A stretch of 64,000 nucleotides of DNA from an uncultured Acidimicrobiales bacterium. Lineage in GTDB: Bacteria > Actinomycetota > Acidimicrobiia > Acidimicrobiales > SZUA-35. Under the pieces are notes generated by a model. That model saw nothing but the letters and a program-made list of their open reading frames with translations. It had not been told where the DNA came from and did no database searches. Of this stretch, positions 1 through 64,000 are shown one piece after another. The position numbers and the translations under genes are program-made. Positions within the stretch are counted from its first letter, which is position 1, and each line of letters opens with the position of its first letter. The DNA is taken from assembly GCA_937958015.1 (NCBI GenBank), contig CALGOA010000050.1:1-64000 (forward strand). The letters are read 5' to 3'.

Positions 1-3000
1 GGCGGGCTTTCTGTCGGACAGCAGTACTGGGTCGGCGTTGATGCTGCGACCGTTCTACCCCCGTCCGGCACGACCGGCGTTGGGGTACCACTAGCCGAGC
101 AGACGTATGGCCCGGCGGGCTCGGTGTCCGATGCTGTCGGCACTCTGACCGGTTCAGCGGGACCGCTGTATGGAGGCCGCGATCCGGTCCTGAGCGACGT
201 GCCCGCCACCCTCATCGAAGCCGACCACCTAGCGTTGATGAGTCCCGGTGACCCCGTTGGGGAGTTCGGTTTCAGCTTCAATGTCGTCACGAACACCGAG
301 CCGACACAGGTACAGGGATCGATCTACCAGTTCGTGGCCAACGCCAATGGCGAGAACGGTCCCAACGCAATGCGGTTCGTACCGGCCGTCGCAACGAACG
401 CGACCGGTGCCGGCGCCAACTGGTGGCGGGTGAACGGCACCACCGATCTCGTCGTCTCCGATGCTCTCACGGCTATCGACGGCACCGTCTTCGACCCGGC
501 CGGAAACGTCACCGACTCCAATCCGGGCAAGCTTTCGGCAAATGCCGGCGCAACGGTGGGAACCCGAGGAGCCACGCTCACGGGCGTCGATCGACCGGAA
601 TTGCAGCTCGATGGTCGGATCATCTTCGAGGGGGCGAGTGGACTCACACCGTTCCAATCGGAGGTCCGAGATGTCCACGTGGGGTCGGGCGTCGGCTCGC
701 CGAGCGTCGAGGTCAACGGCATCTCGGGCGGGACCATCCCCGAGATCGTTGTGTCCGGTGTGGTGACCGGCACCGTAGATCCCACCTCGATCGCAGGCAG
801 TGCAGTCACCCGCTTCGCGGCGGTGTCGATTGATTGGAGCCCGGCGTCCCGGATCGAGAACAGTTTCTTGGGCCCGGTGACCGATAACCTGATCATCGTC
901 AACGAGAGCCCCGCCGTCACCCTTACCAACACCGAACTGGCCGGTGCGGGACTTGATGGGTTCAACGCCAACCCTGGATCCGAGGGAATGGTGGTGACCG
1001 GCAACCTCCTGTCGGCAGTCGATGACTACTGCATCGACTCTTTTCAGGATGGGCTAACGGTGTCGGACAACACTTTTGCAAACTGCGGCGATGGGGCGGG
1101 TCAGTCGGGCGGTATTCGGGTGGGCGACGGCAACGCAACCATCCGCTTCAATCGGTTCGAGAACAATGATGGTCCTGGAATTATCGTTGCCGGTGAGAAC
1201 AACTCAATGGGTCGCGATCGAGGGCTTGCGCTGATCTCACAGAACGAGTTCCTCGGAAACACCGGGATTTCGATCGATCTCGCTGATGCGACCAACGACA
1301 ACCTTGCCAACGGCGACGGAATCACCGAGAACAACGGCGCGCTGAACGTATCGAGCGGAAACCTGTCCCAGGAGTATCCCGTCATCACCGACGTCGTCGA
1401 TGCCGGGGGCGGAACCGTCGACGTCATCGGCACCGCGTGCGGCAGCTGTGTGGTCGAGATCTATCGATCCGAGTCCGGGGCCGGCGATACCAATCCAGCG
1501 ACGCTGGTTGCTCACGGCGAAGGTGCCGAGTTCCTGGGGTCGGGGCCGGTGGATGGCAGTGCAGTGTTCTCGATCAACATTCCTGCAACCGGTCTGACCC
1601 AGATCACCGCGACCGCCACCGGCAGCGGACTCACTAGCGAGTTCGCCCCCAACTATCCACTTCGAAACCTGAGCGGCCGGGTCCTGCTGGACCCGAACAG
1701 CGACGCTGACCTCAGTGACGGCACACCGATAGCTGGCGTGACGGTGCGGGTCTATCGCGACGTCGCCACCTCGGGTGGTCTCGAAGTCCCAACCGGAGCC
1801 GACACACTCGAAGCAACGTTGACCACCGATGCCACCGGCCGGTGGAGTTATCCCGACGCCCTGTCCGGCTTCTACTGGGTATCGGTGGACTCTCGCACGA
1901 TCGCACCCACCACCCTCAACGGCGGTTCGTTGGCAACCGATGCCTGGGCCGAACAAACCGCTGGTCCCGCAGGCAGTCTCCGAACGACGCCAACAGGCAC
2001 GGAAGCGACGACGGTCGATGGTCCCGTAATGGGAGGGCGTTCGATTCAGTCCGACTTCCCAGCAGACCCGACGACAGCGGAACACATCCTCAGGATCGAT
2101 GCGGATTCGCCCCGGATCGATCTCGATACCGGGTTCTCGTTCAACCTCGTCACTGAATACGACGGTGGCGGACTGGCGGACCTCGCCCCCGGAGAAGGAC
2201 GAACCGAGCAGGGGTCGGTTCGTCAGTTCATTCAGAACGCAAACGCCATCGCTGGACCCAACCAGATGCGCTTCATACCCACCAGTTCGCCGAACTCGTC
2301 GGGTGGACCCCACCAGTGGTGGACCCTCTTCGTTTTCAACAGCCTTCCGGCGATTGTCGACGCGGACACGGTGATCGACGGGCAGGCATTTCGATACGAC
2401 CTTCCCGCTGCCACGTTCGATGCGACCGCCAGTCCGATCCGCGCTGCCACGACTGTCGGAGCGAACGGTCAGCCGCTCGATTCTGTGGATATCCCGGAAC
2501 TGCAGCTCTGGGGCGATCGCTCCACCAACCCGAACATGGACGGCCTGCGTATGCGGGCTCCAGCGGGAACCGTGCGAAACCTCGGCATGATCGGCTTTCG
2601 CCATGGCGTGGAAGTCGGTTTCGGTGCCGGTGACACCACTTCGAGTGCAACGATCTCGGACAACGCGTTCGGCGTCGACTTCGCGAACGGCGGTGACCCC
2701 GGTGCCTCAAATCGGCTCGATCGGGGCGTCGTCATCAACGGTGGTGTCTCCTCGTCGGTGTCGGGCAACGTTGTGGCTTTCACGGCGAATAGCGGCGTCT
2801 CGATCGGCAGTGGTGCGTCGAACTTCGTGGTGAGCTCGAACTTCATCGAGCAAACCAGCCTGGCGTCGGTTGTCAATGACGGCATCATCGTTTCGGAGGA
2901 CTCATCCGGGTCGATTGACGGAAACGAAATCACCGGCTCCAGGGCTTTCGCTATCGACCTGTTCAGGAACTCCGGGATCGTCACCATCACCAACAACACG

Positions 3001-5139
3001 CTGGATGGATTCGGCACAGCTGGCTCAGAGGAGGCTGGCGTCCGCGTCTTTGGCGTGCGTTCGGTCGTCCGAGACAACGTGATCCAGAACGGAGTTGGCT
3101 CGGGAGTTGTCGTCGTGGGCGAACCCTCCGGCAACACCGAACCCAGTCGCCCCGGCCTTGAAATCGACATCGGTGGGAACGTGTACGGGCCGTTGACCGC
3201 AGGTGCGAACCTTCCTGCGGCAATCGACCTTGCGAGCCCGGCGAGCCCCGAGATCGGTGACGGTCCGACCGCCAACGATGGCGCCGAACCCTGTGGGGTG
3301 TCACCTGGATACGGCAACCGGGGCCCGGACACTCCGACGATCGCAGTGGAGCGATCCGGTTCGAACTGGATCGTGACCGGAACTGCGTGTGCCGACTTCC
3401 GGATCGATCTCTACGTGGGTGACAACGGCACCGGTCTTCCCACGATTCCGGCCGCCGTCACGACCGCCAACGGTGCCGGGATCATCAACGCCACGGTGCC
3501 GATCGCAAACCCCGCGGCCCTCGCAGCGACCCACGCGACGGCCTCGCAGACCAGCCCACTCTTCAATACCTCGGAGTTCGGGGCTCCGGTCCTGATCACT
3601 CAGAATCAACCGCCTACGCTCACCAACCCCGGACCGCAGACCGCAACGGAGAACCTGCCGTTCACGCTGAACCCGGTGGGCTCGGATCCCGACAGTGCGC
3701 CGCTGGTCTGGAGTGCGACCAACATGCCTGCTGGCATGACCATCAATTCCGGCACGGGCCAACTGAACTGGACTCCGGGCGAGACCGACGGCGGAGCTGT
3801 CCTGACGATCACCCTCAGCCTGAGTGCCGGCGGGGACACCGTGCAGGAAACGTTCACCCTCACGGTGATCGAGGACGACCAACCCCCGGTGGTCAATCCG
3901 ATCCCGGCCGGAACGGCAACGGTCGGATCCACGTCAACCCAGCCGGTGTCGGGATCGGACCCGGACACGCCGCCGGTAACCCTGACCTGGTCGTTGGTGG
4001 GCGTCGGACCGGATCCGGTGCCTGCCGGTATGACCATCGATCCGACCAGTGGAACGGTCAGCTACACCCCTCCCGTGGCGGGTACCTTCGCCGTCGAGGT
4101 GGTCGCTAGTCAGCCGAACAGCGTGTCCGGATCCACCGTCTGGAGCGTCACCGCATCCGATCCAATCGTCGTCCCGACCAACTCACCTCCCACCGTCACG
4201 CCGGTGCCCGATCAGAATGTGACCCTCGGCGACCGGGTCGAACTGACCGTCGCCGCCAGCGACCCCGATACTCCGCTCGTCTTCACCTTGCTCGCCGGCC
4301 CCCCGGGCATGACGATCGACGGCACGGGACGGCTCGTCTGGCCCGATGCCGACCCCGTGGGGGCCCAGAACGTGATCGTCCGGGTGAGCGACAGTGGGTC
4401 CCCGTCGCTGTCGACCGATGTCGCATTCACGATCACGGTGTCGACCCCCACCGTCACCCGCCCAACCCCTACCACCACACCGCCGAGTACCTCTACCAGC
4501 ACCACCGTCGACACGACCACCACCACGGTTGACTCGACAACCATCACGGTTGACTCGACAACCACCACGGTTGACTCGACCACCACCGAGCCGACGTCGA
4601 CCACGGACGGACCTACCACCACGGCGCCGCCGGTGACAACGCCGACGGTGCCGCCCCCCAGTGACCCCGTCGTGACGCCGCCGGCTCTCCCGGTCGATTC
4701 CGGAGTGGTGAACACCGTGGTGCCTCAGCTGCGGCCCCCGATCGAGGAACCGTTCGAGCCGACGATCTCGGTCACCTCGGGAATCGTCGGACTGCTCGAA
4801 GCACCCGGTTCGATCGACATCCCGCCCGTCACGGTCGGTCTGGCGGGAGCCTGGATCTTCATCCTCGGGGTCCCGCTGGTCCTGTGGGAACGTAAGCGCG
4901 CCGTCAGTGTTGTCGCCGGCATCGAGGCTGGCGAAAAGCTGCCGGTGTATGCCACCCGCAACAGCAGCTATCCATTCGCCTTCCTGCGGGCCGACGCCAA
5001 CATGCTCTGGAGCAGCTATCGCTTCATGGGACTGGGCGAAGGCCTACGCGTAAAGGTGGAGTCGCCGGTCGGTCCGGTTTGGGTGGAACGCAAACACCTC
5101 CGACCTCTGCACGAACCGATCGCCTCCCGTCACCACTAA
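1..5139 (+). CDS. Large secreted/surface protein, 5' truncated by window edge: duplicated beta-helix-like modules, SdrD-B-like linker domains, putative Ig (He_PIG-like) repeats, Thr-rich stalk, C-terminal TM and short basic tail
   Basis: Frame 1 is open from base 1 upstream of the listed ATG; repeated FSFN(V/L)VT...(Y/R)QF(V/I)xNAN...NxMRF(V/I)P modules; DPDTP Ig-like repeats; T/S-rich tract; hydrophobic VTVGLAGAWIFILGVPLVLW then ERKR. Confidence 0.8.
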   Translation, partial: GGLSVGQQYWVGVDAATVLPPSGTTGVGVPLAEQTYGPAGSVSDAVGTLTGSAGPLYGGRDPVLSDVPATLIEADHLALMSPGDPVGEFGFSFNVVTNTEPTQVQGSIYQFVANANGENGPNAMRFVPAVATNATGAGANWWRVNGTTDLVVSDALTAIDGTVFDPAGNVTDSNPGKLSANAGATVGTRGATLTGVDRPELQLDGRIIFEGASGLTPFQSEVRDVHVGSGVGSPSVEVNGISGGTIPEIVVSGVVTGTVDPTSIAGSAVTRFAAVSIDWSPASRIENSFLGPVTDNLIIVNESPAVTLTNTELAGAGLDGFNANPGSEGMVVTGNLLSAVDDYCIDSFQDGLTVSDNTFANCGDGAGQSGGIRVGDGNATIRFNRFENNDGPGIIVAGENNSMGRDRGLALISQNEFLGNTGISIDLADATNDNLANGDGITENNGALNVSSGNLSQEYPVITDVVDAGGGTVDVIGTACGSCVVEIYRSESGAGDTNPATLVAHGEGAEFLGSGPVDGSAVFSINIPATGLTQITATATGSGLTSEFAPNYPLRNLSGRVLLDPNSDADLSDGTPIAGVTVRVYRDVATSGGLEVPTGADTLEATLTTDATGRWSYPDALSGFYWVSVDSRTIAPTTLNGGSLATDAWAEQTAGPAGSLRTTPTGTEATTVDGPVMGGRSIQSDFPADPTTAEHILRIDADSPRIDLDTGFSFNLVTEYDGGGLADLAPGEGRTEQGSVRQFIQNANAIAGPNQMRFIPTSSPNSSGGPHQWWTLFVFNSLPAIVDADTVIDGQAFRYDLPAATFDATASPIRAATTVGANGQPLDSVDIPELQLWGDRSTNPNMDGLRMRAPAGTVRNLGMIGFRHGVEVGFGAGDTTSSATISDNAFGVDFANGGDPGASNRLDRGVVINGGVSSSVSGNVVAFTANSGVSIGSGASNFVVSSNFIEQTSLASVVNDGIIVSEDSSGSIDGNEITGSRAFAIDLFRNSGIVTITNNTLDGFGTAGSEEAGVRVFGVRSVVRDNVIQNGVGSGVVVVGEPSGNTEPSRPGLEIDIGGNVYGPLTAGANLPAAIDLASPASPEIGDGPTANDGAEPCGVSPGYGNRGPDTPTIAVERSGSNWIVTGTACADFRIDLYVGDNGTGLPTIPAAVTTANGAGIINATVPIANPAALAATHATASQTSPLFNTSEFGAPVLITQNQPPTLTNPGPQTATENLPFTLNPVGSDPDSAPLVWSATNMPAGMTINSGTGQLNWTPGETDGGAVLTITLSLSAGGDTVQETFTLTVIEDDQPPVVNPIPAGTATVGSTSTQPVSGSDPDTPPVTLTWSLVGVGPDPVPAGMTIDPTSGTVSYTPPVAGTFAVEVVASQPNSVSGSTVWSVTASDPIVVPTNSPPTVTPVPDQNVTLGDRVELTVAASDPDTPLVFTLLAGPPGMTIDGTGRLVWPDADPVGAQNVIVRVSDSGSPSLSTDVAFTITVSTPTVTRPTPTTTPPSTSTSTTVDTTTTTVDSTTITVDSTTTTVDSTTTEPTSTTDGPTTTAPPVTTPTVPPPSDPVVTPPALPVDSGVVNTVVPQLRPPIEEPFEPTISVTSGIVGLLEAPGSIDIPPVTVGLAGAWIFILGVPLVLWERKRAVSVVAGIEAGEKLPVYATRNSSYPFAFLRADANMLWSSYRFMGLGEGLRVKVESPVGPVWVERKHLRPLHEPIASRHH
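4525..4587 (+). repeat. 21-bp tandem repeat (three copies starting ACGGTTGACTCGACAACC) encoding TVDSTT(I/T) in the Thr-rich stalk
   Basis: Copies start at 4525, 4546 and 4567. Confidence 0.85.
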
Positions 5140-5147
5140 CCGCAGCT

Positions 5148-6722
5148 CTACGTGAGGGCGGCGACGAGATCCGGCGTCTTCTGGTCGGCTCGACGACCCG
5201 CCCGTTCGGTTGTCACGACGAAGAAGATGAATCCGTAGATCGGTGCCGCGACCACCATCAGGATCTGAGCCCACAGTTCGGTCCGGGCGTAGGCGAGACC
5301 CAGCAGGATCGGACCGGCCGTGAGCAAGCCGACGAAGGCACCACCGAAGGTGAAGATGCCGCTGACACATCCCTGGCCCATGTCGCCTGAGGCGAATGGG
5401 TTGGGGTTGGTTTCGTCGGGCAGCAGTACCGGAGCCAGGGTGGAGGTGAACGCACCGGTTCCCGATCCGGCGAACCCCATGCCGATGCTGGCGGCAAGGG
5501 CGGCCGGTGCGAACCGCCATCCGCCGGTCCAGATCGAGGTCCCCAGAATGACGATGGTTGACGCACCGACCCCGAGGAGGAAGAACGCGATCGCCCGGCC
5601 TCGAAGGATGGTCTTCATCGTGTCGATCGCCAGAACCTCACCCCACAGAGCTCGCCCATCGGCACCGAGCAGATTGGATGAGGTGATTCCCGCGGTCAGG
5701 GCAGGGATGCAGCCGAACAGAACCGATGTGGGATTCCGGTCCAGGATCGCCAGAAGGAACGGCGCGCCGCCGATGATGAGAACTATGAACTGGGAGACGA
5801 CCTGGACTCGATAGCGCGGATGGCGCCGCAGGTACCGAATCTCCTTGGCCAACACCGGTGCGTAGGGGCCGAGCCGGTGCAGCACCATGCCGGCCACACC
5901 GGTGGAGTCCATGAAGTGGGTTCGGCCGATCGAGTCGACGCCGCCTTCGGTTACCTCCGAGAGCGCCCGCTCCAGCGCAGCAATCCAGAACCATGCAACC
6001 GCCGCAGCCAGAAGCAGCGTTAGTGCTGTGGCCCCCATCGCCACGATAAGAGTGGAGCCGTCGCCGTTTCGTTGCATGGCTTCCAGCGCCCACCCGGTCC
6101 ATCCTCCGGGAAGCCAACGCGCCACTCGGCCGCCCTGGGTGATGCGTTCGGTAGAGAATCCTGTGAAGAGGATCACCTGGGAGAGGATGCCGATTCCGCC
6201 GGCGAACAACCCGGCGAAGAGCATCACCATGTCGCGGCGATTCCGCTTTCGCAGGAGGTTGCCGATGACGGTTTGGACCCAGCGCGATAGCACCGACGCC
6301 AGCAACACCGTGGAGAATGCCGCCGTCAGTCCCACCAGGATCTGAAGTGGGCCGCCGGTCTTGAACGCCATTGCGAACAGCGGCAGGCCGACGGCGATCG
6401 GACCCGGTCCGATCAGATTGGCCAGCGCCATGCCGGGAGCGAGTTGGCGGGCCGGTACCGGAAACAGTGCCAGGCGGGTGGTGTCGATCGTTTCATCCGA
6501 TCCGCCGAACAGCAGTGGACCGAAGGACCATGCGATCAGCAGCAGTGCTCCCATCAGAGGCAACAGCCCTGGTTGCACCCGATCGGCTCCTACCAGTCCG
6601 ATGGTGACCATCGACGAAAACAGCAGGGCGAGGATGCTGAAGAGCACGAACGCAAGCGCCCCGTCGGTCTTGAAAACGTTGCGTAGAAGTCGCAGGCGCA
6701 ACGTCACAAAGATCGCGATCAT
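5148..6722 (-). CDS. ABC exporter permease, multi-TM
   Basis: 524-aa hydrophobic protein downstream of an ABC ATPase on the same strand. Confidence 0.75.
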   Translation of the reverse strand: MIAIFVTLRLRLLRNVFKTDGALAFVLFSILALLFSSMVTIGLVGADRVQPGLLPLMGALLLIAWSFGPLLFGGSDETIDTTRLALFPVPARQLAPGMALANLIGPGPIAVGLPLFAMAFKTGGPLQILVGLTAAFSTVLLASVLSRWVQTVIGNLLRKRNRRDMVMLFAGLFAGGIGILSQVILFTGFSTERITQGGRVARWLPGGWTGWALEAMQRNGDGSTLIVAMGATALTLLLAAAVAWFWIAALERALSEVTEGGVDSIGRTHFMDSTGVAGMVLHRLGPYAPVLAKEIRYLRRHPRYRVQVVSQFIVLIIGGAPFLLAILDRNPTSVLFGCIPALTAGITSSNLLGADGRALWGEVLAIDTMKTILRGRAIAFFLLGVGASTIVILGTSIWTGGWRFAPAALAASIGMGFAGSGTGAFTSTLAPVLLPDETNPNPFASGDMGQGCVSGIFTFGGAFVGLLTAGPILLGLAYARTELWAQILMVVAAPIYGFIFFVVTTERAGRRADQKTPDLVAALT

Positions 6723-6743
6723 GGCCGCTCCGCAGGCACTGTT

Positions 6744-7549
<806 letters not shown>

Positions 7550-7553
<4 letters not shown>

Positions 7554-8638
7554 GAATCCATCAGAGCCGCATAGCCGGGTTTGATGACGTTGTTGATCAG
7601 GTCGAGTCGCTCCTGGAATGGCCAGAAGCTGCTCTTCATCGCATTCACGGTGAGCCACTGCATGTCGCTGAGATCCCAATCGAAGGAGCGGCAGGACTTT
7701 TCGAACTCGTCGGTCATGCTTACGTCGCTCATCAGACGATTGTCGGTGTTCATCGTGACCCGGTACCTCAGCTCTCGCAGCAGTTTGATCGGGTGGCTCT
7801 CGTAGGTGTCGGCAGCCCCGGTGTTCACGTTCGAAGTGGGACACATCTCCAACGGGATTCGGCGATCCCGCACGTAGGCGGCCAGGCGCCCCAGAACCGG
7901 TTCGCCCTCCGAGTCGAAGGTGATGTCGTCGATGATGCGGACGCCATGGCCCAACCGTTCGGCCCCGCAGTACTGCAGCGCCTCATGGATGCTGGGAAGG
8001 CCAAACGCCTCGCCGGCATGGATCGTGATGTGGAAATTCTCCCGCATGATCAGCTGGAAGGCGTCGAGATGGATGGTGGGTGGAAACCCTGCCTCCGCGC
8101 CAGCGATGTCGAATCCGACCACACCCTGGTCGCGGTACTTCACGGCCAATTTGGCGATCTCGAGGCTGCGGGCTGCGGTTCGCATGGCTGTAACGAGGGT
8201 GCCGATGATGATGGGCTGCCCCGCCCGGGCGGCGTTCGCCATGCCGGTCCGGAACCCTGCCAGCACGGACTCGACGACCTCGTCGAGAGAGAGGCCCTTC
8301 TCGGTGTGGAGTTCGGGGGCAAATCGGATCTCGGCGTAGACGACACCATCGGCGGCGAGATCTTCGGCAGCCTCGGCTGCGGCCCGGGCCAACCCTTCGG
8401 GGGTCTGGGTGACTCCAACCGTGTGGGCGAAGGTTTCGAGGTAGAGCTCGAGGTTTCGTCGGTCGGCACCGCGGGTGAACCAGGAGGCCAGTTCGTCGGG
8501 GTTGTGGGTGGGGAGTTCGCTGTAACCCTGCTCGGCAGCCAACTCGATGACCGTCAGCGGCCGCATGCCCCCGTCGAGGTGATCGTGGAGCAACACTTTG
8601 GGGGCCTTGAGGATCTGTTCTCGGGTGGGCGTCTCCAT
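7550..8638 (-). CDS. add: Adenosine deaminase
   Basis: HDHLDG, HAGE, GHGVRI, CPTSNVNT, TMNTDNRLMS motifs. Confidence 0.94.
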
Positions 8639-8688
8639 TGAGCAACGGTACCGGCTGAGCGCTGACTAACTCAGTACCCTCGGACGTC

Positions 8689-9396
8689 ATGAGTGGCACG
8701 GATCGATCGTTCGACCCCGAGCAGATCGATGTGATCGCATTCGACGGCGACGACACGTTGTGGCTGTCGGAGAGCTTCTTTGTCCTCACCCAGCAGCGAT
8801 TCGATGCGCTGCTCTCACCGTGGTGCGCCCCCGAGGAGACCGCCGAGCGGTTGATCGAACGGGAACGCAGCAATCTCGAGTTCTTCGGGTATGGCGTGAA
8901 GGGTTTTGCGCTGTCGATGATCGAGACCGCCATCGAGGCGTCCGAGGGTGCGATTCCCAGTGCGGCGCTGGGCGAGATCGTGGAATGGGCCCGGGAGATG
9001 ATGGACCATCCGGTGGAGCTACTCCCCGGTGTTACCGAAACCCTCGACGGCATCGGTGATCGCTTTCGCACGATCATCGTGACCAAGGGTGATCTGTTCC
9101 ATCAGGAGTCCAAGGTGGCCGCATCGGGAATCGCCGACCGCTTCGAGTCGGTGCACATCGTGAGCGAGAAGGACCCCGCCACCTACGCACGGGTGGTCGC
9201 TGAGGTGGGGATTCCCGCTGAGCGATTCCTGATGGTTGGCAACTCAACCCGGTCCGATATCGAACCGGTCCTGCAGATCGGCGGCCATGCCATTCACGTT
9301 CCCCACGATCTCACCTGGGCGTTGGAGCACGCGGACGCCGAACTCGACGTTCCTGTCCTGGGCAATCTGGTGGAGCTTCTCGACCTGCTGGTCTAA
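8689..9396 (+). CDS. HAD family hydrolase
   Basis: DGDDTLW motif, VTKGD, GNSTRSDI. Confidence 0.85.
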   Translation: MSGTDRSFDPEQIDVIAFDGDDTLWLSESFFVLTQQRFDALLSPWCAPEETAERLIERERSNLEFFGYGVKGFALSMIETAIEASEGAIPSAALGEIVEWAREMMDHPVELLPGVTETLDGIGDRFRTIIVTKGDLFHQESKVAASGIADRFESVHIVSEKDPATYARVVAEVGIPAERFLMVGNSTRSDIEPVLQIGGHAIHVPHDLTWALEHADAELDVPVLGNLVELLDLLV

Positions 9397-9413
9397 CCCA
9401 TGAGCCCCAACAC

Positions 9414-9950
9414 CTACGTAACGCCCAACCGGGCTGCGGCTCGATCGGCAGCGTCGGGTCCTGCGAGCTGGCGAACCAGTAGGAGGCCGTCCATCAACGC
9501 AATGGCCGTTTCGGCCTCGACCCGCTTGTTCTGAGGCGTGCCGACGACGAACGTGGCCAGCCATTCGATCCATCCCTCGACCAGGTTTGGGACGAGCGAG
9601 CGATACGGTTCGGTCCCGCTGGCGGCAAGGCCGTTCGCTTCGAAGAACAGTGCAAATGCTCCGTCGGCTTCGTCCGAAGCCAGCAGCGGCCATGCCCGGC
9701 GCAGTAACTCCAGGTAGTCATTAGCCGGCGTAGAGAACGCATCGCTCAACGTCTCTTGAAGGCCGCCCCCCAGAGCGATGATCACCTCGCTGATCAGGTC
9801 GATCTTGGTGGGAAAGTAGTACACGATGACCCGGTCGCTTATCCCCAACCGTTTGGCCAGCCGTCCGAACGTGAGCTGGCTCAAACCGTTGTCGAACGCG
9901 GCCTCGAGGGCCCCTTGCAGGATCTCCGCCTTGGTGTGCTTGTGGCCCAC
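9414..9950 (-). CDS. TetR family transcriptional regulator
   Basis: N-terminal HTH AILQGALEAAFDNGLSQLTFGRLAKRLGISDRVIVYYFPTKIDLI; GTG start. Confidence 0.88.
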   Translation of the reverse strand: MGHKHTKAEILQGALEAAFDNGLSQLTFGRLAKRLGISDRVIVYYFPTKIDLISEVIIALGGGLQETLSDAFSTPANDYLELLRRAWPLLASDEADGAFALFFEANGLAASGTEPYRSLVPNLVEGWIEWLATFVVGTPQNKRVEAETAIALMDGLLLVRQLAGPDAADRAAARLGVT

Positions 9951-9959
9951 GGGTTGATT

Positions 9960-9999
9960 GTAGTGATCACAGCGATTATCGTTTCGCAGTGACCACTAC
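9960..9999. promoter_or_regulatory. Candidate TetR operator: GTAGTGATCAC-N18-GTGACCACTAC
   Basis: 11-bp inverted arms with one mismatch, in the divergent TetR/hydrolase intergenic region. Confidence 0.65.
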
Positions 10000-10058
10000 A
10001 AACCTTGGTTGACGGACTGATCACGTTTCTCCGACGACCTGACACGGAAGGATCCCCC

Positions 10059-10928
10059 ATGACAGACCTGACCCCCGCCCAAGCATCCGACATGTTCCGA
10101 CGACCTCCAGACCGTTTGCTCGACGTTGGCGCCGGTGAAGCCGCGTACCGACGAGTCGGCAGTGGCCCTGACGTCCTGTTCGTCCATGGCTGGCCGGTCA
10201 GCGGCGCTACGTTCCGGAAGCTGCTTCCCTGGCTCGCCGACAAGGTGACCTGCCACGTGATCGACCTGCCATCGGCAGGGTCCAGTCGCTTCGATGAGCA
10301 CACTACGCTGTCGGTCGATCAGCACATCACGTCAGTGAAACGAGTGGTGGACATCCTCGGGCTGGAGGATGTCGCCCTCGTTGGACACAACAGCGGAGGC
10401 CTGATCGCCCGCCACGCCATGGCCGGTGATGAACGGCTTCGGGCGATGGGCTTGATCAATACCGAACCGCTGGAAGTCAGCTGGCGATTCAAGGCCTTCC
10501 TGATGGCCCGAAACCTGCCTGGTTTCGCCGCTGGACTGGGCTGGGTTGCTGGCCAACCGAAAATCCGTCGAAACGGGTTCGTGCTGGGCGACGCATTCGC
10601 CGATAGGTCGCTGCTCGACGGCGAATTCGACGAGTTCTTCCTACGGCCGCTGCATGAGGATCGGGCCAGGTTGCGCGCCGCAGTACGGGTGCTGAAGACT
10701 TTTGACCACGAACTCATCGAGCGGTTCCCGGAGGTTCATCGGAAGATCACCGCGCCGGTTCAGCTGGTATGGGGCGACCAGGATCCGTTCTTCCCGGTGG
10801 CCCAGGCCCGTCCGATGGTCGGTTCCTTTCCCAATGCCAAGCTCGACATCATCCAGGGCGCCGGCCTGTTCTCCCACGAGGAACGACCCGAGGAGGTCGC
10901 ACGTTCGTTGCTCGCGGCCATCGGCTGA
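10059..10928 (+). CDS. Alpha/beta hydrolase
   Basis: VLFVHGWPVSG, nucleophile elbow GHNSGG; ATG at 10059. Confidence 0.85.
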   Translation: MTDLTPAQASDMFRRPPDRLLDVGAGEAAYRRVGSGPDVLFVHGWPVSGATFRKLLPWLADKVTCHVIDLPSAGSSRFDEHTTLSVDQHITSVKRVVDILGLEDVALVGHNSGGLIARHAMAGDERLRAMGLINTEPLEVSWRFKAFLMARNLPGFAAGLGWVAGQPKIRRNGFVLGDAFADRSLLDGEFDEFFLRPLHEDRARLRAAVRVLKTFDHELIERFPEVHRKITAPVQLVWGDQDPFFPVAQARPMVGSFPNAKLDIIQGAGLFSHEERPEEVARSLLAAIG

Positions 10929-10952
10929 CGTCTGACTTCGCGGGCAGAGGCC

Positions 10953-12233
10953 TCAGGTGATTCGTTTGAGCACCATCGGTCGAACGGCCGGTTCGGCGTC
11001 GGAGAAGCCGAGACTCTCAAGACACAACGTTGAGGCGAGCTCGAATCGTGACTCGTCGTCGGCATACAGACGGAAGATGGTGTCGCCGGCTTCTACTTTT
11101 TCGCCGGGTTTGTGGACACATTCAATGCCTGCGCCGTATTCGATCGTGTCTTCCTTGCGGGCTCGTCCAGCCCCCAGCCGCATCGAGGCGATGCCGACGG
11201 TGAGCGCATTCATCGAGTCGATCCAGCCCGCTTGGGGAGCGACGACATCGAAGGTGTTTGCAGCCCGTGGCAGCGGGGCCTCGGGATCTCCACTGTGGCC
11301 TCGGACGATGTCGTTGTAGATCGCCAGCGTGTCACCCGAGGCGAGCACTGCAGCCGGATCGGCATCGAGTCCGGCCAGACGGCACATTTCCTCAGCGAGC
11401 GCGATCGTGACGTCGATCAGATCGGCTGGCCCGCCGCCCTGCATCACCTCGATCGACTCGTCGACCTCGAGCGTATTTCCCACCATCTTCCCGAGCGGCA
11501 CATCCATCTGGGTGAGGAGCGCACTGGTGTTGACCCCGGCGTCCTTTCCGATCTGCACCATCGTCTCGGCCAACAACGTCGCATCGTCGACATTGGTCAT
11601 GAACGCTCCGGCCCCCACCTTCACATCGAGGACCAGGTTCTGTGTCCCGCCGGCGATTTTCTTGCTCATGATCGACGATGCGATCAGAGGAATACTGGCC
11701 ACCGTGCCGGTGGTGTCGCGCAGCTGGTAGAGCTTGGCATCGGCGGGAGCGATACGGGAACCGGCGGCTGCGAACACTCCACCGATCGTGTTGGACTGCT
11801 GGATCAACTGTTCGGGAGTGAGAAACGGATCGAAACCCGGATGGGACTGCAACTTGTCGATGGTCCCGCCGGTGTGGCCCAGACCCCGGCCTGCCAGCTG
11901 AGGCACCGAGGCCCCGCAGGCGATCATCAACGGGATCAGTATCAGCGAAACCTTGTCGCCAACGCCACCGGTGCTGTGTTTGTCGACGGTCGGGCGGACG
12001 ATGCCGGACAGATCGGCCCGGTCGCCGGTGTCGATCATCGCTTCGGTCCACGTGTGCAGTTCGGCTGCGGTCATGCCGTTGAGAAAGACCGCCATACACA
12101 ACGCAGCAGCCTGCTCGTCGGCGACGACGCCGTCGGTGTAGTTCGTGATGAACCATTGGATGGCGTCGGCGGGTAGTTCGTTGCCATCGCGCTTTTCGAT
12201 GATGACGCTCGTGGCATCCCAGCGATCGGACAT
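10953..12233 (-). CDS. deoA: Thymidine phosphorylase
   Basis: DKHSTGGVGDKVSL; LAGRGLGHTGGTIDKLQS signature. Confidence 0.95.
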   Translation of the reverse strand: MSDRWDATSVIIEKRDGNELPADAIQWFITNYTDGVVADEQAAALCMAVFLNGMTAAELHTWTEAMIDTGDRADLSGIVRPTVDKHSTGGVGDKVSLILIPLMIACGASVPQLAGRGLGHTGGTIDKLQSHPGFDPFLTPEQLIQQSNTIGGVFAAAGSRIAPADAKLYQLRDTTGTVASIPLIASSIMSKKIAGGTQNLVLDVKVGAGAFMTNVDDATLLAETMVQIGKDAGVNTSALLTQMDVPLGKMVGNTLEVDESIEVMQGGGPADLIDVTIALAEEMCRLAGLDADPAAVLASGDTLAIYNDIVRGHSGDPEAPLPRAANTFDVVAPQAGWIDSMNALTVGIASMRLGAGRARKEDTIEYGAGIECVHKPGEKVEAGDTIFRLYADDESRFELASTLCLESLGFSDAEPAVRPMVLKRIT

Positions 12234-12234
12234 A

Positions 12235-12648
12235 TCAACCTCCCTCGAGGCGGTTCAGGTCGAAGTGGCCCGGCAGTAGCGACGCAATCGGTGTCGGGCC
12301 CGATGGTGTGTCGATCACCGCGTCGGGCGCGGCGTGCTCGACCAGCAGTTGCCGACAGCGACCGCACGGGCTGCAGTAGTCGCCGGATCCCGAGACCACA
12401 ACGAGGGCCACGATCTTGCCAGCTTTGTGGCGGGCGAGGTCGGACACGATCCCGCACTCGGCGCACAGGCTGAGTCCGTAACTCACGTTTTCGACATTGC
12501 AGCCGGTCACGACCGCCCCAGACGTCGTCAGCGCTGCTGCTCCGACGTGGAAGTTCGAGTACGGAGCGTAGGAGTGTTCGGTCATCTTCCGGGCTGCGGT
12601 GCGAAGCAGGTTCCAGTCGATCTCGGGCAGGGAACCGTCGGTGCTCAT
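12235..12648 (-). CDS. cdd: Cytidine deaminase
   Basis: HSYAPYSNFHVGAA, CAE, PCGRCRQ zinc motif; ATG at 12648 overlaps upp stop (ATGA). Confidence 0.93.
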   Translation of the reverse strand: MSTDGSLPEIDWNLLRTAARKMTEHSYAPYSNFHVGAAALTTSGAVVTGCNVENVSYGLSLCAECGIVSDLARHKAGKIVALVVVSGSGDYCSPCGRCRQLLVEHAAPDAVIDTPSGPTPIASLLPGHFDLNRLEGG

Positions 12649-13289
12649 TTGTCGGTGCCGTAGATTCGGTCGCCGGCGTCGCCCAACCCGGGGGTGATGT
12701 ACTTGTTCGTGGTGAGGCCCGGATCCTTCGCCGCCAGCGTGATCGGCACATCGGGATGCGCTCCGTGCACGGCGGCGACACCTTCGGGGCAGCCGATGAT
12801 GCACAACAGGCGCAGCTTCTCGGCGCCGTTCTGTTTCAGATGGTCAAGCGCAGCTACCGCCGACCCTCCCGTGGCGAGCATCGGGTCGACCACGATGACT
12901 TCACGTTCGGCTAGGCGGCTGGGCAGTTTGTCGTAGTACCAGGACGGCTCGTGGGTTTCCTCGTCCCGCTGCATGCCGAGGTGGCCGACGCGGGCATGGG
13001 GGACCAGGGTCAGGATGGCTTCGACCATCACCAGACCGGCGCGGAGAATGCCGATGATCGCCGGCGCAGGCTGCGTGAGGATCTGGGCGGTCGCGGTGTC
13101 GACGGGCGTTTCGATCGTGGTTTCGGTGGTGGCGAGATCCCGCAGCCCTTCGTAGGCGGTGAGCAGGGTGATCTCCGAACATGTGCGTCGAAACTGTTCG
13201 GGCTGGGTTTCGACCGAACGCAGCGTTGCGACCTTGTGGCTGACCAGAGGATGTTCGACGACGCGCAGGAGTGGACCCGACTCGTTCAC
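12645..13289 (-). CDS. upp: Uracil phosphoribosyltransferase
   Basis: HPLVSHKVATLR, ILRAGLVMVEA, VVDPMLATGGSA, PGLGDAGDRIYGT. Confidence 0.95.
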   Translation of the reverse strand: MNESGPLLRVVEHPLVSHKVATLRSVETQPEQFRRTCSEITLLTAYEGLRDLATTETTIETPVDTATAQILTQPAPAIIGILRAGLVMVEAILTLVPHARVGHLGMQRDEETHEPSWYYDKLPSRLAEREVIVVDPMLATGGSAVAALDHLKQNGAEKLRLLCIIGCPEGVAAVHGAHPDVPITLAAKDPGLTTNKYITPGLGDAGDRIYGTDK

Positions 13290-14431
13290 TGGAAACGCCG
13301 GTTCATGAGAGCGGCCTCGGTTCGGCGGGCGAGCTCCCGGGCCTGTTCCATATCGTCTCCCAGAGCTGTCACATGGCCCAACTTACGCCCAGACCGCGGC
13401 CGCTTGCCATAGAGGTGCACGCTGGCCCCCTCGACCGCCAGGGCTTCGTGCAGGTGATCGGCCGGATCAACCTCTTCGTATCCGCCGATGACGTTTACGG
13501 TGACGCTGGCCTTGGCCAGTGCGTGCGTGGGACCGAGCGGCAGGTCCAAGATCGCCCGCACGTGGTTCTCGAACTGGCTTGTCGGCGCATTCTCGAGCGT
13601 GTGGTGGCCGGCGTTGTGGGGGCGGGCGGCGACCTCGTTGACGATCAGTCCGCTGGTCGTGAGGAAGAACTCGACGGCGATCACACCCACCGCATCCAGT
13701 TCGCGGGCGATCTGGCGGGCCTTCTCCATAGCCTCGGTTGCTACTTTGCTGCCGATGGCGGCGGGAGCGCGGACCTCTCGACAGGCGCCATCGGCATTGG
13801 TGACTTCGGCGACGGGATAACAGCGCGCATTGCCGCCGGGTCGCCGAGCCACCACGACGACCAGTTCTTTCACGATCGGCTGGAACTGTTCGATGAACAG
13901 TTCGCGATCCGCCTGTTCGGCCATCACCCGGAGGGCGTCGTTCTGATTGTCGACGACCCATGCGCCCCGTTCGGCTTGACCACCCGAACGAACCGATTTG
14001 ATGACCGCCGGGAAGCCGAACATCTTTGCGAAATCGAGGAGATCGTCGGGTCCCCGGAGATCGGCGTAGGGAGCAAAGTCATACCCGCGGTGGGTGAGGA
14101 ATCGTCGCTGATGCATCTTGTCCAACGCGGCGCGGAGCGCCTTGGCGCCGGGGCGGATGATCTGCCCACCGGCCTCCATGTGTTCGAGCATGCCCAGGTC
14201 GATTCGTTCGTGCTCGAAGGTGACGACCTCACAGAGTTCGGCAAACGACGCCAACGCATCGGGGTGGCGGAAGCTGGCGCCCGGTGCGGCGAGGGCCGCG
14301 GAATCGCCGGAGTCCTCGGCCATGAGGCGGGGCGTGATGCCGAGTTTCACCGCCGCACTATGAATCATTCGAGCGATCTGGCCCGACCCGACAATGCCCA
14401 GCGGGTAGATCGAAGGAAGCTCATTTGGCAC
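13286..14431 (-). CDS. purK: 5-(carboxyamino)imidazole ribonucleotide synthase
   Basis: LGIVGSGQIARM, ATP-grasp features, EVAARPHNAGHHT. Confidence 0.93.
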   Translation of the reverse strand: MPNELPSIYPLGIVGSGQIARMIHSAAVKLGITPRLMAEDSGDSAALAAPGASFRHPDALASFAELCEVVTFEHERIDLGMLEHMEAGGQIIRPGAKALRAALDKMHQRRFLTHRGYDFAPYADLRGPDDLLDFAKMFGFPAVIKSVRSGGQAERGAWVVDNQNDALRVMAEQADRELFIEQFQPIVKELVVVVARRPGGNARCYPVAEVTNADGACREVRAPAAIGSKVATEAMEKARQIARELDAVGVIAVEFFLTTSGLIVNEVAARPHNAGHHTLENAPTSQFENHVRAILDLPLGPTHALAKASVTVNVIGGYEEVDPADHLHEALAVEGASVHLYGKRPRSGRKLGHVTALGDDMEQARELARRTEAALMNRRFQ

Positions 14432-14517
14432 CCTCTCAGACTACTGCGGGCACGCCGATCACGTGATCTGCGCGGGGTTGTTTCGAGCGAGGGTGAATCT
14501 CCGGGTTTGGCCGGGGT

Positions 14518-16149
14518 TTGACCCGAACCGCGACCCGTATCGATCTAGTCTCGAACGAAGTGGATCAGAACCGTCGGCGCTTTCTCATCAGTCTTGGTTA
14601 TGGCGCCACCAGCGTCGCCGCTTTGGGTGCGATCGGAGCGGTCTCCACCACCGGCCCCTCCAACAAACCCAACCCCGATCCCACCGATCCCACCGAACCA
14701 CCGCCCGACGGTATGGCCAGCAATGAGATTCAGGTGGAAGGCCAGACGCAGGTCCCGACGACACCGCCGGTCCTCGATCCCTCCCTCATGGTCGACCCAT
14801 CGACCAACTTTGATGTTGTTCTTTCGGGCGGCCGGGTGATGGATCCGGCGACCGAATTCGATCAGGTGATGAACGTCGGAATTCTGAATGGGGTGATCGG
14901 CTACATAGGACCCGAACCGCTCACCGGTCAGACCATGATCGACGCCACCAACCAGGTGGTCGGCCCCGGGTTCATCGACATCCTCAGCTACCGACCCAAC
15001 CCTTTCGGGGTGTGGTTCAAAGTCGCCGACGGTGTCACCACCAACCTCGGGATGCACGGCATCAACAACTACGCAAATGCGTTCTTCAACCGTTTCACCG
15101 GTGCGGTGCCGGTCAACTTTGGCGGCGCCTTCCATCAGCAGTTCCATCGAGGCCTCCTGAACGCCGCCCCCGATCGTGCCCTTAGCGCCCCTCAACTCAC
15201 GAAGTTCGAGCAGGTCGCTACCGAACAGCTGGCTAACGGCTTCGCCGGAATCGCGTTCTCGCCCGAGTACGCGCCGGGAACCACGACCGATGAAATTCTC
15301 CGAATCGCAGACAAGGTGCGGGACCGCAATGGAGTTCTCTTCTTCCATGCCCGCCATAGCGACGACGAAGCGCCGGGCACCAACGCCGAGGCGGTAGCGG
15401 AGATCCTGGACGTCGCCCGTGAGACGGGACTGGGCGTCCACATCTCCCACATCACCAGCACCGGCGGCACGTTCACGATGGCCGACACGCTGGCCACGGT
15501 GAATCAGGCCCGGGCGGAGGGCATCGACGTGACAGCGTGCCTGTACCCGTACGACTTCTGGGCTACCCGGCTCGGCAGTTTCCGATTCGCCGGCGACTGG
15601 CGTCAACGATTCAGAATCGACTACGGCGATCTTCAGATCGGTGGCACCGATATTCGGCTTACCGCCGATACCTACGAACAGGCCAGGGCCGAGAACAAAC
15701 TGGTCGCGGCGTTGGGATCCATCCCTGCCGACGAGGTCGACATGGCGATGCAGGCCCCGTGGACCATCGTCGCCTCCGACGCGATCGCCGAACCCGATGG
15801 CAACAATCATCCGCGGGCCGCCGGCACCTTCGCTCGGACCCTCGGTGTCTATGTCAGAGAACGTCAGGTCCTCAGCCTGATGCAGGGACTCGGCAAGATG
15901 ACGATCCTTCCTGCCCAGCGGGTGGAGGGGATGTTGCCCGCGATGGCCCGCAAGGGTCGGATGCAGATCGGCGCTGACGCAGATATCACCGTGTTCGATC
16001 CCGCCACGATCATCGACCGGGCCACCGTCGAGGTTCCCGGAACCGAATCGGCGGGAATCAGTACCGTGCTCGTGAACGGAGTTGGTGTGCTCGAAGGCGG
16101 TGTGTTGCGCCGCGACCGCCTACCCGGCGAGGCCCTCCGAGCCAGCTGA
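14518..16149 (+). CDS. Amidohydrolase, D-aminoacylase/N-acyl-D-amino-acid deacylase-like, with Tat signal; GTG at 14560 is an alternative start
   Basis: NRRRFLISLG twin-arginine motif; DATNQVVGPGFIDILSY; FFHARHSD; HISH. Confidence 0.78.
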   Translation: MTRTATRIDLVSNEVDQNRRRFLISLGYGATSVAALGAIGAVSTTGPSNKPNPDPTDPTEPPPDGMASNEIQVEGQTQVPTTPPVLDPSLMVDPSTNFDVVLSGGRVMDPATEFDQVMNVGILNGVIGYIGPEPLTGQTMIDATNQVVGPGFIDILSYRPNPFGVWFKVADGVTTNLGMHGINNYANAFFNRFTGAVPVNFGGAFHQQFHRGLLNAAPDRALSAPQLTKFEQVATEQLANGFAGIAFSPEYAPGTTTDEILRIADKVRDRNGVLFFHARHSDDEAPGTNAEAVAEILDVARETGLGVHISHITSTGGTFTMADTLATVNQARAEGIDVTACLYPYDFWATRLGSFRFAGDWRQRFRIDYGDLQIGGTDIRLTADTYEQARAENKLVAALGSIPADEVDMAMQAPWTIVASDAIAEPDGNNHPRAAGTFARTLGVYVRERQVLSLMQGLGKMTILPAQRVEGMLPAMARKGRMQIGADADITVFDPATIIDRATVEVPGTESAGISTVLVNGVGVLEGGVLRRDRLPGEALRAS

Positions 16150-16177
16150 TGAAGGGCCCGAGCCCAGGTATCGCCCC

Positions 16178-16657
16178 ATGGTGAAACACTCGGCGGGCAT
16201 CGTGTTGTGGCGCTCCTCCCGCGAGGACGGCCATCCGGAACTTCTCCTCGCCCATCCCGGCGGCCCGTTCTGGAAGGGCAAGAATCAGCACGGATGGAGC
16301 ATTCCAAAGGGCGAATTCGATCCCGATGAGGAGAAGCCGATGCATGCCGCGCGGCGGGAATTCGCCGAAGAGCTTGGCAGCGCGGCGCCAGAGGACGACG
16401 AGTTGCTCGAACTGCCGGTCGTCAAGGCGTCCGGAAAACACATCTACCCGTTTCTGGCTAGGGGCGACTTCGATCCTGAATCGTTAGTCAGCAACATGAC
16501 CGAGATCGAATGGCCCCCTCGGTCGGGCACTCGAATCTCGATTCCCGAGGTCGATGCGGTGGCATGGATTCGCCTCGAATCAGCGCGTGAGTACCTGCAC
16601 AAGGGGCAGGCTCGGATCGTCGAGCACGTGCGGGCCGAGCTGGAGGTCCAGGACTGA
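16178..16657 (+). CDS. NUDIX hydrolase
   Basis: Nudix box GEFDPDEEKPMHAARREFAEELG. Confidence 0.9.
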   Translation: MVKHSAGIVLWRSSREDGHPELLLAHPGGPFWKGKNQHGWSIPKGEFDPDEEKPMHAARREFAEELGSAAPEDDELLELPVVKASGKHIYPFLARGDFDPESLVSNMTEIEWPPRSGTRISIPEVDAVAWIRLESAREYLHKGQARIVEHVRAELEVQD

Positions 16658-16665
16658 CACGGGCA

Positions 16666-17097
16666 TTAGAGCTTGGCGGCGAAACGGCCAACGAGCGTTC
16701 GCAGCTGCTCGACGTACTCGGCATGGGCGCTGCCCTGGCCCTCGAGCGATTCGATGAAACGCTGCATGATGTGGAACGTGACCACGCCGTGAGCAGCCAG
16801 ATCGTCCTCGGTCACCCATGCCGCAACGGTGGCCGAATGCAGCGCCCGTTCCAGTGAATGCAGCAGGAACTCGGCTTTGTCGGGTTCGAGATCTCCACGC
16901 CAGCTGAAGGACTTCTCACCAAGGTTTAACTGGGCCGCCCAGTCGTCGACCAGATCACACCAGTCGTTCAAGAGGCTCTTGGCAAACTGGCTGTCCATGT
17001 CGCCCGGCTCGGTGCGCAGATCACACATGAGTCGACGGGCGAAACGGAGCCAACCCTCCATCTGGGGGGCATCGACCGGACCGAGGTGAACCAGCAC
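16666..17097 (-). CDS. Hypothetical protein
   Basis: 143-aa ORF filling the gap with plausible composition; family not recognised. Confidence 0.55.
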   Translation of the reverse strand: MLVHLGPVDAPQMEGWLRFARRLMCDLRTEPGDMDSQFAKSLLNDWCDLVDDWAAQLNLGEKSFSWRGDLEPDKAEFLLHSLERALHSATVAAWVTEDDLAAHGVVTFHIMQRFIESLEGQGSAHAEYVEQLRTLVGRFAAKL

Positions 17098-17133
17098 ATG
17101 GAAAATCGTACCGGTCGTGGAATGATGTCGCCC

Positions 17134-18111
17134 ATGACCATTCGATTCGGTGTCTTCGGCGCCGCCCGCATCTCCGACAAGGCCCTGTACGTCCCGGCTC
17201 GTGATACCGACGGGGTTTCACTCGAAGCGATTGCCGCTCGAGACCGCAGCCGAGCCCAGGCTCACGCCGACCAGTACGGCATTACTCGGGTACTCGACAG
17301 CTACGACGCCCTGCTCGCCGATCCCGAGGTTGACGCGATCTACAACCCGCTGCCCGTCAACCTGCATCACACCTGGACTATCCGGGCACTCGAGGCTGGA
17401 AAACATGTTCTGAGCGAGAAACCCTTTGCCGCCAACGCCGACCTGGCCCGTGACATCGTGGCTGCCGCCGAGGCCAGCGGCATGGTGTGTATGGAGGCCT
17501 ACCACTGGCGTTATCACCCGTTGGCCGATCGGATTCGCCAGATCCTCGATTCGGGCGACCTCGGTGACATCGAGCGGGTCGACTCGGCGTTCGACGTGTA
17601 CATCGACCCCTCCGACGATGTACGACACTCGTTCGAGTTGAGCGGTGGTGCGCTGATGGATCTCGGCTGTTATCCGGTTCAGTGGGCCCGTTGGGTGATG
17701 CCCGGCCAGGAGCCCAGGGTTATCTCGGCCACGATGGAGCAGGGTCGCCCCAACGCTGACGTCGACACCACGATCCAGATCGAATACCCGAACGGGGTGC
17801 CCGGAACGCTCGGCACGAAGATGACGGCCGGTACCGAGTTCCACGCTGAGCTCAAGGTCACCGGCTCCAAGGCCACGCTGGTGGTGACCAACCCTCTCGC
17901 TCCCCACAACGGCAATCGGGTGGTTGTGGAGGAGCTGGGAATCGACGAGGAGATCGAGGGTCGGACCACCTACCACCATCAGATGGAGGCGTTCGTCGAT
18001 GTGGTGGTCAACGGGGCCGAGATGCCAACCGGCGGTACGGACGCCATCGCCACGATGGAGTTCATCGACGCCGCCTACGAGGCTGCCGGCCTACCTCGCC
18101 GCACCGCCTGA
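17134..18111 (+). CDS. Gfo/Idh/MocA family oxidoreductase
   Basis: IRFGVFGAARISDKAL, YNPLPVNLHHTWTIRALEAGKHVLSEKPFA. Confidence 0.92.
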   Translation: MTIRFGVFGAARISDKALYVPARDTDGVSLEAIAARDRSRAQAHADQYGITRVLDSYDALLADPEVDAIYNPLPVNLHHTWTIRALEAGKHVLSEKPFAANADLARDIVAAAEASGMVCMEAYHWRYHPLADRIRQILDSGDLGDIERVDSAFDVYIDPSDDVRHSFELSGGALMDLGCYPVQWARWVMPGQEPRVISATMEQGRPNADVDTTIQIEYPNGVPGTLGTKMTAGTEFHAELKVTGSKATLVVTNPLAPHNGNRVVVEELGIDEEIEGRTTYHHQMEAFVDVVVNGAEMPTGGTDAIATMEFIDAAYEAAGLPRRTA

Positions 18112-18112
18112 C

Positions 18113-18724
18113 ATGTCCGACGACTTCCTCTCCAACGTGTACGACCTCGACTCTCAGGAGAAGACCGACGCCTACTACTCGAAGTGGGCGCCGACGTATG
18201 ACCGGGAGTTGATCGACAACGGATACCGGTCACCGCAACGGTGCGCCGAGGCGTTGGCCCAGTTCGTCGGTCCGGATCAGCCGATTCTCGACATCGGATG
18301 TGGCACCGGCCTGTCGGGCCGGGCCCTCGCCGCGGTGGGTTTCACAAACGTCTCGGGCCAGGACGTCAATGCCGAGATGGTCGAGGTCGCCCGCGCCGCC
18401 GACATCTACCGCGAGCTCAGGGTTGTGGATCCCGCCAACTCATTCCCATTCGACGTGGGAACCTACGACGCGATGGCTGCCGTTGGAGTGATCGGCGCCG
18501 GCGCCGCACCGGCCTCGGTTCTTCCCGAGAGTCTGTCGCGGCTCGCTCCGGGCGGGCATCTGGTGTTCTCGTTCAACGATCATGTCATCGAAGACTCCGA
18601 GTATGCGGACGTGTTGGCCGAGCAGCTTGATTCCGGTGTCGCCGAGTCGGTCTTCTGTGAATACGGACCTCACATCGAGGCATTGGGATCGGGTGCGAAC
18701 GTTTACGTGCTGCGTCGGCTCTAA
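18113..18724 (+). CDS. SAM-dependent class I methyltransferase
   Basis: ILDIGCGTGLSGRAL motif I; ATG at 18113. Confidence 0.87.
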   Translation: MSDDFLSNVYDLDSQEKTDAYYSKWAPTYDRELIDNGYRSPQRCAEALAQFVGPDQPILDIGCGTGLSGRALAAVGFTNVSGQDVNAEMVEVARAADIYRELRVVDPANSFPFDVGTYDAMAAVGVIGAGAAPASVLPESLSRLAPGGHLVFSFNDHVIEDSEYADVLAEQLDSGVAESVFCEYGPHIEALGSGANVYVLRRL

Positions 18725-18727
18725 ACC

Positions 18728-19408
18728 TCAGTAGGCCATTCGGACGGGTCGATCCTCGGCGTCAGCCCGGCCGTCACCGAGCAGCGCTGCCGTTCCGGCC
18801 CGAAGATGCTGCGCGGTCACGAGCAATACGAGGGCATCCAGTGCATCCTCGACCGGCATGGTCCGGTTCGCCAGCAGATCGTCAACCTCGGAGACGCCAA
18901 ACCGCTGGCCCAGCAACTCGGTTCTGAGCTTGGCTCCCGCAGTTGACTTCTTCGGGTGGGGGAGTGGTGAACCGTACAGCCGCATGAACGCCAATTCCGG
19001 ATGGGCCTCGACGATGTGTCGGCGGCGTTCCTCCGAAACGAGGAGGGAATCTACCTCGGCGATCTTGGGTATCAGGTTGTACGCCTGGATCGAAAGGGAC
19101 TTGCCGGTCGCCGCGATCATCAGACGTTTAGCATCGGCGTAGTCGGCGGCAGCTAGAACCGAGCGGTGTGGCGGAGCAAACACCGACGAACGTCGGGGTC
19201 CCAACAGCCGTCGTGCTTGGAAGTCGCAACTGCGATCTCCAGGGAGGCCGATCGGCATATCGATCGCAACGCAACCCGGAGGTCCGGTGTCGAGATGGTG
19301 AACGAGCGCCGTCAGGTCTCTAGCGAACGAGAGGTCGACATGGCCGTCGGCGCATCGTGCGATCGCCCAGCCACCGGGAGCGCCATCGACTCCTGCGACA
19401 ACCTCCAC
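18728..19408 (-). CDS. DUF429-like protein
   Basis: GVDGAPGGWAIA, IDMPIGLP, SIQAYNLIPKIAEVD. Confidence 0.75.
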   Translation of the reverse strand: MEVVAGVDGAPGGWAIARCADGHVDLSFARDLTALVHHLDTGPPGCVAIDMPIGLPGDRSCDFQARRLLGPRRSSVFAPPHRSVLAAADYADAKRLMIAATGKSLSIQAYNLIPKIAEVDSLLVSEERRRHIVEAHPELAFMRLYGSPLPHPKKSTAGAKLRTELLGQRFGVSEVDDLLANRTMPVEDALDALVLLVTAQHLRAGTAALLGDGRADAEDRPVRMAY

Positions 19409-19416
19409 CGCCAGCC

Positions 19417-20184
19417 CTAGAGATCGGCGATGAGTTTGAATACTTCGGCGTGGGACATACCGGCCGCAGCTCCCGCCTCGGTCAGCTTGGTCTCGACCCG
19501 CTGTTCGAACTGTTCCATCGAACCACCCTCGCCTTTGATCATGGTCGACTCGAACTGGCTCTCATGTTGTTGCAGCGCCAACATTTTCATGGCGGCGAAA
19601 GCGCTGACGTCTTCGGCGTGATCGGGTTCGTCCGCCTCCCACAGCAACAGTTGATCCGGTCGAAAGTGGGGCACACCCTGTTCGGGAAAGAACTTGGGAT
19701 CGCGGGCGGCAACGATGCCTTCACACGCCAGCAGACCGGCGTGACGATGGTCAGGGTGGAGTCGGTATCGCTTCCAGGGATCGTGGCCGAGGACGATGGT
19801 GGGCCGTAGCCGACGGATCCACAGCGCAACCTGGGCCCGCGCCTGCAGGTGAGAAGGCAGTTCCCCGTCGGTGTAGCCGAGAAAGGCGACCTCACCGGTA
19901 GCTCCAAGAGCCCGTGTAGCTGCGGTCTGTTCCCGCTGCCGGGTGGCGATCAGCTCGGTCTCGTCGGTGGTTGGATCCCACGTTCCCTTCGATCCGTCGG
20001 TACATACCAGCACGCTGACCTCACAACCATCGGCCGCCCACTTGGCCAACGTTCCGCCGCATCCGAAGTCGGTGTCGTCGGGATGGGCCCCGATGGCCAA
20101 CGCCCGTTCAGGGGTTGGAAGGTTGCTGGTGTTGAGCTTCATCGTGAACGGCTCCGGGGTGAGGGGATTCTGGGCGGCGGTCAT
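19417..20184 (-). CDS. PIG-L/LmbE family deacetylase
   Basis: AIGAHPDDTDFGCGGTLAKW; HPDHRHAG. Confidence 0.92.
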   Translation of the reverse strand: MTAAQNPLTPEPFTMKLNTSNLPTPERALAIGAHPDDTDFGCGGTLAKWAADGCEVSVLVCTDGSKGTWDPTTDETELIATRQREQTAATRALGATGEVAFLGYTDGELPSHLQARAQVALWIRRLRPTIVLGHDPWKRYRLHPDHRHAGLLACEGIVAARDPKFFPEQGVPHFRPDQLLLWEADEPDHAEDVSAFAAMKMLALQQHESQFESTMIKGEGGSMEQFEQRVETKLTEAGAAAGMSHAEVFKLIADL

Positions 20185-20780
20185 GGGGTCGACCTTTCGT
20201 CGGATCGATGATCTTCGAGATAGAGCGCGAGGTCCTCTGGGGTGTCTACGTCGAGGCCCATGGTGTCATTGATGATCTCGCACGGGAGATCCAAGCGGGC
20301 CGCTTCGTCGGCGTGTTTCCGCATCGATCCCACGCCGTAGGCGAACCGGAATCCGGTGCCGGTTGGGATGCTGACGATATTGGAGCCGTCGGCGTGGCGA
20401 TCGGTCCCGACGATCACGCGGTTGTCCGTTCGGTCGAAGGTTTCGAAACCGTCGGGCGAGGCAAGGTCGCCGTGGGTCACGATGACTCTGCGGACGCCTT
20501 CATGGTCGAGTTGGTCCACTGCGGCCTGTACCGCTGGACTGAGACCGCCGCCCCGCCAGATGACCTGGGCATCGTGGGTCAACGCGAATTCCGCGACCGC
20601 CCGGCTGTTGCAAACAACGAAACGGGGAAAGTCTCTGGCTGCGGCTAGCACCCCGGCGGCAAGGGTCCGCATCAGATCCTCCCGTTCGTTTTCGGTGAGC
20701 GAGGTGCCCAGCCGACCCTTCGCCGCTGCGAACGACTTCAACGGGACCAGAACGGCAGTGGTGTTCGCCGCGGCGGTCAT
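20181..20780 (-). CDS. cofC: 2-phospho-L-lactate/phosphoenolpyruvate guanylyltransferase (F420 biosynthesis)
   Basis: LVPLKSFAAAKGRL, THGDLASP, DVDTPEDL; overlaps PIG-L gene; adjacent to gpsA. Confidence 0.85.
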   Translation of the reverse strand: MTAAANTTAVLVPLKSFAAAKGRLGTSLTENEREDLMRTLAAGVLAAARDFPRFVVCNSRAVAEFALTHDAQVIWRGGGLSPAVQAAVDQLDHEGVRRVIVTHGDLASPDGFETFDRTDNRVIVGTDRHADGSNIVSIPTGTGFRFAYGVGSMRKHADEAARLDLPCEIINDTMGLDVDTPEDLALYLEDHRSDERSTP

Positions 20781-20790
20781 CCGAGCAACG

Positions 20791-21822
20791 TTATTGGTTC
20801 GGCCCGAGCACCCCTCGTTCGTGGCCCACTTCGCCCTTCAGCAGTTTCTCCTGAGCCCAGTCGAGGTCTCTCCCGTCGAAGCACACGCGGCTGAGGTAGG
20901 AGGCGATCGGCATCATCACATCGTGCTCCTTCGCCAATTCGAGAACGGCACGTGTGGCCTTCACCCCCTCCGCCACCTGTGACATCTCCTCGAGGATTTG
21001 ATCGAGCGACTTTCCTTCGCCGAGCATCCGGCCGACGTGGCCGTTTCGGCTCTGGGGACTGATGCAGGTGGCGATCAGGTCTCCCATCCCAGCCAGACCC
21101 GCCAGGGTCAGCGCCTCACCGCCCAGAGCGGTGCCCAGTTCGATCAGTTCGGCGAGGCCCCGGGTGATGACGCTGGCTCGAGCGTTGTCGCCCAGGTTCC
21201 GGCCCTCGACCGTGCCGGCGACCACGGCGTACACGTTCTTCAGCGCACCACCGAGCTCGCAACCGACAACGTCGTGGTTGGTAAAGACCCGAAACGTGGA
21301 GGTGGTGAACACCGATTGGAGTTCGGCGGCGATCTTGTGTTCGGTGAGAGCGATCACCGCAGCTGCAGGGTTGCCGGCCAGGATTTCCTTCGCCAGGTTC
21401 GGGCCGGTCAGCACGCCGATGGGACGGCTGGGAAGTTCCTCACCGATGATCTGGGTCATGCGTTTGTTCGTCTCGGCTTCGAACCCCTTCGCCAGGCTGA
21501 TGACCGGGACCCACGGTCGGAGCAGGGGAGCGGCTCGCTGACAGACCTCGCGGAACGCCCCGGTGGGTACACCCATGACCAGAAGGTCGGTGTTGGTGAC
21601 CAACTCGTCGAAGTCGCTGCTGGCGACAAGGTTGGGGTGAAGGTCGTAGTCGGCGAGGTACCGCAGGTTGCGGTGCTGGTCATTGATCGCCGCAACGGTC
21701 GCATCGTCCCGGGCCCAGAGCCGTGTCGGGTTGTTGTGGGCGGCGAGGTGAGCCACCGTCGTGCCCCACGAGCCACCGCCAAGCACCGTGACCCGTAGTT
21801 GTCGAGAGCTCTGATCAGCCAT
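20791..21822 (-). CDS. gpsA: NAD(P)H-dependent glycerol-3-phosphate dehydrogenase
   Basis: VTVLGGGSWGTTVAHL, LTGPNLAKEI, GCELGGALKNVYAVVAG. Confidence 0.95.
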   Translation of the reverse strand: MADQSSRQLRVTVLGGGSWGTTVAHLAAHNNPTRLWARDDATVAAINDQHRNLRYLADYDLHPNLVASSDFDELVTNTDLLVMGVPTGAFREVCQRAAPLLRPWVPVISLAKGFEAETNKRMTQIIGEELPSRPIGVLTGPNLAKEILAGNPAAAVIALTEHKIAAELQSVFTTSTFRVFTNHDVVGCELGGALKNVYAVVAGTVEGRNLGDNARASVITRGLAELIELGTALGGEALTLAGLAGMGDLIATCISPQSRNGHVGRMLGEGKSLDQILEEMSQVAEGVKATRAVLELAKEHDVMMPIASYLSRVCFDGRDLDWAQEKLLKGEVGHERGVLGPNQ

Positions 21823-21891
21823 GACTCATCCTGCCCCACCGGTGCCACGCGTGCGAACCGAAGCCGGGACGATCGCCGGCTCGTCGTGGCG

Positions 21892-23442
21892 TCAGATGAA
21901 GGATTGACCCTCTTCGGGTGCTTCGCCGAGATCCTCGGCAACACCGGCCAAAAGAGCGTCACCCTTTCGGTCGGTGCTTGACCAGTCGGGATCGAGGGCG
22001 CGGCATCGGACCCGAACCGGCACCATCACATGCTCAGCCCGTTCGAATTCCCACAGCAGCGCCGGTCGATAGCCGTGCCATCGAAGAGCAGCCGAGACCG
22101 AGCCGAAAGCGGTTTCGATCGAGTGGAGCTCGACCGACCCACCCCGCCAGGCGCTGGCGAAGTTCGGGAACAGGTCGATCTCGGGTGCACCGTCGATCGA
22201 ATCCTCCCGTACCAACAGCGACCGAAGATCCGAGAGTGCACGGGCTGCTGGGGTGGCGTCGTCCTCACGCCACGAACCGGTCTCCGATGCCTGCTGCAAC
22301 CGCTCGGAGATCGACGCCACCGTGGCGGGTTCGTCCCACGGGCCATATCCCGACGACCTGTCAATTGAGGCGGCCGCCTGATGGTCGCCCGATATGGCGC
22401 TGATGCGCGCTAGGGCGCTGTGGGCTCTCGCCGCTGCGGCCGGTGACCCACGTTTCGCCGAAGACTGGGCGATCTGGATTGCCGCAGGCAGGAATTCCTC
22501 CGCCCACTGGGGCGCATACATCGCACACGCCCATCCGATCCCGTCGATCACGGCGGCCTGTGGCTCGGCTGGGGTATTCCGTTTACGACGGGGTGGAACC
22601 CAAAGGTCGGTCAGCAGCGAGCGGAGCACCTCGATCGCTTCCCGGGCCATGCCGCCATGGCATAACGCCGCCAGCTCATCGCCGGCTCCCGCCTCAACTG
22701 CGGAGATCCGAGACGCGAGATCGTGGGTGGATAACGACAGTCGGCCCCGGCTCTGATCGAAGAGGGCGGTCATGCGGTCGTCGGGCAACACCACCCGGGA
22801 GTCCCGGGCGATCAGGGTGTCCCAGCCGCTGATCGCTTCGTCGGCGGAGGGGAGGGGTCGGTCGGGCGTCGGTCCAACTGAGGCGTCGATCATGACCACT
22901 CGCAGGGTGGCACGATGAGGCAATGGCACGATCGCGGCATCCGGCTCCGGCACCAGATCTCGACGTTCAGAACTGAGCCATAGCGTCGTTTGGTCCGCGT
23001 CGATCCGATCGGCATGGATCTCTACCGAGGGCTCGGATGCGGAACCAGCGAGGTCGTAGGGCCGGATGGCCAACGCAAGACCAACGGGTGTTGCCGTGTC
23101 GTTTTCGAACTCGACCACGACGGCGGAACCGCCCGGATGCCGGCTGGCCCAGCACCGTTGGATCAGATCTCCCCCCGGGATTCGAACCGCGGTCTGAACC
23201 ACCGGACCAGCGCCCAAGCGGCTCTGTCGAACGGCGGCTTCGCTGGCGGGAGTGTGTAGACGATCCTCTGCAGCGATCCAAAAGTCCAGGGTCCACGAGG
23301 CACTGAGTAGCTGGATCGCTCCGCCCCGGTCGACCCTGGCAACCGGTTGTTCGCCGAAGACGCCGAGCAGGGTGGAGCCTGAATCACCGGGCCGGATCTG
23401 GCCCCGGGGACCCGAGGGGGGTGTAAAGGCGGTGGCGGTCAC
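21892..23442 (-). CDS. Hypothetical protein, possible six-hairpin glycosidase-like fold
   Basis: 516-aa ORF: beta-rich N-terminus then alpha-helical region; no confident family motif. Confidence 0.55.
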   Translation of the reverse strand: MTATAFTPPSGPRGQIRPGDSGSTLLGVFGEQPVARVDRGGAIQLLSASWTLDFWIAAEDRLHTPASEAAVRQSRLGAGPVVQTAVRIPGGDLIQRCWASRHPGGSAVVVEFENDTATPVGLALAIRPYDLAGSASEPSVEIHADRIDADQTTLWLSSERRDLVPEPDAAIVPLPHRATLRVVMIDASVGPTPDRPLPSADEAISGWDTLIARDSRVVLPDDRMTALFDQSRGRLSLSTHDLASRISAVEAGAGDELAALCHGGMAREAIEVLRSLLTDLWVPPRRKRNTPAEPQAAVIDGIGWACAMYAPQWAEEFLPAAIQIAQSSAKRGSPAAAARAHSALARISAISGDHQAAASIDRSSGYGPWDEPATVASISERLQQASETGSWREDDATPAARALSDLRSLLVREDSIDGAPEIDLFPNFASAWRGGSVELHSIETAFGSVSAALRWHGYRPALLWEFERAEHVMVPVRVRCRALDPDWSSTDRKGDALLAGVAEDLGEAPEEGQSFI

Positions 23443-23477
23443 AACGAGACAACGTACCGCCAGTACGATCGGCAGGG

Positions 23478-24179
23478 ATGACCACAGCCGTTCCCAAGCT
23501 CAGAAAAGCGTTGAAGAAGTCTTCGCCGGGGCTTCGGATTGAACGCGAACTGTGGGACGACGGCTGCGACCTTGTCGTCGGCATCGATGAAGTGGGGAAA
23601 GGTTCGTGGGCCGGTCCGTTGACGTTGGGCGCCGTCGTCGTGCCCAAGGATCGGCGAATCTACAAGTTGCGCGACTCCAAGCAGCTTCGACCCGGCGAGC
23701 GGGAGGCGATGTACGAGCGCATCGTGAACTGGGTCGACGCATGGTCGATCGGTCATGCCTCGCCCGCCGAGTGTGATCGGCTGGGGATGTCGGCGGCCCA
23801 GAAACTGGCGGCCCGTCGTGCCATCGACGGACTGGGGCTGGATCGGGCCCCCGACGCCATCGTGATCGATGGCAACTGGGACTTCGTCGGTCATCCACGG
23901 ACCGTGAAGCTGGTGAAAGGCGACAGCATCTCGCTTTCGATCGCGGCCGCCTCGATTCTGGCCAAGGTCACGCGGGATCGGATGATGATCGCCGATGCGG
24001 AGAGTTATCCCGGCTTCGATTTCGAGGCCAACAAGGGATATCCGTGCCCGCGCCACAAACTTGCGTTGCAGGCCTTCGGGCCCACCACGATCCATCGCCG
24101 GTCGTGGGTCTTCATGGACAACCTGATGTGGACGGGAACCCCCCGGGTCGCGCCGGGTTCACAGCTGACGCTGTTGTAG
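23478..24179 (+). CDS. rnhB: Ribonuclease HII
   Basis: VVGIDEVGKGSWAGPL, LRDSKQLRPGERE. Confidence 0.93.
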   Translation: MTTAVPKLRKALKKSSPGLRIERELWDDGCDLVVGIDEVGKGSWAGPLTLGAVVVPKDRRIYKLRDSKQLRPGEREAMYERIVNWVDAWSIGHASPAECDRLGMSAAQKLAARRAIDGLGLDRAPDAIVIDGNWDFVGHPRTVKLVKGDSISLSIAAASILAKVTRDRMMIADAESYPGFDFEANKGYPCPRHKLALQAFGPTTIHRRSWVFMDNLMWTGTPRVAPGSQLTLL

Positions 24180-24194
24180 TTCGGTCCCGGTGGT

Positions 24195-25253
24195 CTAGCC
24201 CGCGATCACCACGGCGTAACCGGGGCGGTCCAGCTGAGTGATGGTGCCGCTGGACGGTTCGATCACCAATGCCGGCAGATCGCCGGAGCCATCGGCGTTG
24301 GCCGCTCGGCTGACGACAACCTTGCCGCCGGCGATGTCAACGCGAGTTGGATACCAGCCGTCGGCCGGACGTTCGAGGTCCACCCGGGTGAGTTCAGCGA
24401 AGTTCGATGCGCTGTTCAGAACCAGATCGAAGCCGGTTTCGGTTTCTGCGACCGCCACCTGGAAGACGGTTGCGCCGTCGGATCCGATCGTCACGGCCTC
24501 GGTGCAATCGGTAGAACGTTCATCGCAGGTTCCCAGATCGGCTTCGGGAGTGCCGAACAGTTTCTGGCCCGAGGCGAGGGAAACGGTCGTCCAGCCAGCC
24601 CCCGAACCCTCCAGATACACCGCTGACACGTAGCCGCCGTTGATCGAGATCCGTTCCGGGAACTCGCCGTCGCGAGCCACATCGGCGATGACCGAACCGT
24701 TCTCACCGCCGAGATCGACCCGCTCAAGGGAGGCGGACCCCGAGGTCTCGTTGGTGCGCAGGAAGACAACTTCGTTGGCGCCACCGATCGATTCGACGCC
24801 GACGAGCGAGATTCGTTCGCCGCTTCCAGCCTCGGCGACGTCGGTTTCCACCGCCGCCGCATCACGGCGCACGATCGGACCGTCGGTCGAACGCTGGAAC
24901 ACGAGCCCACCGGTGCCGTCGTAGTCGGCGATCACGGCGGCTTCCACCACGAGGTGGGCCTTGCCGTTGGGGTCGAGCCACCAGACGCCGTCGTCGCCTG
25001 CGACGGCCACGGTGAGGCCGTCGGGTTCGGTCTCGAACGTGGGACCGGCGACGGCCGGATCGATTCGGGTCGTCGTGGTGACCTCTTCGGGTTCTGGTTC
25101 GGTGACCGGTTGTTCACGGTCGTCGTCCTCGCCGGCGAAGGGCAGATCGGTCGTTCCGGCATCCTCGAGTTGGCCGCCAGCAGTGGAACAAGACGCGGCC
25201 CCAAGCGCCGTCAGGGCCAGGATCGAAAGAGTAGTGCGCAGGATCGGGGACAT
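24195..25253 (-). CDS. Putative lipoprotein, possible beta-propeller-like
   Basis: N-terminal hydrophobic stretch then LGAASC; paralogue of the next CDS. Confidence 0.65.
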   Translation of the reverse strand: MSPILRTTLSILALTALGAASCSTAGGQLEDAGTTDLPFAGEDDDREQPVTEPEPEEVTTTTRIDPAVAGPTFETEPDGLTVAVAGDDGVWWLDPNGKAHLVVEAAVIADYDGTGGLVFQRSTDGPIVRRDAAAVETDVAEAGSGERISLVGVESIGGANEVVFLRTNETSGSASLERVDLGGENGSVIADVARDGEFPERISINGGYVSAVYLEGSGAGWTTVSLASGQKLFGTPEADLGTCDERSTDCTEAVTIGSDGATVFQVAVAETETGFDLVLNSASNFAELTRVDLERPADGWYPTRVDIAGGKVVVSRAANADGSGDLPALVIEPSSGTITQLDRPGYAVVIAG

Positions 25254-25301
25254 CGGGCCTCACTGTGAGGTTCGAGGGTTGGCGCCCGAAGACGCCGCCG
25301 A

Positions 25302-26456
25302 TCAGGGCAAACGGACGAATCCGACCTCGCTGAGCGGCTCAACCGAACCCGAATCGGGATCGATCACTACTCCTGTTGTCGGCCGAATTCGGTTCGGATC
25401 AACCGATCGGGAGAGAAGAATTCTCCCGTCGGGAAGCTCCGACATGTGCTCGGGATACCACTCGCCCTCGAGGTCGGTTAGCTCGACCCGTGCGGTCACC
25501 TGTCCGTTCTCGGAAAGGGAGACCAACAGGTCGTATTGACCCGGCAGTGCATCGGCGGTCGACGGCACGATCCGGAAGACCGAATCGATGTCGAGCGACA
25601 AGGATGCGAGGCGGGCACAGGTGGTTCCGACACCGGCGGCGCACGCCGCTTCGATATCGGGGAAGCTGCCGCCGATGGCTCGACCGGTGCCGCTCTGATA
25701 GACGGTCCAACCAGCGGCATTCGGACGTTCCCACGTGGTGACGATGAATTGCCCGTCGACCTGGGTCGATTTCGATCCGAACTCGGCGTCGTCGACCACG
25801 GTGAGTTCTGTAACGACCAGAGTTTCGAGGTTGATGCGATTGAGTGAACGATTCGTCGACTCGGGGGACGTGACGCTGAAGACCGCTTCGGCCGATCCGC
25901 TGACGGTCGTGACCCCGTGTAGTTCCACCCGCTGCGCACCCTCGGGGATGAAGATGGCATCGGGCGTGATCGAACCGACCGGTTGCCACAGGATCGAGCT
26001 TTGCGGACCGGGCACGAGTTCTCGCTGGAAGACGACACCGCCACGGGTGTCACCGGCCACCCGAACCGCGTCGTCGCGTTGGAGCAACGTGACCCCACCA
26101 TCGGGTTCGATCAGCTTGATCGAGTCGCTGAAGGTGAGGATGGCCACGTCGAGGCCCGTCGGGTCGGCGTCGTCGGGTTCGACATCGTCGGCGGGAGTTG
26201 TGGTGGTGGTTGGCGCAGCGGTTGTTGTGGTGGCCTCGGTCGTAGTGGTGGCCTCGGTCGTCACGCCGCCGACGGCCGGTTCGGTATCACCAGCCAGATT
26301 GGGGTCACCCAACTGGGTGTCGGCGTTGGAGCACGCGGCGGCGAAGAGTGCACAGGCCAATAGGGCGCCGATGGCCCGGAAACGGGCGGCAACGGGACGT
26401 GCGGGGCGTCGCCGGGGGAGATGTTGATGGATGTACCACGCCACCCCTCTATTCAA
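25302..26456 (-). CDS. Putative lipoprotein, paralogue of previous CDS
   Basis: ALFAAAC lipobox-like; acidic/TTT linker; same layout (GGLVFQR/GGVVFQR, D..GxWYP, PSSGTI/DPDSGSV). Confidence 0.65.
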   Translation of the reverse strand: MNRGVAWYIHQHLPRRRPARPVAARFRAIGALLACALFAAACSNADTQLGDPNLAGDTEPAVGGVTTEATTTTEATTTTAAPTTTTTPADDVEPDDADPTGLDVAILTFSDSIKLIEPDGGVTLLQRDDAVRVAGDTRGGVVFQRELVPGPQSSILWQPVGSITPDAIFIPEGAQRVELHGVTTVSGSAEAVFSVTSPESTNRSLNRINLETLVVTELTVVDDAEFGSKSTQVDGQFIVTTWERPNAAGWTVYQSGTGRAIGGSFPDIEAACAAGVGTTCARLASLSLDIDSVFRIVPSTADALPGQYDLLVSLSENGQVTARVELTDLEGEWYPEHMSELPDGRILLSRSVDPNRIRPTTGVVIDPDSGSVEPLSEVGFVRLP

Positions 26457-26550
26457 TCACTCCGACCCCTCGGACTGGTGTTCTAACGGCACTGATCGAT
26501 TCGAGGTTTTGCTGCTTGCCTCAACAGGAAAAACGGCTCATGATCGGGGC

Positions 26551-27651
26551 ATGAGCAACGCTGGGGAAGTGGTGAAATGGTTCGATGGCACAACGGAGGT
26601 ATCGATTCCACTCCGCTGGTTGCGGTTTGAGTGCCCCTGCGAAGACTGTCGCGTGGCCCAAACCAACGAGCGCCGTTGGCTTCCGGGCGACATCGCCGAG
26701 TTCTCCGCAGCAGAAATACTGTCGGGTGACGATGGCATCGATGTCAGTTGGATCTCGGGCCACCACACCCACTTCGATGCAGCCAGGCTGCGTCGGAGCC
26801 TCGGAATTCGCGATCGGGCCCGCAGTCGTCCGCGGCTCTGGGGCGGGGGAGGGGAACCGACCCGATTCGATCACGATCTCGTGGCCAACGATCCCAACGT
26901 GATGCTGGAGTTCATGTGTTGTTTCCGAGACGAGGGCACGGCCATCCTCACTGGAACCCCTTCGGTTTCGGGGCAGCTGGAGCAGACGATGTCGATGCTG
27001 GCGCTGCCCCTGCGGGAGACGTTCAGCGAACGTATTCACGACGTCTTCGTCGATCCGGCCGGCTACAACATCGCCCACACCAGCGAGGCGCTGCCGCCGC
27101 ACTCGGACTACCCGTCCTACACCCACCCGCCCTCGGGTCAGGTCCTACACATGTTGGTCAACGAGTGCAGCGGCGGAGACTCGTTCGTAGTCGACGGCTG
27201 GAACGCAGTGGAGAACCTGCGGGCGGAGTCGCCCGAACTGGCAGAGATTCTGGCCGAGGTGCCGATTCCGTTTCGGCAGTACTCGATCGACCGCGAGTCG
27301 TTTGCCCGGTCGCCGTTGGTAGCCACCGATCGTCACGGCAACGTCGTCGGGTTCCGGTACTCCAATCAGCTGATGCAGCCCCTTGCCGCTGATCATCCGC
27401 AGTTCGATGAGTGGATGGACGCCTACGTCCGGCTGACCGAATTGGTAACAGATCCGTCGAATCACCGGATCTTCCGCCTGGATGCGGGCGATGCGCTCTT
27501 CGTTCACGGTCACCGCGTGCTCCACGCCAGAACCGAATTCAGCGTCGATGGCAAACGGCACCTGCAGGACTGTTACTTTGATTTTGATGACATTCTCGCA
27601 CGGGTTGACCGGTTGTCGGGTCTCGCCGACGCCAAGGTGGTGAGTGGTTAA
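26551..27651 (+). CDS. TauD/TfdA-type dioxygenase, gamma-butyrobetaine hydroxylase-like, with DUF971-type N-terminal domain
   Basis: LRWLRFECPCEDCR, HSDYPSYTHPPSGQVLHMLVN, FVHGHRVLHAR. Confidence 0.88.
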   Translation: MSNAGEVVKWFDGTTEVSIPLRWLRFECPCEDCRVAQTNERRWLPGDIAEFSAAEILSGDDGIDVSWISGHHTHFDAARLRRSLGIRDRARSRPRLWGGGGEPTRFDHDLVANDPNVMLEFMCCFRDEGTAILTGTPSVSGQLEQTMSMLALPLRETFSERIHDVFVDPAGYNIAHTSEALPPHSDYPSYTHPPSGQVLHMLVNECSGGDSFVVDGWNAVENLRAESPELAEILAEVPIPFRQYSIDRESFARSPLVATDRHGNVVGFRYSNQLMQPLAADHPQFDEWMDAYVRLTELVTDPSNHRIFRLDAGDALFVHGHRVLHARTEFSVDGKRHLQDCYFDFDDILARVDRLSGLADAKVVSG

Positions 27652-28140
27652 GTGGAGCAGTTGAGTCGCGCCGCCCGCTGGGGTGTGCCTCTACTCACGG
27701 TTTGGTCGCTGGTCGTCTGGGGAAGTCGAATCCGCAACATCCTCCGTGACGACGGCGTCGATGTGCCGATCACCTGGCGGCCAAGTCCGGTCATCGATGG
27801 ATTGCAGGAGAACCGCAGCTTCTTCCTGTCGGTCTTTTTCATCCTGATCTCGTTTTGGGTTTTCCGCTCGGCCTATGGGCTTTGGCGGGACGGAGCTTCG
27901 GATCCGCTCACCTGTGTGTCGGGCGCTGCGCTCACGCTGGCGCTGGCCAATGTGATCGTGTGGCCCATCAGGGCCTACGGAATTCTGGGGGACGACTGGA
28001 GCGGCGCATTCAAGGCCGTGCACACGCTGCTGGCCACCGTCTCCGTTGTCCTTGGATTGTTGGTACTATTCCACCGCTATGGGAGAGCCGGTAACAGTCG
28101 TCCAGTCCGCCACCGCAAATCCGTCGCGGATCCGGTTTGA
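27652..28140 (+). CDS. Small membrane protein, unknown function
   Basis: Multiple hydrophobic segments; in-line gene order. Confidence 0.6.
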   Translation: MEQLSRAARWGVPLLTVWSLVVWGSRIRNILRDDGVDVPITWRPSPVIDGLQENRSFFLSVFFILISFWVFRSAYGLWRDGASDPLTCVSGAALTLALANVIVWPIRAYGILGDDWSGAFKAVHTLLATVSVVLGLLVLFHRYGRAGNSRPVRHRKSVADPV

Positions 28141-28399
28141 AACCAACCGTTCCTTCACGGGGATGGGCCACGAGCGGTACCTCGACGGCGAAGAGATTCT
28201 GGGCGATCGTCCACCGGACGCCGTAGCCAAGGCGCTGCTGGGCACCGGTCAACTGGACGCGGTTCACGTGTATCAGCAGACGATCACCGTGACCGTTTCG
28301 GCCGGCAAGACCGCCGACGGCCTCAAAGAGATCATCGAGAGCCTCTACACGTACTACAAGCCGGGCGTTCGGGTTCCCACCGAAGCCGACTTCGCCTGA
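28079..28399 (+). CDS. NifU N-terminal-domain-like (Nfu_N) protein
   Basis: ANPSRIRFETNRSF, VHVYQQTITVTV. Confidence 0.6.
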   Translation: MGEPVTVVQSATANPSRIRFETNRSFTGMGHERYLDGEEILGDRPPDAVAKALLGTGQLDAVHVYQQTITVTVSAGKTADGLKEIIESLYTYYKPGVRVPTEADFA

Positions 28400-28403
28400 G
28401 GGT

Positions 28404-29411
28404 TTGTTTCAACACACCGTTCCGGCCCGGGTGGGGCTGCTCGGCAATCCATCCGACGGGTACGGCGGACGCACGCTGGCCCTTGCGATTGCCGACCTTG
28501 GCGCCACCGTGTCGGTCATCGAAGATGATGCGGTCCGGATAAGCGGTCCCCGTCCGGACCCGTTCGAGTTCGAATCGGTGGCCGAGTTCTCGGGTTTCGT
28601 CGACCGGTACGGCTACGGAACGGGCGAACAGTTGCTGGCGGCGACGTTGCGCACCTTCGTCGACCTCGCGTCATCGCAGGGTTGGGCCCTGCCGTCCGGG
28701 GTGGACATCAGCTATAACACCAGGATTCCCCGCGGCGTTGGGTTGGCCGGTTCGTCGGCGTTGGTGATCGCGCTGTTGCGATGCCTTCTGGACCTCTGTG
28801 AGCAGACCCTCGATTCCGAACTGTTGCCGTCGCTGGCGCTTTCGGTCGAGGTGGATCAACTTGGCATCTCTGCCGGTCTGCAGGATCGGGTGGTGCAGTC
28901 GCTCGGTGGTCTGGTGGCGATGGACTTTGGTTCGTTTACCACCGACGCCAGAACCGGACTTCTTCGGGGCGGGTACGAGGCGCTCGACCCGGCCGGGCTT
29001 CCCACACTGTTTGTGGCGTACTCGTTGGAGGCCGCTGAACCCAGCTCGCAGTACCACGCGGTCCTGCGCCAGCGTTATGACCGGGGTGAACCCCTGACGA
29101 TTGCCGGCCTGCAGGAGCTGGCTGGTCTCGTCGCTCGTGGCAAAGCCGCGTTGCGCTGGGGCGGGGCCGGCTTCGGTGACCTGCTCGTGCGGAACATGGA
29201 GCTGCGATCGTCGCTGGCGCCGGTTTCGGACAACCAATTGGCTCTGGTGGACCTGGCCAACGAGTTCGGTTTGCCGAGCACCTTCACCGGTTCGGGTGGT
29301 GCAATCGTTGGGGTCTACGAGGATGGAGCACAGCTCGATGCGCTGGCCGCTGCCATTCCAGACCCCGAGGCTGTGGTTCGACCGATCGAGCCTTTTTCCT
29401 ACTCCGGCTAA
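28404..29411 (+). CDS. GHMP kinase family protein, glucuronokinase-like
   Basis: ARVGLLGNPSDGYGG; IPRGVGLAGSSALVIALL; FTGSGGAIVG. Confidence 0.82.
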   Translation: MFQHTVPARVGLLGNPSDGYGGRTLALAIADLGATVSVIEDDAVRISGPRPDPFEFESVAEFSGFVDRYGYGTGEQLLAATLRTFVDLASSQGWALPSGVDISYNTRIPRGVGLAGSSALVIALLRCLLDLCEQTLDSELLPSLALSVEVDQLGISAGLQDRVVQSLGGLVAMDFGSFTTDARTGLLRGGYEALDPAGLPTLFVAYSLEAAEPSSQYHAVLRQRYDRGEPLTIAGLQELAGLVARGKAALRWGGAGFGDLLVRNMELRSSLAPVSDNQLALVDLANEFGLPSTFTGSGGAIVGVYEDGAQLDALAAAIPDPEAVVRPIEPFSYSG

Positions 29412-29472
29412 ATATTCGGGCCGATTCGGCCGAATAGGTAGATGCTTGTAGAAGCAAGCGTATGGAGTAACA

Positions 29473-30141
29473 ATGTCTGTCATCGTCGAAACCAGTATGT
29501 TCCCGGGCCCGCAGCCTTCGGCACCACCGGTGGTTGGATCATCCCCCTCCAATCGCCGGTGGTCCGCCTTCGCTGGTAGTGACATCGTTCGTCGAACCGG
29601 AGCACTCGCAGCTTTTGCGTTGGCGGTCATCATCGTGATGCTGTCGGCTGGGGGTGCGTGGGCTCAGGTCGACACCGACAACGACGGACTTTCCGACGCC
29701 GACGAGTCGGGCACGTACGGGACCGATCCAGCTATTGGAGATTCCGATGGTGACGGCCTTCCCGATGGTGTCGAGGTGGATCTGGGCACCAATCCGCTGG
29801 AAGCCGATTCCGACGGTGACGGGGCAACCGACGCCGAGGAGTACCTCGCAGGCGACGATCCGCTGGTGGCGGTCGCGGCGCCGGTGGTGGTTGCGGTCAC
29901 TCAGGTGCCAACGACGGTGCCCGCCCGTTCCGGAGTTGAAGCCGACGCGGTTCAGACCCAGGTGACCGTGTCGCCCGAGGTAGCCGAGGTGGTGCCGACC
30001 GACGTTCTGGCCTTCACCGAGGTGGGGGCCGAACGCCCTCGTCTGTGGCCGCTCTACATTCTGTTCGCCGTGGCGATCGGCGTGGTGATGTTCCGTGCGG
30101 TCGTCAGCATGCCTCAACTCCACGCCGACCGTACCTACTGA
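29473..30141 (+). CDS. Secreted/membrane protein with thrombospondin type-3-like Ca-binding repeats
   Basis: DTDNDGLSDADE, DSDGDGLPDGVE, DSDGDGATDAEE; N-terminal hydrophobic segment and C-terminal TM. Confidence 0.8.
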   Translation: MSVIVETSMFPGPQPSAPPVVGSSPSNRRWSAFAGSDIVRRTGALAAFALAVIIVMLSAGGAWAQVDTDNDGLSDADESGTYGTDPAIGDSDGDGLPDGVEVDLGTNPLEADSDGDGATDAEEYLAGDDPLVAVAAPVVVAVTQVPTTVPARSGVEADAVQTQVTVSPEVAEVVPTDVLAFTEVGAERPRLWPLYILFAVAIGVVMFRAVVSMPQLHADRTY

Positions 30142-30183
30142 CCAACCCGCATGGGTCCGGTCTCCTGCTGCTTTGACGACCGT

Positions 30184-30783
30184 CTAGAGCAGGTTGCGCC
30201 GGCGAGCTTCGGATATGGCGCTGGTCCGGTCTGTGGCGCCGAGCCGGTGGTACAGCTGATTGAGCTGCCGGTAGAGCGATCGCTCCGAATACCCGGCGAT
30301 CGGGGCGAGTTGCCCAATCGTGAGCCCGTCGTCGAGGTGTGTGAGCCACTGCCGTTCAGCGTCGCTGATACCGGTGCTGGCGAAACCGTTCTGCATCACC
30401 CAATCGAGCGTCGGGGTTTCGAGCGCAGAGATTCCTGCGAGGGCCAGTCGAATCGATGCGATCACGAGGTCTTCGTCAGTGTCGATCGGTAACACCGACG
30501 TGGCACCTGCGCCCAAAACGTCGGCAGTGAGGTCAGCATCGCGATAGTCGGTGAGGGCTACGAGCGGCGTGTTCGCAACGTTGGTTGCCGCACATTCTCG
30601 CACCTCGCCAACGCCTCGGGAGGTGCGCACGAGGACGATGTAACAGTCGTGTGATCCGGCCGGGTTCGACGTCTCGGCCAGTGCGGCATGAAGTCCAGCC
30701 GTTTCGAACAGCGCCATCAGGGCAGATCCGATGAGGGGTGCAGAGCAGACGAGACCTATGGACGGTTGTGTCGCCTTGGTCAT
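30184..30783 (-). CDS. LuxR-type HTH regulator with degenerate receiver-like N-terminus
   Basis: C-terminal GLTIGQLAPIAGYSERSLYRQLNQLYHRLGATDRTSAI; N-terminal receiver-like pattern without an obvious phospho-Asp. Confidence 0.7.
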   Translation of the reverse strand: MTKATQPSIGLVCSAPLIGSALMALFETAGLHAALAETSNPAGSHDCYIVLVRTSRGVGEVRECAATNVANTPLVALTDYRDADLTADVLGAGATSVLPIDTDEDLVIASIRLALAGISALETPTLDWVMQNGFASTGISDAERQWLTHLDDGLTIGQLAPIAGYSERSLYRQLNQLYHRLGATDRTSAISEARRRNLL

Positions 30784-30796
30784 ATCTCAAAACGTA

Positions 30797-30828
30797 CCGA
30801 GTGCCCGGAGTTATCTCCGGGCACTCGG
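30797..30828 (-). terminator. Intrinsic terminator-like hairpin, perfect 14-bp stem, TTAT loop
   Basis: CCGAGTGCCCGGAG-TTAT-CTCCGGGCACTCGG just 3' of the ABC permease, followed on the minus strand by TACGTTTT. Confidence 0.8.
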
Positions 30829-30858
30829 GAATTTCGCTCTCGGCTACCGGTTGGCGAA

Positions 30859-31935
30859 CTAGCTCACATCACGATGGAGGAACGACGCACCGGAGAACAG
30901 CAACGCTCCGGCGGCGGCCGTCGCCAGGAGAAGCCCGGCTGCGAGGTACCCGTGGCCGACCACTCGATCCCAGGTCAATGCGCCTTGGAAGGACTGTTCA
31001 AGGATGTACGCCACGTCGGCACGAGCGATGAAGGCGTTGGTGTTCTCGCCGAGCGTGATGAACGCCGTCCATCGCCCGGGAGTGTTGATCAGGAACGAGC
31101 CACCTATAAAGGCGACCAGCACCCCGACCACGCCAGCCACGGTATTTCGGGCCAGCAGGGCGAGTCCACCGCCGATGATCGCCATCATGGCCGCCATCGC
31201 TGCGGTTCGGAAAGTAACTCCGATGACGTCCATCCAGAACGCTCCGTCTGCAACGCCGAAGTCACCCCGCCAGATCGCACTCGGTGTCACCGCAGCAACG
31301 TAGAGGCTCGTGAACAGCATCGATCCGGCGGCCGACACGGCTCCAATGGCGGCGAACTTCCCGCCGATCAGTCGACGGCGATTTGGAATGCGAACCATCT
31401 GGCTTTCAATGATTCCCGAGCGCCAGTCTGCGCCAACGTAGGTGGCGCCGAGCACGGCAGCCAGAAGGCTCAGGGCAGTCGCAAACGACACCAGTCCTCC
31501 ACTGAATCCGTAGGACGCTTGCTGAACCGGCAGGATGACCGGTTCTTCTTCGGCCGACTCCTGCACCTTGTAGACATCGCCCCGTTCCTGGATCGAGGCG
31601 GTGATCTCGGTCCACGATTGTCCGTCCTGGCCCACCGCCAGGATCTGGTTCATGTGGAACTTGGGATCGTCGACGTACCACAGCGGGTCGCTGAAGCAGG
31701 TGGTCGCAATGTCGGCAGCAGCGATGCCGGAGTCCGGTTCGCTGGCCCAACTCATACAACCGGCGGTGTTTTCGGCTGCAAGTCGTCGTGCGGCTGCCAT
31801 GTCGGGAGCTGCGTTGGTATGGCTGAGGAACGTGGTGCCGCCAATGGCGAACAGTCCCAGAGTGAGGACGCCGGCCGCCACTTTCGTGGCGCGGCGGGAA
31901 GTGATTCGCTCGACTTCTGAGCGGAAGACGGTCAT
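30859..31935 (-). CDS. ABC transporter permease
   Basis: Multi-TM protein overlapping the ABC ATPase gene. Confidence 0.8.
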   Translation of the reverse strand: MTVFRSEVERITSRRATKVAAGVLTLGLFAIGGTTFLSHTNAAPDMAAARRLAAENTAGCMSWASEPDSGIAAADIATTCFSDPLWYVDDPKFHMNQILAVGQDGQSWTEITASIQERGDVYKVQESAEEEPVILPVQQASYGFSGGLVSFATALSLLAAVLGATYVGADWRSGIIESQMVRIPNRRRLIGGKFAAIGAVSAAGSMLFTSLYVAAVTPSAIWRGDFGVADGAFWMDVIGVTFRTAAMAAMMAIIGGGLALLARNTVAGVVGVLVAFIGGSFLINTPGRWTAFITLGENTNAFIARADVAYILEQSFQGALTWDRVVGHGYLAAGLLLATAAAGALLFSGASFLHRDVS

Positions 31936-32894
31936 TGCATTTCCTTGATTTTGACGCCGGCAGCGCCGGATGGGGTTTGGTTGGTGGTCATTGTGAGGAA
32001 CGCTTCCTCGAGGCTGAGTTCGTCAGCGGTGATCGAGGTGGCGAAGAGCCCCTCGTGGGCGAGAACCCGATTGACGTCGGCGGGAGTTGCCGAGCCCTGA
32101 ATCTGAACGACGATCGCAGAGCCGTCCAGAGTTGGCATGGCGGTGAGTCCAGCTCGTTCGAGGGTGGCGAGTGCTACCTGGTGGTCGTCGATCTTGACGA
32201 GAATTCGATTCCCGGCCGCGGCACCTACGATTTCCTTGACCGATCCCTGGGCGATCACCCGACCATCTCGGAAGATGATCACTCGATCGCAGATCTGCTG
32301 GATCTCGTGGAGTTGATGGCTGGACACCAGGACGGTTCGTCCTTCCGAAGCGAGTTGGCGAACCAGACGACGAACGTCAGCCATGCCGGCCGGGTCGAGG
32401 CCGTTGGTTGGTTCGTCAAGGATCACGAGCTCGGGATTGTTCAACATCGCTGACGCGATGCCGAGCCGCTGGCTCATTCCGAGTGAGTAGGAAGACACCG
32501 GATCATCAGCCCGATCGGTCATTTCGACCAGAGCCAAGACGTCATCGATACGGGAGCGCTCGACGTCGGCCAGCGAGGCGAACAGCTCAAGGTTCTTTCG
32601 ACCCGACAGGGCCGGAGAGAACTTCGGTCCTTCGACGAGGGCGCCCACTCGGCCGATAACGGTGCTCAGATTGGAGACATCCTGGCCGAGAACCGTGACC
32701 GTTCCAGCGGTTGGCTTGACGAGGCCCAAGAGACTGCGGATAGTCGTGGTCTTGCCCGATCCATTCGGGCCGAGGAGGCCGTACACGCCGGGGCCGGATA
32801 TTTCGAAGTCGACGCCGTCGAGGGCGACGGTCGTGCGGCCCCTCAGGCTGCGATATTCCTTCCGCAACCCCTGCACTGTGATGACTGCTGCCAT
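31932..32894 (-). CDS. ABC transporter ATP-binding protein
   Basis: GPNGSGKTTTIRSLLGL, SYSLGMSQRL, LVILDEPTNGLDP; ATG at 32894. Confidence 0.93.
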   Translation of the reverse strand: MAAVITVQGLRKEYRSLRGRTTVALDGVDFEISGPGVYGLLGPNGSGKTTTIRSLLGLVKPTAGTVTVLGQDVSNLSTVIGRVGALVEGPKFSPALSGRKNLELFASLADVERSRIDDVLALVEMTDRADDPVSSYSLGMSQRLGIASAMLNNPELVILDEPTNGLDPAGMADVRRLVRQLASEGRTVLVSSHQLHEIQQICDRVIIFRDGRVIAQGSVKEIVGAAAGNRILVKIDDHQVALATLERAGLTAMPTLDGSAIVVQIQGSATPADVNRVLAHEGLFATSITADELSLEEAFLTMTTNQTPSGAAGVKIKEMQ

Positions 32895-32974
32895 CTTGAT
32901 TCCTTTGTTCTGGGCCAACACGTCATCAGCCACTGGGAGAACTATCGAACCGTTTCCCGGCGCAGGCAATGACA

Positions 32975-32991
32975 AGTGACTGACAGTCACT
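32975..32991. promoter_or_regulatory. Palindrome AGTGACTG-A-CAGTCACT, candidate operator for the ABC operon
   Basis: Perfect 8-bp arms about 80 nt upstream of the ABC ATPase start. Confidence 0.45.
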
Positions 32992-33074
32992 GACAGTGTT
33001 TTGGCAGGCGTTTCGACGACTGCGGTACCCGAGGATCGGATGTGCCTTCAGGTGTGGCATCGTCTGGGTTGCGC

Positions 33075-33096
33075 GATACGAACACGTGTTCGTATC
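33075..33096. promoter_or_regulatory. LexA-type SOS box, 22-bp perfect palindrome GATACGAACACGTGTTCGTATC
   Basis: Core CGAAC-ACGT-GTTCG upstream of imuA'. Confidence 0.88.
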
Positions 33097-33104
33097 ATCG
33101 GGGG

Positions 33105-33815
33105 ATGAGCGGGCAGACATCCGGTTTGGCGACCATCGACCCCAGCGTGCTGGAGGCGGTCAGGCCCACAACCCTTAGCAAAGAGCAACTTCTCGACGTG
33201 CCCGAAGTGCTTCAGCCCCTCTTTCCGTGGAAGGGGTTGCAGCGGGGGTGGTCGGTTGGTGTGTCCGGGGGCGGAGCGTGGATGTTAACCGCCGCCATGT
33301 TGGCACCGTCGCTGGGGGAGGAGGGCTGGATGGCGGTGGTGGGTGCTCCGTTGATCAACCTGGCTGCTGCGGCCGAGGTCGGGTTGCGTATGGACCGGGT
33401 GTTGGTGGTCGATACCCCTCCCGCGGGGCAGTGGGGGACGGTGATCGCATCGTTGCTCGAGGCGGTGCAGGCCGTGGTGATCGAACCGGCAACGAGGATT
33501 GGCGCCCGGGATGCCCGAAGGATCGGGGCCCGATTGCGGGAGCAGCGGGGAACGTTGGTGCATCTCGATGGGGGATCGTCGTGGCCGAGTTCGCTCGACA
33601 TGGGACTTACCTGCGTTACCGACGAGTGGCAGGGCATCGGCGAAGGTCACGGGTATCTGCGCTATCGGCGGGTGTCGGTATCGGCGGTTGGGCGTCGCTC
33701 AGCATCTCGACCTCGATCGGTGTCGTTGTGGATGCCGGGTCCCGATGGGCCTCTCACCACCGCAGAACCGGTGGAGGAGTTGGCAACCGTTCGCCAGCTT
33801 CGTCCGGTCTCGTGA
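33105..33815 (+). CDS. imuA': ImuA'-like mutasome accessory protein
   Basis: LFPWKGLQRGWSVGVSGGGAWMLTAAML; GTGA overlap with imuB; SOS box. Confidence 0.8.
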   Translation: MSGQTSGLATIDPSVLEAVRPTTLSKEQLLDVPEVLQPLFPWKGLQRGWSVGVSGGGAWMLTAAMLAPSLGEEGWMAVVGAPLINLAAAAEVGLRMDRVLVVDTPPAGQWGTVIASLLEAVQAVVIEPATRIGARDARRIGARLREQRGTLVHLDGGSSWPSSLDMGLTCVTDEWQGIGEGHGYLRYRRVSVSAVGRRSASRPRSVSLWMPGPDGPLTTAEPVEELATVRQLRPVS

Positions 33816-35626
33816 CTCCCGAAGAGGTGCTCGCCACCGGACACCCCTCCACCCAACACCTTCAATCGAGCGCAGGCGAGCGAAGGCATGTTGAGCGAAG
33901 GCGTCCTGCTGCGGAGGGACGGAGCAGCCTAGAGGGCTCTATGGGCTTGATTGAGCGAAGCGAGACCGGAGCGACCCGGGAGCGAGGAACGAGCGGAGGC
34001 GAGCGAAGGCATGTAACCGCAACACGTTATGTAACGGTCCTCTGTCCCGACTGGCCCGTGGTGGCATGGGGGATCCCGTTGGAGGAGCCGGCGGCGGTGT
34101 TCGTCGCTAACCGGGTAGTGGCATGTAGTCCTGGTGCTCGTCGCGATGGAGTGGCGGTGGGGCAGCGTCGGCGAGACGCCCAGGGTCGATGCCCTGATCT
34201 CGCCATTCTTGAACAGGACATCGACCGTGAGGCCCGCCTCTTCGAACCGGTTGCGGGTGCGCTCACCGACATCACTCCCGAGGTTGAAGTGTCGGGACCC
34301 GGTGTCGTCGGCTTCCCGACGTTGGGTCCTTCCAAGTTCTTCGGCGGTGATGTCGCCCTGTCGGAGAAGATCGCCGAGACCCTTGCCCCGATCCTCGGTG
34401 ATCGGGGGAACCTGTATCTCGGTATCGCCGATGGGATGTTCGGATCCCGGCTCGCCGCAAAGACATCGGCCCAGGTGGGCGAGTTCGCAGGAGAGTCGAC
34501 GCCGATCATCGTCGATGCCGGTGGGAGCGCAGGATTCCTCGCCGGGTTTGGTGTGTCGGAACTGGAGTTGCCGGATCTGGCCGATGTCCTGATGCGTTTG
34601 GGGCTGCGGACGCTTGGTGACTTTGCAGCACTTCATCAGAACGATGTGGTCGACCGGTTCGGGGCCGAAGGGCGGTTGGCTCACCGGTTGGCGAAGGGGA
34701 TCGACCAGTTCCCACCCAACCTTCGCAAACCCGCAGCCGACCTTGCTGCCACGTGGTGGTTCGACCCTCCGACCGAACGGATCGACACCTGCGCGTTTGC
34801 GGCCAAAGCTCTGGCCGACGAATTGAATCGATCGTTGAACGATCGGGGCCTGGCCTGCATTCGGGTGGCGATCGAGGCCGAGACCGAAAACGGCGAGGAG
34901 TTCAGCCGGTTGTGGCGTCATGAGGGCACATTGTCCGCTGCTGCATTGGCCGAACGGGCCCGGTGGCAGATGGATGGATGGTTGCATCAGGCTCGAATGG
35001 GGCATGCGTCGGCGGGAAACAATCCCGATGCGGGCGTGGGTTCGGCTATCGCCCGACTGTCGCTGATCCCCGATGAAGTTGTTCCCGCCACCGGCCGTCA
35101 GTTGGGGTTCTGGGGTGGCCGGGCCGAACGGGCCGACGATGTGTCGCGGGCCGTGGCTCGCATTCAGGGAATCCTTGGGGCCGAGTCGGTGCGGGTACCC
35201 GAATGGAGTGGTGGGAGGGGTCCGGCCGAACAGATCCGGTTGATCCCGGCCGCTGCGGTGGACCTTGGCGAACCTCGTGACGGTGCGGATCCCAACCACA
35301 TCGCACAACCCTGGCCGGGTCAGATTCCGCCGCCATCACCAAGTCAGATCGGTTCCGAATGGGGTCGTATTGACCTTCTCTCCAATCGTGGTGAACCGGT
35401 GGCGGTCACGGGTAGGGGAGAGTTGGTCGGTTCCCCCCAGTTGATGGTGATCGGTGGCGATGAGGTGGAGGTCGACCGATGGGCAGGTCCCTGGCCGGCC
35501 GATGAACGCTGGTGGGATCCCGCCGCCCACCGCCGTCGGGCTCGTATGCAGGTGGTTCTTGAAGACGGGACCGCACACCTGTTGGTCACCGAACAACAGC
35601 AGTGGACAATCGAAGCCACCTACTAA
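33812..35626 (+). CDS. imuB: ImuB, Y-family polymerase-like mutasome protein with repeat-derived N-terminal extension
   Basis: YVTVLCPDWPVVAWG, ANRVVACSPGARRDGVAVGQRRRDAQGRCPDL, ADVLMRLGLRTLGDFAAL. Confidence 0.87.
   Translation: MTPEEVLATGHPSTQHLQSSAGERRHVERRRPAAEGRSSLEGSMGLIERSETGATRERGTSGGERRHVTATRYVTVLCPDWPVVAWGIPLEEPAAVFVANRVVACSPGARRDGVAVGQRRRDAQGRCPDLAILEQDIDREARLFEPVAGALTDITPEVEVSGPGVVGFPTLGPSKFFGGDVALSEKIAETLAPILGDRGNLYLGIADGMFGSRLAAKTSAQVGEFAGESTPIIVDAGGSAGFLAGFGVSELELPDLADVLMRLGLRTLGDFAALHQNDVVDRFGAEGRLAHRLAKGIDQFPPNLRKPAADLAATWWFDPPTERIDTCAFAAKALADELNRSLNDRGLACIRVAIEAETENGEEFSRLWRHEGTLSAAALAERARWQMDGWLHQARMGHASAGNNPDAGVGSAIARLSLIPDEVVPATGRQLGFWGGRAERADDVSRAVARIQGILGAESVRVPEWSGGRGPAEQIRLIPAAAVDLGEPRDGADPNHIAQPWPGQIPPPSPSQIGSEWGRIDLLSNRGEPVAVTGRGELVGSPQLMVIGGDEVEVDRWAGPWPADERWWDPAAHRRRARMQVVLEDGTAHLLVTEQQQWTIEATY
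33868..34014 (+). repeat. In-frame repetitive insert at ImuB N-terminus bounded by 24-nt direct repeats GAGCG(C/G)AGGCGAGCGAAGGCATGT
   Basis: Copies at 33868-33891 and 33991-34014 (23/24 identical); internal TTGAGCGAAG also repeated. Confidence 0.75.
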
Positions 35627-35732
35627 CCCCCTTCCTCACACGTCTCGTGCCCTGGCGGGCGCCACCTGAATCTGATTCGTTTCGGGAGGGTGGGTGCTTG
35701 CCAAGGCTCACCGGGTAGGTCACAGTCGAGGT

Positions 35733-36668
35733 ATGAGCATCATCCACGTGGATCGACCGTTCGGCGAACTTGAGATCGAAGGCCATGAGATTGTGGGTCC
35801 GGGCGATGAGCGGCTTGACGAGGCGGTGATCGCCATCGTGGGCGGAGTCGAATGGGATGCGGCCCGGTTCGATCGTGCCCCGCGTCTGATCGGTTTGTGC
35901 CGCACCGGAATCGGTGTGGACGCTGTGGACCTTGCCGAAGCCACGCGCCGGGGAATCGCCGTGACCAACACACCCGATGGGCCCACCGTGTCGACGGCCG
36001 AACATGCGATCGCATTGATGTTCGCCGTCACCAAAACCCTTGGTCCCCATGCCGCCCGGCTTCGAGAGGCGACCGGCGGGTACGCGGCAGCCAGCACGGC
36101 CCTGGAGTTGGACGGCCTGACGCTTGGTCTTCTTGGTTATGGCCGCATCGCAAGCCGAGTGGCACGAATCGCCCACGGCATTGGCATGCGGGTGCTGGCC
36201 TACGACCCGTTCGTGTGGTCAACCGAGGACGAGACCGAACTGGTCGAGTGGGACCAGGTCCTGGCCGAGAGCCACGTCCTCTCACTGCATGCACCACTTG
36301 CTCCCGACACCACCGGCATTCTGAACGACGACTCGATCGCGCAGTGCCGTGAGGGGGTCGTGGTGATCAACTGCGCCCGGGGCGGACTGGTCGACCACGA
36401 TGCGTTGGTTCGAGGATTGGATTCCGGACACATCTGGGCCGCTGGTCTCGACGTCACCGAACCCGAACCACTCCCGGCCGACGATCCGTTGCTGCACCGG
36501 CCGAATGTGATCGTGACACCACACATCGCATCATCCACCGTGATCGGGCGCCAACGCATGCTGGACCAGAGCATCGAACAAGCAGGCATGATCCTGAACG
36601 GCCTGAAGCCGACCAACCTTGTGAACACCGACCTGTTGTCGCCGCACTGGAACGACCTAGAGGCGTAA
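35733..36668 (+). CDS. D-isomer specific 2-hydroxyacid dehydrogenase
   Basis: TLGLLGYGRIASRVA; VVINCARGGLVDHDALVRGL; VTPHIASST. Confidence 0.9.
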   Translation: MSIIHVDRPFGELEIEGHEIVGPGDERLDEAVIAIVGGVEWDAARFDRAPRLIGLCRTGIGVDAVDLAEATRRGIAVTNTPDGPTVSTAEHAIALMFAVTKTLGPHAARLREATGGYAAASTALELDGLTLGLLGYGRIASRVARIAHGIGMRVLAYDPFVWSTEDETELVEWDQVLAESHVLSLHAPLAPDTTGILNDDSIAQCREGVVVINCARGGLVDHDALVRGLDSGHIWAAGLDVTEPEPLPADDPLLHRPNVIVTPHIASSTVIGRQRMLDQSIEQAGMILNGLKPTNLVNTDLLSPHWNDLEA

Positions 36669-36672
36669 CACT

Positions 36673-36742
36673 AGGGACAGGCTCCCGCGTTACACCTCCA
36701 CCGCTTCGCCCGGCGGTAAACGTAACGGCGGAGCCTGTCCCT
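36673..36742. terminator. Bidirectional terminator-like nested inverted repeat between convergent genes
   Basis: AGGGACAGGCTCC/GGAGCCTGTCCCT outer 13-bp arms, inner CGTTAC/GTAACG and ACCGC/GCGGT, followed by TTTT. Confidence 0.7.
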
Positions 36743-36746
36743 TTTG

Positions 36747-37709
36747 TTACTCGCCGTTGAGTCGGGCGACCAGTTCTGGTGTCAGCGCCTCGACGACCTC
36801 GATCGCTTCCATGTTCTCGACCACTTGGCTGGAGCGGCTCGCTCCGGTGATGACCGACGAGACGTTCGGGTTGGCGGCGCACCATGCCAGCGCAAGCTGA
36901 GCCGGTGTGCAGTCGAGTTCCTTCGCAACCTCGACCACCCGTTTGATCGTGGCGACGGCCTCCTCTTCTTCGAGGCGGTCCTTCAGGTAGCCATGGCCCT
37001 TGAGGGTGGCGCGACTGTCGTCGGGGATGCCGTCGAGGTACTTGCCGGTCAGCAGCCCGCCAGCCAGGGGGCTCCAGATGGTCGTGCCCAATCCAATATC
37101 CTCGTAGAGGCGCTTGAACTCGGTCTCGACCTTGTCGCGGTTGAGCATGTTGTATTCGGGCTGCTCCATGACCGGCTTGTGCAGATGGTGACGCTCGGCG
37201 ATCTCGTACGCGGCGCGGATCTCATCAGCGGTCCACTCGGACGTGCCCCAGTAGAGCGCCTTGCCCTGGTTGATCATGTCGTGCATCGCGTACACGGTCT
37301 CTTCGATCGGTGTATCGGGGTCAGCTCGATGGCAGTAGACCAGGTCGACATAGTCGAGTTGCAACCGCTCGAGGGAACGATCGATGGCGTTCATCAGGTA
37401 CTTGCGGTTGAGGGTGAAGTGGTTGTTGACGTCGTCGGAGATGCCCCAGAAGAACTTGGTGCTGATGACGTAGGTCTCGCGGGCCCAGCCGAACTCCTGC
37501 AGGGCCTGACCCATCAGGGTCTCCGATTCGCCTTTGGCGTAAACCTCGGCGTTGTCGAAGAAGTTGCACCCTCCGTCGCGCGCTGCACTCATCGACTCGG
37601 TAACGGCGTCGAGTCCCTGCTGGCCGCCGAAGGTCACCCACGACCCGTACGACAGCGTGCTTACCTTCAGCCCGCTCCGACCCAACCTGCGATATGTCAT
37701 TTCAGCCAT
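36747..37709 (-). CDS. Aldo/keto reductase
   Basis: [46 protein letters not shown]. Confidence 0.93.
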
Positions 37710-37768
37710 GAAGGCACGCTACCGGCTGCATCGAAAGGGACAGGCATCGTCGTGGCACCCGTTTTGGG

Positions 37769-38857
37769 TCAATCGAACATGATCACCTGGCGGGCAACCG
37801 TGCCCGTCTTGAGGTTGTCGAAGCCTTCGTTGATCTGATCCAACGAGAGGGTGCCGCTGATCATCTCGTCCAGTTTGAGACGCCCGTCGAGATACATATC
37901 GACATATCGCGGCATGTCGGTCCGGAACTGGGTGCTGCCCATGTTCGACCCGGTCAGCGTCTTTTCGTTGGTGAGCTCCACCCCGTGAATCTCGACCATC
38001 GTGCCCAGGGGGATCAGTCCGATGACCGTGGCCTGACCGCCGACCCGCAACATCTTGAATGCCTGCTCGGCCGTGGCCTTCAAGCCCACCGCCTCGAAGG
38101 TAAACCGAGCCCCACCGTCGGTGATCCGCTTCACGGCCTTCACCGGATCCTCGTCCGATGCGTTTACGACGTGCGTTGCGCCAAGAGTCTGGGCCAGCTC
38201 GAGCTTCGACGAATGCATGTCGACCGCGATCACACGGTTGGCTCCGGCGATGCGGGCCCCCTGGATCGCAGAGAGACCGATGCCGCCACATCCGATAACG
38301 ACCACGTCGGAGCCGGGGTCGACTCGGGCGGTGCGAAAGACGGCTCCGAGTCCGGTGGTAACCCCGCAACCGATGAGCGCGGCCTTCTCCAGTGGCATGT
38401 CTTTGCGGATCTTCACCAGCGCGTGTTCGTGAACCAGTAGTTTCTCGGCAAACGAGGAGCAGTGCAGAAACTGGGCGAGATCTTCGTCCCCCCGGGTGAG
38501 GCGGGAGTCCTCGTCTGGGTTGCGAACAAGGTCGGCGCCCTTGCGCTGGCAGCGGGCGGGATGACCACCGAGACAGTCCTCGCAGTGGCCGCAGAAGGCA
38601 GCGAGGCAGGTGATCACATGATCGCCCGGTTCCACGTAGTTCACCATGCTGCCGACCGCTTCCACGACACCGGCCGACTCGTGGCCAAGCACGGCGGGGA
38701 CCGCGGTGGTGTAGGTGCCCTCCATGAAGTGGAGGTCGCTGTGGCAGAGTCCTGCCGCGACCGTGCGAACCAATACTTCGCGCGGCCCGGGGGTGCCTAT
38801 GGAGACGTCCTGAATTTCCAGTCGTCCGGGAATCTCGTTGAGAACTGCAGCCTTCAT
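37769..38857 (-). CDS. Zn-dependent alcohol dehydrogenase
   Basis: GLCHSDLHFMEG, LGHESAGVVEAVG, CGHCEDCLGGHPARC, VVIGCGGIGLSAIQGA. Confidence 0.93.
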   Translation of the reverse strand: MKAAVLNEIPGRLEIQDVSIGTPGPREVLVRTVAAGLCHSDLHFMEGTYTTAVPAVLGHESAGVVEAVGSMVNYVEPGDHVITCLAAFCGHCEDCLGGHPARCQRKGADLVRNPDEDSRLTRGDEDLAQFLHCSSFAEKLLVHEHALVKIRKDMPLEKAALIGCGVTTGLGAVFRTARVDPGSDVVVIGCGGIGLSAIQGARIAGANRVIAVDMHSSKLELAQTLGATHVVNASDEDPVKAVKRITDGGARFTFEAVGLKATAEQAFKMLRVGGQATVIGLIPLGTMVEIHGVELTNEKTLTGSNMGSTQFRTDMPRYVDMYLDGRLKLDEMISGTLSLDQINEGFDNLKTGTVARQVIMFD

Positions 38858-38891
38858 CGCGCTTGTATATCGCGTTCGTGCCATCGGCGCG

Positions 38892-40067
38892 TCAATCCTC
38901 GGTCGGGCGACCGAACTCTTCCATCGCTCGACGCTGAACCTCGTGCAGCGGCATCCTCAGAATGTGCGCCGCTCGAAGACAGTTGGCCAGTTCGGGTTTG
39001 GCCCGATGCGGTCCGATCTTGATTCGGATCTCCTGGCCCTGAACCACCACGGTCTCGAAGGTTCGTTCGACGGCGAATCGCTCGACGGTGCGTTGACGGA
39101 TTCCCAGCGAGCCGGTCTCGGCCATCACGATGGTTCGCAACGACTCGGCGACGTCGGCGGAACAGAGCACGTTGACGGTGTGTGCCGGTCGACCCTTCTT
39201 CATCACGATCGGCGCAATCCACGCATCGGCAGCGCCCTCGGCCAGGCAACGTTCGACGACCCACGCCAATACCTCTGGCGTGACGTCGTCGACGTTGGTC
39301 ACCAGTTCGACCATGGGCGTAGGGACAAACTTCCGCTCGCCAGTATCAACCGTGATCGCGGTCAGCACGTTCGGATGGCTGTCGGGGTCCCGTCCTCCAC
39401 ACCCGCGCCCGACGCCGGTGATGACGCCAGCCGCCGGATGAGGACCCTGCTCCGCAGCCATGGAGGTCAGTAGTGCGGCGCCGGTGGGCGTGACGGTTTC
39501 CATCTCGGCGCCGTGAAGTGGACGAGTGCTCCAGCCCTTTAGGAGCTCGACCACAGCAGGAGCGGGCAGTGGCAGACGGCCGTGCGAAGCCATCACCGTG
39601 CCGCTGCCCAGACCGAAGGTGCCGACGGCGACGTTCGGTTCGCCCAGCAGGTGCCATGCGATCCACGAACCAACGATGTCGGCGATTGCATCGAGCCCGC
39701 CGACCTCGTGGAAGTGCACCTCGTCGATGGTGGTGCCGTGGATCGAGGCCTCGGTCTCGCCCAAGCGGCGGAACGTGTGGCGGGCACCGAATTCGACCCC
39801 GTCGGGAAGGTTGGCGGTGGCGATCAGTTGGTCGATCTGACTCCACGCACGATGGACGTGATGATCCTCGTCGGGCATTCGGATCTCGGCCCGGGTGGCG
39901 GAGAGTTCATTGCGGAGTTCGGGCGAGGCTCGAACTTCGAGGCCATCGATTCCCAGCCGACCCAGGTGGTCGTTGAGCAGTTGTTCGTCAACGCCCAGCG
40001 CCAGGAAGGCGCCCAGAATCATGTCGCCCGAAGCACCGAAGGTCGGGTCGAACCAGAGGTCGTTCAT
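38892..40067 (-). CDS. larC: Nickel pincer cofactor biosynthesis protein LarC
   Basis: WFDPTFGASGDMILGAFLALG; HFHEVGGLDAIADIVG; VTNVDDVTPEVL; single uninterrupted ORF. Confidence 0.9.
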   Translation of the reverse strand: MNDLWFDPTFGASGDMILGAFLALGVDEQLLNDHLGRLGIDGLEVRASPELRNELSATRAEIRMPDEDHHVHRAWSQIDQLIATANLPDGVEFGARHTFRRLGETEASIHGTTIDEVHFHEVGGLDAIADIVGSWIAWHLLGEPNVAVGTFGLGSGTVMASHGRLPLPAPAVVELLKGWSTRPLHGAEMETVTPTGAALLTSMAAEQGPHPAAGVITGVGRGCGGRDPDSHPNVLTAITVDTGERKFVPTPMVELVTNVDDVTPEVLAWVVERCLAEGAADAWIAPIVMKKGRPAHTVNVLCSADVAESLRTIVMAETGSLGIRQRTVERFAVERTFETVVVQGQEIRIKIGPHRAKPELANCLRAAHILRMPLHEVQRRAMEEFGRPTED

Positions 40068-40705
40068 CGCTGCAGGATTCGGTGCGCGGCACATGCGGCG
40101 CCGTAGCCGTTGTCGATTCCAACGACCGAGATGCCGGGCGCGCAGCTGGCCATCATGGTCAGCAGTGCGGTGACACCTTCGAATGCACTGCCGTATCCGA
40201 CCGATGTGGGTACCGCAATGATCGGCTGGCCCGTGAGTCCGGCGAGCACCGTGGGGAGTGCGCCTTCCATACCCGCAATTGCGATGATGACGTCGGCGTC
40301 GTCGAATTCAGATGTGGCCGATGTCAGGCGATGCATTCCGGCGACGCCGACGTCGGTGATTCTCCGAACCGCGTGCCCCAGCGAGGTGAGCGTTAGAGCG
40401 GCTTCTGCGGCGACGGGCACATCACTGGTACCGGCGCTGACGATGGCGACGGTCCTCCCGCTGTGGGGCCGGTGGTTCCAAGACATCGTGGTGCCTTCTG
40501 CTGCGCTCGGAGCGAGCGCTGCGAGCGAGGGTCGCTGTTCCTCGGTGATCCTGGTGGCGACGACTGCGTCGTCAGCGCCGTCGAGGAGGCCCCGAACGGC
40601 ATCGACGGTCTGGTCGATCGATTTGAACTCGCACAGGACGGCTTCGGGCATCCCGATCCGCATGGTGCGCCCGAGGTCGAGCCGTAGATCAGGCGAGCGC
40701 GTCAT
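40064..40705 (-). CDS. larB: Nickel pincer cofactor biosynthesis protein LarB
   Basis: VAIVSAGTSDVPVAAEA; VIIAIAGMEGALPTVLAGL; VPTSVGYGSAFEGVTALLTMMASCAPG. Confidence 0.92.
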   Translation of the reverse strand: MTRSPDLRLDLGRTMRIGMPEAVLCEFKSIDQTVDAVRGLLDGADDAVVATRITEEQRPSLAALAPSAAEGTTMSWNHRPHSGRTVAIVSAGTSDVPVAAEAALTLTSLGHAVRRITDVGVAGMHRLTSATSEFDDADVIIAIAGMEGALPTVLAGLTGQPIIAVPTSVGYGSAFEGVTALLTMMASCAPGISVVGIDNGYGAACAAHRILQR

Positions 40706-41483
40706 TGAGATTGCCCGATCGCAGTCCGGCGAGGTCCAACGTGACATAGCGGTAGCCGACTGCTTTCACGTCGGCATCGATGTGAGCGGCCAATTCGATG
40801 GCTCGTTCCATCTCGTTTGTGGGGACTTCGATTCTGGCGGTGTCCTGATAGTGCCGGACTCGAACATCGGAGAACCCAAGCGCCCGCATCGCAGCCTCGG
40901 CGCGGTCGATCCGACTGACGAGAGCGACGGTGACGTTCGTGCCGTAGGGGATTCGGCTGGACAGGCACGGCATGGCTGGCCGATCCCACACCTCGATGCC
41001 CCAGTGTTTTGCAATTTGGCGCACGTCGGACTTGTGGAGTCCGGCCTCGACCAGTGGGAACACGGCGCCGCGTTCTCGGGCCGCTTCCTGGCCGGGCCGA
41101 TGGTCTCCGAGATCGTCGACGTTGACCCCCAGTGCGACGTGGGCACCGCTGTCTTTGGCGATCGGTTCAACCGCGTCCATAAGTGCTGACTTGCACCAGA
41201 AGCATCGGTCGGCGTTGTTCTCCAGATAGCGCTGATCATCGAATTCGCCGGTGGCGACAGCAGTCCAGGGAATGTCCCATCGATCCGTGATCGAACGGCA
41301 GTGCTCGGCTTCGCCGGTGGCCAGGCTTGCTGAGTCGGCGGTGACGGCGTGGACGTTTTCGCGGCCGAGAGCCTTTCGGGCCGCGACCACCAGGAGCGCC
41401 GAGTCGACCCCGCCTGAGAAGGCGACGACCAGCTTCGAATACTCCGCCACGGCCGAGAGAAGGGCCCGCTCTCCAGAACTCAC
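40689..41483 (-). CDS. larE: ATP-dependent sacrificial sulfur transferase LarE
   Basis: VVAFSGGVDSALLVV PP-loop; NNADRCFWCKSALM; MPCLSSRIPYGTNVT; GTG start at 41483. Confidence 0.92.
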   Translation of the reverse strand: MSSGERALLSAVAEYSKLVVAFSGGVDSALLVVAARKALGRENVHAVTADSASLATGEAEHCRSITDRWDIPWTAVATGEFDDQRYLENNADRCFWCKSALMDAVEPIAKDSGAHVALGVNVDDLGDHRPGQEAARERGAVFPLVEAGLHKSDVRQIAKHWGIEVWDRPAMPCLSSRIPYGTNVTVALVSRIDRAEAAMRALGFSDVRVRHYQDTARIEVPTNEMERAIELAAHIDADVKAVGYRYVTLDLAGLRSGNLNDALA

Positions 41484-41574
41484 CCGTTGAGCGTACCGAT
41501 GCCCAGCCGTTAAGGGGCTGTGCGGGGGCGGCGCCGGGTGAGTGAAACGGCGTCGTCTCGCTACATACTGTGGC

Positions 41575-42162
41575 GTGGCTGATGATCCGGTTTCAAAGTC
41601 CGTCGATGTCGCTCGCATCGAAGCGGCCGTGCGGGAGATCCTGAGCGCGGTGGGGGAGGACCCCGATCGCGATGGTTTGTTGGACACCCCTCGTCGGGTG
41701 GCCAAGGCCTACAACGAGATCCTCGGCGGGTATCAGGAGAATCCGGCTCAACATCTGGACAAACAGTTCGAGGTCGATCATCGGGAACTGGTGATCGTGA
41801 AGGACATCCCGTTCGCATCCCTGTGTGAACACCACATGCTGCCGTTCATCGGTCGGGCCCACGTGGCCTACATACCCGGCGACTCGGGCAAGGTATGTGG
41901 CCTGTCCAAGTTGGCCCGCCTGGTCGATGGTTACGCCCGTCGTCTGCAGGTGCAGGAGCGCCTGAATATGCAGGTGGCGAATGCGCTGATGGATCGGTTG
42001 GGAGCCGAAGGCGCAATGGTCGTTATGGAGGCCGAACACCTGTGTATGTCGATGCGGGGGGTTCGTAAGCCCGGAGCGATGACAACGACCTCGGCGATCC
42101 GGGGATGTCTGAAGGACAGCGCCGCCAGCCGCGCCGAAGCCCTCAGCCTCATCAACGCCTGA
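41575..42162 (+). CDS. folE: GTP cyclohydrolase I
   Basis: [46 protein letters not shown]. Confidence 0.95.
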
Positions 42163-42297
42163 CCCACCCTCCCCCCAAATTTCTGCTGGCCACTACAAGT
42201 CTCGTAGTCCTCGGCAGACAGAACGAGAAGTTGTGGTCGCTGGCAGACAGAAGCGAATTCTTTCTGCACTTCGACCGTGGTGTGAAACACTCCAACG

Positions 42298-42843
42298 ATG
42301 GGAAGAGCGTTCGAGTCAATCACGTCGCCAATGCGGTCGTTCATCGAGGCCCAGCATGTCTTCTTCGTTGGGACAGCACCGGCGGGGGCGGACGGCCACG
42401 TGAATCTCTCGCCGAAGGGGTACGACTGCTTTCGGATTCTCGGTGATAACCGGGTGGCATATCTCGATCTCACGGGCAGCGGAGCCGAAACGATCGCCCA
42501 TGTGCGGGAGAACCAGCGGATCACGTTCATGTTCTGTGCCTTCGAGGGCAAGCCGAACATCGTGCGGTTGTATGGCACCGGCGCTGTCCATCGACCGGGG
42601 GACCCCGAGTGGGACGAACTTCGATCGATGTTCGAGACCGACGGTGCGGTGAGGTCGATCATCACTTCTGACGTCCATCGAACCTCGAGCTCGTGCGGCT
42701 TTTCCGTTCCGTTCATGGACTTCCGGGAGGAGCGGAGCCGTCTCATCGATTGGGCTCAGGACAAATCCGAAGAGGACCTCAGCGACTACTGGGCTTTGAA
42801 AAACTCCACCTCGATCGACGGTCTTCCCGCCGTCGACAAGTAG
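42298..42843 (+). CDS. Pyridoxamine 5'-phosphate oxidase family protein
   Basis: HVFFVGTAPAGADGHVNLSPKGYDCFRIL; VAYLDLTGSG. Confidence 0.82.
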   Translation: MGRAFESITSPMRSFIEAQHVFFVGTAPAGADGHVNLSPKGYDCFRILGDNRVAYLDLTGSGAETIAHVRENQRITFMFCAFEGKPNIVRLYGTGAVHRPGDPEWDELRSMFETDGAVRSIITSDVHRTSSSCGFSVPFMDFREERSRLIDWAQDKSEEDLSDYWALKNSTSIDGLPAVDK

Positions 42844-42852
42844 GGAGCGGGC

Positions 42853-44184
42853 GTGGCCTCTGACCCGAATCACTCGAGCGCAACCTCGACGCACGAGTCG
42901 GGTCAACGCTGGTCCAACTGGTCCGGAAACGTCTCCTTTGCGCCAGATCGGTTCAGTCGTCCCCGCACGGTCGACGACGTGGTCGACACGGTGCGATCCT
43001 CCCCCGGTCGAATTCGCACCGTCGGATCGGGCCACTCCTTTACCGAACTCGCTGTCACCGACGGCACCCTCGTCTCGCTCAGCGATCTCGAGGGTGATGT
43101 GTCGGGGGTCGACCCCGTCAATCACCGGGCCTTGCTCAACGCCGGGGCCACACTGAACCGCCTGTCACGTTCTCTCGAGAGCTACGGATTGGGATTCAAG
43201 AACCTGGGCGATGTGGATGTTCAGTCCCTCGCCGGCGCGATCTCAACCGGCACGCACGGCACCGGTCGTACGCTGCCGTGCCTTTCGGCCGAACTTTCGG
43301 CGATCACGGTCGTGTTGGCGGATGGAGAGGTGCTGCGCATCGGCGATGGTGAGAACGATCACCTTCTTCCGGCAGCCCGGGTCTCCCTTGGATCACTCGG
43401 GATCATTGTGGATGCGACTGTGGATCTCCGCCCTGCGTACAAACTGCACCGAAGGACGTTCGTGCAGCCACTGACCGAGACGTTGGCCGACGCAACCAGC
43501 ATGTGGGAGAAGCACCGAAACTACGAGTTCTTCTATCTTCCGTTTTGCGACTACGCCTTCAACATCGTCCACGACATCACCACCGAACCCGACCGGTCCG
43601 AGGGTGGCGCGGGAGACGAGGATGCCCTTCGAGATCTGCGGCGGGTGAGAGGTGTCCTCCGGAGGGCCGGCCGGCTGCGGAGGACTCTTCTCAATCAGGT
43701 GGCAAAGCGCGCTCCCGCAGAAGATGTGATCGGCCCCAGTTGGCAGCTGCTGGCAAATGAGCGCACGTCGAAGTTCAACGAGATGGAATATCATGTGCCG
43801 GTCGAAAGCGGCATGGAGGCGTTCGAAGAGATCGTCGCTGCGGTCGAGGCGAATCCACTCGTGTACTTTCCGGTCGAGTGCCGTCGAACGGCCGGGGACT
43901 CTGCCTGGTTGAGTCCGTTCCAGGGTGGTGAGCGGGTGTCGATTGCGGTCCACATCGCTGAGGGGGACGACTATCGATGGTTGTTCGAAGTCATCGAGCC
44001 GATCCTTCGCCGTCACGGCGGTCGGCCGCACTGGGGCAAGTTGCACTCGATGACGGCTCGGGAACTCGCCGAGCTCTACCCCGACTTCCCCAAGTTCGCT
44101 GCGGTCAGAAAGGAACTCGACCCCACGGGCCGGTTCCTGAATCCGCACACGGCAGAGCTGTGGGGAGAGCCGTTCGGTGAGTGA
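42853..44184 (+). CDS. FAD-linked sugar-1,4-lactone oxidase
   Basis: RIRTVGSGHSFTELA; GAISTGTHGTG; HGGRPHWGKLHSM. Confidence 0.88.
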   Translation: MASDPNHSSATSTHESGQRWSNWSGNVSFAPDRFSRPRTVDDVVDTVRSSPGRIRTVGSGHSFTELAVTDGTLVSLSDLEGDVSGVDPVNHRALLNAGATLNRLSRSLESYGLGFKNLGDVDVQSLAGAISTGTHGTGRTLPCLSAELSAITVVLADGEVLRIGDGENDHLLPAARVSLGSLGIIVDATVDLRPAYKLHRRTFVQPLTETLADATSMWEKHRNYEFFYLPFCDYAFNIVHDITTEPDRSEGGAGDEDALRDLRRVRGVLRRAGRLRRTLLNQVAKRAPAEDVIGPSWQLLANERTSKFNEMEYHVPVESGMEAFEEIVAAVEANPLVYFPVECRRTAGDSAWLSPFQGGERVSIAVHIAEGDDYRWLFEVIEPILRRHGGRPHWGKLHSMTARELAELYPDFPKFAAVRKELDPTGRFLNPHTAELWGEPFGE

Positions 44185-45367
44185 GCTCCCTGACCTTGAC
44201 GGCTACTTCGGATCGATCCGAACGGCGCTGACCGAAGCCGGCTTCAACCAGCCGGTGGTGGTCATCGACAAGTCCCGGCTCGATGCGAACCTGAACACTC
44301 TTCAACAGACCCTGCCAAGCCAGTTGGCCGTGCGGGTCGTCGCCAAGTCCCTGCCCTCGCTTCCGCTGATTCAGCACGTGGCTGATCATCTGGGGACCGA
44401 TCGGCTGATGACGTTCAATCTGCCGATGTTGCAGCAGCTGAGCCACCAGATGCCCCAAGCCGATCAGTTGCTGGGGAAGCCTTTTCCGGTTTCAGCTGCC
44501 GCGCAGTTCTACCGGGATGCGGGTGCTGAGGCAAACGAACGGGTCCGGTGGCTGATCGATACGGAGGAGCGGCTCGGCCAGTATGAGGCGTTGGCGAGTG
44601 AGGTCGGGGTCCGCATTCGGGTCTGTCTTGAACTGGACGTCGGTCTTCATCGAGGCGGATTCGATCCCGGGTCTACGTTGCGCGACGCCCTTTATCGAGT
44701 CAACGCCAGCGACGATCTGGAGTTCTCCGGTTTCATGGGGTACGAGGCTCACCTTGCCAAGATCCCCGAGCTCGGCCGGTTGCGGGACAAGGCCCTGCAG
44801 CAGTCGATGGAGTTGTACTCCGAATCGATAGATCTCGCGTCGGCGATCCTCGGGGCCGATCGGGTCGAGGGCGTGGTACGGAACTCGGCCGGCAGCATGA
44901 CCTACCGTCTGCACGATGGAAGCGATATCGCAAACGAGACGTCGATTGGATCCGTGCTACTGAAGGGCACCGACTTCGATCTCGATCTTCTGGAACCGTT
45001 CGAGCCGGCGGTGTTCATCGCCACCACTGTGCTCAAGGTTCTTGACTCGATCAGGCTTCCCGGCCTCGACTTTGCCCAGACGATCACCGATCGTTTGAGC
45101 TCGAAACGAAAGACGCTGTTTGTTCACGGTGGCCATTGGCTGGCTGAACCGGAGTTCCCGGTCGGGATGTCCAACTACTCCCTCTGGGGCCGGTCCAGCA
45201 ACCAGGAGATGTTCCACGTCGATCTGGCGACATCGGTCGCTCCGGATGACTTCGTGTTCCTCCGGCCTCATCAAACCGAAGCCGTGTTGCTGCAGTTCGG
45301 AGATATCGCCGTCTACGAGAACGGTTCGATCGTGGATTCCTGGCCGACACTGGCGGTGTCGGCGTAG
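44177..45367 (+). CDS. Alanine-racemase-like PLP enzyme (amino acid deaminase/aldolase family)
   Basis: VVVIDKSRLDANL, RVVAKSLPSLPL, CLELDVGLHRGGF, FMGYEAHLAK. Confidence 0.78.
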   Translation: MSELPDLDGYFGSIRTALTEAGFNQPVVVIDKSRLDANLNTLQQTLPSQLAVRVVAKSLPSLPLIQHVADHLGTDRLMTFNLPMLQQLSHQMPQADQLLGKPFPVSAAAQFYRDAGAEANERVRWLIDTEERLGQYEALASEVGVRIRVCLELDVGLHRGGFDPGSTLRDALYRVNASDDLEFSGFMGYEAHLAKIPELGRLRDKALQQSMELYSESIDLASAILGADRVEGVVRNSAGSMTYRLHDGSDIANETSIGSVLLKGTDFDLDLLEPFEPAVFIATTVLKVLDSIRLPGLDFAQTITDRLSSKRKTLFVHGGHWLAEPEFPVGMSNYSLWGRSSNQEMFHVDLATSVAPDDFVFLRPHQTEAVLLQFGDIAVYENGSIVDSWPTLAVSA

Positions 45368-45377
45368 CGCGCCGCGA

Positions 45378-45995
45378 TCAAACCGACAGGAGTGTGTGAC
45401 CATCCAGCGCTCGTTGGGCCATCACCGCCAGGACCACCCAGTAGCCGTCGGTTCCCTCCACCAGATCGCTTTGGCGGATCGATTCGGCCCCGGAATCGGT
45501 TGCGGTAGACGGTACCGAGACCTCGTAAGCGGGGTCCTGGAGGATCTGGAGTAGGTCAGCGGCGGAAATGTCGACAAGTCCTGCCACTTCGTCGAGCGGT
45601 GGGCGGTAGTCCTGGATTGGCCGATCGTCGAGCACGAAGAACACGTTGACCCGCTCGCGATTCTGGCCCTCCCCGTTGTCATCAGCCAGCAATCGTGTGC
45701 CGAGCGAAATCAATCGGTCGGGGTCCAGCGGAACGCCGAGTTCCTCTTCGAACTCTCGAAGTCCATCGAGCGGGGTTTCGCCTGCGGCCAGATGTCCGGT
45801 GACCGACAGGTCGAGTTGATTGGGGAAGGCGGCTTTGGTCGCGGCTCGGCGTTGGAGAACGATGGAACGGTTCGAGGGTCGAAGTACGAGGCAGTGGAAG
45901 ACCTGATGCCATGATCCTTGGGCATGCACGGCGGATCTGTCCGCTTCGCCGATCACCGCCCCGGTAGCGGGACTGACGATGTCGATCTTCTCCAC
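45378..45995 (-). CDS. NUDIX hydrolase, IDI/YfcD-like
   Basis: HQVFHCLVLRP, LQRRAATKAAFPNQLDLSVTGHLAAGET, REFEEELG. Confidence 0.85.
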   Translation of the reverse strand: MEKIDIVSPATGAVIGEADRSAVHAQGSWHQVFHCLVLRPSNRSIVLQRRAATKAAFPNQLDLSVTGHLAAGETPLDGLREFEEELGVPLDPDRLISLGTRLLADDNGEGQNRERVNVFFVLDDRPIQDYRPPLDEVAGLVDISAADLLQILQDPAYEVSVPSTATDSGAESIRQSDLVEGTDGYWVVLAVMAQRALDGHTLLSV

Positions 45996-46137
45996 CTCGG
46001 CGAGGATACCGATTCGATCGTGGGCCTAAGGGTTCGTTCTGCCTGATGGGAGCGACATCGAGCGCGTTCTACCCCGTGTAGAGGCCGTCAGATGTAGTGC
46101 CCATCAGGAATTTGCAGGTGGGTGGGGCTGGACGAAG

Positions 46138-46151
46138 CGAACATGTGTTCG
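46138..46151. promoter_or_regulatory. LexA-type SOS box CGAACATGTGTTCG
   Basis: CGAAC-N4-GTTCG, 17 nt before the dnaE2 ATG; same downstream TATCATCG as at imuA'. Confidence 0.85.
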
Positions 46152-46167
46152 GTATCATCGACGCCCT

Positions 46168-49100
46168 ATGGGATGGATGAATCCGCCGAAGCCGTGGAAG
46201 GAGATCGAACAAGCGCTGTCGGATCGTCCTATCCAAACCCCGGTCCAAAAGGAAGACTTTCCGGCCTGGGCCAATGGTGGGGATTCGCCGGCATGGAGCA
46301 GAAAGCGGCACAGCTATGAGGCGCCGGAGGGCCTTCGGGGCATGCGAGGGGCAACCCCCTATGCCGAACTGCACTGTCATTCCAGCTTCAGTTTCCTGGA
46401 CGGGGCGTCGGACCCTGAAGACCTCGTGGAGGAGGCGGCTCGACTGGGTCTGGAGGCTCTTGCAATCACCGATCACGATGGTTTCTACGCCGTTCCCCGG
46501 TTCGCTGAGGCGGCGAAGGCCGTGGGCCTTCCAACGATCTTCGGAGCGGAGCTTTCGATGGGTATTCCGCGACCGCCCAAATCAGGAGCTGACCCGGCCC
46601 CCGATCCCCACGGTGCTCACCTGCTTCTGTTGGCTCGGGATCCCAAGGGATACGCCGCGTTGGCCAGAGTGATCAGCGAATCACAGCTGGCCGGCGAAAA
46701 GACCGCTCCCAACATGACCTTTGCCGATCTGGACCGATGGTTGCAGCCCGGTGAGGCCCGACATCTCCTGGCTCTCACCGGCTGTCGTAAGGGGACGGTT
46801 CGATCGGCCCTCGAAGCGGAGGGCCCGGCGGCAGCCGACCGCGAACTCTCCCATCTGATCGATGTCTTTGGTGCCGACGGTGTTGTTGTCGAACTCTGGG
46901 ATCACGGTTCACCGTTGGACTCGGCCCGCAACGACGCTCTGGTCCAGTTGGCCGCTCGACGAGGGCTGGCGGTGGTTGCCAGCAACAACGTCCACTACGC
47001 CACACCGGCCAAACACAAGCTGGCGTCGGCTATGGCGGCGGTTCGATCCCGGTCGTCGCTCGACGACATGGCTGGCTGGCTTCCGCCGTCGGCGGGGGCC
47101 CATCTTCGATCCGGGGCCGAACAGTCCCGGCGGTTCGCCCGTTATCCGGGGTCGGTCGAAATGGCCGCCGAAATCGGGTTGAGCTGTGCCTTCGATCTTG
47201 CCCTGGTGGCGCCGCAGTTGCCGCCCTATCCCACCCCCGACGGGATGGATGAAATGGCGTTCCTGCGACATCTCGTCGAAGAGGGTGGGGTTCATCGTTA
47301 CGGCACTCGTGGTGATGAGTGTGTTCCGGGAGCCTGGAAGCAGCTCGATCACGAGTTGGACCTGATCGAACATCTCGGCTTCGCCGGCTACTTCTTGGTG
47401 GTGTGGGACATCGTCGAGTTCTGCCGGAACGCCGACATCCTCTGTCAGGGCCGGGGGAGTGCTGCCAACTCAGCGGTCTGTTACGTGCTCGGGATCACCA
47501 AGGCCGATGCGGTAAGTCTCGGGCTGTTGTTCGAACGGTTTCTGGCTCCCGAACGTGATGGACCTCCTGATATCGATCTTGATATCGAGTCGGACCGCCG
47601 AGAAGAGGCGATCCAGTATGTCTATGAGAAACATGGACGACGTCACGCTGCGCAGGTTGCCAACGTGATCACCTACCGGTCCCGGTCCGCTGTTCGAGAT
47701 GCAGCCAAGGCGCTTGGATATGCCCCCGGCCAGCAGGACGCATTCAGTAAGTCGATCGATGGTTGGACCGGACTGAAAGCTCAAGTGTGTGCGGAACGGG
47801 CATCGGCCGGTGCGCCCGTCGTCGCCCGTCAACAGCGGGGCAACAGCTCGGGTTATTCCTCAGGACCTGCCCCTGAACCCCTTCCATCCGCTCGTGTTGC
47901 GACCCGGCAGCGAGGAACGAGGGGAGGCGAGCAGGGGCAAGGTAGTGAATTGCCTGACGATGTGGTCGAGTTGGCGATGGAATTCGAGAACCTGCCCCGC
48001 CACCTTGGAATCCATTCGGGCGGGATGGTGATGTGCGATCGGCCGGTGATCGAGGTGTGTCCTGTCGAGTGGGGGCGGATGCAGGATCGGACTGTTCTTC
48101 AGTGGGACAAGGAAGACTGTGCAATCGCCGGTCTGGTCAAGTTCGATCTGCTCGGCCTCGGAATGCTGAGCGCCCTTCACTACGCCGTCGATCTGATCGA
48201 GGAACATCACGACACCCGGCTCGATCTTGCTGCACTGCCCCAGGAGGACGAGGTGTACGAAATGCTCTGCCGGGCCGATTCGGTTGGTGTCTTCCAGATC
48301 GAATCACGCGCCCAGATGAGCACCCTGCCCCGTCTGAAGCCCCGGAATTTCTACGACCTCGTTGTGGAGATCGCGCTCATTCGTCCCGGGCCGATTCAAG
48401 GTGGGTCCGTCCATCCCTATATTCGCAGACGCAACGGTCAGGAGCCGGTGACGTATCTTCACCCCCTCCTGAAACCGGCACTGGAGAAGACGCTTGGGAT
48501 CCCTCTGTTTCAGGAGCAGCTGATGCAGATGGCAATCGATGTATCGGGGTTCAGTCCGGCCGAGGCGGATGAACTTCGACGGGCCATGGGTTCCAAACGC
48601 AGCGTGGCTCGAATGACCAATCTGAAGGAACGGCTCTGTGCCGGCATGGCCGAGCGGGGTATCGACGAAGACATCCAGGAGCAGATCTGGGTCAAGTTGG
48701 TCGCCTTTGCCAACTACGGCTTTCCCGAGAGCCATTCGATCTCGTTCGCCTACCTGGTGTACGCATCCAGTTGGATCAAACTCCACTACCCGGCAGCGTT
48801 CTGTGCCGCTCTCCTCAATGCGCAGCCGATGGGTTTCTATTCACCTCATTCCCTGGTGCAGGACGCCCGTCGCCACGGTGTCCCCACCCTCACCCCCGAC
48901 ATCAATCTCTCCGGTGCCGACGCCGATCTCTGCTATCCCTCCGGGGGCCGTTCCGTCGCCACGGAGGCGCAGCCTCCGGGCGTTCCACAAGGCGCTCCAT
49001 CAGATGTCACCGGTCCAAACAATCCATCCCTCATCCCTCCGGGAGGACGCAACGACTGTTCCGTCGCCACGGAGGCGCAGCCTCTGGACGTTCCACAAAG

Positions 49101-49884
49101 CGCTCCATCAGATTCGGTTCCGCCGAAACATCTGACAGACCTTGGTAGGGCTACGTGGGCCCATCAATTTGATCACGGTCAGGCAATACGACTTGGTATC
49201 GGGTCGGTGCGGGGGATCGGTGATGACCTGGCCGAGACCATCGCCACCAACCGGCCATATCGCTCGATCGAAGAGGTGGCCCGCAAGACCGGCGCCAGCA
49301 AGGAACAGATGGAGGCTTTGGCAACCGCCGGTTGTTTCGATTCGTTCGGTTCGGATCGTCGTCAGGCTCTCTGGACCGCCGGTGCGGTGTCGGCCGCCAA
49401 CCGGCCCGGCACCCTGCCGGGCATCGTGACCGGTGTCCACGCCCCACAGTTGCCAGGTATGGAGGATCAGGAGGAAGCTCTCGCTGATCTGTGGGCGACA
49501 GGAGTGGCTCCGGAGGGCCACCCCACCATCTTTGTGCGGGACGAACTCAACGATCTGGGTGCACTGAGAGCGACCGACCTTCAACGGATCGATCAGGGCA
49601 AGAAGGTGATGGTTGGTGGAGTTGTTACCCATCGTCAGCGTCCGGCGACCGCATCGGGGGTTACCTTCATGAGCCTCGAGGACGAAACGGGTTTAATGAA
49701 TGTGGTGATCAGCGTCGGTTGCTGGGCTCGATTCCGGCGGGTAGCTCGTAATCACCCGGCTCTGTTGATTCGGGGCCGCCTGGAACGGACCGAGACCGGG
49801 GGCACCCCGGTCGTAAATATCGTGGCTGAACGGCTCGACCCGTTGGTGCTTGGGTCGGGGTCGATGTCACGCGACTTCCGATAG
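46168..49884 (+). CDS. dnaE2: Error-prone DNA polymerase III alpha subunit
   Basis: YAELHCHSSFSFLDGAS PHP; RGSAANSAVCYVLGIT; PDIDLDIESDRREEAIQYVY; LPRHLGIHSGGMVMCDRP; FPESHSISFAYLVYASSWIKLHYPA. Confidence 0.95.
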   Translation: MGWMNPPKPWKEIEQALSDRPIQTPVQKEDFPAWANGGDSPAWSRKRHSYEAPEGLRGMRGATPYAELHCHSSFSFLDGASDPEDLVEEAARLGLEALAITDHDGFYAVPRFAEAAKAVGLPTIFGAELSMGIPRPPKSGADPAPDPHGAHLLLLARDPKGYAALARVISESQLAGEKTAPNMTFADLDRWLQPGEARHLLALTGCRKGTVRSALEAEGPAAADRELSHLIDVFGADGVVVELWDHGSPLDSARNDALVQLAARRGLAVVASNNVHYATPAKHKLASAMAAVRSRSSLDDMAGWLPPSAGAHLRSGAEQSRRFARYPGSVEMAAEIGLSCAFDLALVAPQLPPYPTPDGMDEMAFLRHLVEEGGVHRYGTRGDECVPGAWKQLDHELDLIEHLGFAGYFLVVWDIVEFCRNADILCQGRGSAANSAVCYVLGITKADAVSLGLLFERFLAPERDGPPDIDLDIESDRREEAIQYVYEKHGRRHAAQVANVITYRSRSAVRDAAKALGYAPGQQDAFSKSIDGWTGLKAQVCAERASAGAPVVARQQRGNSSGYSSGPAPEPLPSARVATRQRGTRGGEQGQGSELPDDVVELAMEFENLPRHLGIHSGGMVMCDRPVIEVCPVEWGRMQDRTVLQWDKEDCAIAGLVKFDLLGLGMLSALHYAVDLIEEHHDTRLDLAALPQEDEVYEMLCRADSVGVFQIESRAQMSTLPRLKPRNFYDLVVEIALIRPGPIQGGSVHPYIRRRNGQEPVTYLHPLLKPALEKTLGIPLFQEQLMQMAIDVSGFSPAEADELRRAMGSKRSVARMTNLKERLCAGMAERGIDEDIQEQIWVKLVAFANYGFPESHSISFAYLVYASSWIKLHYPAAFCAALLNAQPMGFYSPHSLVQDARRHGVPTLTPDINLSGADADLCYPSGGRSVATEAQPPGVPQGAPSDVTGPNNPSLIPPGGRNDCSVATEAQPLDVPQSAPSDSVPPKHLTDLGRATWAHQFDHGQAIRLGIGSVRGIGDDLAETIATNRPYRSIEEVARKTGASKEQMEALATAGCFDSFGSDRRQALWTAGAVSAANRPGTLPGIVTGVHAPQLPGMEDQEEALADLWATGVAPEGHPTIFVRDELNDLGALRATDLQRIDQGKKVMVGGVVTHRQRPATASGVTFMSLEDETGLMNVVISVGCWARFRRVARNHPALLIRGRLERTETGGTPVVNIVAERLDPLVLGSGSMSRDFR
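47899..47932 (+). repeat. Second copy of imuB element core inside dnaE2
   Basis: 32/34 identity to 33971-34004; encodes ATRQRGTRGGE versus ATRERGTSGGE in the same phase. Confidence 0.75.
48951..49113 (+). repeat. Duplicated palindromic insert in dnaE2
   Basis: 55-nt repeats at 48951-49005 and 49059-49113 (52/55 identical), 108-nt period; hairpin GGAGGC-GCA-GCCTCC at 48963-48977. Confidence 0.8.
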
Positions 49885-49929
49885 CTGCACGCCTGCACAA
49901 GCAGAGCGATCTTGACCTAACGTCGAGCC

Positions 49930-50175
49930 ATGGGTTTCGTGCGAAACAAAGTCAGCAGTCGGTTTCCGGCGCTCGGTCGACTAGGCGACATCGTGCTCGT
50001 CGGCGGCGTTGTCCTTCGCTTCGCCAATCGTCGGGGTCTCATAAGCGACCAGACGGCTGCGAAGTTCGGTGCCCCCAGCAGTCCGGGTGGATCCGGCCTG
50101 TCGGTCAGTGAAATGGCTCTCGCTGGCGCCGCCGCCCTCCGGCTTCTCAAGGGCATGCAGAAGCGCAAGTCCTAA
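49930..50175 (+). CDS. Small hypothetical protein
   Basis: 81-aa ORF with ATG in an otherwise empty interval. Confidence 0.5.
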   Translation: MGFVRNKVSSRFPALGRLGDIVLVGGVVLRFANRRGLISDQTAAKFGAPSSPGGSGLSVSEMALAGAAALRLLKGMQKRKS

Positions 50176-50215
50176 CCCTTCTTGACGGTGACGGGTCGCG
50201 CCCTATTGTGAACCC

Positions 50216-50917
50216 ATGAGCCTCGAGACGTTTCCAGAGGACTGGACCAACGGTCTTGCGATAATCGCCCACCCCGATGACATGGAGTACGGAGCTGCGG
50301 CGGCGGTGGCACGGTGGACTCAACAGGGCAAACGAGTGAGCTACGTCCTGGTGACCGACGGCGAGGCTGGCATCAACTCGATGCATCCCGATGAGGTGGG
50401 TCCATTGCGCCGAGCCGAGCAGATTGCGGCCTGTGAGGAGGTTGGCGTCGAAACTGTCGAATTCCTCGGCCTTCCCGATGGGTTACTGGAGGAGGGTCTC
50501 GAACTTCGAGCCGCCCTGTGTGAACCGATCCGAAAGCATCAACCCGACGTCGTTCTCACGCTCAACTATCGCGACTCCTGGGGTGGTCCAAGTTGGAATC
50601 ACCCCGACCACCGGGCCGTTGGTCGGAGTCTGCTGGATGCGGTGCGGGATGCCGCCAACCCGTGGATCTTTCCCGAAGCGGGTCCGGCCTGGGACGGTGT
50701 TCGACTCACTGCGTTCTCCGGAAGCCCAGAGCCGACCCACGGGGTGGATGTCACCGAGACGTTCAGCGCCGGCGTCGAATCGTTGGCCCGCCACACGGTG
50801 TATCTCGAGAACCTCGACGGTGACATGGCGTCTCCCGATGCGTTCCTGCGGGGAGCAGCCACCGCTTCGGGGGAGCAGATGGGTGTCGAGCTGGCCACTA
50901 CCTTCGAGGTCAGGTAG
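50216..50917 (+). CDS. PIG-L/LmbE family deacetylase
   Basis: AIIAHPDDMEYGAAAAVARW; NHPDHRAVGR. Confidence 0.92.
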   Translation: MSLETFPEDWTNGLAIIAHPDDMEYGAAAAVARWTQQGKRVSYVLVTDGEAGINSMHPDEVGPLRRAEQIAACEEVGVETVEFLGLPDGLLEEGLELRAALCEPIRKHQPDVVLTLNYRDSWGGPSWNHPDHRAVGRSLLDAVRDAANPWIFPEAGPAWDGVRLTAFSGSPEPTHGVDVTETFSAGVESLARHTVYLENLDGDMASPDAFLRGAATASGEQMGVELATTFEVR

Positions 50918-50924
50918 GTCTCCC

Positions 50925-51239
50925 GTGGCGCTTCACTATCTTCTCGATGCCGCTGTGAACGAACTACTCGACGCGTGGTGCAAACACGACGATCTACGGG
51001 TCGGCGGACGAGCCGATCATGCCCAATTGGCGAAGAGCCGCTGGAAGCTCGAGGCCGCCCGGGAGCGGGCCCAGCAGTTGCGTTCGGCGTTGTGTCCGAT
51101 GGGTGAGATCATTCGACCGGGTTCCGTGGTGGCGTACTGTTCCACGCTCGATCAGGTGGTCGTCGTGGATCGCACCGGTGACGGCGCATGTATCTGTGGC
51201 CACGCGGTCGAGGGTTTGGGGCCGCCAGCGGCCTCGTAG
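50925..51239 (+). CDS. Hypothetical protein
   Basis: GTG start 8 nt after the previous stop; 104 aa. Confidence 0.55.
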   Translation: MALHYLLDAAVNELLDAWCKHDDLRVGGRADHAQLAKSRWKLEAARERAQQLRSALCPMGEIIRPGSVVAYCSTLDQVVVVDRTGDGACICGHAVEGLGPPAAS

Positions 51240-51446
51240 GGCCGTTGCTCTTGAACTCTGCGACAGTCCCGACTCGGACCTGTTGGAGCCACCACCGAAC
51301 GGCGCGGACTCGCACCCATCGAGAAAGACCATTCGGTTCTCTACGAGAAAGGGTGGCACCGGTTCGAGCCGGAACTGTGCAGATAACCCGGCGGCATCCC
51401 GGGTCTGGGATCACGTTAAGTGGTTGAAACTCACTGTAGGTAGAGG

Positions 51447-51475
51447 AAATCCACCTGCCAAAACAGGTGGTTAGG
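51447..51475. other. Hairpin CCACCTG-CCAAAA-CAGGTGG at the end of a structured 240-bp gap
   Basis: Perfect 7-bp stem 51451-51457/51464-51470. Confidence 0.6.
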
Positions 51476-51480
51476 CTCTA

Positions 51481-52293
51481 TTGGTGGTAGCCGACGAGTT
51501 CAGTGTCCATGCGGTTCCGATCTCGCCAGCTTCGACGGTTCTCCTCTTGGACGACCGCCCCGAACTGCATGTGTTGATGGTGAAACGCACGAGTCGGGTG
51601 GCGTTTGCCCCTGATGCCTGGGTTTTTCCCGGTGGGCGGGTCGATCCCGACGACGACGATCCCCGGCTCTGGAGTGCGTGTGACCACCTCGACGACGTCG
51701 CGGCCTCGGATCGCCTGCAGCTTCGGTCGGGTGGTCTTGCCTGGTGGGTCGCGGTCGTGCGGGAAACCCTCGAGGAGGCGGGGCTGCTGTTGGGAACCTC
51801 GCAGGGACTCGACGAGGCCGCTCTGGCCGAGCGGATCCGTCGTGACCCGCACTGTTTTGGCACCCTCGTGGAAGAGAACAACATCCGTTTCGACTGTTCG
51901 CTGATTCAGGAAGTGGCTCAGTTCATCACCCCGCTGGGCCCGCCCCGGCGCTTCGACGCCCGTTTCTTCGTTGCCAGAATGCCCGGCGGTCAGACCCCGG
52001 ACCACGACAACGGTGAAGTGGTGGCAACCAGGTGGGTGCAGCCCCATGAGGCCCTCGAACGACATGAGCGGGGCGAGTTCGAGATGATCTCACCCACGGT
52101 TCGGATGCTCGACTCACTTCAGGCGTTTGATTCGGTCGATCACGTGATGCAGGTGGCTGCTGAACGGCGGGAGTACCAGACGATCCGGATTCGCAATCCT
52201 GAGACCGAGTATCGGGCTGTGGTCCCGGGCGACGACGGCTACGAGACGGCGCGTTCGGACATCGAAAAGGGTTGGATCCGCCTGTATCGCTGA
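51481..52293 (+). CDS. NUDIX domain protein; TTG 51481 or GTG 51484 start
   Basis: WVFPGGRVDPDDDD, WWVAVVRETLEEAGLLLG. Confidence 0.82.
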   Translation: MVVADEFSVHAVPISPASTVLLLDDRPELHVLMVKRTSRVAFAPDAWVFPGGRVDPDDDDPRLWSACDHLDDVAASDRLQLRSGGLAWWVAVVRETLEEAGLLLGTSQGLDEAALAERIRRDPHCFGTLVEENNIRFDCSLIQEVAQFITPLGPPRRFDARFFVARMPGGQTPDHDNGEVVATRWVQPHEALERHERGEFEMISPTVRMLDSLQAFDSVDHVMQVAAERREYQTIRIRNPETEYRAVVPGDDGYETARSDIEKGWIRLYR

Positions 52294-52309
52294 GGTTAGC
52301 GAGTCGAGG

Positions 52310-52936
52310 TTAGGGCGCCTTGGAATCGATGCGCATCAGCACGGTCGCCGAATCGATCGAACGGGCAGCGATCTCGTCCCATGCCGTATTGCCGGGCGCT
52401 CCCGGTGAAACCCCGGATGGCTGACCCAGCGCATACAACCGGAACTGAAGGTCCCGCCGACCGTTCTGGAACGACTCCAGACACGGATTTCCCCAGCCGG
52501 GCTGCCCATAGTCATTGAGCGTCTCGAACGAACCTGCTGGCAGATCGCCCTGGGCCAACACTCCGGCGGCAGGATCGATGCCAGCCATCAACCACAGCAA
52601 CAGCGGGCTCTGCGGGTCGGTTTGATCGCTCAGCGTGATCGCCAATTCGGATGCGCCCTCGGGAACGTTCGACCATTGGAAACCCGGATGCAGGTTCACG
52701 CCGCCGCTGCACGTGGCGCTGACCGGCGCTTCGCCGCCCGGTTCAAAGTCGGGCGAGGACACGGTCATGCCTTCGAACCCGTCACTCTGGTTCGGCGCCG
52801 AGGTGGGTGGGAGCGGACGCGTAGTGGTGGTCTGATCAGGACTGGGCGTTGCGAGGTCCTTGCCATCGGTGGCGCAGCCGCTGGCGATGACGAGCAGCGC
52901 GATCACCACCAATTTGAACACTGCCCGAATCCTCAT
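52310..52936 (-). CDS. YbhB/YbcL (PEBP) family lipoprotein
   Basis: LVIASGC lipobox; LAITLSDQTDP, GIDPAAGVL, GAPGNTAWDEI. Confidence 0.75.
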   Translation of the reverse strand: MRIRAVFKLVVIALLVIASGCATDGKDLATPSPDQTTTTRPLPPTSAPNQSDGFEGMTVSSPDFEPGGEAPVSATCSGGVNLHPGFQWSNVPEGASELAITLSDQTDPQSPLLLWLMAGIDPAAGVLAQGDLPAGSFETLNDYGQPGWGNPCLESFQNGRRDLQFRLYALGQPSGVSPGAPGNTAWDEIAARSIDSATVLMRIDSKAP

Positions 52937-52991
52937 CGGGCCAAATAGTAGTAGGTGGCTCATGTGGTACTGAGCCGCCCGGGCGCGGTTC

Positions 52992-54293
52992 GTGTCGTTG
53001 GGTGTTCTACGATCGTCAACCGTGGCTACCCGTCGTCTCCGGTCGGTGGGGCGGGTTCGCCTCACGGTCCCCAGGCTTCGTTGGCGACCACTCGGCGGCA
53101 TCCTCGGCCCCGCCAAAGGAGACGCCGGCCAGAGTCTGGCGGCCCTCACCTTCAGCGCCGTGACCAGTGTGGTGGCCGGTCTGACCCTGGCATCGCAGGA
53201 AGATCAGATCGCGATGTTGCCCGGTCTCCTGCTGTTCATCCCGCCTGCGATCGGCCTACGGGGAAACGTTTTCGGGCCATTGGGGAGCCGGCTCTCCACC
53301 AATATCCAGATGGGTACGTTCTCGTGGACCTGGAAGCTCGACTCGGTTCTGGGCCAGAACCTGGTGGCCGTGCTGGTGAATTCGTTGGCGGCGAGCCTCG
53401 GGATCTCGCTCTTGGCCGAATTGCTGGCGCTCTTTCTCCGGAACGGCACCGTGCCCCCAATCGGATTCAGCGACTTCGTGGTGGCCGGCGTATTGGGTGG
53501 AATCCTCGCGTCGGTTGTGGTGCTCGGATTCACGCTGGCGCTTACCTTCGCAGCGGTCCGACTCGATCTTGACCTGGACAACGTGGTGGCACCGATGGTC
53601 ACCGCCGCGGGCGATCTGATCACCCTTCCCGCACTGGTGCTGTCGCTGGTCCTGGTTCGGCGGGGTGCGCTCACCAACATCACCGCCGCCGTGCTGAGCA
53701 TCGGCACGTTGCTTCTGATGTTGTGGCTGGTTCGAGCGGGTCCAACGGGAGCGCGAAGAATCGTGGGGGAGTCGCTTCCGGTTCTGATGATCGCGGGAGC
53801 GCTGAGCTTGATCGCCGGTGTCGCCATAGAGGCTTCCGACGAACGTCTGAGTTGGGTTCTGCTGGTGCTGCTACCCGGCTATCTGGGTACGGCCGGGGCG
53901 CTCGGTGGAATCTTGGCCAATCGCTTGTCGACCAAGGTGCATCTCGGAATCGTTCAGTTTTCGCCGATTCCGTCGGCTGAAGCTCGAAGCGACATGGCCT
54001 TCACCGCGGCTCTGGCTGCACCGATCTTCGCCTTCCTCGCCATCGTCGCCCAACTCACCGCCAACGTCGCCGGCCAGGAAACGCCGGGACTGCTCATGCT
54101 CATGGCGGTCGCCCTCACGGGCGGGCTGGCGGCCACGGTCTTCGTTCTCGCCATCGCCTACTACGGCACGTTGGCAACCGTTCGGTTCGGACTCGATCCG
54201 GACAACACCGGCATACCACTTGTGACAGCTGCCCTCGACGTGGTCGGAGCCCTGTCGTTGGTCGTAGCCGTGGTCGTTTGGAGGGTGGCGTGA
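52992..54293 (+). CDS. MgtE/SLC41-like divalent cation transporter with duplicated membrane domain; GTG 53022 is an alternative start
   Basis: GLRGNVFGPLGSRLSTNIQMG and GTAGALGGILANRLSTKVHLG modules, each followed by LDxDN..(A/I)P(M/L)VTAA. Confidence 0.82.
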   Translation: MSLGVLRSSTVATRRLRSVGRVRLTVPRLRWRPLGGILGPAKGDAGQSLAALTFSAVTSVVAGLTLASQEDQIAMLPGLLLFIPPAIGLRGNVFGPLGSRLSTNIQMGTFSWTWKLDSVLGQNLVAVLVNSLAASLGISLLAELLALFLRNGTVPPIGFSDFVVAGVLGGILASVVVLGFTLALTFAAVRLDLDLDNVVAPMVTAAGDLITLPALVLSLVLVRRGALTNITAAVLSIGTLLLMLWLVRAGPTGARRIVGESLPVLMIAGALSLIAGVAIEASDERLSWVLLVLLPGYLGTAGALGGILANRLSTKVHLGIVQFSPIPSAEARSDMAFTAALAAPIFAFLAIVAQLTANVAGQETPGLLMLMAVALTGGLAATVFVLAIAYYGTLATVRFGLDPDNTGIPLVTAALDVVGALSLVVAVVVWRVA

Positions 54294-54381
54294 CACCGCA
54301 AATGAGTGATAGCACTGATCTACGGTCTGTGAGCGTTGAGCGCTCCGGGCCCTTACCCCGGAAGAGAAGGCATCTGCCCTG

Positions 54382-55602
54382 ATGGACAGCCGAAATATGC
54401 GGACGATGCTCGCGGAAGCGAAAGACACCAGCGAGCTGATGGTCGACCTGGCCTACGCCGCCCTGTACTTCAACGATCCTGACATGGCCGATGAGGTCGC
54501 CAGCCTCGAGGCCACTCTGAACCAACTCGTCTACGACATGCGGGCTCTCTGCATCGTGGCGGTCCGCCATCCGAAAGAGGCCGAGTCGATGGCGGCGGTG
54601 TTGCAGGTCGTGGCTGCGGTCGAGCGCATTGGAGACGATGCCGTCGACATCACCCGGATCGTGACCCGAAAGCTCGGTATTCCCCTCGATCTGGTCAACG
54701 ATCTGTCGAACGCCGAGGAGGTAAGTCACCGACTGATGATCGCCCCCGGCTCCAGCTTCGCGAATCAACCGCTCAGCGCTTTCGAACTGCCGACCACGGT
54801 TGGCATGCGGGCGATGGCGGTCCGCCGGGAGCGGGACTGGATCGTCGACCCCACCGGCGACTTCGTGCTGGTCGCCGATGACGTGATCATCTTCCGCGGT
54901 TCGCCCGATGCGATCCCGAACCTTCGTGAACTCGCCGGTGCGCCGGAGTGGCGACCGCCAGAATTGGAGGAGCCAACGGTTCTGACCGACTTTGACCGCG
55001 CCATCGACACCCTGGTGGAGATGAAGGATCTCTCCGAAGTTGCAGTAGGTCTGGCGTACTCCACGCTGGTGTTGCAGGACCGCAGCCTCGCCGCCGAGGT
55101 TCGTCACCTCGAAGACCGTTTGGACGAGATGAACAATCGGCTCGAGTTGTGGGTCTTGCGGGCTGCGGGCGACTACGCCGGGGATCCCGGACAGTTACGT
55201 GGATTGCTGCAGTTGGCCCGGGCCGCAGAAGACATCGGCGATCAGGCCCAGCAGATGGTGTGGTTGGTGGAGAAAAGCTCCGAACTTCATCCGGTGCTCA
55301 GCATGGCGCTCGGCGACGCCGACGACGTCTTCATTCGGCTTCCGATAGGCAGTGGAAGTCAGATGGATGGTGCCTCGCTGGTGTCGCTTGCCCTTCCAGT
55401 GGAGCCCGGGTTCGCCGTCCTGGCGGTCGAACGAGACGACCGATACCAGTACCGGCCGCGAGGGACTGCGCAGCTACAGGCCGGCGATCACATCTTGGCC
55501 ACCGGCCCCGAGGAGGGCCAGGAGGCGCTGGCCGAGATGGCTGGGTGGCGACTCGTCGAGGACGAAGACACCGGAGAAATCGAGCTCGAACCGCTCGCCT
55601 AG
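54382..55602 (+). CDS. Duplicated PhoU-like/TrkA_C (RCK_C) domain protein
   Basis: Two repeats: DTSELMVDLAYAALYFND / DLSEVAVGLAYSTLVLQD, each followed by RCK_C-like GxxMRAMAVRRE / EPGFAVLAVERD. Confidence 0.8.
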   Translation: MDSRNMRTMLAEAKDTSELMVDLAYAALYFNDPDMADEVASLEATLNQLVYDMRALCIVAVRHPKEAESMAAVLQVVAAVERIGDDAVDITRIVTRKLGIPLDLVNDLSNAEEVSHRLMIAPGSSFANQPLSAFELPTTVGMRAMAVRRERDWIVDPTGDFVLVADDVIIFRGSPDAIPNLRELAGAPEWRPPELEEPTVLTDFDRAIDTLVEMKDLSEVAVGLAYSTLVLQDRSLAAEVRHLEDRLDEMNNRLELWVLRAAGDYAGDPGQLRGLLQLARAAEDIGDQAQQMVWLVEKSSELHPVLSMALGDADDVFIRLPIGSGSQMDGASLVSLALPVEPGFAVLAVERDDRYQYRPRGTAQLQAGDHILATGPEEGQEALAEMAGWRLVEDEDTGEIELEPLA

Positions 55603-55663
55603 CTCGGCAAACGGTCTGGTGCGGATGGACGCGAGCCCGTTTGTGGGCTTGGGTCCATCCGGT

Positions 55664-56836
55664 TTAGGAGCGGGGTGGTGGCGGGTTGAGGCGAGGGGCC
55701 GGTGGCACGTTTGAGGTGTCGATCGCCGGTTCGTCTAGTTCGGCCGCGATCTCGGTTGGCACACCCATCGTTTCGGCGATCTGTGCCGGCGCCGTGGCGG
55801 CAACCGCTGCTGCGGCAGAGGGGCGGGCCTGAATTTCGGGGGCGTCGGGCAGCGGTCGTTTGGTGCGTTCCTGCGCAGGCGCCTTGGGTTGACTGGCCGC
55901 TTCCTTGACCATCTCGGAGATTCCACCGATCGCGCCCAGAGTCGAGCTCATGTCGGCCGGCAGGAAGATCTTGGTGGCCTGACCATTTGCCATCTGGGCC
56001 ATGGTTTCGAGGTACTTGATCGCGATTACGCGGTCGTCGGTGCCCGCTTCCTGGATGGCCCGGTACACCCGATCGATGGCGTCGGCTTCACCTTCGGCCA
56101 CGATCGACTGGCGATACCGCTCGGCTTCGGCTCGGAGCCGGGTCGCTTCGGCTTCACCTTGGGCGTTAAGGACGTCCTTCTCTCGACGACCTTCGGCCGA
56201 GAGAATCGCAGCGGTCTTTTCACCTTCGGCTCTGGTAACGGCGGCCTCGCGGGAACCCATGGCTTCGGTAACAACGGCCCGTCGGGTTCGTTCCGCCTTC
56301 ATCTGTTCGTGCATGGCGTGCATGACGTCGGCGGGTGGGTCGATGCGTTGGATCTCGACTCGAACAACCCGTACGCCCCACTTGTCGGTGGCGTCGTCGA
56401 GGATCTGACGCAACGCGCCGTTGACGCGTTCACGGGAGGTGAACGCCTCGTCCAAGGTCATTTCACCGATGACGTTTCGCAGGTTGGTCTGGGCGAGCTT
56501 GGTAACTGCGAGTTGGAAGTTGCTGATGTTGTAGAGCAGACGCTGGGGGTCGGTGGGCTCGAAGTACACCACGGCATCTACGGCGGCGGTCACGTTGTCC
56601 TGCGTGATGACTTCCTGCGGGGGCACGTCGATGACCTGCTCCCGCATGTCGACCGCGCGAAGACGATCGACGAACGGCACGATGATTCGTAGTCCGGGGT
56701 CGACGGTCTCTTTGAACTTTCCGAGCCGTTCGACCACACCCTTCTGATAGGGCTGCACGATCCGAACGCCGGTCGCGATGATCACCAGGCCGATGAGGCC
56801 CAGCAGTACGAGGATTCCGAGAAGAATCTCAATCAT
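55664..56836 (-). CDS. SPFH/band 7 slipin protein
   Basis: [59 protein letters not shown]. Confidence 0.95.
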
Positions 56837-56856
56837 TGGGGGTATTCCTTTCGTGC

Positions 56857-57339
56857 CTATTTCGGCAGTTCACGCATCGATTCGTTGTAGAAGTCAGGCT
56901 CGACGACCACCCGGTTGCCGATGACTTCGAGGATCTTGACGGCGGCGCCGGCTTCAAGCGAGGTCCCGTCTTCGGTGACAGCGGTCCAGACCTCGCCGCC
57001 GACCTTCACCTGTCCACTTACGTCGCCGGTTCCGATCGCCCGGATCACGGTGGCGTCGTGACCGACCAGACGGTTGGCGCCAAACCCCTTGGGGTTGGGA
57101 AGGTCGATGTCCAGCTTGGTGATCAGCGGCTTGAGGAGGACGAATCCGCCGCCCGACAGGACGACGAAGACGAGCAGGCTGAGCAGTAGGGAAGCTCCTG
57201 CGAAGCTGGCCACCGCGGCTCCCGCAGCTCCAACGGCAAGAGGTAGAAGGAAGATGGTGCCAGTGATGGCGAGTTCGCCGAAGCCGAAGCCGGCCGCCGC
57301 GACCAGCCAAAGAATGGCCCAGAGCGTCGAGCTTTCCAT
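56857..57339 (-). CDS. NfeD family protein
   Basis: TM segments plus C-terminal OB-like [29 protein letters not shown]; next to slipin. Confidence 0.88.
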
Positions 57340-57415
57340 CAACCAATGATAGTTGATGGAGTTCCAAGGTGTATGCCCGGTCAGAAGCCGACCCGCTTCG
57401 CCGTATCCTTCCGGG

Positions 57416-58276
57416 GTGGCCCGATTGATGTGCATCCACGCCCACCCAGACGATGAAGCGTCGAAGGGAGCGCCGACGATCGCCAAATATGTCTCCATGG
57501 GACATGAGGCGAGCCTGATCTGCGCCACCGGCGGTGAGGAAGGCGACATTCTGAACGCCGCGATGGACCGTCCGGAGATTCGCGAGAACCTTCATGAGGT
57601 CCGGATGGAAGAACTCGCCAACTCGGTCAAGGCCATCGGGTATCACGAATGTGTGATGCTCGGATACCGGGACTCCGGCATGCCCGACACCGACGGCAAT
57701 ACCAACAGCGACTGTTTCGCCCAGGCGGACTTCGACGAGGCGGTCGGGCGTTTCGTCGCCGAGATCCGTCGTTTCCGGCCCCACGTGATTATCACCTATG
57801 CCGACGATCAACAGGGCTATCAGCATCCCGATCATTTGATGGTCCACGACATCTCGATCCCGGCGTTCGATCGAGCCGGTGACCCCGCCTGGTACCCCGA
57901 CGCCGGCGAACCGTGGAAACCCCTGAAGCTCTACTACTCAATGTGGACCAGAGCGCGCATCACCGCATGGCACGCCAAGTACGAAGAGCTCGGACTCGAA
58001 AGCCCCTACGACGAGAAGTGGTTCGAGCGTCCGGACATGGACGGTCGAATCTCCACCAAGATCGAAATCGAGGAGTTCTACGGCGTTCGATCCAAAGCGC
58101 TGCTCGCTCACGCCACCCAGATCGACCCGAACGAGAAGTTCTGGTTCGGATTGCCTGACGTAGAGGCGGCCAAGGCCTACCCATTCGAGGACTTTGTGCT
58201 GGCGTTGTCGCGGGTCCCCAGCGGCCAATACGAAACTGATCTACTCGAAGGTGTCGATGGCGGAGCCAAATTTTGA
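57416..58276 (+). CDS. mca: Mycothiol S-conjugate amidase-like PIG-L deacetylase
   Basis: LMCIHAHPDDEASKGAPTIAKY, LGYRDSGMPDT, YADDQQGYQHPDHLMVHDIS. Confidence 0.87.
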   Translation: MARLMCIHAHPDDEASKGAPTIAKYVSMGHEASLICATGGEEGDILNAAMDRPEIRENLHEVRMEELANSVKAIGYHECVMLGYRDSGMPDTDGNTNSDCFAQADFDEAVGRFVAEIRRFRPHVIITYADDQQGYQHPDHLMVHDISIPAFDRAGDPAWYPDAGEPWKPLKLYYSMWTRARITAWHAKYEELGLESPYDEKWFERPDMDGRISTKIEIEEFYGVRSKALLAHATQIDPNEKFWFGLPDVEAAKAYPFEDFVLALSRVPSGQYETDLLEGVDGGAKF

Positions 58277-58593
58277 GCTTCGATCAGGAATGGCTCGACC
58301 AGGCCATCGAAGCCACCGCGGCCAGAGTTGAGACGGGGTTGGCTGGCACGGCGGCAATCCTGATCGGCAAGACCGTGCAGATTTCCTTTGGAATCGCGGA
58401 CGGCCGCATCGTTGCTCTCGGCGATGGCGAACCCGCCTGCGAACTGCCGTTCACGAAGGTGCAGATGGAGTCCTACCTCGCCGGTGAGATGAAGTTGGCT
58501 GTGGCGTATATGCGGGGCGACTTCAAACCGACCGGTTCCACCGGTTCGATCCTCGCCGCTATCGACGCGCTCGATGCTCTAGCACAGAGCTGA
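58273..58593 (+). CDS. SCP2 sterol-binding domain protein
   Basis: LPFTKVQMESYLAGEMKLAVAYMRGDFKPTGSTGSILA. Confidence 0.75.
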   Translation: MSFDQEWLDQAIEATAARVETGLAGTAAILIGKTVQISFGIADGRIVALGDGEPACELPFTKVQMESYLAGEMKLAVAYMRGDFKPTGSTGSILAAIDALDALAQS

Positions 58594-58599
58594 GGTCGG

Positions 58600-59451
58600 T
58601 TACCCGGCCCGTTGGGCTGTGGAAAGTTCACTCCAGCTGATCAGACGGGCGTTGGAGCGGTGCAAGAGTGCCCGGAAACCCCAGTCGTGCGAGACGAGGT
58701 GGGCATCACCAACCCGGGCGGCCCAGTGTGGCGTGAGCGCCCGAAGCTCGGGCGAGTCAGCCGCGGGCCGAGCCACGATCTCGGTCACACCCGGCTGTAG
58801 GTCGCGGAGCGCGTCAGCTGCGGCTTCGCGGACGTCACGTCCGGTGGGGGCCTGAATCACCCGATCGGGGGTGAGGACCCCTTCGTCGGCCGCCAGTTCC
58901 CGGGCGGGGAAGCCCAGGTCGACCGATGGGTCTGGCAACCGGATCGGCAGGTTGTGACCCAGGGCGACATCGAGGAAGGCATCGAAGAACTCGGGTCGAT
59001 ACGCGAGCGCATCGAGATGGGAGGTAAGGAACCGAGGGGTAAGGCCCCATTGGATCGCCCGTCCGATCTGCGCCCGACATTCCTTGAGGACCTCCGGCGT
59101 GTCGGCATGTTCCAGCAGATCCTCGACCGTGGAAGGCAACGCACCGGCCCCGTCGTTCAGCGACGGCCCGTGGGTGAGCGAACCCCACCGATAGGACTGG
59201 GGTGCACAATTCAACGTGAGTTCGATTCCCACGGTGGTGCCGAGCGTGGCGATCGCCGCTGCCCCTCCGGCTGCCCAAGGGCAGGGAACCTGTAGCGCGG
59301 TCGACATTGCCAGGGGTTGGCGACCGGATTGTGCGACCAGCGCGTTGGTGATTGCATCGTTGCCGGCGTTCGATGCGCCCAATCCGTCGACGGTCACCAG
59401 GACGAGGCGCTCGTCGGGGCCATAACCAAGTCGATGCGAGAGAGCGGTCAC
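58600..59451 (-). CDS. ChbG/YdjC-like deacetylase
   Basis: GIELTLNCAPQSYRW; PRFLTSHLDALAYRPEFFDAFLDVA. Confidence 0.75.
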   Translation of the reverse strand: MTALSHRLGYGPDERLVLVTVDGLGASNAGNDAITNALVAQSGRQPLAMSTALQVPCPWAAGGAAAIATLGTTVGIELTLNCAPQSYRWGSLTHGPSLNDGAGALPSTVEDLLEHADTPEVLKECRAQIGRAIQWGLTPRFLTSHLDALAYRPEFFDAFLDVALGHNLPIRLPDPSVDLGFPARELAADEGVLTPDRVIQAPTGRDVREAAADALRDLQPGVTEIVARPAADSPELRALTPHWAARVGDAHLVSHDWGFRALLHRSNARLISWSELSTAQRAG

Positions 59452-59475
59452 GAGTGGAATCTACCCAGCCAGACC

Positions 59476-60015
59476 TCAGCTGATGGGCTGGTCGGGGCCA
59501 TCGCAGTTCGCCCACAGTCCGACCGGGGCCGCCCGGGCCTCGTTTCGCAGGTCGATGAACTGACTCTGGAATGTGGTGTTCGGTTCGAAGAAGAGGGTGT
59601 CGGCGAAGCCGTTGGCGACCATCCACTCGTTTACGAAGAGATCATCGTCGGTTCGGTAGACATAGAGAAGAAGCCGACCGAATCGGTCCCGCGACTCTTG
59701 GTCACGGACCAACCGGACACTGGATCCAACCGGCAACAGGCCTTTGAGAGCGGTGCTGGCTTCGACGCCGAAACACTGAACTGGCGTGTCTCGGCTGACC
59801 GACTCGGGCGTGTCTATGCCGATGAGCCGCACCCGTTCCTGCTGCCCATCGATGATCAGGTCGATCGTGTCGCCGTCGATCACCCACTCGACCTCTCCTA
59901 CCTCGGGTGATGCGGCGATGGCACCCGAGTTGTTCTCTGCGCCCCGGACCCACAGAACGATCGCTACTGCAGCTGCAGCGAACGCAAGGAGAGTGGCGAG
60001 ACGCAGCGACTTCAC
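59476..60015 (-). CDS. Thermonuclease (SNase) family protein
   Basis: WVIDGDTIDL, VRLIGIDTPES, DRFGRLLLYVY, VNEWMVANGFA. Confidence 0.9.
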   Translation of the reverse strand: MKSLRLATLLAFAAAAVAIVLWVRGAENNSGAIAASPEVGEVEWVIDGDTIDLIIDGQQERVRLIGIDTPESVSRDTPVQCFGVEASTALKGLLPVGSSVRLVRDQESRDRFGRLLLYVYRTDDDLFVNEWMVANGFADTLFFEPNTTFQSQFIDLRNEARAAPVGLWANCDGPDQPIS

Positions 60016-60245
60016 GCTGCCAGTTTGGCGCGGTGTGGGGGAGTGGCGGCCGAAGGGGCGGACTCTTGGCCGGTGCCGGTGCTGAAACTGAGTTCCAGAG
60101 TCATCTGTGCCGGTTCGGTCTGATGGGCCGAAAGGATGGCCCGGGCCCGGGCGAGGCCCGCCTTGCCAATACGACGGGTTTCATCGGACAGTTCCCATGG
60201 GTAGAGGGTGCGGGTGGGGGCGAGGCGGAGGTGTGTTTGCTGCAT
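60012..60245 (-). CDS. Small hypothetical protein overlapping SNase gene start
   Basis: 77-aa ORF, start-stop overlap. Confidence 0.45.
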   Translation of the reverse strand: MQQTHLRLAPTRTLYPWELSDETRRIGKAGLARARAILSAHQTEPAQMTLELSFSTGTGQESAPSAATPPHRAKLAA

Positions 60246-60320
60246 GTATCCATCATGCAGGAGGGGTGTGACAGAGTTAGTTTCACCTGTTCACAGCCCT
60301 TTTCGGCCAAAACTGGAACA

Positions 60321-60344
60321 CCCGCCCGGCCGAAGCCGGGCGGG
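60321..60344 (-). terminator. GC-rich hairpin downstream of TRAP operon
   Basis: CCCGCCCGGC-CGAA-GCCGGGCGGG perfect 10-bp stem. Confidence 0.7.
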
Positions 60345-60366
60345 CATCTCTTGGGAGGAGAACCAG

Positions 60367-61842
60367 CTAATTATTCTGAATGATGCCGGGTAACCAGAGC
60401 GCCAGCTGTGGAATCAACACCACAAGGAGGAGGCCAACGACCTGCAGTCCCATGAACTGGAACATGCCGGCGTAGATGTCCTTGAGGTCCCAGTGCGGTG
60501 CCACTCCTTTGAGGAAGTAGGCCGATAGGGCCACCGGCGGCGATAGCCAGGCTGTCTGCAGCGTGACGGCCACCAGAATGCCGAACCAGAGCTTGTTGAA
60601 GCCGTAGGCATCGACGACCGGCAAGAGGATCGGCACGAAGATCAGAACGATCGGCACCCACTCGAGCGGCCAGGCCAACACGAAGATCAACGCCAGGATG
60701 AGGAACAGCATGATCGACCAGTGGAAGTCGAGGTCGACCAACGCCTCCGCCATGTACGACGCACTTCCTGCGGTGGAGAACACCGCACCAAAGAAGTTCG
60801 ACGCAACGACGAGGATCATGATCATCGAGGTTGTTGACAGGGTGGCCCGGAGGCTTCCGGTCATCATCTTCAAATTGAGATTGCCCGTGACGAGCGCCAG
60901 CAGGAATGCGCCGAGCGCACCCATCGCTGAACCCTCGGTGGCGGTAGCAACACCGGCCAGAATCGAACCGAGCGTGGCCGCAATGAGGACCACGGGAGGG
61001 ATGATTCCGATCACGATCTCTTTGATGACAGCCGCCCCCTGCAGCGTGCGCTCCGATTCCGCCAGCGGCGGACCCAGTTCAGGATTCTTGTACGACCTGA
61101 TCATTGCGTATGCGATGTACAGGCCGGACAGGATGAGTCCCGGGAAGATCGCAGCAGCAAAGAGGTCGAGGACGCTCTCACCCAGCTGGGGACCCATCAC
61201 GACCAGCATGATGCTGGGCGGGATCAAGATTCCCAGAGTGCCGCCGGCGGTGATCGCCCCAGCGGACAGGCGAGTGTCGTAGCCACTCTTGGTCATCGAT
61301 GGGATCGCCATCAAACCGATCAGCGTCACCGAAGCACCAACGATGCCGGTTGCGGCAGCGAAGATGGTGGCGGCCGAGATAACGGCGAGATACAGCGAAC
61401 CCCGGAGGTTCGCCATCGATAACTGGAGCGCTCGGAAGAGTCGGTCCATGAGGCCTGCCTGTTCGAGCAGGTACCCCATGAAGACGAACAATGGGATCGC
61501 CGCCAGCGTCACCTCGTCCATCGTGCCGAACGACTGCAGGGTGAACAGGTTGAACACCGTGTCGCCGAGGGCCCAGTAGCCGAACGCAAAACTGACCACC
61601 ATCAGGGTCTGGGCTATGGGAAAGCCCAGCACGATGGCGCCGAAGAGGGTGAAGAGCATCAGCAGGCCGATGAACTCGCCGTCGACGTCGGGTAGCGGAT
61701 TCGGAACGAACCGAAACACGACGAGAACAACTGCCACTATCACAGCCAAGCTGCCGAGGATCACCGGCATCTCAGGAGCGGGGCGTCCAGATCCATTGGA
61801 TCCGGAGGCGGTTGAGGCGTAGGACTTTTCGCTAGTCACCAC
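60367..61842 (-). CDS. TRAP transporter large permease (DctM-like)
   Basis: Multi-TM; LLMLFTLFGAIVLGFPIAQTLM; LIPPSIMLVVMG. Confidence 0.93.
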   Translation of the reverse strand: MVTSEKSYASTASGSNGSGRPAPEMPVILGSLAVIVAVVLVVFRFVPNPLPDVDGEFIGLLMLFTLFGAIVLGFPIAQTLMVVSFAFGYWALGDTVFNLFTLQSFGTMDEVTLAAIPLFVFMGYLLEQAGLMDRLFRALQLSMANLRGSLYLAVISAATIFAAATGIVGASVTLIGLMAIPSMTKSGYDTRLSAGAITAGGTLGILIPPSIMLVVMGPQLGESVLDLFAAAIFPGLILSGLYIAYAMIRSYKNPELGPPLAESERTLQGAAVIKEIVIGIIPPVVLIAATLGSILAGVATATEGSAMGALGAFLLALVTGNLNLKMMTGSLRATLSTTSMIMILVVASNFFGAVFSTAGSASYMAEALVDLDFHWSIMLFLILALIFVLAWPLEWVPIVLIFVPILLPVVDAYGFNKLWFGILVAVTLQTAWLSPPVALSAYFLKGVAPHWDLKDIYAGMFQFMGLQVVGLLLVVLIPQLALWLPGIIQNN

Positions 61843-62440
61843 GGGCGGGCCTCCAGGTCTCTTCGAAGTAGGCCCGAACCGACTTCACGTATTCGGAAAC
61901 CGACTGCAGCGTCCAGAGGGCAAGACCCAATGGCAGCATCGCTTTGAGAGGCCAGATTGGACCTCGCCACGGGCTCTGAATCACACGTTCACGCTGTTCG
62001 AATGATCTCCAAGCAAACTCGGTACTGACTTTGATGGCGATCAGCATGACGGGAATGAAGAACACCGCATAGGTGATCAGGTCCACCAGCGACTGGCGCT
62101 TGACGCCCCAGTTTCGGTAGACGAAGTCGGTCCGAATGTGACCGCTGTTCTTCAAGGTGTAGGCGGCGCCAAGGAGGAAATGGGTGGCGTAGATCATGTA
62201 CGCAACATCCGAGGCCCACCGTGTGGACTGATCGAAGAGGGAGCGACGAATCGCCTCAAAGGCCAGAACTGCCATGAGTGGCAGGACGAGCCATGCGACG
62301 ACTCGTCCTGTCCACTCACTGAGCAGAGCTATCCAGCCAATATTGCCCCCGTCGGTGTTCCACGGTTCGGCAATGCCTTCTGCTTCCTCATCGACCTCGA
62401 CGCCGTATCTAGCGGCTACTTCGTGGTCGGTGTTGGTCAC
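61832..62440 (-). CDS. TRAP transporter small permease (DctQ-like)
   Basis: TM segments, position between DctM and DctP genes. Confidence 0.9.
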   Translation of the reverse strand: MTNTDHEVAARYGVEVDEEAEGIAEPWNTDGGNIGWIALLSEWTGRVVAWLVLPLMAVLAFEAIRRSLFDQSTRWASDVAYMIYATHFLLGAAYTLKNSGHIRTDFVYRNWGVKRQSLVDLITYAVFFIPVMLIAIKVSTEFAWRSFEQRERVIQSPWRGPIWPLKAMLPLGLALWTLQSVSEYVKSVRAYFEETWRPARGD

Positions 62441-63690
62441 GGAGTCTGGCCGACCTTTTCGGGGAAGTAGGTCTCACCGATGTTCTGGTAGAGCTCGGTG
62501 ATGGTGAGGCGATACGGCATCACCTTGTCGGCGTAGGCCTGCTGGGAGTCACGGACCTCCTTGAAGAAGGCGTCGCCGGCTTCAAGTTCGGCGGCAACAT
62601 CGTTCCAGGCGTTGATGAATTCGGAATAGAACTCGGGCGGCGTGGTGTAGATGTTGATGCCGTCGGCCTGGTAGTCGGCGACCGCCTGGGCGTTGACCGT
62701 GATCGACAGGTTCTGGCTGTCAACGATCGTGGCCTGAGTGGCGACGAGGATCATCTCCTGGAGGTCGGCGGGCAGTTCGTTCCACCAGTCCAGATCGAGC
62801 AGGAGTTCACCGATATCGGTGGACTGGTGCAGGCCCTGGAGGTAGTAGTTGCTCCACACGTCGCTCAGGCCGAGTGCCTGGTCATCGGCCGGACTGATCC
62901 ATTCGGCGCCTTCGATGATGCCGCTCTGGGCCGACGGGACGATGTCGCCGCCGGGCATGGCGATCGCTTCAAGGCCGAGTCGGTTGAACGTGAGTCCGGG
63001 CAGGCCGGGAGGTGAACGGAACTTGAGGCCCTGGACGTCGGCGACCGTACGGATCGGCTCGTTGAACCAACCGAAGGGGTCCGGACCCATCGGCATCATG
63101 GGCAGGGGCTTCACGTTCACGCCGATTTCTTCGGTGTACAGACGTTCGTACAGCTCGAGGCCACCGCCGTCGTACATCCACGCAAGGCTGGTCGACTGGT
63201 CCATGCCGGTGGAGCCCACGGGCGGGTTGGAGAACAGCGCGGCCGAGTCGCTCTTGCCGGTCCAGTAGTTGGACCAGGCCATACCAACCGGCACAACACC
63301 GGCATCGACGGCGTCGAGGATTTCGAGGGCGCCGACGACACCGCCGGAGGGTACGACCTCGGGCTGGAGGCGCCCGCCCGACATCAGCTCAAGGCGCTCG
63401 CCCCACTTGATGACAAGGCCGTGGTACACCGATGAGGCCGGAACACCGGTCTGAACGGTGAATTCGATGACTTCGCCACCGTCCTGAACCAGGTCGACCG
63501 GTTCGTCGCCGTCATCACCGTCGTCGGAGGAGTCGTCCCCACCGTCGTCGGAGGAGTCGTCGTTGTTCTGGTTGGCGTCGGCGTTGTCATCGACAGCGCC
63601 GCCGGTGCATGCAGCTGCTCCCAATGCGAGCGCAAGCAGCACTGCGAGAAGCCGGAGCAGTCTGCTCCTGGCGGAAAGTGGACGATTCAT
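62437..63690 (-). CDS. TRAP transporter substrate-binding lipoprotein (DctP-like)
   Basis: LGAAAC lipobox; KWGERLELMSGGRLQPEVVPSGGVVGALEILDAVDAG. Confidence 0.92.
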   Translation of the reverse strand: MNRPLSARSRLLRLLAVLLALALGAAACTGGAVDDNADANQNNDDSSDDGGDDSSDDGDDGDEPVDLVQDGGEVIEFTVQTGVPASSVYHGLVIKWGERLELMSGGRLQPEVVPSGGVVGALEILDAVDAGVVPVGMAWSNYWTGKSDSAALFSNPPVGSTGMDQSTSLAWMYDGGGLELYERLYTEEIGVNVKPLPMMPMGPDPFGWFNEPIRTVADVQGLKFRSPPGLPGLTFNRLGLEAIAMPGGDIVPSAQSGIIEGAEWISPADDQALGLSDVWSNYYLQGLHQSTDIGELLLDLDWWNELPADLQEMILVATQATIVDSQNLSITVNAQAVADYQADGINIYTTPPEFYSEFINAWNDVAAELEAGDAFFKEVRDSQQAYADKVMPYRLTITELYQNIGETYFPEKVGQTP

Positions 63691-63743
63691 GGTGGGTTCC
63701 CCTTAGTGATGATGTTCGTAAACCCACCCTGATGCCAGAATGG

Positions 63744-63762
63744 GTTTCCACCATATGGAAAC
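63744..63762. promoter_or_regulatory. Candidate IclR operator 1: GTTTCCA-CCATA-TGGAAAC
   Basis: Perfect 7-bp arms in divergent promoter region. Confidence 0.6.
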
Positions 63763-63805
63763 TTCACCAAGGGTGTCAGCGATGATTGAACCGAGCCCTT
63801 TGTTG

Positions 63806-63820
63806 TTCCACATAGTGGAA
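63806..63820. promoter_or_regulatory. Candidate IclR operator 2: TTCCAC-ATA-GTGGAA
   Basis: Perfect 6-bp arms; shares TTCCA-N5-TGGAA with operator 1. Confidence 0.6.
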
Positions 63821-63919
63821 TGTGTATACCAATCGGTTGTAAACTCGCATATGTGGTTTGCTCTGTCAATCGAATCAGTGACACCTGACACGAAATTTCA
63901 ACTTCCACTGGAGAACCCA

Positions 63920-64000
63920 TGGCGGTAGCCAATTCGAGCCCCGACGCCCCGAAAGGGACCCAGGCCATCACGAGGGCGCTCGACGTCCTCGAGTGCTTCA
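63920..64000 (+). CDS. IclR family regulator, 3' truncated by window edge
   Basis: MAVANSSPDAPKGTQAITRALDVLECF, typical IclR N-terminus. Confidence 0.78.

Follow-up and report, generated by a model that had tools for sequence, protein, structure and literature searches.

MIRUs are apparently mobile; their insertions fall on start codons, and the coupled ORF has a spacing of −4 (2025 review, PMC12548453). RPEs are structured repeats of ~105–150 bp that occur as intergenic copies and as in-frame fusions in conserved genes (PMC2229807; PMC10969869), and ERIC/RU-1 and Correia (NEMIS) are small dispersed repeats with foldable RNA whose ORFs can fuse with genes (PMC2229807). STAR elements of Staphylococcus are interspersed intergenic direct repeats (PMC3532100). 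Small repeats captured as coding sequence have mainly been described in Rickettsia and enterobacteria, and no report of coding capture of a MIRU was found in the literature searched. Here we describe a repeat family of an uncultured Acidimicrobiales bacterium, element A, one copy of which probably forms the N-terminus of ImuB.

The window is a 64,000-nt stretch of DNA, positions 1 to 64,000 of contig CALGOA010000050.1 (GCA_937958015.1); its features are listed in Table 1. The imuB GTG at 33812 overlaps the imuA' TGA (33813–33815) as GTGA, and the two genes overlap as an in-frame GTGA or ATGA in five of five genomes of the genus (this genome, G000, plus G001–G004), so GTG 33812 is of the ancestral type and is favored as the start. 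Perfect CGAACNNNNGTTCG sites resembling SOS boxes stand directly 5' of both imuA' (33079–33092) and dnaE2 (46138–46151). The motif at 33079 is one that we take to be an SOS (LexA) box, and the two sites are consistent with one SOS mutasome regulon divided across 13 kb. The original prediction had reported a 24-nt direct repeat at the imuB N-terminus (33868–33891 and 33991–34014, 23/24 identical). This repeat is present and can be extended to 24 of 25 identical positions (33867–33891 and 33990–34014, spacing 123 nt). It is far above shuffles: the best internal 24-nt repeat had 14–17 matches in 60 dinucleotide-preserving shuffles of 33812–34060, versus 23 observed.

Table 1. Features of the imuA'-imuB locus and the related dnaE2 fragment (window coordinates).
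Feature	Position	Strand	Remark
SOS (LexA) box-like site CGAACACGTGTTCG	33079–33092	+	Exact match to CGAACNNNNGTTCG; 12 nt 5' of ATG 33105
imuA', mutasome accessory factor	33105–33815	+	NF058630 ImuA', 111 bits against a cut-off of 65
imuB ORF from GTG 33812	33812–35626	+	PF00817 IMS (Y-family) at residues 92–195
Native N-terminal linker VTPEEVLATGHPSTQHLQS	33812–33866	+	GHPS part resembles same-genus G003 VISGHPSVLSTRM
Element A, imuB copy (putatively captured repeat)	33867–34014	+	148 bp, counting the duplicated 5' tail
Upstream partial copy of the element A tail	33867–33891	+	Direct repeat; tail-core-tail layout at 19/47 loci
Conserved 5' hairpin of element A, GCTGC-GGAGGGACGGA-GCAGC	33908–33928	+	
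Candidate alternative imuB start	33932–33943	+	GAGG, 5 nt, ATG 33941 in the imuB frame; predicted from sequence
Conserved core of element A TTGATTGAGCGAAGCGAGACCGGAGCGACCC	33947–33977	+	
Element A tail, 3' copy of the direct repeat	33990–34014	+	Abuts the conserved ImuB coding region
Conserved ImuB RYVTVLCPDWPVVAWG..., including stop	34025–35626	+	
Element A fragment in the dnaE2 variable linker, LPSARVATRQRGTRGGEQGQGS	47890–47955	+	In frame; BLAST match 47899–47932

BLAST of the imuB region against its own genome found eight further places, and the imuB copy gave independent matches on other contigs at 5.1e-23 and 1.1e-21. A sequence-only model of 109 positions was built from 19 copies and matched the imuB copy over its full length (E = 2.1e-22, this copy being one of the model's 19 sources). 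At E ≤ 0.01 the model found 18 copies in this genome; the same-genus genomes held 13 (G001), 38 (G002), 26 (G003) and 11 (G004), and other genera of the family 0–3 per genome (13 genomes). No copy was found with the model in two genomes of other families, nor, under stricter filters, in a sample of 117 further genomes from the order. With up to 3 mismatches, the hairpin motif GCTGCGGAGGGACGGAGCAGC occurred 13 times here, 27 times in G002, 1–6 times in the other three same-genus genomes and 0–3 times per genome in 11 genomes of other genera, with 0–3 per genome for the reversed pattern used as a control. Absence of the core elsewhere in the genome, which would have refuted the original prediction, was thus not observed. 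Its recurrence in dnaE2, noted in the original prediction, understated the case: dnaE2 does carry a 34-nt fragment, and the whole unit recurs across the genome. We conclude that element A is a genus-specific structured interspersed repeat family. It is apparently undescribed until now, searches of the open literature having returned no description of it.

The element A unit is ~100–165 bp long. It opens with a 5' hairpin, followed after a ~20–25-nt spacer by a purine-rich core that is conserved, then by a variable hairpin and finally by a tail that is again conserved. Array spacings were 100, 105, 107, 121 and 123; one array of at least five copies in G003 (contig C41:11898–12364) has an exact 100-bp spacing. 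A second, locus-specific upstream copy of the tail was seen in 19 of 47 copies, so the direct repeat at imuB is a partial tandem duplication. The 24-nt repeat, originally taken to flank the element, is thus a part of the repeat itself, and a target-site duplication was ruled out. No long palindrome was seen in element A, and neither the alignment nor a scan for repeats near the imuB copy showed inverted termini. Element A does not fit the description of a MITE, given this result and a direct repeat that is a duplicated tail.

Structure was visible only in the alignment; folded alone, the imuB copy did no better than shuffles (z = −0.94), and neither strand gave a significant fold. In the alignment 97.6% of cells were paired and 17 cells were changed on both sides, the number of independent changes being smaller than that of cells since the alignment holds subfamilies. 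The long-range helix showed three pair types at columns 63/123. None of 500 shuffles reached the covariation score, and slid versions scored far lower. The consensus comprises only a 5-bp hairpin and short split helices, with a conserved purine-rich loop. In another genus (L119 and L134 in G011, L120 in G020) the hairpin reads GCGGC...GCCGC where element A has GCTGC...GCAGC; the change is compensatory, the loop is unchanged and the downstream part differs. Rfam covariance models gave no match at gathering in the window, and five loci searched at E ≤ 1 gave none either.

Within the family, ImuB mostly starts from a few to ~40 residues ahead of the CPDWP motif, with unrelated sequence and no repeat. 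The same-genus G003 protein reads VISGHPSVLSTRMCVVMCPDWP, versus VTPEEVLATGHPSTQHLQ, the repeat and then TATRYVTVLCPDWP in this genome. Longer linkers were found at the same place in G001 and G002, unrelated in sequence to the repeat, which indicates that the ImuB linker site is generally permissive and varies by other routes too. The alignment of orthologues, put forward with the original prediction as a way to refute it, thus showed that the extension is not conserved in other ImuB. Among the genomes compared, the sequences support a repeat at the imuB site that is specific to this species, represented by a single strain. Its genome is a MAG of 252 contigs, 88.7% complete, in which the junction might contain a base error or a local misassembly. 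Mobility, which the original prediction also proposed, is suggested by the distribution of element A and by this comparison of filled and unfilled sites; no transposase or terminal inverted repeat that would account for its movement was identified.

The frame from GTG 33812 is open through the repeat segment into conserved ImuB. Within the element copy, the imuB frame is the sole stop-free sense frame of the three, the other two having two stops each. No in-frame ATG, GTG or TTG lies between the repeat and the conserved ImuB core; therefore translation must start in or before the repeat and, the copy being free of stops in this frame, the repeat is expected to be translated. Every plausible imuB start appears, as judged from the sequence, to add repeat-encoded residues to ImuB. 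The in-frame segment announced as "about 60 codons" is there, with 71 codons from GTG 33812 to RYVTV, ~50 of them repeat. Codon usage of the element (−0.17 per codon, against 0.22 ± 0.09 in 50-codon windows of the ImuB core) is as expected of non-native coding sequence. AlphaFold gave pLDDT ~25–35 for residues 1–69 and a confident fold from about residue 72. This low score is partly built in, as all other rows of the alignment start only near residue 72, so the model indicates only that there is no confident folding in the extension. With a simple gene finder based on codon usage, the imuB start fell at 34058, within the conserved core, an example of how gene callers may misplace starts at such loci.

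We consider it quite likely that 33867–34014 is a copy of element A captured in frame as the N-terminus of ImuB, translated and most likely tolerated. On the simplest account, element A would be a non-autonomous repeat that spreads by some route and survives mainly at gene edges, duplicates locally in tandem while readily gaining partial copies, and may occasionally be retained as part of a protein whose linker can accommodate it. The copy at imuB lies between the imuA'-coupled start and the first conserved ImuB residues, and would add ~50 residues from GTG 33812 or ~25 from ATG 33941. The product would be an Arg/Glu/Gly-rich, probably disordered tail before the folded domain, most likely tolerated rather than useful.

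A second gene of this genome shows the same outcome. In an AtuA-family gene (L239, contig C49:15694–15773) element A replaces the usual start region; the ORF has LIERSENEATRERGTSGGERSH ahead of ITIANCSGFFGD, where relatives begin with, for example, MPEIRIANCSGF or MTDPIRIANCSGF. It reads ...LIERSENEATRERGTSGGERSHITIANCSGFFGD, with the repeat in the same frame as in imuB; this is the sole frame open through TTGATTGAG in the imuB copy, and the shared frame is therefore not independent evidence. AtuA in G002, G005, G011, G012 and G020 starts at an ATG 4–15 codons before IANCSGF or VANCSGF without the repeat, and that of same-genus G004 has a longer start of unrelated sequence. In dnaE2, the match to element A is confined to the 34-nt fragment, which keeps the reading frame and falls in a linker. 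Another in-frame dnaE2 insertion belongs to element B, a repeat family unrelated to element A (48940–49115, ~57 residues); this insertion is absent from G001–G004. Element B matched 29 places here and 37 in G002, many of them shorter pieces and several in inverted pairs; only the dnaE2 copy lay inside a gene call among the copies examined with context. A further candidate capture, the linker of a lipoyl acyltransferase (E2) in this genome (L206, contig C163:19090–19139), resembles the element A tail in its DNA, and the linkers of its relatives are as long or longer.

ImuB might instead start inside the element at ATG 33941, the repeat supplying both ribosome-binding site and start and so uncoupling imuB from imuA'. 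This is a variant of the capture explanation, because the N-terminus would be repeat-encoded either way. A plausible Shine-Dalgarno sequence precedes the in-frame ATG at a 5-nt spacing, and at the corresponding position of the atuA capture an in-frame TTG is preceded by the purine-rich AGGGGAGGA. However, the overlap with imuA', shared by the five genomes compared in the genus, favors GTG, and we regard the internal start as possible, if rather doubtful.

The placement of element A was analyzed for 49 distinct copies with context, using a simple codon-usage finder trained on the window genes, whose gene starts are approximate. Relative to the flanking genes, 15 copies were co-directional, 11 lay between convergent genes, 10 had both genes antisense and 4 were divergent, and for 9 of the 49 a gene call was missing on one side. 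Where the downstream gene was antisense (25 cases), its stop codon fell no more than 2 nt from the element end in 13. Several copies abut an ATG. In L132, L183 and L191 an ORF over the element clearly terminates in the ATGA that starts the next gene; other copies lack such an ORF. Element A chiefly fills short intergenic gaps, its ends often falling on stop or start codons. The original prediction was right to see a dispersed repeat copy in the ImuB frame, but its term "mobile intragenic repeat" suits only a few copies, since most of the family lies between genes, at their edges. Copies stand in look-alike neighborhoods in two species, at a radical-SAM-like gene in G000 and G004 and at an electron-transfer-flavoprotein-like gene in G001 and G003. 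At the former (L141 in G000, L142 in G004) element A lies 5' of what seems to be the same gene; the shared position suggests an old copy kept vertically.

Such placement might be taken as a hint that element A is a functional intercistronic RNA signal for processing, stability or translation control, which would tune imuA'-imuB coupling at this locus and be read through as a by-product. The covarying structure with its conserved loop, the exact placement at stop and start codons, the three ORFs ending in a downstream ATGA and the look-alike neighborhoods in two species would all fit such a signal. However, the orientation relative to genes is mixed, with convergent and doubly antisense copies beside the co-directional ones; orthologous sites, imuB for instance, lack the element in other species; the tandem arrays and species-specific subfamilies resemble amplification; and no Rfam family matches. 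We therefore consider a regulatory signal unlikely.

An assembly artefact joining an intergenic repeat to imuB is conceivable for a MAG, and repeats do occur at contig ends in same-genus G002. Here, however, the element sits well inside a 67.8-kb contig, mid-contig, the gene order imuA'-imuB is the usual one and the GTGA overlap is intact, and a second gene has a junction of this kind, all of which makes an artefact very improbable. That the segment is a chance low-complexity Arg/Glu/Gly linker unrelated to any repeat family, as free variation of the linkers within the genus might suggest, is refuted by the BLAST, hairpin-motif and full-length model matches.

If in-frame capture by ImuB holds, a MIRU-like repeat of an uncultivated actinobacterial lineage now forms the beginning of a protein of DNA repair, while sister species have the site unfilled and another gene of this genome has met the same fate. 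The step from repeat to protein sequence is open to proteomics, through SETGATR or GTSGGER joined to ATRYVTVLCPDWPVVAWG. More broadly, and tentatively, element A may be a new structured gene-edge family, limited to one Acidimicrobiales genus and close relatives of that genus. By inserting at the start of a gene it could displace the native start codon and turn into an obligatory N-terminal leader, as may have happened here to a gene of the SOS mutasome; the nearby SOS-boxed dnaE2 holds insertions from two repeat families. We regard this broader reading as possible, though somewhat less likely than not. Taken as a whole, the original interpretation is partly supported.

Among known systems, REP/RAYT did not fit: a PF01797 Y1-type transposase is encoded by a single gene each in G000, G001 and G002, with no element A in the flanks examined, and was not found in G003 or G004, though G003 has 26 copies of element A. 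ERIC/RU-1 and Correia (NEMIS) are described as MITE-like with terminal inverted repeats, whereas in element A the tail duplications are direct and inverted termini were not found. STAR would share with element A the character of interspersed intergenic direct repeats and differ in lineage and unit. RPEs, to which the original prediction had compared the element, are similar in outcome: element A also forms dispersed copies of ~100–150 bp in one genus, with apparent in-frame fusions. It differs in having no long palindrome or terminal inverted repeats and in its captures, two N-terminal ones (imuB, atuA) plus the dnaE2 fragment versus at least 19 for RPEs. Gene-boundary placement, tandem units and stop/start overlap instead bring it closer to MIRUs, a likeness that concerns described features, not sequence. 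Like MIRUs, element A consists of short tandem units dispersed between genes of an actinobacterium, with termini on or overlapping stop and start codons, and some copies hold an ORF ending in the next gene's ATGA. Its units are somewhat longer than the roughly 50–100 bp of MIRUs; unlike in MIRUs, many copies are antisense or lie between convergent genes, and few have a coupled internal ORF. Going by the available literature, the closest analogues would be MIRUs for placement and RPEs for coding capture, and we claim membership in neither; element A seems to behave more like MIRUs, with occasional RPE-like capture.
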